From: a virus
Length of the DNA: 26,558 nucleotides
Direction: 5' to 3' (one strand)
Virus record (IMG/VR): IMGVR_UViG_3300042691_043805
Location: 1 to 26,558 of that record
Shown: positions 1 to 26,558 of the stretch, one piece after another
Layout of the letters: each line of letters starts with the position of its first letter
How positions within the stretch are numbered: the stretch's first letter is position 1
The notes under the pieces: model-generated
The model's input: only the letters and a program-made list of their open reading frames with translations
Databases searched by the model: none
Told to the model about the DNA's origin: nothing
Program-made: the position numbers and the translations under genes

Positions 1-74
1 CTCTAGTAAGCACATTAGTATACTGTGTGCCAACCTGCTACCATTACATCACATTCGCCATGTCTTACTCTCGT

Positions 75-102
75 ATTCTACACTCTATTATCGGTATGTC
101 AA
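75..102 (-). promoter_or_regulatory. sigma70-like promoter, GATAATA-spacer family
   Basis: Read on the minus strand, TTGACA (97-102) and TAGAAT (75-80) are 16 nt apart, with CGATAATA inside the spacer. It fires toward the left window edge. I see no convincing open frame in the last 60 bases, so the gene it serves probably starts outside the window. The stop codon of the 105-353 gene lies just upstream of the -35 box. Confidence 0.7.
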
Positions 103-104
103 CC

Positions 105-353
105 TCACTTCTTCAATCCAGAAATAATACCTTTGATATACTCATGTCGAAAACTGATTGCATCTTCCTCATTGAAGAAATATGCAACGATCCCGCCATG
201 TTTATGAAACCTTTCTCTTTCTTCGTCACAAACTGCCCACCAATCCTTTGGGCCAAACTCATTACTCCAAGATTCTGGACGAAGTACGGCAATACGTTCA
301 GCAATCTCATTATACTTGTCAATCATTTCCTCGTAATAATCTCTTTTCATCAT
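105..353 (-). CDS. hypothetical protein, 82 aa
   Basis: A small, charged, mostly helical-looking protein with many Glu, Arg, Trp and Phe residues. I recognise no family. The start is the first of two adjacent ATGs (353 and 350), preceded by an AAAGGA ribosome site about seven bases upstream. It is the second gene of a two-gene unit, starting 21 bp after the stop of the 375-536 gene and sharing its promoter at 575-602. It ends just before the next promoter (75-102). No signal peptide or membrane segment is visible. Confidence 0.8.
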   Translation of the reverse strand: MMKRDYYEEMIDKYNEIAERIAVLRPESWSNEFGPKDWWAVCDEERERFHKHGGIVAYFFNEEDAISFRHEYIKGIISGLKK

Positions 354-374
354 GGTTTTATCCTTTAGTGGTTT

Positions 375-536
375 TTACTCCATCGCTTCATAGGGAATAA
401 ACTTCCAATGACGAATAAGGTTTTCATTATCCACTTCTAGTCCCGTGTTGATGACTAGTTCGCCATTTTTGTTTTCATCAAAGGAAGCATCAGGCATGAT
501 CGCCAGAATCTTAGACTTTAGTTCACTGGTAGTCAT
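375..536 (-). CDS. hypothetical protein, 53 aa
   Basis: A short gene read directly from the minus strand. It begins MTTSELKSKILAIMPDA, ends FIPYEAME, and then stops with TAA. The centre (DENKNGELVINTGLEVD) looks like a beta-hairpin, giving a helix-strand-strand plan. The ATG at 536 has a GGGAGAG ribosome site and lies 38 bp downstream of the -10 box of the promoter at 575-602. The 82-aa gene follows 21 bp after the stop, so the two are probably co-transcribed. Family not recognised. It is acidic with no membrane segment. Confidence 0.75.
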   Translation of the reverse strand: MTTSELKSKILAIMPDASFDENKNGELVINTGLEVDNENLIRHWKFIPYEAME

Positions 537-574
537 CGTTTTCTCTCCCGTGGTGGTTCACTTGTTCTTCCATC

Positions 575-602
575 ATTCTACACCCTATTATCGTCCTGTC
601 AA
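575..602 (-). promoter_or_regulatory. sigma70-like promoter, GATAATA-spacer family
   Basis: TTGACA (597-602), 16-nt spacer containing CGATAATAG, TAGAAT (575-580). It drives the 536-375 and 353-105 gene pair. Confidence 0.8.
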
Positions 603-643
603 CCCCTGTTCCTTGAAAAAATCCTTTTTGATGCAAGGTATTG

Positions 644-717
644 TGGCATAAGGCTTTAGGTCAAATCTGGCCGCGGCGGTTTGCCCTAAACTCTTGGTAT
701 TCAAGAACTTAGAGCGA
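644..717. repeat. tandem-hairpin intergenic element, copy 1
   Basis: A diverged copy of the region's double-hairpin element: ATAAGGCTTTAGGTCAAA, a GC-rich core (CTGGCCGCGGCGG), then CCCTAAACTC and a second arm ending GAACTTAG. It lies between the stop of the 728-1225 gene and the promoter at 575-602. Confidence 0.6.
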
Positions 718-727
718 ACCAACCTTT

Positions 728-1225
728 TTAGGCCACTTCTTCCTCAAAAAACTCTGCCAGATTATAATCTTCCCACACTCTAACAGGAATCAAACCCTTA
801 TCACTTCCATATTCAGTATACAGATCATCACCATCATGCCAGATACCACAATAACCCATTCCAGGCTCAAAATAGGTAGCGTCCACCATGAAGCCCAATC
901 TATCCAACTCTTCATACAATCCAATGGGAGGACTCCAAGCACTATCAAAACTCATAGTGGCCTCATTATCCACAATAGTAGGATTCAACCCATGAACTTC
1001 CCCATTATCACTACCAATATCCCACTTGGTTCCCCAGTTATTTACACACCAGTTATACCAATAATCAGGATTAGATTCGTCGGTAATCAGTTCGCCCTTT
1101 TCATCCTTTGGTACGGGCAAATAATGTTCACAAGCCTTACCTTCCTTATAGGCAATAACAAACTCCATAACCTTAGACCGATCCTCATGGCTAATCGTCA
1201 ACTTATTCAAGCACCAGTTAGGCAT
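728..1225 (-). CDS. DUF1281/YubB-like protein, 165 aa
   Basis: The protein begins MPNWCLNKLTI and carries NNWGTKWD (about residues 62-69) and FDSAWSPPIGLYEEL (about 93-107). These three motifs are typical of the DUF1281/YubB family, a ferredoxin-like-fold family common on plasmids and phages whose role is unknown. The longest frame starts 21 bases earlier. I chose the ATG at 1225 because family members start MPNWC and because GAAAGGG lies just upstream of it. The gene follows the 1236-1418 gene by 10 bp and shares the promoter at 1437-1465. The C-terminus is very acidic (EEEVA). Function is unknown; the family call is fairly sure. Confidence 0.85.
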   Translation of the reverse strand: MPNWCLNKLTISHEDRSKVMEFVIAYKEGKACEHYLPVPKDEKGELITDESNPDYWYNWCVNNWGTKWDIGSDNGEVHGLNPTIVDNEATMSFDSAWSPPIGLYEELDRLGFMVDATYFEPGMGYCGIWHDGDDLYTEYGSDKGLIPVRVWEDYNLAEFFEEEVA

Positions 1226-1235
1226 AAAAACCCTT

Positions 1236-1418
1236 TCAGTTAGCACTAGGAATGGTTAGTCGATTACGATCACTACAGAACATAACAGTTTTCACAACAG
1301 TGTCAATACTGCTACTAATAATAGCGTGTTGCTCATCTGGTTCCATCGTAGCCGTAGCGACTTGGATAGCCACAACAGCAAACTGTTCAAGCAAACGAGC
1401 CAACTCTTCGCGTGTCAT
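1236..1418 (-). CDS. hypothetical protein, 60 aa
   Basis: A small helical protein beginning MTREELARLLEQFAVVAIQ, with an alternating Val/Ala/Thr stretch after it. I recognise no family. An AAAGGAAAC ribosome site sits directly before the ATG at 1418, and a TTGACA/TAGAAT promoter at 1437-1465 puts the transcript start a few bases upstream of that site. It is the first gene of a two-gene unit with the DUF1281-like gene, which begins 10 bp after its stop. Confidence 0.75.
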   Translation of the reverse strand: MTREELARLLEQFAVVAIQVATATMEPDEQHAIISSSIDTVVKTVMFCSDRNRLTIPSAN

Positions 1419-1436
1419 CTTGTTTCCTTTTCTATC

Positions 1437-1465
1437 ATTCTACTCTATGCTTTATCGGCTGTCAA
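1437..1465 (-). promoter_or_regulatory. sigma70-like promoter overlapping a stop codon
   Basis: TTGACA (1460-1465), 17-nt spacer with CCGATAAAG, TAGAAT (1437-1442). The TGA stop of the upstream nuclease-like gene (1462-1464) is part of the TTGACA hexamer, so gene end and promoter share bases. Confidence 0.8.
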
Positions 1466-1938
1466 GCGGCCAATCTTTTACCAAAAATCTTTTTGCTCAT
1501 TCGTAGACTCTTGTGCTTCTTCTTTGCTCCAAGATACTTAGCCACTGTTCTACTGTCCATAGAACGAATGTCAATACCTTCTGGAGAAATAAAAATCATA
1601 ATGAGTTTATGAAAGTTATTTGGGCAAATATGCTGGAAGTTATAACTATATCTAATCTTGCCCTTAGAATAGTTTGGTCGGGCCAGTGCCGATTTTACTT
1701 CAATCCGGCGACCATCCACAAGCATATCAAAAGATGCACTACCACCATAATGAATCACATTTTTACCAATACTCTTATAATAATCCCTAACCATCCGCTC
1801 CAGCACACCACCCCTATACTGACTATTCATCTTAGATAAACGGTAGGTCAAAAGATTTTTTCTTGCACTAAAAATACTTTGCTTATGATAGCCACTCACT
1901 TCAGACAACGCACGATTCAGATGCTTTGTAGTGAACAT
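1462..1938 (-). CDS. putative PD-(D/E)XK-type nuclease, 158 aa
   Basis: Residues 44-83 fit the PD-(D/E)XK nuclease core: a helix with Glu47 (GVLERMVRDYY), then FDML with Asp71, then IEVKSA with Glu80 and Lys82. The size and motif layout resemble Holliday-junction resolvase or restriction-like phage nucleases. A likely role is DNA processing or host DNA degradation, but this is inference from motifs only. The C-terminal third is strongly basic (KKKHKSLRMSKK), which suits DNA binding. The ATG at 1938 is only 6 nt downstream of a TAGAAT box, so the mRNA should be leaderless, and no SD is present. The stop codon overlaps the next promoter's -35 box. Confidence 0.75.
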   Translation of the reverse strand: MFTTKHLNRALSEVSGYHKQSIFSARKNLLTYRLSKMNSQYRGGVLERMVRDYYKSIGKNVIHYGGSASFDMLVDGRRIEVKSALARPNYSKGKIRYSYNFQHICPNNFHKLIMIFISPEGIDIRSMDSRTVAKYLGAKKKHKSLRMSKKIFGKRLAA

Positions 1939-1944
1939 AATCGT

Positions 1945-1973
1945 ATTCTACTGCCAGTATTATCGACTGTCAA
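1945..1973 (-). promoter_or_regulatory. sigma70-like promoter giving a leaderless mRNA
   Basis: TTGACA (1968-1973), 17-nt spacer with TCGATAATAC, TAGAAT (1945-1950). Seven bases past the -10 box is the A of the ATG at 1938. Confidence 0.8.
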
Positions 1974-1981
1974 GAGGATTA

Positions 1982-2069
1982 TTCTTTAGGACATAAGTCC
2001 TTATCTGCCAATAGTTTGTGAAAAAACTGCGCCCACATCTTTGATCTAAAGTCTTACGCCACAACAGTT
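1982..2069. repeat. tandem-hairpin intergenic element, copy 2 (degenerate)
   Basis: It keeps ACATAAGTCCTTAT and CTAAAGTCTTACGCCACAAC at the ends, but the middle has diverged. The right arm overlaps the last codons of the 2054-2530 gene. This is the weakest copy of the family. Confidence 0.4.
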
Positions 2070-2530
2070 TGCATTCGTTCATATACAGTATGAATAATAT
2101 CCTGGTTATCCCTATAGAATGCTCGCGTTTTAATAGAAGACTTAATCTGATCCTTCGGATACTTCTGGATATACTCCCAAGCATCCTTCACATGCTCATT
2201 TGACCACAATCGCCCAATCAAATCCCCAGTTTTAACAGCAAACGCAATATCAACATACCCCTGCTTGTTAATCACAATAAACAAAAACCGGATTTCCTTC
2301 TCGTTATCGGTCAATCCGTAATACTTGCTAGGGTCAAGCCACTGTAGATCAGCCTGTTTCTTGCACTCAACCAAACAACCCAACAGATCATTTTTGTAAT
2401 CATACAACGTGTGGCTAGTCCGTTCCCAACCATTATCCCTAGAAAGAATACGGGATAGGATATTTTCCTTGCCACCATATCCCTTAAGATTAACGATAGA
2501 CAGCAACTGCTTTTGTGTTGGAGTAAGCAT
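2054..2530 (-). CDS. hypothetical protein, possible nuclease fold, 158 aa
   Basis: The segment at residues 44-59 (DYKNDLLGCLVECKKQ) followed by LQWLDPSKYYGL resembles a PD-(D/E)XK core, with Asp48, Glu55 and Lys57 as candidate active-site residues. The spacing between the Asp and the E-x-K is short for the fold, so the call is tentative. The N-terminus (MLTPTQKQLLSIV) looks like a winged-helix start. The ATG at 2530 lies 9 nt after the -10 box with no SD, so the mRNA is leaderless or nearly so, as for the neighbouring nuclease-like gene. It could instead be an unrelated DNA-binding protein. Confidence 0.65.
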   Translation of the reverse strand: MLTPTQKQLLSIVNLKGYGGKENILSRILSRDNGWERTSHTLYDYKNDLLGCLVECKKQADLQWLDPSKYYGLTDNEKEIRFLFIVINKQGYVDIAFAVKTGDLIGRLWSNEHVKDAWEYIQKYPKDQIKSSIKTRAFYRDNQDIIHTVYERMQTVVA

Positions 2531-2539
2531 AGTGATCGT

Positions 2540-2567
2540 ATCTTACTGCTTAATCTTGTTTTGTCAA
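2540..2567 (-). promoter_or_regulatory. sigma70-like promoter, near-leaderless
   Basis: TTGACA (2562-2567), 16-nt spacer, TAAGAT (2540-2545). The ATG at 2530 begins 10 nt past the -10 box. Confidence 0.65.
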
Positions 2568-2628
2568 CAGTTTCTTGCTGACTACGCCCACGCCGCCCAA
2601 ATCCGCAGGATTACCTGAGACAGACAAA

Positions 2629-2700
2629 TGACCCCACAGGGAATCGAACCCTGATTCTCGGAGCGAAAATCCGATTTCCTAACCGTTAGAAGATGGGGCC
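2629..2700 (-). tRNA. tRNA-Glu (anticodon UUC)
   Basis: A full cloverleaf on the minus strand. Acceptor GGCCCCA pairs with TGGGGTC (one G-U pair). The D-arm is TTC/GAA around TAACGGTTAG. The anticodon arm is TCGGA-TTTTCGC-TCCGA, giving anticodon TTC. The T-arm is CAGGG-TTCGATT-CCCTG, and the discriminator is A. CCA is not encoded. It would read GAA, a very common codon in the AT-rich structural genes of this window, so it may support late translation. The 5' 22 bases are also the 3' end of the overlapping 2679-2849 gene. Confidence 0.95.
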
Positions 2701-2849
2701 AAAACCGGCTCTATTCTCAAATCACTACCAAACTTGTCTTTAGCCTTACGCCAAGCATCATACTGACTAAATGATACAACATAGCCAACGAATCGGCCAT
2801 GCTGAAACACTCTCCACGACATTCCGGCAAGACATTGAGCGGTGGTCAT
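2679..2849 (-). CDS. hypothetical protein, 56 aa, running into the tRNA
   Basis: It starts MTTAQCLAGMSWRVFQHGRF at 2849, preceded by TAAGGAGAAAG. The longer frame with ten more residues has no ribosome site, and its first codons sit upstream of the predicted transcript start. The pattern of W, F, V and Y residues around HGRFVGYVVSFSQYDAWRKAKDKFG suggests a small beta-hairpin-plus-helix protein of the kind that aligns codes or adapters, but I recognise no family. The last seven codons, including the TAG stop, lie in the tRNA-Glu sequence. Promoter: 2869-2896. Confidence 0.7.
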   Translation of the reverse strand: MTTAQCLAGMSWRVFQHGRFVGYVVSFSQYDAWRKAKDKFGSDLRIEPVLAPSSNG

Positions 2850-2868
2850 AAACTTTCTCCTTACTCGC

Positions 2869-2896
2869 ATTATACACATTATCGGCCCGTTGTCAA
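2869..2896 (-). promoter_or_regulatory. sigma70-like promoter, GATAATA-spacer family
   Basis: TTGACA (2891-2896), 16-nt spacer with CCGATAATG, consensus TATAAT (2869-2874). It serves the 2679-2849 gene and very likely the tRNA-Glu directly behind it. Confidence 0.8.
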
Positions 2897-2920
2897 TATG
2901 TTCTAGAGTTTTTCTCTAAA

Positions 2921-3003
2921 ACCATAGCACATAAGACTTTACGTCAAATGGGCGCCCGCGACCTCGCCCTAAACCCTTGTGGGATAAGGACTTAGGTGAG
3001 GTT
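2921..3003. repeat. tandem-hairpin intergenic element, copy 3
   Basis: Arms ATAAGACTTTACGTCAAA and CCCTAAACCCTTGTGGGA flank a GGGCGCCCGCGACC core. It lies between the stop of the 3017-3427 gene and the promoter at 2869-2896. Confidence 0.75.
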
Positions 3004-3016
3004 TCGGGTTTGCTGT

Positions 3017-3427
3017 TCAGCAGAACAGGTGGGCCAAACCAGCCTTGAAGAGAGTACCTCCAAGGAGGGGGCGACGGCAGTTTACAACACGTTCAGCATA
3101 GAAGTTGCGAACAGTACCATCAGCACTACGACCCGTAATAAGATGGCGAGTACGCTGGAAGTTACTATCATTTCGTCGGTAGTTGCTTTTAGCATTCAGC
3201 CTACGAATCTGATTATCGTCCAACATAGTCACGCCAAGTACCTTTACCAAAAAACGCTCTGATTCGCCCTTAGCAGGCTGAAGATATTCAAAGTTGAAGA
3301 CATCACCAACCCTAGCGGCTGAGAGATTACCATGGATGCCACTATACACATGATAGAGAGCAAAGGCAAGAACACAGCAAATAGCAGAAACACCACAAAA
3401 AGCGTAAACCAAAACATCATTCGTCAT
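3017..3427 (-). CDS. membrane-anchored hypothetical protein, 136 aa
   Basis: One hydrophobic span at about residues 5-28 (VLVYAFCGVSAICCVLAFAL) is followed by a basic, soluble domain rich in Arg and Asn (for example NAKSNYRRNDSNFQRTRHL). That suggests a single-pass protein with its C-terminal domain in the cytoplasm or periplasm. The start at 3427 is chosen over a longer frame because GAAAGG lies just upstream and because the promoter at 3465-3493 lies inside the longer frame. I recognise no family. It may act at the host membrane, but nothing in the sequence shows how. Confidence 0.75.
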   Translation of the reverse strand: MTNDVLVYAFCGVSAICCVLAFALYHVYSGIHGNLSAARVGDVFNFEYLQPAKGESERFLVKVLGVTMLDDNQIRRLNAKSNYRRNDSNFQRTRHLITGRSADGTVRNFYAERVVNCRRPLLGGTLFKAGLAHLFC

Positions 3428-3464
3428 AAAAAACCTTTCGTTTGAGAAATCCTTCGTTTCACCG

Positions 3465-3493
3465 ATTCTACAGTATATTATCGACGTTGTCAA
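3465..3493 (-). promoter_or_regulatory. sigma70-like promoter, GATAATA-spacer family
   Basis: TTGACA (3488-3493), 17-nt spacer with TCGATAATAT, TAGAAT (3465-3470). It drives the membrane-anchored gene at 3427. Confidence 0.8.
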
Positions 3494-3522
3494 GAGGGTA
3501 TCTTTAGAAAATCTTTTGCTTG

Positions 3523-3606
3523 ATCTAAGTCTATATGCCACAACACTTTACGTCAAATTTTCGGCCGCGGCCGTGCCCTAAGTGCTTACGCACAAAGGGT
3601 TTACGG
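3523..3606. repeat. tandem-hairpin intergenic element, copy 4
   Basis: CTAAGTCTATATGCCACAAC and CTTTACGTCAAA are followed by a TCGGCCGCGGCCG core, then CTAAGTGCTTACGCACAAAG and GGTTTACGG. It sits just past the stop of the 3617-3850 gene. Confidence 0.75.
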
Positions 3607-3616
3607 CTAGTAACTA

Positions 3617-3850
3617 TCACTCAAAATCCACGAAGATAATCTGATTGTATCCGCGAGGCTTCACGGTATAACTGTCACCATAATCGTAGGTGTCAGCCTT
3701 TACCGCTGTCATGTTCGCCAAAGCCTTAGCCTGCCGAATCACGCTACGCTGAGATTCAATGTTACGAGGAGCAAACTCGTAACGCTTAACCCAGCCATAG
3801 TTAGCCTCTCCGCCAAAAGTATCAGTAACAGTCACGACACACTTAGTCAT
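3617..3850 (-). CDS. conserved-looking hypothetical protein, 77 aa
   Basis: A compact protein starting MTKCVVTVTDTFGGEANYGW and continuing VKRYEFAPRN, then a helix (RSVIRQAKALANM) and two strands. The DTFGGEANY.WV motif seems familiar from small phage and plasmid proteins of unknown function. The longest frame starts further upstream, but I chose the ATG at 3850: it lies one base after the stop of the acidic gene upstream, with GGAG inside that gene's last codons. The tight coupling makes it the third gene of a three-gene unit from the promoter at 4309-4336. Confidence 0.7.
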   Translation of the reverse strand: MTKCVVTVTDTFGGEANYGWVKRYEFAPRNIESQRSVIRQAKALANMTAVKADTYDYGDSYTVKPRGYNQIIFVDFE

Positions 3851-3851
3851 C

Positions 3852-4121
3852 TTAGTAATCTTCTCCATAAAAGGAATCGTCATCGTTCTCACCAAAGTAT
3901 CCGTAATCTTCATCGGTTCCCCAGCCGCAACTAGTCATTGCGGAATCATGGTCACCGTCCATGCTATCATCATAGCAATCGTCATGATCATCATCCGAAG
4001 ATGAGGTATCCTCGCCATAGAAATCATCATGATAATCGTACTGGTAATCGTCAAAATGGCTATTCATACCATCTTCCTCATAAGAGTTATCGGGATCGAA
4101 ACAAGGGTCAGGGTGACTCAT
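3852..4121 (-). CDS. extremely acidic Asp/Tyr-rich protein, 89 aa
   Basis: Begins MSHPDPCFDPDNSYEED. I count 26 Asp and 6 Glu in 89 residues and no Lys or Arg. Asp runs alternate with Tyr, Phe and His (for example YQYDYHDDFYGED). The composition fits a disordered or DNA-mimic-like protein, or a metal-binding tail, but there is no family match I can name. The ATG at 4121 has GGAG eight bases upstream and overlaps the previous stop codon (ATGA), so translation is coupled. An ATG eight codons upstream has no ribosome site. Confidence 0.75.
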   Translation of the reverse strand: MSHPDPCFDPDNSYEEDGMNSHFDDYQYDYHDDFYGEDTSSSDDDHDDCYDDSMDGDHDSAMTSCGWGTDEDYGYFGENDDDSFYGEDY

Positions 4122-4279
4122 ACAGTATACTCCACAGGAATCCATTCGTCAACATCAACTCCCACCACATCGGCCCAATCGTAAAAATCGCACAGCACAG
4201 ACGGATCATCAATCGGCTCGATTACGTTGTCGGCGTTGAGTTCGGCCAGCATACGGTTGATATCTTCGACGCTATACAT
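4118..4279 (-). CDS. hypothetical acidic protein, 53 aa
   Basis: A small gene read directly: MYSVEDINRMLAELNAD at the start and VDVDEWIPVEYTV at the end. The N-terminal helix is followed by an acidic strand-rich half. GGAG lies seven bases before the ATG at 4279, and the promoter at 4309-4336 is directly upstream. Its TGA overlaps the ATG of the next gene. It is first in the unit 4279 to 3617. Family not recognised. Confidence 0.75.
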   Translation of the reverse strand: MYSVEDINRMLAELNADNVIEPIDDPSVLCDFYDWADVVGVDVDEWIPVEYTV

Positions 4280-4308
4280 TGTCGTTCTCCGTTTGGGGTG
4301 ATACGATG

Positions 4309-4336
4309 ATTCTACAGAGTATTATCGGCCTGTCAA
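4309..4336 (-). promoter_or_regulatory. sigma70-like promoter, GATAATA-spacer family
   Basis: TTGACA (4331-4336), 16-nt spacer with CCGATAATAC, TAGAAT (4309-4314). It drives the three-gene unit starting at 4279. Confidence 0.8.
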
Positions 4337-4374
4337 TGGCCAATCTCTATAAAATAAAAAATTTTTGTGGTTAT

Positions 4375-4456
4375 TGTAAGTTGTTGGCTCATAAGGGTTT
4401 ACGTCAAACTCGCGGGCGCGGCCTTGGCGTAAAGTGTTACGCAGCAAGGCTTTACA
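4375..4456. repeat. tandem-hairpin intergenic element, copy 5
   Basis: TGTAAGTTGTTGGCTCATAA and GGGTTTACGTCAAA are followed by a CGCGGGCGCGGCC core, then GGCGTAAAGTGTTACGCAGC and AAGGCTTTACATC. It lies between the 4457-4771 gene and the promoter at 4309-4336. Confidence 0.8.
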
Positions 4457-4771
4457 TCAACCTCCCACAACCATCCCCTCTATAAAGGGGTATTCCTTAC
4501 CGTTCAGTTTTACGAACCATTCGTACTTGTGCTGGTACACGCGAACGGGGCTATACTGGTTGATTCTATCCTTGGTGGTACTGGTTTGCCAACCCCCAGT
4601 CTGGAGGGTATAGGTATTGTCAGGATGAATCTTTACCACATGGGTACTGTGGAGCAAGATACCAACCGACCCATCATCTAGGATTTCAGCGTAGGTGTTG
4701 TTGCCTACCTTGCGGCTATTCTTATTCAGCATCTTGCCACGAACCATAGAAACCGCTTCAGAGTGAGTCAT
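4457..4771 (-). CDS. conserved hypothetical phage protein, 104 aa
   Basis: A beta-rich protein with the run SVGILLHSTHVVKIHPDN, then TYTLQTGGWQTSTTKDRINQ. This pattern (NTYAE..DGS, H.T.VV..HPD, TL.TGGW.T.TTKDRIN) resembles a widespread small phage/plasmid protein of unknown function. AAAGGAAAAG precedes the ATG at 4771. Near the C-terminus a CCCCTTTATAGAGGGG palindrome is read in frame as PFIEG. Monocistronic, from the promoter at 4807-4835. Confidence 0.75.
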   Translation of the reverse strand: MTHSEAVSMVRGKMLNKNSRKVGNNTYAEILDDGSVGILLHSTHVVKIHPDNTYTLQTGGWQTSTTKDRINQYSPVRVYQHKYEWFVKLNGKEYPFIEGMVVGG

Positions 4772-4806
4772 GTTCTTTTCCTTTGGGGTGATGTTCTTAT
4801 ATCGAC

Positions 4807-4835
4807 ATTCTACAGGCCAAAACTTTAGTTGTCAA
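4807..4835 (-). promoter_or_regulatory. sigma70-like promoter
   Basis: TTGACA (4830-4835), 17-nt spacer, TAGAAT (4807-4812), followed by GTCGATATAAG in the transcript start region. Two other promoters (6313, 7244) share that downstream sequence. Confidence 0.75.
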
Positions 4836-4863
4836 TAACAAAATAAAAGATTTTTGGACTTAT

Positions 4864-4945
4864 CGTAAGTCATTGTGAAATAAGACTTTACGTCAAATTT
4901 TCGGGCGCGTCCTCGTCGTAAGTCCTTATACGACAAGGGTTTGCG
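4864..4945. repeat. tandem-hairpin intergenic element, copy 6
   Basis: CGTAAGTCATTGTGAAATAA and GACTTTACGTCAAA are followed by a TCGGGCGCGTCC core, then CGTAAGTCCTTATACGACAA and GGGTTTGCGTC. It lies downstream of the micro-gene at 4946-5011. Confidence 0.8.
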
Positions 4946-5011
4946 TCATTTAGTTTTAGAGTCGTTCATTTTCTTCAAGGCTTCTACGATCATAGGAATA
5001 CCAGAGAACAT
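4946..5011 (-). CDS. micro-protein, 21 aa
   Basis: MFSGIPMIVEALKKMNDSKT plus a final Lys, then TGA. It is amphipathic and helix-forming by appearance. AGGAG lies about ten bases before the ATG. It is last in a four-gene micro-operon (5326 to 4946). At this length the call rests on the ribosome site and operon position only. Confidence 0.45.
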   Translation of the reverse strand: MFSGIPMIVEALKKMNDSKTK

Positions 5012-5024
5012 TTTTTATAGTCTC

Positions 5025-5102
5025 CTAGGAGTTTACCACCCACGCCGCGATACATCCGAAGACAAACGCAATAGATAGAACAATAGCATCTCCGTCTTTC
5101 AT
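5025..5102 (-). CDS. single-span membrane micro-protein, 25 aa
   Basis: MKDGDAIVLSIAFVFGCIAA followed by WVVNS and TAG. Almost the whole chain is one transmembrane helix behind a short charged N-terminus. AAAAGGA, encoded in the end of the previous gene, supplies the ribosome site. Start and previous stop are two bases apart. The third gene of the micro-operon. Function unknown; small membrane proteins of this kind may affect host membrane processes, which is inference. Confidence 0.55.
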   Translation of the reverse strand: MKDGDAIVLSIAFVFGCIAAWVVNS

Positions 5103-5104
5103 GC

Positions 5105-5212
5105 CTAATCCTTTTTTACTGGAAAAACCAGATCAGAAACAACCCAAACACAAACAAAGCCAATAACAAGTCCAGCACAGAAACTATTCCAGTCTATAAA
5201 TATATCGGCCAT
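5105..5212 (-). CDS. single-span membrane micro-protein, 35 aa
   Basis: MADIFIDWNSFCAGLVIGFV leads into CVWVVSDLVFPVKKD. A helix of about 20 hydrophobic residues (11-31) ends in a positive KKD tail. GGAG is seven bases before the ATG at 5212. It lies between two other membrane micro-genes, 15 bp after one stop and 2 bp before the next start. No family recognised. Confidence 0.6.
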   Translation of the reverse strand: MADIFIDWNSFCAGLVIGFVCVWVVSDLVFPVKKD

Positions 5213-5227
5213 CCTTGGCTCCATTCT

Positions 5228-5326
5228 TTAAAGATTAATGTCTAGAGTTTCCATCACCCAAGATATAAAACAAGTAAGACCAACAATGCCAGCCATTCCC
5301 AAACCCCACATAACAAGGTCAGTCAT
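5228..5326 (-). CDS. single-span membrane micro-protein, 32 aa
   Basis: MTDLVMWGLGMAGIVGLTCF followed by ISWVMETLDINL. It is one membrane helix with Gly-spaced faces (GxGMxGIxG). GGGAG precedes the ATG at 5326, and the promoter at 5351-5379 is directly upstream. First gene of the four-gene micro-operon. Too short for database-style recognition; the operon context and ribosome site support it. Confidence 0.6.
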   Translation of the reverse strand: MTDLVMWGLGMAGIVGLTCFISWVMETLDINL

Positions 5327-5350
5327 TTCTGTATCACTCCCTTTATTACC

Positions 5351-5379
5351 ATTCTACACTACAAAAGGCTTTTTGTCAA
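5351..5379 (-). promoter_or_regulatory. sigma70-like promoter of the micro-protein operon
   Basis: TTGACA (5374-5379), 17-nt spacer (AAAAGCCTTTTGTAGTG), TAGAAT (5351-5356). Confidence 0.8.
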
Positions 5380-5446
5380 GCCCGACTATCTGGCTGACTA
5401 TAGCCCACCTTGCCAATCCGATAGGATCGGCTGATACAATCCCCTC

Positions 5447-5635
5447 TCAGGTGGCATGGATAAACACTTGTTCGCTTACAGTTTTGTTAGTTACAGTTAC
5501 GATCCAGTTTTTACCACTACCATCTTCACGCATGATAGCATTGATGATGCCTACATGGGCGTTACCCTTTGGGTCGATCACGCTACCATACTTGCCACTT
5601 CGCATAGATGCCAGAATCTTATCCAGACTATTCAT
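5447..5635 (-). CDS. hypothetical protein, 62 aa
   Basis: Begins MNSLDKILASMRSGKYGSVI and continues DPKGNAHVGIINAIMRED, with a strand-rich end (WIVTVTNKTVSEQVFI). The shape suggests an N-terminal helix and a small beta-sheet. I chose the ATG at 5635 over an upstream GTG because of a GAGGAGGAG ribosome site. The start overlaps the stop of the upstream membrane micro-gene (TGATG), so the two are coupled. Family not recognised. Confidence 0.7.
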   Translation of the reverse strand: MNSLDKILASMRSGKYGSVIDPKGNAHVGIINAIMREDGSGKNWIVTVTNKTVSEQVFIHAT

Positions 5636-5757
5636 CAGCACTCCTCCTCATAGAAAGAAATAGCAGCGTTCACACATTGACTGAAAGCATAGGTGATCCA
5701 AGCACACACACTCAGATAGGCCACCAGAGTCATCCAATCATTGAAAGTCAGAGCCAT
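5635..5757 (-). CDS. single-span membrane micro-protein, 40 aa
   Basis: MALTFNDWMTLVAYLSVCAW followed by ITYAFSQCVNAAISFYEEEC. A hydrophobic helix runs from about residue 9 to 27, with an acidic end. CGAAAGGG is the ribosome site and the promoter at 5781-5809 is just upstream. Its last codons (GAGGAGGAG) double as the ribosome site of the next gene. Confidence 0.65.
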   Translation of the reverse strand: MALTFNDWMTLVAYLSVCAWITYAFSQCVNAAISFYEEEC

Positions 5758-5780
5758 GTTTTCCCTTTCGTGTTGGTTGT

Positions 5781-5809
5781 ATTCTACCGAAACTTTTTCT
5801 GGTTGTCAA
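5781..5809 (-). promoter_or_regulatory. sigma70-like promoter, AAAAAGTTT-spacer family
   Basis: TTGACA (5804-5809), 17-nt spacer with AGAAAAAGTTTCGG, TAGAAT (5781-5786). The TGA stop of the upstream gene (5806-5808) is inside the TTGACA. Confidence 0.8.
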
Positions 5810-6009
5810 GCCCCCACAGCAGCGGAGCGATTCTTTCGATTGTATTCGATCATCGCCTTTTCATCCTGAATCGTCCTGACTACGCTTTCGCGAAAGGCAG
5901 TCACCAGAACGTCGTAGCCCATCTTCACATCGTACAGGTGATAGAATCCACGAGCATCCTTCGTCAACACGAAACCCACCTTGACCGCTTCCATTTTCAG
6001 ATTTTTCAT
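5806..6009 (-). CDS. hypothetical protein, 67 aa
   Basis: MKNLKMEAVKVGFVLTKDAR followed by GFYHLYDVKMGYDVLV and a long helix (RESVVRTIQDEKAMIEYNRK). This strand-strand-helix plan suits a small globular protein, but I recognise no family. A GAGAAAGAAAA stretch precedes the ATG at 6009, which is a modest ribosome site. The stop is embedded in the next promoter. Own promoter at 6029-6056. Confidence 0.65.
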   Translation of the reverse strand: MKNLKMEAVKVGFVLTKDARGFYHLYDVKMGYDVLVTAFRESVVRTIQDEKAMIEYNRKNRSAAVGA

Positions 6010-6028
6010 TTTTCTTTCTCTTGTGACT

Positions 6029-6056
6029 ATTATACCAAAGTTTTTTTACCCTACAA
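6029..6056 (-). promoter_or_regulatory. sigma70-like promoter, AAAAAGTTT-spacer family
   Basis: TTGTAG (6051-6056), 16-nt spacer with TAAAAAAACTTTGG, consensus TATAAT (6029-6034). It follows directly on a CCCCATAGTGGGG hairpin. Confidence 0.65.
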
Positions 6057-6070
6057 CCCCCACTATGGGG
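6057..6070 (-). terminator. short hairpin behind the zinc-ribbon gene
   Basis: On the minus strand CCCCA-TAG-TGGGG follows the 6073 stop by two bases. It is close to the 8238-8252 hairpin but has only GTTGT instead of a U-run, so termination is likely weak. Confidence 0.45.
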
Positions 6071-6072
6071 TA

Positions 6073-6273
6073 TCACCAACCGCTTCTACGAAACTCATCA
6101 GCCTCTTCCTGCTCTTCCTGTCGCTGGCGACGAGTAACGGGAGCACCATATCCCATGTTGTAAGCATCACGGGCAGCATCGTAACCATCGTCCGAACTAC
6201 CCTCACAATGCTCACCACACCGGGAGCAAATATCCTGCCAACGAACCACAGCACCACAGCAATCACTAATCAT
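6073..6273 (-). CDS. zinc-ribbon protein, 66 aa (paralogue of 7925-8185)
   Basis: The N-terminus MISDCCGAVVRWQDICSRCG plus EHCEG carries two Cys pairs (Cys5-Cys6 and CSRCGEHC), consistent with a small zinc ribbon. The C-terminal half is charged (RRQRQEEQEEADEFRR). The CSRCGEHCE block and the SDCCG start are shared with the gene at 7925-8185, so the two are paralogues. AGGAAAAG is the ribosome site and the promoter is at 6313-6340. It could bind nucleic acid or a host protein; no direct evidence. Confidence 0.75.
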   Translation of the reverse strand: MISDCCGAVVRWQDICSRCGEHCEGSSDDGYDAARDAYNMGYGAPVTRRQRQEEQEEADEFRRSGW

Positions 6274-6312
6274 CTTCTTTTCCTTTTCCTCTTGGTTACT
6301 TCTTATATCGAC

Positions 6313-6340
6313 ATTATACCCGCCATACTTGAGATTGCAA
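6313..6340 (-). promoter_or_regulatory. sigma70-like promoter, TTGCAA/TATAATGYCGATATA family
   Basis: TTGCAA (6335-6340), 16-nt spacer, consensus TATAAT (6313-6318) followed by GTCGATATAAG. It matches the promoter at 7244-7271 over both boxes and downstream. Confidence 0.75.
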
Positions 6341-6402
6341 GAAAAAAATCCAGATTTTTATGTCAAGGGATTTTGACAAAACTTTTCATGATTTCCATAC
6401 TG

Positions 6403-6461
6403 TTTGGCACGCGCTTTGCTAATGCAAATATCATGCCAAATCGAATGGCACAGGATTTGCT
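6403..6461. promoter_or_regulatory. sigma54-like -24/-12 motif cluster A
   Basis: TTTGGCA-N5-TTTGC-TAAT-GCAAA-N5-TGCCAAA is a symmetrical element at 6403-6440. Each half fits the sigma54 pattern TGGCAYG-N4-TTGCW. Plus-strand matches are at 6405-6420 (TTGGCACG, TTGCT) and 6446-6461 (TGGCACA, TTGCT). A minus-strand match at 6423-6438 faces the zinc-ribbon gene. It may equally be an operator for an unknown dimeric regulator. Together with copy 7 of the hairpin repeat it fills the 313 bp without a gene between 6274 and 6586. Confidence 0.5.
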
Positions 6462-6473
6462 TATGCTCATTCG

Positions 6474-6560
6474 TCGTAAGTCGTTATGCAGCAAGGGTTT
6501 ACGTCAAAAACGCGGCCGAAAATTCGTCGTAAGTCCTTATACCACAAGGATTTACGTCGA
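6474..6560. repeat. tandem-hairpin intergenic element, copy 7
   Basis: Among the best copies, with copy 8: CGTAAGTCGTTATGCAGCAA and GGGTTTACGTC, a CGCGGCCG core, then CGTAAGTCCTTATACCACAA and GGATTTACGTC. Each half folds as CGTAA..CCTT / AAGG..TTACG. Confidence 0.85.
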
Positions 6561-6566
6561 ATCGTT

Positions 6567-6580
6567 GTACACTAGTGTAC
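6567..6580. repeat. 14-bp perfect palindrome GTACACTAGTGTAC
   Basis: Identical to the palindrome at 7503-7516 and placed the same distance after a hairpin element. A two-fold-symmetric protein-binding site is a likely use. Confidence 0.7.
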
Positions 6581-6586
6581 GTTTGT

Positions 6587-6796
6587 TTACACCCCATATT
6601 TGGGGGGATAACTACCCATCCATACCATGTGGTCACGATACCCCTTCGCATGGGGGGTGCCATGCCTCTTCCGGATGAGCCGAAGTTGAGCAGCAAGCGT
6701 ACCCCTATAAATGGGGGATGGGTCACGCTGAATCCATTCTCCAATCCACTTATTCGCGGGAACCGCCACGAGCAACCGATGGTCGAAAACTTGCAT
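6587..6796 (-). CDS. hypothetical protein, 69 aa, with in-frame C/G hairpins
   Basis: MQVFDHRLLVAVPANKWIGE is followed by a basic body (LRLIRKRHGTPHAKGYRDHM). Three CCCC..GGGG mini-hairpins are read in frame, giving PSPIYRG, TPHAKG and YPPKYG at the C-terminus. AAAAGG lies eight bases before the ATG at 6796. It starts 13 bp after the stop of the 6810-6998 gene, so it shares the promoter at 7026-7054. Family not recognised. An overlapping 81-codon frame at 6499-6744 lacks a ribosome site. Confidence 0.6.
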   Translation of the reverse strand: MQVFDHRLLVAVPANKWIGEWIQRDPSPIYRGTLAAQLRLIRKRHGTPHAKGYRDHMVWMGSYPPKYGV

Positions 6797-6809
6797 GATA
6801 TAAACCTTT

Positions 6810-6998
6810 TCAGTTAGTAGCCGAAGCGGACATATAATCGAACGTCACACACTTGTCAAGATAGATCGAACGATAACCCTGTTCGGCTTTGACCGTCACC
6901 AGAGTACGATCCCCAAACATCTTAACTTTCACAACTTCACCGTTCACGATTTCGCCGTTATCATATTCGGAAAAAACAAAATCACCAACCTTCACCAT
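6810..6998 (-). CDS. hypothetical small beta-barrel-like protein, 62 aa
   Basis: MVKVGDFVFSEYDNGEIVNG then EVVKVKMFGDRTLVTVKAEQ. Alternating Val/charged strands with Gly turns suggest an SH3- or KOW-like barrel. This is a shape guess, not a family match. AGGAAAGG is the ribosome site of the ATG at 6998, and the promoter is at 7026-7054. First gene of a two-gene unit. Confidence 0.7.
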   Translation of the reverse strand: MVKVGDFVFSEYDNGEIVNGEVVKVKMFGDRTLVTVKAEQGYRSIYLDKCVTFDYMSASATN

Positions 6999-7025
6999 TC
7001 TGCACCAAACCTTTCCTGTATTTCA

Positions 7026-7054
7026 AGTATACCAAATATCCGACCGATTGTCAA
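7026..7054 (-). promoter_or_regulatory. sigma70-like promoter
   Basis: TTGACA (7049-7054), 17-nt spacer, TATACT (7026-7031). A GGGGG run lies immediately upstream. Confidence 0.75.
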
Positions 7055-7060
7055 TCCCCC

Positions 7061-7213
7061 TTACTGGGCATTCATGAATCGTTCGGCTTCTGCCGAAGTT
7101 TTGAACGTAGCAAGCAAACGACGCGACCAACCGTTAGGGTAGTTGGTCTGCCGATAAACCTTATACTTATTACCCTTACGTTTACGGTCAAAAATCAAAA
7201 CTGTGGTTTCCAT
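7061..7213 (-). CDS. hypothetical basic protein, 50 aa
   Basis: METTVLIFDRKRKGNKYKVY then RQTNYPNGWSRRLLATFKTS and a helix (AEAERFMNAQ). The strand-strand-strand-helix order with many Arg and Lys residues resembles the N-terminal Arm-type or AP2-like DNA-binding fold of some integrases and homing nucleases, but it stands alone and is short, so I give no function. GGAGAAAG precedes the ATG at 7213. Promoter: 7244-7271. Confidence 0.7.
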   Translation of the reverse strand: METTVLIFDRKRKGNKYKVYRQTNYPNGWSRRLLATFKTSAEAERFMNAQ

Positions 7214-7243
7214 TTTTCTTTCTCCTGTTCTTTCTATATCGGC

Positions 7244-7271
7244 ATTATACAGGGTGGACTTTAGATTGCAA
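7244..7271 (-). promoter_or_regulatory. sigma70-like promoter, TTGCAA/TATAATGYCGATATA family
   Basis: TTGCAA (7266-7271), 16-nt spacer, TATAAT (7244-7249), then GCCGATATAG. Sister of the promoter at 6313-6340. Confidence 0.75.
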
Positions 7272-7338
7272 GAAAAATCTTTCCTTACAATATCGTAAGA
7301 TTATATGTAGCAAATATCATACCAAAAATTTTTATTTG

Positions 7339-7398
7339 TTTGGTACGCGATTTGCTAATGCAAAAATCATGCCAAAAGAGAATGGCACGGGATTTGCT
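7339..7398. promoter_or_regulatory. sigma54-like -24/-12 motif cluster B
   Basis: Same geometry as cluster A: TTTGGTA-N5-TTTGC-TAAT-GCAAA-N5-TGCCAAA at 7339-7376, then TGGCACG-GGAT-TTGCT at 7383-7398. The minus-strand half (TGGCATG-ATTT-TTGCA, 7360-7375) points toward the 50-aa gene. With copy 8 of the hairpin repeat it fills the 309 bp between 7214 and 7522. Confidence 0.5.
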
Positions 7399-7411
7399 AT
7401 TGCGATTTGTT

Positions 7412-7496
7412 ATAAGTCGTTATGCAATAAGGGTTTACGTCAAAAACGCGGGCGAAAATTCGTCGTAAGTCCTTATGCCACAAGGATTTACGTCGA
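7412..7496. repeat. tandem-hairpin intergenic element, copy 8
   Basis: ATAAGTCGTTATGCAATAAG and GGTTTACGTC, a CGCGGGCG core, then CGTAAGTCCTTATGCCACAA and GGATTTACGTC. Nearly identical to copy 7. Confidence 0.85.
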
Positions 7497-7502
7497 ATCG
7501 CT

Positions 7503-7516
7503 GTACACTAGTGTAC
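7503..7516. repeat. 14-bp perfect palindrome, second copy
   Basis: GTACACTAGTGTAC, identical to 6567-6580 and likewise directly after a hairpin element. Confidence 0.7.
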
Positions 7517-7522
7517 GTTTGT

Positions 7523-7849
7523 TCACCCCTCCGAAAAGGGGGATACTTCCTCTCCGCAGGCGAGAATCGCGGCGTACTGATCCGCGAGAGCAGCCACCCT
7601 TTCGGGGGATCCCGGCTTGCCAACCTTCACGATCATGAGATCATCACCCCCCTTGTAGCGGGGGTCGGCCTTCTCTACTGTCGCACCCCCCTTGCGGAGG
7701 AGAGCCTTGCGATTAAACTTGAGAATCTTTTCCGAACGAATCGGGCCATACTCCCCACTTGCGAGGGATGGCTGGTGAGGGATTGCGATTCCCAGAAAGA
7801 TACCGCGGGCCTGTCGCTTTGCATCTTCGATGATCTGAAACTTTGTCAT
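7523..7849 (-). CDS. hypothetical protein, 108 aa, with in-frame C/G hairpins
   Basis: MTKFQIIEDAKRQARGIFLG starts a helical N-terminus. The rest is Gly/Pro/Lys-rich. Four short C-run/G-run palindromes are translated in frame (LRKGG, DPRYKGG, GSPERV and the end SPFSEG), so part of the length may come from small repeat insertions. AGGAAAAG is the ribosome site before the ATG at 7849, and the promoter is at 7880-7908. No family recognised. Confidence 0.65.
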   Translation of the reverse strand: MTKFQIIEDAKRQARGIFLGIAIPHQPSLASGEYGPIRSEKILKFNRKALLRKGGATVEKADPRYKGGDDLMIVKVGKPGSPERVAALADQYAAILACGEEVSPFSEG

Positions 7850-7879
7850 GGTGAAACTTTTCCTGTTGGTGATGGTTGA

Positions 7880-7908
7880 AGTGTACGAAACTTTTTCTTC
7901 TGTCGCAA
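7880..7908 (-). promoter_or_regulatory. sigma70-like promoter, AAAAAGTTT-spacer family, in a hairpin
   Basis: TTGCGA (7903-7908), 17-nt spacer with AGAAAAAGTTTCG, TACACT (7880-7885). The -35 box is the right arm of TCGCAA-GGGGGG-TTGCGA, which directly follows the preceding gene. Confidence 0.55.
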
Positions 7909-7924
7909 CCCCCCTTGCGAGGTA

Positions 7925-8185
7925 TCAGGCAAACTCCTCCTCCCCTTGGAAATCGTCCAGCCATTCGTCATCCGTTTCGGGATAATCGTCAGCATCTCCC
8001 ATGATCGGATCCCATTCGCCATCATCATATCCGGGAATATAGTCAGACTCATAATCTTCCGAAACAGAAGTCACGAGCCAATCCCTTCCCGTATCATCGG
8101 TCAGAATCTCACAGTGTTCACCACACCGTGAGCAAACCTCATGGTCAACATTACTTTCGACACCACAACAATCTGAAACGTACAT
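7925..8185 (-). CDS. zinc-ribbon protein with acidic tail, 86 aa
   Basis: MYVSDCCGVESNVDHEVCSR followed by CGEHCEI: Cys6-Cys7, then CSRCGEHC, like the 6073-6273 paralogue. The tail from about residue 30 is highly acidic with repeated Asp/Tyr/Trp (DADDYPETDDEWLDDFQGEE). The longer frame starts upstream without a ribosome site. The ATG at 8185 follows AAGGAAAAGGAAAAC. A zinc ribbon with an acidic tail could act on transcription or as a nucleic-acid mimic; this is inference. Confidence 0.75.
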   Translation of the reverse strand: MYVSDCCGVESNVDHEVCSRCGEHCEILTDDTGRDWLVTSVSEDYESDYIPGYDDGEWDPIMGDADDYPETDDEWLDDFQGEEEFA

Positions 8186-8209
8186 TGTTTTCCTTTTCCT
8201 TGTGAGACT

Positions 8210-8237
8210 ATCGTACCAAAACTTTTTTCTTATAAAA
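8210..8237 (-). promoter_or_regulatory. weak promoter, AAAAAGTTT-spacer family
   Basis: TTTTAT (8232-8237), 16-nt spacer with AGAAAAAAGTTTTGG, TACGAT (8210-8215). Both boxes are poor, but it aligns with the promoter at 6029-6056 base for base in the spacer. Confidence 0.4.
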
Positions 8238-8252
8238 CCCCCACTATGGGGG
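8234..8252 (-). terminator. rho-independent terminator
   Basis: CCCCCA-TAG-TGGGGG followed by TTTT on the minus strand, directly after the stop of the 8254-8382 gene. Confidence 0.7.
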
Positions 8253-8253
8253 A

Positions 8254-8382
8254 CTAGCACTCTTGAATGTAGTCTACATCGCGGAAGCGATTACGGGCTT
8301 CGATGAAAGCCCCGGTATAACCGTCAGCATAAACCACACCGACAACATCCATTCTACGATTGAACACAAGCCACTTTTTCAT
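8254..8382 (-). CDS. hypothetical protein, 42 aa
   Basis: MKKWLVFNRRMDVVGVVYAD followed by GYTGAFIEARNRFRDVDYIQ and EC. Two short strands and a helix. The pattern VVGVVYADGYTGAFIEARNRF looks like a complete mini-fold, but no family comes to mind. GAGAGAGAAG precedes the ATG at 8382, and a terminator follows its stop. No clear promoter: TTGCAC lies too close to TATAAG. Confidence 0.65.
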   Translation of the reverse strand: MKKWLVFNRRMDVVGVVYADGYTGAFIEARNRFRDVDYIQEC

Positions 8383-8501
8383 CTTCTCTCTCACTTTCTT
8401 ATACTTTCATATAGTGCAACCCCCATGCCAAACGTCAAAAAAAATCAAAATAGTGTTTTTCGCGGCGTTTTTTCATATCTTACGATTGTGCAAGTATGCC
8501 G

Positions 8502-8582
8502 TTTTGGCAACTTTTGTCATTTTGGCATGTCATTTTGGCAAAGTCTGCCATTTCATATTTGGCATGGGATTTGCATACCAAA
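8502..8582. repeat. TTTTGGCA repeat cluster C with one sigma54-like site
   Basis: TTTTGGCA occurs at 8502, 8520 and 8533, then TTTGGCA-TGGGA-TTTGC at 8558-8574 followed by TACCAAA. The last fits TTGGCATG-N4-TTGC. The 353 bp from 8383 to 8735 hold this cluster, poly-T/poly-G runs (8585-8614) and one 14-codon frame, and otherwise no gene that I can support. Confidence 0.5.
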
Positions 8583-8620
8583 GAGGGGGTTTTTTCGTTT
8601 TTTCAAAAGGGGTTTATAAA

Positions 8621-8665
8621 ATGCCGAAACTTCGCCGGTGGTCCAAACATAGTAAGGACGCATAG
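8621..8665 (+). CDS. possible 14-aa basic peptide
   Basis: MPKLRRWSKHSKDA, then TAG. AAAAGGGG lies eight bases before the ATG, a good ribosome site, and a sigma54-like site lies about 50 bp upstream on the same strand. The frame is too short for coding statistics, so this is a candidate only. Confidence 0.25.
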   Translation: MPKLRRWSKHSKDA

Positions 8666-8735
8666 TACAAATTGGCCAGTTTATTGACAACTTTTCACAA
8701 ACTCTTCATTCCCCAAATTAATTTTTATATTGAAA

Positions 8736-9032
8736 CTAATAGGAATAACGATACTCTCGATGCCATCTATTACAGAATGGCCTTTTAAAAAAAGTGTCAC
8801 TCACAATAACATTTGGCCAGTTTCCCGTATAATTAACAGGAACAGCTATATTCTGCACCACTACCGGCTGATAAACCGGCACATACTGAATAACCACAGG
8901 CTGATAAACAGGAACCATAACCTGTTGTGTCACTAATACCGGATACGATACAACATAATTATTACCAACCATCACTTGACCATGAGCCACACAACAACAC
9001 AAACCAATAATCAATCCCATAAATATTTTCAT
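8736..9032 (-). CDS. secreted V/P/Y/Q-repeat protein, 98 aa
   Basis: MKIFMGLIIGLCCCVAHGQ is a textbook signal peptide, with likely cleavage after AHG. The mature part has repeats of the type VPVYQPVVIQY and VPVYQPVVVQN, then a basic aromatic end (RWHREYRYSY). The repeats look like extended or beta-structured surface protein sequence. AGGAG is eight bases before the ATG at 9032; the longer frame has no such site. It should be exported by the host Sec system, which is unusual for a small phage gene. Possible -10 TATAAT at 9068-9073. Confidence 0.75.
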   Translation of the reverse strand: MKIFMGLIIGLCCCVAHGQVMVGNNYVVSYPVLVTQQVMVPVYQPVVIQYVPVYQPVVVQNIAVPVNYTGNWPNVIVSDTFFKRPFCNRWHREYRYSY

Positions 9033-9067
9033 AAAATATCTCCTAGAGTTTTTACTTTCCACAACTT

Positions 9068-9091
9068 ATTATAATGGCTAACCCCCATAAA
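9068..9091 (-). promoter_or_regulatory. possible promoter of the secreted-protein gene
   Basis: Consensus TATAAT (9068-9073) with only a weak TTGTTT about 16 nt upstream. Support comes mainly from its position before the 9032 start. Confidence 0.35.
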
Positions 9092-9156
9092 ACAACAACG
9101 GCCACAACTAATTTTCTTAGCCATGGCCGCTGCTGCATCATTATATGGAATGAGTA

Positions 9157-9399
9157 TCAAACTACAGCATTTGATTGAACCTCAACATTAGCCGAATTCC
9201 CGATAGGCTTAACCTTCTTTGGACGTCCACGACTCTTCTTTAAAGCTAGCTTGCGTCGTTGTCTACGAACCATGGCAGTGCTAATATTTTGACCAGTCAT
9301 TTTGCTCAATGAGGCTGCTAGACTCTCATCACATAATAGTGTATGATTACTTTGGATATAGTCTAGTTCAGAATGTGTCCACTTTTTATAATTAGCCAT
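9157..9399 (-). CDS. HTH/AT-hook DNA-binding protein, 80 aa
   Basis: WTHSELDYIQSNHTLLCDES (about residues 7-26) through AMVRRQRRKLAL looks like a Myb/SANT or sigma-region-4 type helix-turn-helix, followed by an AT-hook (SRGRPKK, about 57-63). The layout suggests binding to AT-rich DNA. AGGAG sits seven bases before the ATG at 9399. It faces the plus-strand late operon across the divergent promoter region, so it is a good candidate for a regulator of it. The N-terminal pattern resembles the 10245-11060 protein. Confidence 0.75.
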   Translation of the reverse strand: MANYKKWTHSELDYIQSNHTLLCDESLAASLSKMTGQNISTAMVRRQRRKLALKKSRGRPKKVKPIGNSANVEVQSNAVV

Positions 9400-9424
9400 A
9401 AAATACTCCTATACTTATTAATTG

Positions 9425-9452
9425 TTGACAATCATCCGTTAAAACATATTAT
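9425..9452 (+). promoter_or_regulatory. sigma70-like promoter of the plus-strand operon
   Basis: TTGACA (9425-9430), 16-nt spacer, TATTAT (9447-9452). The ATG at 9489 follows. On the minus strand the overlapping TATAAT (9448-9453) faces the AT-hook gene but has no good -35 box. Confidence 0.65.
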
Positions 9453-9488
9453 AGTAACAGTTGACAAGTTTAGCGCAAGGATAAAGCA

Positions 9489-9665
9489 ATGACATTTTCA
9501 AAATCTAATTCGTCACATTCGCCCACTATTGCTAACAGCACATTATTGGTCAAAGCATCAGGATCACTAGATGATCAAATTATTAATGATCTTTTACTAG
9601 ACAACGGAAAGAGCATAGCAGAACTACTAGATGACCAAAAAAAACAAGACCACAAATCTACCTAA
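9489..9665 (+). CDS. hypothetical protein, 58 aa
   Basis: MTFSKSNSSHSPTIANSTLL, then VKASGSLDDQIINDLLLDNG and KSIAELLDDQKKQ. A Ser-rich head is followed by an acidic helix-turn-helix-like pair (DDQIINDLLLDNGKSIAELLDD), which resembles the small DNA-binding heads of phage proteins. AAGGA is eight bases before the ATG, and it is first in the plus-strand operon. It overlaps the next gene by 35 bp in another frame. No family recognised. Confidence 0.65.
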   Translation: MTFSKSNSSHSPTIANSTLLVKASGSLDDQIINDLLLDNGKSIAELLDDQKKQDHKST

Positions 9666-10284
9666 TGATGTTAATACAGAAGAATTTTTAACAGTTTTAG
9701 ATAATATCACCAGAAGATTAGCTAATAAATTCAGATTCGCCTATCATAGTATAGAGGATATGAAGCAACAAGCAGCAATCTTTGCTTTGGAAGGACTTAA
9801 AAATTATGATAAAAAAAGACCTTTAGAAAACTTCTTGTGGACACACGTTAGAAATAGACTGTTTAATTATAAAAGAAACAACTACCAACGGCCCGATAAG
9901 CCATGTTTAAGTTGTCCATTTTTTGATAAGGGTTGTAAAGTTAGCATTAATCAGTGCGAACAATATAAAAATAAAAATGATTGTGAATTATATGCTGCGT
10001 GGGCAAAAAGAAATGAGGCCAAAAAGAATATTATTCAACCAGGTTATATTGAGAATAACACCTCATTAGGCCCATCTAATCCTGCACCACTCTTAGAAAA
10101 TCAAGAACTAATTAAGTTTTTAGATTCTAATATACAAAGTGAGTATAGAGAAAGTTATTTAAAGCTCAAACACGGAACCAAAATTAATAAAACTGAACTT
10201 AAAAAATTAAAAGCTCATATTCAAAAAATAATGGAGGACAACAATTGGAAAATAGAGTCGTTCCAAGAAAACGAGGACAACTAA
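9631..10284 (+). CDS. sigma-like late transcription factor, 217 aa
   Basis: Residues 20-85 (TRRLANKFRFAYHSIEDMKQ, IFALEGLKNYDKKRPLENFL and THVRNRLFNYKR) match sigma factor region 2: binding to core polymerase and the -10 element, with a phage gp55-like arrangement. A cysteine cluster (Cys92, Cys95, Cys102, Cys109, Cys118: PCLSCPFFDKGC and later) suggests a metal-binding insert, which classic gp55 lacks. The position just upstream of the packaging genes fits a late sigma factor that switches on the head genes. The first in-frame ATG is used and has no clear SD. Another possibility is a general sigma-like accessory factor. Confidence 0.75.
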   Translation: MTKKNKTTNLPNDVNTEEFLTVLDNITRRLANKFRFAYHSIEDMKQQAAIFALEGLKNYDKKRPLENFLWTHVRNRLFNYKRNNYQRPDKPCLSCPFFDKGCKVSINQCEQYKNKNDCELYAAWAKRNEAKKNIIQPGYIENNTSLGPSNPAPLLENQELIKFLDSNIQSEYRESYLKLKHGTKINKTELKKLKAHIQKIMEDNNWKIESFQENEDN

Positions 10285-11060
10285 GTTTAGAAGAAGAAAA
10301 ATACATTCGAGACAACTATAGTTCACTATCTTTACAACAAATTGCTGATAAGCTAAACAGAAGCTTAGCTCCAGTAGAAAGATATGTTAATGAGAATCAA
10401 TTATCTGTTGTTAATAGCACTCAGGATGATCAATTATTAAAACAAAAATTACACAGTAAAACATTTTGGCTAGAAATTCAACGTCAATTTGATAGCGAAA
10501 CGGGCGAATTAGAATACTTTGAAAATACGTGGGTTGGCCTAATTAAACAATTCAGAGAAGATGTGTTGCCCGCGGAAGAACTCCAGATAAAACAATTTAT
10601 TACAATAGATATTCTTATTAATCGAAGCATGAAAGAAAGAAAGCGACACATTGCTGAAACTGAAAAATTACAAAAACAAGTTGATAAAGAATACGAAAAA
10701 CCCGAAGACCAAAGAGATATCCCAAAATTAGCCAACCTTGAAACCCAATTAAGTTTTGCACGAAACAGTATCGCAAACTATACCAATGAATATACTAAGC
10801 TTCTTAACGAACAACAAAAAATTAGCAAAGATTTAAAAGCTACCAGAGAACAAAGAATAAAAAGAATAGAAGACGGAAAAAGTAGTTGGACAGGGTTGAT
10901 ACGAATGCTAGAAGATGAAGAAACAAGAGAAAAAGAAGGAAGACAAATGGAAATTATAAGCATGGCAACAGAAAAATATAAACAACAATTAAGCAGTTAC
11001 CACTCTTTTCAGGATAATACTATAGATAAGCCTCTTTTAACACCAGATACTGTGGAGTAA
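10245..11060 (+). CDS. HTH/coiled-coil protein, probable terminase small subunit, 271 aa
   Basis: An N-terminal helix-turn-helix (about residues 13-48: LSLEEEKYIRDNYSSLSLQQ, IADKLNRSLAPVERYV) is followed by a long coiled-coil region (about 125-240, rich in Lys/Glu/Gln/Leu). Terminase small subunits have this layout: DNA recognition plus helical oligomerisation. It lies before the terminase large subunit, though three genes intervene. The start is a TTG at 10245, chosen because GGAGG precedes it by seven bases. It overlaps the sigma-like gene by 40 bp. It could instead be another regulator. Confidence 0.6.
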   Translation: MENRVVPRKRGQLSLEEEKYIRDNYSSLSLQQIADKLNRSLAPVERYVNENQLSVVNSTQDDQLLKQKLHSKTFWLEIQRQFDSETGELEYFENTWVGLIKQFREDVLPAEELQIKQFITIDILINRSMKERKRHIAETEKLQKQVDKEYEKPEDQRDIPKLANLETQLSFARNSIANYTNEYTKLLNEQQKISKDLKATREQRIKRIEDGKSSWTGLIRMLEDEETREKEGRQMEIISMATEKYKQQLSSYHSFQDNTIDKPLLTPDTVE

Positions 11061-11062
11061 AT

Positions 11063-12049
11063 ATGAAAACAGCAATTATCACAGGAATAACAGGACAAGA
11101 TGGTAGTTATTTAGCAGAAAATTTATTAGAAAAAAACTACAAAGTTATTGGACTTTACAGAAGATCAAGCACCAATACATTTAACAGAATAAAACATATA
11201 AATAATTCTAATTTTATTTTACAAGAGTATGATATTACTGATCCTAGTGGATGTGTTCATTTAATATCATCGATACAGCCAGACGAATTTTATAATTTAG
11301 CTGCCCAGAGTCATGTCGGCACAAGTTTCAACCAACCAACAGCAACATTCGAGATTAATGCTATTGGTGTTATTAATGTATTAGAAGCTATTAGATTATT
11401 TTCAAAACATACTAAGTTTTACCAGGCTAGCACCAGCGAAATGTTTGGGCGAAACTATTCTATAGATGCTAATGGAAATAAATATCAAAACGAAGATACT
11501 TCTTTGTTGCCACAAAGTCCATATGCTGTGGCTAAACTTGCTAGTCATCGAATGGTTCAAATATATCGTGAGGCATATGGATTATATTGTTGTAGCGGAA
11601 TTCTGTTTAATCATGAAAGTCCTCGTCGTGGAGAAAATTTTGTAACGCGCAAAATAACAAAATATATCTCAGAATTATTCAATAACAAAACTGATCAAAA
11701 ACTTAAACTGGGTAATATTAAAGCATTCAGAGATTGGGGACACGCTAAAGATTATGTTGAGGCCATGAGACTAATGATCTCTTGTGACAAAGCTGATGAT
11801 TTTGTTATTAGCACAGGACAGTGTCATAGCGTAGAAGACTTTTTAAGTATAGCTTTTAATCATATAGATAAAGATTGGCATGATTATGTTGAGATAGATC
11901 CTAATTTATATAGGCCAGCAGAAGTAGACTATCTTAAAGGAGATTCAAGCAAAGCAAAAATATTATTGGGTTGGGAGCCTAAAATATCATTTGAAACATT
12001 GGTTAAAGATATGGTCACTCAAGATATCGAATTTCTACAAAATGCTTAG
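11063..12049 (+). CDS. gmd: GDP-mannose 4,6-dehydratase, 328 aa
   Basis: An NAD(P)-binding Rossmann start (ITGITGQDGSYLAE, Gly8-x2-Gly11-x2-Gly14) and the short-chain dehydrogenase catalytic set are present: Ser/Thr and Glu in ASTSEMFG (about 122-129) and Tyr154 and Lys158 in SPYAVAKLASHRM. NHESPRRGENFVTRKI (about 193-208) is typical of GMD. It converts GDP-D-mannose to GDP-4-keto-6-deoxy-D-mannose, the precursor of GDP-fucose, GDP-rhamnose and similar sugars used in surface glycans. GGAG in the last codons of the previous gene is the ribosome site. It is near full length (about 330-370 aa in the family). In a phage it may alter host surface sugars; that is inference. Confidence 0.95.
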   Translation: MKTAIITGITGQDGSYLAENLLEKNYKVIGLYRRSSTNTFNRIKHINNSNFILQEYDITDPSGCVHLISSIQPDEFYNLAAQSHVGTSFNQPTATFEINAIGVINVLEAIRLFSKHTKFYQASTSEMFGRNYSIDANGNKYQNEDTSLLPQSPYAVAKLASHRMVQIYREAYGLYCCSGILFNHESPRRGENFVTRKITKYISELFNNKTDQKLKLGNIKAFRDWGHAKDYVEAMRLMISCDKADDFVISTGQCHSVEDFLSIAFNHIDKDWHDYVEIDPNLYRPAEVDYLKGDSSKAKILLGWEPKISFETLVKDMVTQDIEFLQNA

Positions 12050-12317
12050 AAACTTTAATGATCCTGAATATAAAAAATGGAGAAATAAGATTTACGCAAG
12101 AGATAACCATAAGTGTCAATGGCCAGGGTGTTCTAATAAAAAAAAGTTAAATGCTCATCATATTCGTCGGTGGGCAGATTGTCCGGGACTCAGGTTTGAA
12201 GTTGATAACGGAATAACCCTATGCAGAGATCACCATAAAATGATTACTGGTGTAGAAACTTATTACGAGGCAGTTTTTTATAATATCATAAAACAGAAGC
12301 CTAAAAATGATAAATAA
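12042..12317 (+). CDS. HNH endonuclease, 91 aa
   Basis: Zinc-binding Cys25 and Cys30 (CQWPGC) and Cys61/His64 (CRDHH), with the HNH core AHHIRRW (His39, His40) and DNGITLC (Asn56). This is the compact type that nicks or cuts DNA. In phages such genes often sit beside terminase genes and are needed for packaging cleavage or act as homing nucleases. The ATG at 12042 overlaps the gmd stop by 8 bp. The longer frame begins within gmd and lacks family residues. There is no strong SD, so translation is probably coupled. Confidence 0.9.
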   Translation: MLRNFNDPEYKKWRNKIYARDNHKCQWPGCSNKKKLNAHHIRRWADCPGLRFEVDNGITLCRDHHKMITGVETYYEAVFYNIIKQKPKNDK

Positions 12318-12795
12318 TAATACTTATAATAATTTTACGATTATAATAGACACACGAGAACAACAGCCGTGGAGTTTTGAGCATCATGCAACGGCTCATA
12401 AAAAACTAGATACTGGTGATTATAGCATAGAAGGACTGGAAAGCATTCTTACCATCGAAAGAAAAAAGAGTGCCAGTGAATTTGCTACTAATATAGTAGA
12501 GAGCAGATTCAAAGATGTTATTATGCGCTTGAGTCAATTTAAATATTCATTTTTATTATTAGAATTTAATTTAGAAGATTTATTAATATATCCTATAGGC
12601 AGTACTGTGCCTAAAAAAATGTGGGATAAAGTTAAAATTACTCCAGCTTTTTTAGTTAAAAATATACTTGAATTACAATTAAATCATAATATTAAAGTTA
12701 TTTTTTGTGGTAATGCCACTAGTGCTGAAAAAATAGCTGAATATATATTTAAAAAAATACATTATGTTGAAATGGTAAAAAAAACAGATGCCTAA
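12307..12795 (+). CDS. ERCC4-type nuclease, 162 aa
   Basis: IDTREQQPWSF (about 14-24), LDTGDYSIEG (34-43) and TIERKKSASEF (49-59) are the ERCC4/XPF nuclease motifs, with Asp15, Asp38, Glu51 and Lys53 as likely metal and catalytic residues. The family cuts branched or single-strand/double-strand junction DNA. Only the nuclease domain is present, with no HhH tail, as is common in phage members. It overlaps the HNH gene by 11 bp and the terminase gene by 8 bp. A role in processing replicated DNA before packaging is likely. Confidence 0.9.
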   Translation: MINNNTYNNFTIIIDTREQQPWSFEHHATAHKKLDTGDYSIEGLESILTIERKKSASEFATNIVESRFKDVIMRLSQFKYSFLLLEFNLEDLLIYPIGSTVPKKMWDKVKITPAFLVKNILELQLNHNIKVIFCGNATSAEKIAEYIFKKIHYVEMVKKTDA

Positions 12796-14812
12796 TAATA
12801 CTGATATATCTTTTGACGACGCATGGTTAGGACTTGGTGATTTATCATCATTGAGCTTACCAAGCAATGTAATGATACACAGGTCCGAAAGAGATATTGA
12901 ATTTCCAGATCTTCATTTGATGCGAATTTTAAAAAATCCTAAATATATTGGAAGTATGGTTAAATTATTATTTAATATAGAATTGCATCCTATGCAGGTT
13001 GTAATTTTACAAGAATTTTGGATACGTCCATTCCCAATGTATATTGCTAGTCGTGGTTGGGGTAAGTCCTTCTTATTAGCCTTGTATTGTGTTATAAAAT
13101 GCACATTTTGTCCCGGTACAAAAATAGTTGTAGTTGGTGCCGCTTTTCGTCAAAGTAAAATTATTTTTGAGTATATGGAAACTATTTGGCGAAATAGTCC
13201 TATATTAAGAAGTATTTTTAATGGAAATGATGATGGTCCTAGACGAGATGTAGATAGATGTACTATTAGACTTGGTGATAGTTGGACTATAGCGATACCT
13301 ATGGGTGACGGTAGTAAAATTAGAGGTCTTAGAGCACATATTATTATTGCTGACGAATTTGCATCTATAAGTCCTGATATTTATGAAACAGTAGTTTCCG
13401 GATTCGCTGCTGTTAGTGCTAGTCCTATACAAAATGTTAAAGAGCAAGCTAAAAAGAAAGCTATGATAGATGCCGGTATATGGAATGAAGAACTAGAAGT
13501 GTTAAATACCAAAATGGGTAATCAAGCAATAATTTCTGGTACCGCCGACTATGATTTTAAACACTTTGCCAGCTATTGGAAAAGATACAAATCTATTATA
13601 GAGAGCAAGGGAGAAAAATCTAAATTAGAAGAAATTTTTAAAGGTGAAGTTCCAGATAACTTTAATTGGAGAGATTATAGCATTATTCGTATTCCTTATG
13701 AGCTAATTCCAAAAGGATTTATGGATGATAAACAAGTAAGTAGAGCGAAAGCAACTATTCATACTGGAATATACAATATGGAATATGCTGCTTGCTTTGT
13801 TAAGGATAGTGAAGGATTCTTTAGAAGAAGCTTAATTGAAAGTTGTGTTGTTTCTAATAAAGAAATTATTATCGATAATAAAAGAATTTTATTTGATGCT
13901 ATCGCACAAGGAGACCCAAGTAAACAATACATATATGGCATAGACCCTGCTAGTGAACAAGATAATTTTAGTATAGTTGTATTAGAAGTAAATCCGACGC
14001 ATTCTAAAATAGTGTATTGTTGGACTACTAATAGAGCTAATTTTAAAGAGCGTCAAAAAACAGGTTTAATTACGGAACATGATTTTTATGGATTCTGTAC
14101 TCGTAAAATTAGAAATTTGATGAAAACCTTTAAGCCCTTAAGGATAGGAATGGATGCCCAGGGCGGAGGAGTGGCTATAGAAGAATCTTTACACGATCCA
14201 AATAAATTAGAAGACGGAGAGCTTTTAATTTGGCCAATTGTAGACGAGGATAAAAGCAAAGATACGGATGCTCAAACCGGATTACATATTCTTGAATTAG
14301 TACAGTTCGCGAAAGCCGATTGGACTAGTCAAGCTAATCACGGTCTTCGAAAAGATCTAGAAGATAAAACGTTGTTATTTCCATCTTTTGATAATTTAAC
14401 TCTAGGATTAGCAATAGAAAAAGAAGGTAAAAATATATTAGAAGCAGATTTAAATCCATTATATGATAATGTTAGTGAATGCATATTAGAAATAGAAGAA
14501 CTAAAAAATGAATTAACAACAATAGTTATGACACAAACTAGTAATGGGCCAAATGCCAGAGATAGATGGGACACGCCAGAAACAAAACTTGGTCACGGGA
14601 AAAAAGGCAGACTTAGAAAAGATAGATATAGCTCTTTATTAATAGCTAATATGTTAGCTAGACAATTTACAAAAGTATTAAAACCCATAGATTATGATGT
14701 TATAGGAGCGAATGCTAGAGATCAAGTAAAAAATAATGGGAGTATGTACAAAGGGCCAGAGTGGTTTACTAATAATGCTAATGATGATATTTATACTGGA
14801 ATTTATAGATAA
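12788..14812 (+). CDS. terminase large subunit, 674 aa
   Basis: ATPase: Walker A SRGWGKS (88-94), Walker B IIIADE (185-190, catalytic Glu190), coupling motif SGT (249-251). Nuclease: GIDPASEQD (383-391, Asp385) and GMDAQGGG (453-460, Asp455), with further acidic residues near the C-terminus. It cuts concatemeric phage DNA and pumps it into the prohead. Its length matches T4-type large terminases. The start overlaps the ERCC4 stop by 8 bp. The portal gene follows after a 57-bp gap with candidate late-promoter sequences. Confidence 0.95.
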   Translation: MPNNTDISFDDAWLGLGDLSSLSLPSNVMIHRSERDIEFPDLHLMRILKNPKYIGSMVKLLFNIELHPMQVVILQEFWIRPFPMYIASRGWGKSFLLALYCVIKCTFCPGTKIVVVGAAFRQSKIIFEYMETIWRNSPILRSIFNGNDDGPRRDVDRCTIRLGDSWTIAIPMGDGSKIRGLRAHIIIADEFASISPDIYETVVSGFAAVSASPIQNVKEQAKKKAMIDAGIWNEELEVLNTKMGNQAIISGTADYDFKHFASYWKRYKSIIESKGEKSKLEEIFKGEVPDNFNWRDYSIIRIPYELIPKGFMDDKQVSRAKATIHTGIYNMEYAACFVKDSEGFFRRSLIESCVVSNKEIIIDNKRILFDAIAQGDPSKQYIYGIDPASEQDNFSIVVLEVNPTHSKIVYCWTTNRANFKERQKTGLITEHDFYGFCTRKIRNLMKTFKPLRIGMDAQGGGVAIEESLHDPNKLEDGELLIWPIVDEDKSKDTDAQTGLHILELVQFAKADWTSQANHGLRKDLEDKTLLFPSFDNLTLGLAIEKEGKNILEADLNPLYDNVSECILEIEELKNELTTIVMTQTSNGPNARDRWDTPETKLGHGKKGRLRKDRYSSLLIANMLARQFTKVLKPIDYDVIGANARDQVKNNGSMYKGPEWFTNNANDDIYTGIYR

Positions 14813-14813
14813 A

Positions 14814-14858
14814 GTGTATATATTTACCAGTAATTGTTTTGTAATACTATTATAATAG
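14814..14858 (+). promoter_or_regulatory. candidate late promoter before the portal gene
   Basis: GTGTATATATTTA (14814-14826) resembles GTGTATAACTTTA at 20211. AATACTATTATAATAG (14843-14858) matches AATACTATTATATAG at 23547. Both fall in the few gaps of the late region. A sigma-like factor is encoded in the window; the link is inference. Confidence 0.4.
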
Positions 14859-14869
14859 AATTAAATATT

Positions 14870-17050
14870 ATGGCTAATAAAAAAAGATCAAAAGAGGAAA
14901 TTCTCGGAACAGCTAACACTGCACCACCAGAAGCCTATGTGACATGGGGAGAGGATCTGTCTAGTAAACAAGAAGCGCTAAGAACCGCTGGGGCTTCTCT
15001 AGATGAATTTACTCTTGTAGAAAGAGCTACTGCCGCTGGAGGTCGAAGATATAGCTTGGATTTTTCCAGTCTAGACGGTCTTACAGGCAGTCGCCCAGGA
15101 TTAACAAAGGATGATTATTACGCTTTTAGGCCTCAAGAAGCTCCTCCTAATGAGATCAAAATGATCTTGCAGAGAGCAGAAAGGGTCTATCAAAGGGTTG
15201 GTTTGGTTAAAAATGTTATCGATCTTATGGGTGATTTTGCTAGTCAGGGTATACGTTTAGTTCATAGAAATAAAAGGATAGAAAGATTTTATAGACGATG
15301 GTTTAAAAAAATAAATGGCAAAGATCGTAGCGAAAGATTTCTGAATAATCTTTATAAGAGTGGTAATGTTGTGATAGATAGAAGAACAGCTAAGTTAAGT
15401 ATAAAAACATCAGATAAATTATATAAAGCATTAGGTGCAGCTGATATGCAACTTAATGATTTACCAGAATTAAATGTTGATAAACGAGAAGTTCCGTGGA
15501 AGTATACTTTTATTGATCCTGTTTGTGTTGAAGTATCTGCTGGGGCATTGTCGTCTTTTTTGAGCGAAAAAACCTATGAACTACAACTACCAGCGTCTTT
15601 GCGAAAGTTAATCAATAATCCTAAAACAGATAATGAAAAAAGAGTTATATCAGGATTACCATTACAAATAATAGAAGCAGCAAAAAACAAAAAACCATAT
15701 CCACTTGATCCAGAAAAAACCCTAGTATTCCATTACAAAAAAGATGATTGGCAAGCTTGGGCATATCCAATGATATATGCTATAATGGATGATATCACTG
15801 TTGTTGAAAAACTTAAGCTGGCTGATATGGCCGCTCTTGATGGGGCTATTAGCAATATTAGAATTTTTAAGTTAGGAAGTCTAGAGCATAAAATTGCGCC
15901 AACTAAGGCAGCTACATCCAAATTAGCTCAGATTCTTGGTAATAATGTTGGTGGAGGAACGATGGATTTGATCTGGGGTCCGGATATTGAGTTAATGGAA
16001 AGTAATACTAATGTTCATAATTTTTTAGGAGAAGGAAAATATATTCCACACCTAAATGCGATTTATGCTGGGCTCGGAATACCCCCAACTCTTACTGGAA
16101 CATTTGGTGCTGCTGGAACTACGAATAACTTTATTAGTTTAAAAACTTTAACTCAAAGACTGCAATATGGAAGAGACAGATTAATAGAATTCTGGGAAGA
16201 AGAAATCGCTATTGTACAAAAGGCCATGGGATTCAAATATCCTGCAAAAATTGAATTTGACAGAATGGATCTTAGTAATGAAGATACTGAAAAAGCCTTA
16301 TTAGTCCAACTAGCCGATAGAAGTCTTATTAGTGACGAACTATTACAAACTAGATTTGGTATTGATCCTGATATGGAAAAAAGCAGACTTAATAGAGAAA
16401 GTAGAGAAAGAGATAGTAATCGTATGGTTCAAAAATCTGGCCCTTGGTTTGATCCTCAATTTGAGAATTCTCTTAAAAAGATTGCTTTACAAACTGGTAT
16501 TGTTACTCCTAGTCAAGTTGGACTAGAACTAGATAAGAAAAAAAATACCGAAAAGACTGCGCTAGAGATGAAAGTGCCGCCACTTGGTGGTCCAATAGGA
16601 AAGCCTCAAACAAATAGTTTACCAAAAGAAGCTGGTGAGGGTCGGCCTAAATTATCTAAAGACTCCACAACCAGAAAACAAAGAACTTTTAGTCCAAGAA
16701 CTGGCGCGTCAATGTCTCTGTGGGCATCTGCTGCTCAAGAAAAAATTAGCGAAATAGTAAATCCTATTATTTTAGAATATTTTCAAAAGAAAAATTTAAG
16801 AAGTTTAAGTAATGTTGAATATGAAAAATTAGAAGATATTAAAACAAATATATTATTAACTATTCAACCATTTTCTCAGATATCAGAACAAACTATTATA
16901 GCTAATATCTCGATTCAAAATAGCAATATTAAACCATATTATAATTGGTTAAAGTCCATTAGACAAGATCTTGGAAGAGATCTTAATATGGAAGAGATAA
17001 AACAGGCAAAAGCGTCTTTCTATTCTATGGTGTATAACGAAATGCAATAA
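14870..17050 (+). CDS. portal protein, 726 aa
   Basis: After an N-terminal arm, the core holds typical portal features: helices around RAERVYQRVGLVKNVIDLMG, a DPVCVEVS strand (about 217-224), the clip/stem region (TVVEKLKLADMAALDGAISN) and the loop GLGIPPTLTGTFGAAGTTNN (about 404-423) that leads into helix TLTQRLQYGRDRLIEFWEEE. It forms the 12-fold ring at the capsid vertex for DNA entry. The last 100 or so residues (SFRTGASMSLWASAAQ-like region onward) are an extra helical tail. I used the ATG at 14870 (MANKKRSKEE), since the upstream TTG lacks support; no SD is visible. Confidence 0.9.
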   Translation: MANKKRSKEEILGTANTAPPEAYVTWGEDLSSKQEALRTAGASLDEFTLVERATAAGGRRYSLDFSSLDGLTGSRPGLTKDDYYAFRPQEAPPNEIKMILQRAERVYQRVGLVKNVIDLMGDFASQGIRLVHRNKRIERFYRRWFKKINGKDRSERFLNNLYKSGNVVIDRRTAKLSIKTSDKLYKALGAADMQLNDLPELNVDKREVPWKYTFIDPVCVEVSAGALSSFLSEKTYELQLPASLRKLINNPKTDNEKRVISGLPLQIIEAAKNKKPYPLDPEKTLVFHYKKDDWQAWAYPMIYAIMDDITVVEKLKLADMAALDGAISNIRIFKLGSLEHKIAPTKAATSKLAQILGNNVGGGTMDLIWGPDIELMESNTNVHNFLGEGKYIPHLNAIYAGLGIPPTLTGTFGAAGTTNNFISLKTLTQRLQYGRDRLIEFWEEEIAIVQKAMGFKYPAKIEFDRMDLSNEDTEKALLVQLADRSLISDELLQTRFGIDPDMEKSRLNRESRERDSNRMVQKSGPWFDPQFENSLKKIALQTGIVTPSQVGLELDKKKNTEKTALEMKVPPLGGPIGKPQTNSLPKEAGEGRPKLSKDSTTRKQRTFSPRTGASMSLWASAAQEKISEIVNPIILEYFQKKNLRSLSNVEYEKLEDIKTNILLTIQPFSQISEQTIIANISIQNSNIKPYYNWLKSIRQDLGRDLNMEEIKQAKASFYSMVYNEMQ

Positions 17051-17072
17051 CTCTTTAAATTAGGGTAATATA

Positions 17073-18605
17073 ATGAAAATATATGATCAAGAAAAAGATG
17101 ATGGTCTAGAAGAAATGCTAAAGGCATCAGCATCTATTTCTTATGCAAGCATAGTTGAACCTTGTGTTGATAACACCAGAGATTCAAAATACTTAAAGAG
17201 TATAGCCTCTTTTGATGATGAGGACTTGTATTATGTGCAATCTATTCTAGTATCATCTTCGTGGAATAAAAATGATGATATTTTTGATAAATTAGAAGTA
17301 TGGAATGCTAAAAATACTCCGGAACATAAACCTACAAATCTTGAACATGATGAAAAAATAATTGTTGGTCATATAATTTCTAACTGGCCAATTACCGAGG
17401 ATGGCATATTAATTGATGAAAATACGCCAATAGAAAATTTACCACATAAATATCATATATTAACAGGATCTGTTATTTATAAAGGATTTAGTAATCCTGA
17501 ATTAAGAGATAGGTCTTTACAATTAATAGCAGAAATAGAAGATGGAACAAAATATGTTAGTATGGAATGTTTTTTCAAAGGATTCGATTATGGTCTATTA
17601 AATCAAAGCACAGGTGAGTATAAAATACTAAATCGCAATTCTGAAACAGCATATTTAACTAAATTTTTAAGATCATATGGCGGTGTTGGTGAACACCAAG
17701 ACTATAAAATTGGTAGAGTTTTAAGAAATATAACATTTAGTGGTAAAGGTTTTGTTAATAAACCAGCTAATGAAGATAGTATTATATTTTCTAAAAACCT
17801 AATATCTCCACATAATAATCTTGTCATTAATGATAATAATAAAGAAAAAAATAACGAAATTGTTAATTCAGGTGTATTAAATATTCAATCCAGTATACAA
17901 TCGGAGACTTTAATTATGAGTTCAGCTAATACAGAGGTAGAGATGGAAACAAAAGAAGTACCAGCAGTTGCAGAAGTTGCAACAGAACAAACAGAAATTG
18001 TTCAAGTTGCTGAAGTTAATGCTGCAGAATTAACATCAAAAATCCAAGAGCTAACTGTTGCTAATGAAGCACTGAAAGCTGAAATTGAACAAATCAAATC
18101 AGAAGCAGCAAAGAAAAATGAAGAAGATATGAAAAAAGAAGAACAAATGAAAAAGGCCAAGAGTGATTTAGACGTTGCTCTTGTAACTATTGCAGAATAT
18201 GTTGCTAAAGAAGAAGCCATGATGAAGAAAGAAAAGAAAATGAAAAGAATGGCTACTCTAATTGAGGCCGGTATTGATAATGAATCGGCCGAAGCAACAG
18301 TTGACAAATTCGAAAGTTTGGATGATGAGGCTTTCCAGGCTATGACTTCTCTTTTTGCTGGTAAAATGCCACCTTGGCTAAAAGACAAGAAAAAAGAAGA
18401 AGAAGAAGAAGCAATGATGATGCGCAAAACAGCATCAGAAGAAGCCGCAGTTGAAGCAGATCCATCGGTGCTAGAAACAGCCGAAGTTGAAGCTAGTGTG
18501 AATTTGGGTGTTGGTAGCGACGATGAGACATCTGCACTAGAATCAACTAGAGCAGCTTTGATCGAATTTGTAAGTAGTAAACTAGGTAAAAAAAATAATA
18601 AGTAA
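17073..18605 (+). CDS. prohead protease-scaffold fusion, 510 aa
   Basis: Residues 85-240 form a prohead-protease-like domain: LEHDEKIIVGHIISNW (His92 or His100), TGSVIYKGFSNPEL (131-144), YVSMECFFKGF (161-171, Ser163 as candidate nucleophile) and FSGKGFVNKPANEDSI (222-237). An Asn-rich linker (about 245-280) follows, then a Lys/Glu/Ala-rich coiled coil (about 320-400) typical of scaffolding cores. The protein would assemble the prohead and then cleave itself and neighbours. AGGG precedes the ATG at 17073. A second start at 17916 probably makes the scaffold alone. Confidence 0.8.
   Translation: MKIYDQEKDDGLEEMLKASASISYASIVEPCVDNTRDSKYLKSIASFDDEDLYYVQSILVSSSWNKNDDIFDKLEVWNAKNTPEHKPTNLEHDEKIIVGHIISNWPITEDGILIDENTPIENLPHKYHILTGSVIYKGFSNPELRDRSLQLIAEIEDGTKYVSMECFFKGFDYGLLNQSTGEYKILNRNSETAYLTKFLRSYGGVGEHQDYKIGRVLRNITFSGKGFVNKPANEDSIIFSKNLISPHNNLVINDNNKEKNNEIVNSGVLNIQSSIQSETLIMSSANTEVEMETKEVPAVAEVATEQTEIVQVAEVNAAELTSKIQELTVANEALKAEIEQIKSEAAKKNEEDMKKEEQMKKAKSDLDVALVTIAEYVAKEEAMMKKEKKMKRMATLIEAGIDNESAEATVDKFESLDDEAFQAMTSLFAGKMPPWLKDKKKEEEEEAMMMRKTASEEAAVEADPSVLETAEVEASVNLGVGSDDETSALESTRAALIEFVSSKLGKKNNK
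17901..17918 (+). promoter_or_regulatory. internal ribosome site and ATG for scaffold alone
   Basis: TCGGAG, a 9-nt gap and ATG at 17916 lie in frame (Met282) at the protease/scaffold boundary, after the Asn-rich linker. This fits the nested protease/scaffold arrangement known from lambda C/Nu3. Confidence 0.65.
17916..18605 (+). CDS. nested scaffolding protein, 229 aa (in frame)
   Basis: It starts MSSANTEVEMETKEVPAVAE and continues as a long charged helix (IQELTVANEALKAEIEQIKS), ends with VSSKLGKKNNK and shares the stop of the 510-aa protein. Coding becomes richer in GC from this point and looks like that of the capsid genes, which supports separate, stronger translation. Scaffold is needed in many more copies than protease, which the nested start would give. 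It has no recognised domain beyond the coiled coil. The claim rests on the ribosome site and domain boundary. Confidence 0.6.
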   Translation: MSSANTEVEMETKEVPAVAEVATEQTEIVQVAEVNAAELTSKIQELTVANEALKAEIEQIKSEAAKKNEEDMKKEEQMKKAKSDLDVALVTIAEYVAKEEAMMKKEKKMKRMATLIEAGIDNESAEATVDKFESLDDEAFQAMTSLFAGKMPPWLKDKKKEEEEEAMMMRKTASEEAAVEADPSVLETAEVEASVNLGVGSDDETSALESTRAALIEFVSSKLGKKNNK

Positions 18606-18631
18606 TCACCAATTAATACGGAGAAATTACA

Positions 18632-19090
18632 ATGGCTCTAAAACCAGATCGTATCGAACTTTTAACTGACGTTTCATTCTTCATGGCATCAACAGCCGAA
18701 CGAGGTGGTGTTGCTAGTGTTGTAACAGCCACCAGTGGTGTTGGCGTTTCGATGGATGATGGCAATGCTGTGGTAGCTTATGCTGCTGTGGCTTCTGGTG
18801 CTAAACCAGTAGGCCTTCTATTAAATGATGTTGTTAATCTTGATCTTACAAGACAACATATCAATTGGCACAAAGACGAAACACAGGTTGGCGGAAAGGT
18901 CACTCTGCTTCGTCAAGGTCAAGTAACAACCAATATGTTAGTTGCAGGCACAACACCATCTGCTGGTGCTGATGCTTATGTTGGTGCTAGTGGTCTAATT
19001 GGAACAAGCTCAACCAATGCTGTTAAGATTGGCCAGTTCCTAAGTGCCAAAGACACCGACGGTTATGCCAAAGTATCAGTTAACCTATAA
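18632..19090 (+). CDS. capsid decoration-like protein, 152 aa
   Basis: A beta- and Gly/Ala/Val-rich protein (VVTATSGVGVSMDDGNAVVA, VGGKVTLLRQGQVTTNMLVA, ASGLIGTSSTNAVKIGQFLS). Its place directly before the major capsid gene and the C-terminal end (AKDTDGYAKVSVNL) fit head decoration or stabilisation proteins of the DUF2190 type. It binds the outside of the expanded capsid in known relatives. GGAG is eight bases before the ATG. The call is from position and composition, with moderate certainty. Confidence 0.65.
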   Translation: MALKPDRIELLTDVSFFMASTAERGGVASVVTATSGVGVSMDDGNAVVAYAAVASGAKPVGLLLNDVVNLDLTRQHINWHKDETQVGGKVTLLRQGQVTTNMLVAGTTPSAGADAYVGASGLIGTSSTNAVKIGQFLSAKDTDGYAKVSVNL

Positions 19091-19119
19091 TTCATTTTTT
19101 AATCAAGGGAGAAAAACAC

Positions 19120-20139
19120 ATGTCAGCCAAAACCGAAAGATTTCAGCCAACACCAGAATTAACAGATCTTCTAATGCGTTCTGGTTCGGCTAACAGAGAG
19201 ACCGCGCTTGCTGCTAATGCAGAATTTGCAAAAGCTCTTGAGCTTCCTCTTCGTAAGGGTATTCTTAGTGGTGATGTTCTTGATGGTATTTTCGAGCCAA
19301 TCCAATTAGCTCAAAGTGCTACTCCAGAATTTCCACTCGATTTCTTAGCTCCAGGAACAGAGAAAGACTTTGTTGCCTATACAATCCCAAATCATGGCTA
19401 TATTCCAGAGCGCCATGTTGAAGGCGATTACGTCATGGTTCCAACCTATGATGTTGGTGCTAGTATCGATTATCTTCTAAAGTATGCTCGTGACGCCCGC
19501 TGGGACGTTGTTGGTCGTGCTATGGAAGTTCTAGAAGCTTCTTTTGTTAAGAAGATGAATGATGATGGCTGGCATACACTTCTTGCTGCTGGTGTTGATC
19601 GTAATATCGTTGTATACGATAGCGATGCTAATGCTAGTCAGTTTACAAAGCGTTTAGTCAGTCTCATGAAAACTGTTATGCGTCGTAACGGCGGTGGTAA
19701 CAGCACATCAAATAACAGAGGCTTACTAACTGATCTTTATGTTAGTCCAGAAGCTATGGAAGATATCCGTAATTGGGGTATCGATCAAGTTGATGAAGTA
19801 ACACGCAGAGAAATTTATACTGCTAATGATGGAGCCATCAATAGAGTATTCGGTGTTAACCTCCATGACCTTGATGAGCTAGGTGTTGGCCAACAATACC
19901 AACTATTCTACACTTCCTCAACAGGAGGCTTAGGAGCATCGCTACCATCTGGTAAAACAGAAATAGTTGTTGGTCTTGATCAACGTAAGAGAGATAGCTT
20001 TATAATGCCAATTCGTCAAGAAGTTCAAATCTTCGAAGACGAAACATTACATCGCCAAAAGAGAGCTGGTTTCTACGGTTGGGCAGAGCTTGGCTTTGCT
20101 GTTCTTGATAATCGTAGAGTTCTAATTGGTGCTCTATAA
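19120..20139 (+). CDS. major capsid protein, 339 aa
   Basis: Size, position (after scaffold and decoration genes) and motifs fit an HK97-fold capsid protein: an N-terminal helical arm, an E-loop-like stretch (YIPERHVEGDYVMVPTYDVG, about 107-126), a long spine helix (RWDVVGRAMEVLEASFVKKM) and a C-terminal P-domain (RQEVQIFEDETLHRQKRAGF). AAGGGAG is a strong ribosome site and codon use is rich in CGT and GGT, as expected for the most abundant virion protein. A terminator follows. Confidence 0.85.
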   Translation: MSAKTERFQPTPELTDLLMRSGSANRETALAANAEFAKALELPLRKGILSGDVLDGIFEPIQLAQSATPEFPLDFLAPGTEKDFVAYTIPNHGYIPERHVEGDYVMVPTYDVGASIDYLLKYARDARWDVVGRAMEVLEASFVKKMNDDGWHTLLAAGVDRNIVVYDSDANASQFTKRLVSLMKTVMRRNGGGNSTSNNRGLLTDLYVSPEAMEDIRNWGIDQVDEVTRREIYTANDGAINRVFGVNLHDLDELGVGQQYQLFYTSSTGGLGASLPSGKTEIVVGLDQRKRDSFIMPIRQEVQIFEDETLHRQKRAGFYGWAELGFAVLDNRRVLIGAL

Positions 20140-20174
20140 TATCTTTATTTTAATTTATAAAAATTAGAAATATT

Positions 20175-20206
20175 AAAGGCTGGCCCCAAAAGGCTGGCCT
20201 TTTTTA
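20175..20206 (+). terminator. strong rho-independent terminator after the capsid gene
   Basis: AAAGGCTGGCC-CCAAAA-GGCTGGCCTTT forms an 11-bp stem (two G-U pairs) followed by TTTTTTATT. It would end the head-gene transcript, so the downstream tail genes need their own promoter. Confidence 0.9.
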
Positions 20207-20210
20207 TTAG

Positions 20211-20223
20211 GTGTATAACTTTA
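20211..20223 (+). promoter_or_regulatory. candidate late promoter before the tail genes
   Basis: GTGTATAACTTTA sits right after the terminator and matches 11 of 13 bases of the sequence at 14814-14826. Confidence 0.4.
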
Positions 20224-20258
20224 TATATTCTTTACAATGAAGTATGGGGCAATATGCT

Positions 20259-20660
20259 ATGGCAGCTAGTAAATATGATTTTGCTATAGAGCAAGGTACC
20301 TCTTTTAAAATTAGCTTAATTTATAAAGATGCCAATGGTATTCCAGTAGATCTTACCAATTGGTGTGCTAGACTAACATGGAAGACTAATGCCGGATTAT
20401 CATATGTATTTTCAACAGATAATACTGATGGTGTATATAGTTTTAGTATAGATGGTGTTAATGGAAAAATAACATTGATGTTTTCGGCTATTTATACCAA
20501 TAGTTTTAATTTTAATTCTGCGAGATACGATTTGGAATTACAATCACCAGACGAATTGTATAGTGGTGGTGGTAAATATACTACGCGCATATTATTTGGA
20601 ACAATAAGTATTGTTAAACGATTTAGTCAGTCTAATGATGCTTTGGAGTGTTCTGTATGA
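20259..20660 (+). CDS. small virion/tail protein, 133 aa
   Basis: MAASKYDFAIEQGTSFKISL followed by IYKDANGIPVDLTNWCARLT. The pattern YDF.I.QG..F...L..KD..G.PVDLT is common in small phage baseplate- or neck-type beta proteins with an Ig-like sheet. I chose ATG 20259 because GGGG is nine bases upstream; ATG 20244 adds five residues with a poorer site. It is the first gene after the capsid terminator. The exact virion role is not known. Confidence 0.7.
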   Translation: MAASKYDFAIEQGTSFKISLIYKDANGIPVDLTNWCARLTWKTNAGLSYVFSTDNTDGVYSFSIDGVNGKITLMFSAIYTNSFNFNSARYDLELQSPDELYSGGGKYTTRILFGTISIVKRFSQSNDALECSV

Positions 20661-21007
20661 GCAATTATATAATTGAAATTACAGAACCAACTACTCATAT
20701 TATTGAAATTGAAACTATGTTTTTAGACTCTGTAACTGATGCTATTGAAATTGAGAGATATGATTCTTTTAATTTAGAAATTGTTAATACTGAAAAAATT
20801 CTTTGGAGCGATTTGCCAGATAATATTCCTTTTAGTAAAATTAGTGGAACTTTGCATTACAGTAGAATAGAAGGTTTAGATGATCATATTAGTGAATTTT
20901 TAAGTGATAATGCAACTATTCACGTTGACGATTTATTATGGGGAAATAATTATGTTGGATTATCTGGATATTTAGATCAGTACCAATTTGATTGTGGAAT
21001 ACCTTAA
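20657..21007 (+). CDS. hypothetical virion-region protein, 116 aa
   Basis: MSNYIIEITEPTTHIIEIET then MFLDSVTDAIEIERYDSFNL: repeated I-E strands, then an acidic, aromatic end (LLWGNNYVGLSGYLDQYQFD). It shows the LHYSRIEGLDDHISEFL motif seen in phage tail-fibre-associated proteins. The ATG overlaps the previous stop (ATGA) and GGAG lies upstream; a longer frame starting 3 codons earlier is less likely. Probably an adaptor or tail accessory protein, without certainty. Confidence 0.65.
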   Translation: MSNYIIEITEPTTHIIEIETMFLDSVTDAIEIERYDSFNLEIVNTEKILWSDLPDNIPFSKISGTLHYSRIEGLDDHISEFLSDNATIHVDDLLWGNNYVGLSGYLDQYQFDCGIP

Positions 21008-21054
21008 AGCCAATACAAAATTTAATTTAGAACAAATAACCTGGAGATTATAAT

Positions 21055-23517
21055 ATGGCACGTAATACTAAAATTCAATTGCGTAGAGGCCTTTCCACAG
21101 ACTGGCTAACAAATACAGTATTGGCTCCTGGTGAAATAGGTTTTGAATTAGATACTGGTAAATTTAAGATTGGTGCTACTGGTCTTGGCTTAACTACAGG
21201 AAGTAATTGGGGTGATTTGCCGTATGCTGGTGGTAGTGCTTTAATATCTAATACTGGTATAGGTTTTAAATTTAATAGTTCAAATAATGCTTATACATTA
21301 TATAGCTATATAACGGGAATTACTGGAGGACAAGATGGTATAACGTTTCAAACTCTTCCTCTGAGTGGACTATTAAATGATACTACTGTTAGTGGCACCT
21401 ATTATACTATAGGTCTTAGTACAAAATTAGAAAATTTTCATGATCTTAGTTCTAATGGAATAGTTGTACAAACAGGAAACAACGGATTCGCTGCTAGAAG
21501 CGTATCGGGTCTAAATAATAATATTAGTATTACCAATGGAAATGGAGTATCTGGCAATCCGATTATTGGTTTAAATCCATCTATTACCGGAATAACGTCT
21601 ATCACAGGAGTGAATAATTTCAGAATAGCATCTAGCAGTGGTATTACTATTGATGCTGGAAGTGGTGTTGTAACAGTAGATGATCTTAAAGTTGATGGAT
21701 ATCTAACTATTGGAGCTGGTATAGACATTCTGCTTGCTGCAAGAATATTGGCTACGGGACCAATAGTTTATTCTGGTAATCCAACTATTTATAGTGGTGA
21801 AGTATATTATTCTCAAACTCCTTATGTTGGACCAACAGGAGGCGGAGCTGTACCAGTTAGCTTAAGTGGCCATAGTCATACATATAGTGATATTACAAAT
21901 TTTTGTAGTGGTGTAGCAAGTTGTGTCGATACTGCTTTGACCGTTAGTACAGGACTAAGAGCAGATTTTAGTAGCAACACTCTTCAACTTGCTTTGTCCG
22001 GTCAAGCAGCAACATTACACTCTTTCACAGGTACAGGACTTATGGTTCGCACAAGCGGGCCAGACAATAATGGAGTATTTTCTGCTAGATCAATAGCTCA
22101 AGGTACAAATATCTCTGTTGCCAATGGAGACGGTGTTTCTGCAAATCCAACAATATCTCTTAATGCTTCTATTACTGGATTAACAGATGTTAAGAGTAGT
22201 AATATTTATGCTACAGCCATTTATGCTAATGAAGGTCAAAATACCTTAAATATATATGCTCCAAGTGTTAATGTCACGGGTAATTTAACAGTTGCTAATT
22301 TAACTGTTACAGGCGTCACTACAACAGTAAACAGTACAACAATAACAGTTCAAGATCCTGTGCTAACTCTTGGTGGAACAGGGGTTATATCGGGCGCAGA
22401 TAATTTAGATAGAGGACTACAGTTAAGGTATTGGAATGGGTCTGCTGCTGCTACTGGTTTTATGGGTTGGAATAACCAAAGTAGTGAGTTTATATTTTTA
22501 AGTTCTACTACTGGAACCATAACTTATAACGATTATGGAGCTGGTACTTTCGGACGAGTAAAAGTAGGATCACTAGTGAGCAATGGATCAGTTAGCGGTA
22601 CAGATTTGTACGCTACTAATCAGACAGCACATAGAGTTGCTGTATTTGATGCCAATAGTATGTTATTTAGTACCGGAGTACGAACTAGCGAATTAACACA
22701 TTTAACTGGTGTTACTAGTAGTATTCAGGATCAATTGAATAGTAAAGTTTCTAACACAAGAACCCTAACTCCAGGAAGTGGTTTGGATGGCAGTACAGCT
22801 TTAGATTTGAGTTCAGATAGAACGTTTAATGTTGGTCAAGGAGATGGTATTAGTGTTCTTACAGATACTGTTAATGTTAACAATACTGTTCTTAGAACAT
22901 CAGGAACTCAAACCATTAGTGGAGTTAAAACCTTCACAGTTGCGCCTATTTTTAGTGGCGGATTAACATCTTCTGGAACTATTAATCTGCAAGTAGCAGC
23001 AACAGCATCTACTGGTAGTCATTTTCCAGTATTCGTTAGTGATCCAACAGCAGGTTCTCAACAGTTAGTTAGTAGAACTTTAGCCCAAATGAGAACAGAT
23101 TTGGGAACATCACTAAATACTGGTAATACACTAGTATTAAGAGATACTAATGGTAATTTTGGTGCTGGAAATATTACTGGTACATTAATTGGTAATGCTA
23201 GCGCAGCAACTAACGCAACAAGTGCTAGTGGAATTTATATAAGTGGTATCACATCTTCAGATCCTCTTGTTTCTATAGTTTTAGTTGCTGATCAATCAGC
23301 ATCTTCTCAGCTTCCATTTATTGATAGCGGATTACAATATAATGCTAGCGAGGATATTTTAATACTAAAAAGTATAAGTGGTACACTTAATATTCCGTTT
23401 AATGGATATACTTCTCCATCTTATTCTTCAACCTCTATTAGTGGTATAATACCAATGAATGGACCTGTTTCTGGAACTTATCTATATAACTTTATTATTG
23501 ATGGTGGTACTCCATAA
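21055..23517 (+). CDS. tail-fibre-like protein, 820 aa
   Basis: The N-terminus (KIQLRRGLSTDWLTNTVLAP, then GEIGFELDTGKFKIGATG, residues 5-45) resembles the N-terminal domain of major tropism determinant-type fibres, which attaches to the virion. Further on come Ser/Thr/Gly/Asn-rich beta repeats, including a duplicated block of about 60 residues (about 124-181 and 317-378, NGVSGNPIIGLNPSITG / DGVSANPTISLNASITG). A module at about 409-504 is shared with the next gene. The ribosome site is GGAG. It likely binds the host surface. There is no lectin-like variable domain. Confidence 0.8.
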   Translation: MARNTKIQLRRGLSTDWLTNTVLAPGEIGFELDTGKFKIGATGLGLTTGSNWGDLPYAGGSALISNTGIGFKFNSSNNAYTLYSYITGITGGQDGITFQTLPLSGLLNDTTVSGTYYTIGLSTKLENFHDLSSNGIVVQTGNNGFAARSVSGLNNNISITNGNGVSGNPIIGLNPSITGITSITGVNNFRIASSSGITIDAGSGVVTVDDLKVDGYLTIGAGIDILLAARILATGPIVYSGNPTIYSGEVYYSQTPYVGPTGGGAVPVSLSGHSHTYSDITNFCSGVASCVDTALTVSTGLRADFSSNTLQLALSGQAATLHSFTGTGLMVRTSGPDNNGVFSARSIAQGTNISVANGDGVSANPTISLNASITGLTDVKSSNIYATAIYANEGQNTLNIYAPSVNVTGNLTVANLTVTGVTTTVNSTTITVQDPVLTLGGTGVISGADNLDRGLQLRYWNGSAAATGFMGWNNQSSEFIFLSSTTGTITYNDYGAGTFGRVKVGSLVSNGSVSGTDLYATNQTAHRVAVFDANSMLFSTGVRTSELTHLTGVTSSIQDQLNSKVSNTRTLTPGSGLDGSTALDLSSDRTFNVGQGDGISVLTDTVNVNNTVLRTSGTQTISGVKTFTVAPIFSGGLTSSGTINLQVAATASTGSHFPVFVSDPTAGSQQLVSRTLAQMRTDLGTSLNTGNTLVLRDTNGNFGAGNITGTLIGNASAATNATSASGIYISGITSSDPLVSIVLVADQSASSQLPFIDSGLQYNASEDILILKSISGTLNIPFNGYTSPSYSSTSISGIIPMNGPVSGTYLYNFIIDGGTP

Positions 23518-23546
23518 AATGTGATCTAGTAGACAACATTATAATT

Positions 23547-23561
23547 AATACTATTATATAG
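23547..23561 (+). promoter_or_regulatory. candidate late promoter before the second fibre gene
   Basis: AATACTATTATATAG matches the sequence upstream of the portal gene (14843-14858). It lies in the 78-bp gap between the two fibre genes. Confidence 0.4.
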
Positions 23562-23595
23562 TAAATTATGGGATTTTTATTTTTATGGAATATTT

Positions 23596-26514
23596 ATGCC
23601 AAGACAAAACCAAATACAGCTTAGAAAAGGAACATATAATCAGTGGGATGCTCAAAGTTCCACAGTTTTAGGTAGTGGCGAGCCAGGATTTATAACTGAT
23701 TTTAATAAATTAAAAATTGGAGATGGAACTACTCAATGGAGCGATCTTAGCGCTATTAATGATGCTTTGACAACTCTTGTTTATAATGGAACAGCTAGTA
23801 CTATTCCTAAGATGAGTGTTGTTTATATTAATGGCGCTCAAGGAGATATGCCAAGTATTAGATTGTCTATTGCTAGTGGCGAAATGACTAGTAGTAAAAC
23901 ATATGGCATAACAACAAATGCTATATCGGCTGGCGGCACAGGAATGGTGGTTGTTGACGGAGCACTTAAAAATCTAAATACCAGCCCAGCATTTGATGGA
24001 GTAACCCCAGGAACTACTTTGTGGCTTAGTCCCACAGTTTCTGGCGGTATAACCACGACCAAACCTTCTGGCCCAAATCATATGGTTAGTGTTGGTAATC
24101 TTATTAGAGTTCATAATCAGCAAGGAATTATTAATGTTAAAATTCAAAACGGATTTGAGCTTGAGGAACTACATAATGTAGCAGTTAGTGGAGTATCAGA
24201 TGGTCAATTTTTATATTACAACTCATCATCTGGACTGTGGCAACCAAATAGTACTATTTATGGTAGCGGAAATAATATTGGTATTGGGACCACCACCCCA
24301 GGAGCTAAATTACATGTTAATGGTGACTTATTATTTGAAGGAGGTTCTTTAACTTTTGATGGATCAACATTGAATGTTGCGGGTTTGCCTAACAATGATC
24401 CAGTAGCATGGGGAGATCCTGGCATAATCACTGCTGGTATGATTAATGGTCCTACAACAATAACTTTACATCCTTATACCAGTGATTCTAATTTTGAAGG
24501 TGGATATTGGGGTGGTGGAGTTATCAGTTTGCTTACAGCAGATTCAGCAGGCTCTACCCCTTCATTAGCAATAACGCCATTTGGTTTTGTATTTGGCGAC
24601 TCTACCGTTCAAAACACTGCGTGGACAGGATCAGTAACATCCTCAGAGATTACTGATTTTAATAGTAGTGTTAGTGGATTGTTCCCAACAGATATTGTTA
24701 GAACCACAGGCAATCAAACCATGAGTGGAGATTTGACCATTGGTGGCAATCTTACTGTTAATGGAACCACTATTACTGCTAATGTGGATACTATGACAAT
24801 AGAAGATCCTATTATCACATTAGGATTAGCCAGCGGTAATATTGTGCCAGTGACTAATTCTGATAGAGGATTAGCTCTTGTTAGAGGAACTGGACTGACA
24901 GCGTTCATGGGTTGGGATACTAGCGCATCTCAATTCGTGATGCTGAGTAGTGGTATTGCCGGGGTTAATAGTGGAACATATACAGCAGGAACTTATGGAG
25001 ATTTACAACTTAATAAACTTAATAGTGCTGAAATCAATGTTAATGAATTAATATCTATTATATCATCTGGTATTTCATTTTCAAATTTTATTAAATTTAA
25101 TGATACTAGTACTGCAAGCAGTCCATCTTTAGGGTCCGTCAGCAATGGTACAAGACTTTTACTGAATGAAAATAATGATAATGGCCATAATGCTATTGGT
25201 ATACAATATGCTGGCATTAACGGCACTTGGTTTAGTGTACCTAGTGGTGGTACATTTACATTTTACAACGGAACATCTTCACAGCTTACATTAAATAGTA
25301 CATCATTGAATTATGGTAGTTTTATAGCTAGTCCGGACGGTAGTATAACGAGTGCTTCATGGAATGCTTCCACAATAGCGGTTAATAAAGGAGGCACGGG
25401 ACGAACAAGCTATAGTAATGGTCAGCTATTAATAGGTAGTGGTACTAGTCTTGTTGCTAATGCATTAACTGCTGGAACGGGTATTAGCATAGTTAATGGT
25501 AGTGGAACCATTACTATTAATACAAGTGGATTACAAACTAGTTTAACCAACCCAGTAACAGGCACAGGAACAAATGGAAAAATACCAAAATGGAGTTCAA
25601 CCAGTGGATTGACAGATAGTATCTTAACAGAAGCATCTTCTGTGATAAGTATTGCAGGATCATTTAATGGCACATTAGATGATAGTTATTTAAGTTTTGA
25701 TGCCAATGCTAGAAGAATAGGAATTACTAAAAAGGGTGGATTTACTGGTAAGTTTACTTACGGCTCAGGATCATCATTTGCTATTGCCCAATCAAATATT
25801 ACTACAATCGAAGCAATCAATACTTTTACAGATAGATTAATAATAGATCCTAGTGGTAGAGTTGGAATAGGAACATCCAGTCCAACCTCTCAACTTCATG
25901 TTGTAGGAAGTGGATTATTTAGCGGAGATGCCACAGCTAGTGGCTCGTTCATCGGCGGATCAGGCACTGCTTCATTGCCATCTTTTGAATTTGTCAATGA
26001 TCCTGACACTGGATTGTTTTCTCCAGCTGCAAATGCTTTTGGTATTAGCACTAGTGGTGTTGAAAGATTACGAGTAGATAGTTCTGGAAATATTGGAATA
26101 GGTACTTCATCGCCAACATATAAACTTCAAGTTAATGGAAACTTTGGCGCCACAACCAAGAGCTTCCGAATAGACCATCCTAGTAAACCAGGTTATAGTT
26201 TAGAATATGGCAGTTTGGAAAGTCCATATCATGGAGTGCGATTAACTGGTCGCGATAAGGTCATTAAAGGCATAGGTGTCGTTATGTTACCTGATTATTT
26301 AAAAGATCTTATTCATGATGATGAATCTTTAACTATTCAATTAACTAATTACAAGCATGGAAAAACCCTTTATATTAGCAAGATTGATCTTGGTAATGAC
26401 CAGTTTATTGTAAAGGCTGATCGATCTAAAACTTTAGGAGAACTAGAGTTCTTTTGGAGTCTTACAGGAACTCGTAAAGATGTGGAAAATCTAGTTGTTG
26501 AAAAAAGGAACTAG
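23596..26514 (+). CDS. tail-fibre/tailspike-like protein, 972 aa
   Basis: Domains in order: the same N-terminal attachment motif (QIQLRKGTYNQWDAQ, FNKLKIGDGTTQWSDL); about 62-190, a beta-barrel-type region (IPKMSVVYINGAQGDM, TLWLSPTVSGGITTTKP) known from phage fibres; at about 230 and 755-850, NIGIGTTTPGAKLHVNGD and GIGTSSPTYKLQVNG repeats; about 377-478, a module shared with the previous protein; about 853-972, a C-terminal domain (FRIDHPSKPGYSLEYGSLES, HGVRLTGR, WSLTGTRKDV) found at the tip of many fibres and probably needed for folding or trimerisation. It is the likely host-recognition protein. Confidence 0.85.
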   Translation: MPRQNQIQLRKGTYNQWDAQSSTVLGSGEPGFITDFNKLKIGDGTTQWSDLSAINDALTTLVYNGTASTIPKMSVVYINGAQGDMPSIRLSIASGEMTSSKTYGITTNAISAGGTGMVVVDGALKNLNTSPAFDGVTPGTTLWLSPTVSGGITTTKPSGPNHMVSVGNLIRVHNQQGIINVKIQNGFELEELHNVAVSGVSDGQFLYYNSSSGLWQPNSTIYGSGNNIGIGTTTPGAKLHVNGDLLFEGGSLTFDGSTLNVAGLPNNDPVAWGDPGIITAGMINGPTTITLHPYTSDSNFEGGYWGGGVISLLTADSAGSTPSLAITPFGFVFGDSTVQNTAWTGSVTSSEITDFNSSVSGLFPTDIVRTTGNQTMSGDLTIGGNLTVNGTTITANVDTMTIEDPIITLGLASGNIVPVTNSDRGLALVRGTGLTAFMGWDTSASQFVMLSSGIAGVNSGTYTAGTYGDLQLNKLNSAEINVNELISIISSGISFSNFIKFNDTSTASSPSLGSVSNGTRLLLNENNDNGHNAIGIQYAGINGTWFSVPSGGTFTFYNGTSSQLTLNSTSLNYGSFIASPDGSITSASWNASTIAVNKGGTGRTSYSNGQLLIGSGTSLVANALTAGTGISIVNGSGTITINTSGLQTSLTNPVTGTGTNGKIPKWSSTSGLTDSILTEASSVISIAGSFNGTLDDSYLSFDANARRIGITKKGGFTGKFTYGSGSSFAIAQSNITTIEAINTFTDRLIIDPSGRVGIGTSSPTSQLHVVGSGLFSGDATASGSFIGGSGTASLPSFEFVNDPDTGLFSPAANAFGISTSGVERLRVDSSGNIGIGTSSPTYKLQVNGNFGATTKSFRIDHPSKPGYSLEYGSLESPYHGVRLTGRDKVIKGIGVVMLPDYLKDLIHDDESLTIQLTNYKHGKTLYISKIDLGNDQFIVKADRSKTLGELEFFWSLTGTRKDVENLVVEKRN

Positions 26515-26517
26515 ATT

Positions 26518-26558
26518 ATGAGCATATATGGTGGACCAGATATAATTACCGATGGACT
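26518..26558 (+). CDS. start of a further tail protein (partial)
   Basis: MSIYGGPDIITDG and on to the window end. The start YGGPDIITDGL is typical of phage proteins that continue with a concanavalin-like (LamG) domain. AAAAAGGA is the ribosome site, 3 bp after the previous stop. Only 13 codons are visible. Confidence 0.65.
   Translation, partial: MSIYGGPDIITDG

What the first reader, a model, noticed from the sequence alone, without database searches (positions are those of the whole stretch)
4946..5757. Cluster of single-span membrane micro-proteins
Within 810 bp there are four single-helix membrane proteins of 25-40 aa (5025, 5105, 5228, 5635) plus a 21-aa peptide, each with its own ribosome site, in two promoter-led units. 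Such a dense set is easily missed by gene callers and could act on the host membrane.
Basis: partly seen in the sequence, partly recalled or inferred. Interest (0 to 1): 0.65.

Follow-up and report, generated by a model that had tools for sequence, protein, structure and literature searches.

The report
Phage operon of tiny membrane proteins
An uncultured large lake phage carries two small, swappable gene units that encode four membrane proteins of only 25-40 amino acids and a 21-residue peptide; all are conserved real genes without a convincing match in the protein-family libraries searched, probably made early to act on the host membrane, though their exact job is unknown.

Summary
On the minus strand at 4946-5757 lie two units, each with a promoter matching consensus at 11 of 12 bases. 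Unit 2 encodes S32, S39, S25 (single-span) and the 21-aa S21. S39 truly starts at 5212 (35 aa, not 39). Shuffled sequence gives 0.10 such membrane micro-ORFs on average and never four. All five have frame-preserved relatives and no broken copy was found; pN/pS is 0.12 for S21 and 0.49-0.59 for S32, S25, S40. S39-S25 is a tight pair in 36 of 42 distinct S39 loci, with an invariant GxxxG motif; the genes in front of S39 are exchanged. [quoted passage not shown] No PHROG, Pfam or PDB family matches convincingly. Most likely these are early proteins that pack with each other or with a host membrane protein; the target is inferred, not shown. Extra lead: S39's membrane segment has frozen synonymous sites and a conserved nested +1 ORF of 20 aa.

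The parts
5781..5809 (-). promoter of unit 1 (TTGACA-N17-TAGAAT)
   Evidence: 11/12 consensus; conserved with the unit in L237/L238
5635..5757 (-). S40, 40-aa single-span membrane protein, first gene of unit 1
   Evidence: 26 different homologous proteins; pN/pS 0.59, CI 0.48-0.69; one helix, pLDDT 92.6
5447..5635 (-). S62, 62-aa soluble protein, start overlaps the S40 stop by one base (TGATG)
   Evidence: homologues at 61-94% in dozens of loci; strong SD AGGAGG
5380..5446 (-). stem-loop spacer between unit 1 and unit 2
   Evidence: hairpin GCCGATCC-TATC-GGATTGGC; folding z only -1.4; sequence diverges right after the S62 stop in L237/L238
5351..5379 (-). promoter of unit 2 (TTGACA-N17-TAGAAT)
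   Evidence: 11/12 consensus; the same motif lies before S32 in relatives
5228..5326 (-). S32, 32-aa single-span membrane protein; short form of a family reaching 72 aa
   Evidence: 6 proteins on 7 contigs; pN/pS 0.49, CI 0.26-0.90; alignment A3
5105..5212 (-). S39, 35-aa single-span membrane protein with GxxxG (corrected start 5212)
   Evidence: found on 50 viral contigs; GxxxG in 42/42 distinct sequences; helix 2-29
5116..5178 (-). candidate nested +1-frame ORF inside S39 (GTG start, 20 aa, hydrophobic); tentative
   Evidence: GTG/TTG start in 37/41 and 20-aa length in 33/41; +1-frame pN/pS 0.38; class rates; simulation ambiguous
5025..5102 (-). S25, 25-aa single-span membrane protein, starts 2 nt after the S39 stop
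   Evidence: 38 proteins; pN/pS 0.54, CI 0.39-0.70; next to S39 in 36 of 42 distinct loci
4946..5011 (-). S21, 21-aa peptide, last gene of unit 2
   Evidence: 86-100% identical on 16 contigs; pN/pS 0.12, CI 0.03-0.25
4836..4945 (-). stem-loop and dispersed-repeat spacer after unit 2 (10-bp stem, core TTTGACGTAAA)
   Evidence: one of 7 dispersed copies; folding z -3.2 for 4840-4960 and -2.8 for the interval; hairpin follows the cassette in most relatives
4807..4835 (-). promoter of the next unit (N104)
   Evidence: 11/12 consensus
4457..4771 (-). N104, 104-aa soluble protein of the Kyano_Gp96 family; neighbour that in relatives often heads the S39-S25 operon
   Evidence: PF23790 E 3.8e-11, above cut-off; order N104 then S39-S25 in L182, L195, L145 and others

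Best explanation
Two exchangeable, promoter-led units in the early-type arm of an uncultured large phage encode four genuine single-span membrane micro-proteins, a 62-aa soluble protein and a 21-aa peptide. SHOWN by sequence: the ORFs are conserved in frame; S39-S25 is a tight pair to which S21 and different upstream genes are added; unit borders coincide with promoters and stem-loop spacers. INFERRED: host RNA polymerase transcribes the units soon after DNA entry; the closely spaced cistrons are translated together; S39 and S25 (with S32, perhaps S21) insert into the inner membrane and pack through GxxxG/small-xxx-small faces with each other or with a host membrane protein, altering its activity (host takeover, exclusion of other phages, or anti-defence). 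The swapping of parts fits a host-facing arms race rather than a core phage function.
For: Conservation in frame and purifying selection. S39-S25 adjacency in 36/42 loci and GxxxG in 42/42; conserved small-xxx-Gly-Cys in S25. Single helices predicted. Eleven minus-strand promoters of at least 11/12 in the left arm, against one antisense match beyond 9600. Unit 1 conserved exactly from promoter to S62 stop in L237/L238. Exchange of upstream genes with the previous stop most often 15 nt before S39. At most one S39 match per large record.
Against: No expression, localisation or interaction data; no host. Families match no characterised protein, so the host-facing role is an inference from size, position and turnover. 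Early timing is inferred from promoter type only. pN/pS of S39 is not clearly below 1 (0.57-1.16).
Confidence: 0.55

Rival explanations
1. Lysis function: the tiny membrane proteins are pinholin/antiholin-type lysis regulators.
For: Small hydrophobic proteins in neighbouring cistrons; one S39 member has a weak PHROG holin match (E 0.096).
Against: They lie on the strand and under the promoters of the small-gene arm, away from structural genes; single-span, 25-40 aa; the match is at chance level; no endolysin was seen next to them.
Confidence: 0.12
2. Toxin-like micro-proteins: membrane-depolarising peptides comparable to type I toxins (TisB, Hok), used to stop host growth.
For: Size and hydrophobicity match such peptides (own knowledge); SPO1 takeover genes often slow growth (PMC6873191).
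Against: No antisense RNA or antitoxin was looked for or seen; conserved packing motifs and the fixed two-protein pairing suggest a specific complex rather than a non-specific pore.
Confidence: 0.15
3. Shuffling is the point: the micro-genes are largely neutral passengers of recombining promoter/stem-loop cassettes.
For: Cassettes are rearranged among relatives; several genes come and go.
Against: Purifying selection, strongest in S21 (pN/pS 0.12), and no broken copies.
Confidence: 0.1
4. S39 is a dual-coding locus in which the +1 frame of the membrane segment also encodes a 20-aa hydrophobic peptide, so unit 2 makes one more membrane peptide than the reader listed (compatible with the best explanation).
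For: Synonymous divergence of S39 0.28 against 0.63 for S25 in the same 34 genomes; +1-frame pN/pS 0.38; rates NN 0.13, SN 0.22, NS 0.37, with SN far above NS in S25, S40 and S21; conserved start and stop; Val14 always GTG while Val26/Val30 are nearly always GTT; no conserved RNA structure over the segment.
Against: A tree-based null without frame-0 selection is not rejected (P 0.07 and 0.16); no convincing ribosome site for the GTG; absent in the divergent L177, and no such constraint in the distant S39-like clade.
Confidence: 0.3

Closest known systems
SPO1 host-takeover module of Bacillus phage SPO1 (PMC6873191)
   Same: Cluster of mostly small early genes in short operons with strong promoters and ribosome sites
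   Different: Here several consecutive genes are 21-40 aa and single-span; unrelated sequences; activity untested
PeSL (promoter-early stem-loop) cassettes of T4-like phages (Arbiol 2010; Comeau 2014; known here through PMC4503421)
   Same: Promoter plus stem-loop spacers between small-gene units whose order changes between relatives
   Different: Not a T4-like backbone by terminase; the stem-loops lack a clear T-run and not all are significant
Phage small proteins catalogued from genomes (review PMC11323111)
   Same: Phage genes under 100 aa of unknown function, often unannotated
   Different: No convincing PHROG match for these families; a defined coupled pair with exchangeable partners
Bacterial single-span micro-proteins such as the 27-aa YohP (PMC7549839)
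   Same: Essentially one membrane helix of similar length
   Different: Phage-encoded, clustered, under promoter-led phage units; no sequence relation tested or claimed
T4 Imm-type superinfection exclusion proteins (own knowledge)
   Same: Small phage membrane proteins made early
   Different: Imm is longer with two spans; no sequence match found in the libraries searched

Membership tests
PeSL cassettes of T4-like phages | early-type promoter between exchangeable small-gene units | tested here: met
   eleven minus-strand promoters of at least 11/12; same motif in relatives; rearranged cassettes
PeSL cassettes of T4-like phages | stem-loop terminator joined to the promoter | tested here: inconclusive
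   stem-loop spacers present, folding z from +0.8 to -5.6 over ten intervals, mostly no T-run
PeSL cassettes of T4-like phages | T4-like phage backbone | tested here: not met
   terminase finds no T4-like phage among 41 matching records; capsid protein matches only Bacillus phage G at 21%
SPO1-type host-takeover module | cluster of small genes with own promoters and ribosome sites | tested here: met
SPO1-type host-takeover module | early expression and inhibition of host processes | not testable with these tools
   needs a host and expression data
Holins | sequence match to a holin family | tested here: not met
   no significant Pfam or PHROG match; best holin match E 0.096
Holins | timed membrane lesion releasing an endolysin | not testable with these tools
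   needs expression assays
Superinfection-exclusion membrane proteins | blocks entry of a second phage | not testable with these tools
   needs phage challenge in a laboratory strain
Type I toxin-like membrane peptides | growth arrest and an antisense or adjacent antitoxin | not tested
   no antisense RNA search was made

The most novel reading that the evidence does not exclude
S39 is an overprinted locus: its membrane segment also encodes, in the +1 frame, a second conserved 20-residue hydrophobic peptide (GTG start at 5178, stop at 5116), so one 108-bp gene yields two membrane peptides inside a micro-operon that shuffles between phages.
Probability: 0.3. Interest if true: 0.65.

Novelty: new member of a known kind. 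Interest (0 to 1): 0.45.

Why it matters
Five protein families of 21-40 aa, spread over dozens of lake-phage contigs, are near or below the size limit of gene callers and have no convincing PHROG or Pfam match. They show that the exchangeable small-gene arm of a large uncultured phage lineage carries coupled membrane micro-proteins. The conserved S39-S25 pair with its GxxxG motif is a compact, testable candidate for a phage effector on the bacterial membrane, and S39 could be a very small case of overlapping genes.

Tried and rejected
Nucleotide search of the region in cultured phages: no match. psbA as a host clue in 14 large relatives: none. Terminase in GTDB genomes: only three MAG contigs of unrelated phyla, so no host call. 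Pfam hit of S40 to MitoNEET_N (E 0.0013) is below its cut-off and was rejected as a hydrophobic chance match. PDB profile matches at E 2 rejected. The apparent N-terminal extension of S25 in L043/L069 was rejected: that stretch encodes an S39-like protein in another frame and the extension frame shows no constraint. RNA structure as the cause of the frozen S39 sites: only 4 pairs, near the ribosome site. A broad S40 alignment and the single S40 protein were too variable or too short to scan with; a two-member alignment worked. The PeSL papers themselves are not held.

Full report
WHAT THE WINDOW IS. The window is a whole 26,558-base virus record. Its plus-strand right part holds the terminase large subunit (12788-14812), a portal-sized protein, the capsid protein (19120-20139) and fibre-like proteins. 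The left 9.4 kb is coded on the minus strand, is richer in G+C, and consists of small genes. Terminase relatives of up to 95% identity lie on IMG/VR contigs of up to 244 kb. Cultured phages match the terminase only at about 24-32%, so this is an uncultured lineage; its host is unknown.

THE OBSERVATION. All five ORFs exist with ribosome sites and two 11/12 promoters. Four membrane micro-ORFs compare with 0.10 expected, and none of 2000 shuffles reached four. The start of S39 should be 5212: in relatives the conserved protein begins MADI or MVDI right after the ribosome site, and the 39-aa reading begins inside that site. Unit 1 also encodes the 62-aa S62.

THEY ARE REAL GENES. Profile searches over 233 loci found 39 different S39, 38 S25, 26 S40, 8 S21 and 6 S32 proteins. 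tblastn gave no hit outside an intact ORF. pN/pS with bootstrap intervals: S21 0.12 (0.03-0.25), S32 0.49 (0.26-0.90), S25 0.54 (0.39-0.70), S40 0.59 (0.48-0.69), S39 0.81 (0.57-1.16). S39 lies on 50 viral contigs, S21 on 16, S32 on 7. Large records hold at most one S39 match (9 of 15 have one). AlphaFold2 gives single helices for S40 and S39. S39 has GxxxG in 42 of 42 distinct sequences and S25 a conserved small-xxx-Gly-Cys, patterns typical of helix packing.

ORGANISATION. S39 is followed by S25 in 36 of 42 distinct loci, with the S25 start between -8 and +13 nt of the S39 stop where it could be placed. S21 follows S25 in 11 distinct clusters and S32 precedes S39 in 7. Other loci have other genes in front of S39: N104 (Kyano_Gp96-like), other short membrane proteins, or longer ones ending in a stretch like DEDGTRWLVGYKKD; the previous stop is most often exactly 15 nt from the S39 start. 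The window's 32-aa S32 is the short form of a family that reaches 72 aa in L176. Unit 1 is conserved in L237/L238 from the promoter to the S62 stop and diverges on both sides; in L199/L239 a 53-aa membrane gene is inserted between S40 and S62. In L011/L094 the S39 cassette and N104 stand in another order. Stem-loop spacers and a dispersed repeat with the core TTTGACGTAAA separate units. Promoters with at least 11/12 matches occur eleven times on the minus strand of the left arm; beyond 9600 there is one, antisense to its gene.

MECHANISM. Shown: conserved, closely spaced, exchangeable membrane micro-genes under host-like promoters. Inferred: early expression, insertion in the inner membrane, association through the glycine face with each other or with a host membrane protein, and a host-facing role (takeover, exclusion or anti-defence). 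Lysis is less likely because of location and lack of a holin match. Nothing here identifies the target.

THE S39 ANOMALY. In the same 34 genomes synonymous divergence is 0.28 in S39 and 0.63 in S25. In the membrane segment the +1 frame has pN/pS 0.38 and frame 0 has 0.95. Substitutions silent in frame 0 but not in +1 are rarer (0.22) than the reverse (0.37), while S25, S40 and S21 show the opposite. A 20-aa +1 ORF keeps its length in 33 of 41 and a GTG/TTG start in 37 of 41. Tree-based simulation rejects frame-0-only coding if frame 0 is under ordinary selection (w of 0.5 or less, 0 of 300) but not if it is free (P 0.07); the distant S39-like clade shows no such effect. A nested gene is a lead, not a result.

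KNOWN RELATIVES. It works like the small-gene takeover module of SPO1 (PMC6873191) and appears to shuffle like the PeSL cassettes of T4-like phages (named in PMC4503421; originals not held), but it is filed as a member of neither: the T4 backbone test was not met and SPO1-like activity was not testable. No micro-protein matches Pfam, PHROGs or PDB convincingly.

VERDICT. A correct and useful observation: new micro-protein families in a known kind of phage small-gene region, with the function inferred only.

Noticed in passing
window 5116-5178 (-): Nested +1-frame ORF inside S39 with conserved start, length and hydrophobic sequence; S39 synonymous sites are unusually frozen.
   Followed up: partly
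window 648-706, 2931-2989, 3540-3598, 4391-4449, 4880-4938, 6491-6549, 7427-7485: Dispersed 59-nt intergenic repeat family (64-100% alike) with a stem-loop and the core TTTGACGTAAA, between small-gene units of the left arm.
   Followed up: partly
window 6469-6606 and 7405-7542: 138-nt intergenic segment present twice at 88% identity.
   Followed up: no
L184:5095-5367 (+) and L187:5095-5382 (+): S25 is extended to 90-95 aa there and ends its helix in a lipobox-like VSGC or ISGC, so it may be a lipoprotein in those phages.
   Followed up: no
L176, L169, L092, L174, L226: promoter before S32: The -10 box ends only 8-9 nt before the S32 ATG, which would give a leaderless or nearly leaderless mRNA.
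   Followed up: no
L199:3613 onward (+): A 53-aa membrane micro-gene (MKNWICYNLFGDHPDD..) is inserted between S40 and S62; the window lacks it.
   Followed up: partly
window about 9400: Coding strand and base composition switch together: left arm 0.41-0.47 G+C on the minus strand, right arm mostly 0.29-0.42 on the plus strand.
   Followed up: no
window 2628-2701 (-): tRNA-Glu (TTC) among the small-gene units.
   Followed up: no
window 11063-12049 and 12307-12795 (+): Nucleotide-sugar epimerase and ERCC4-type nuclease genes lie next to the terminase.
   Followed up: no
window 4457-4771 (-): N104 belongs to Kyano_Gp96 (PF23790), also found in Synechococcus, Caulobacter and Pseudomonas phages, and in relatives often heads the S39-S25 operon.
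   Followed up: partly
L234, L235, L236: Contigs of this phage group are binned into alphaproteobacterial, flavobacterial and SAR202 MAGs; probably binning errors, not host evidence.
   Followed up: no
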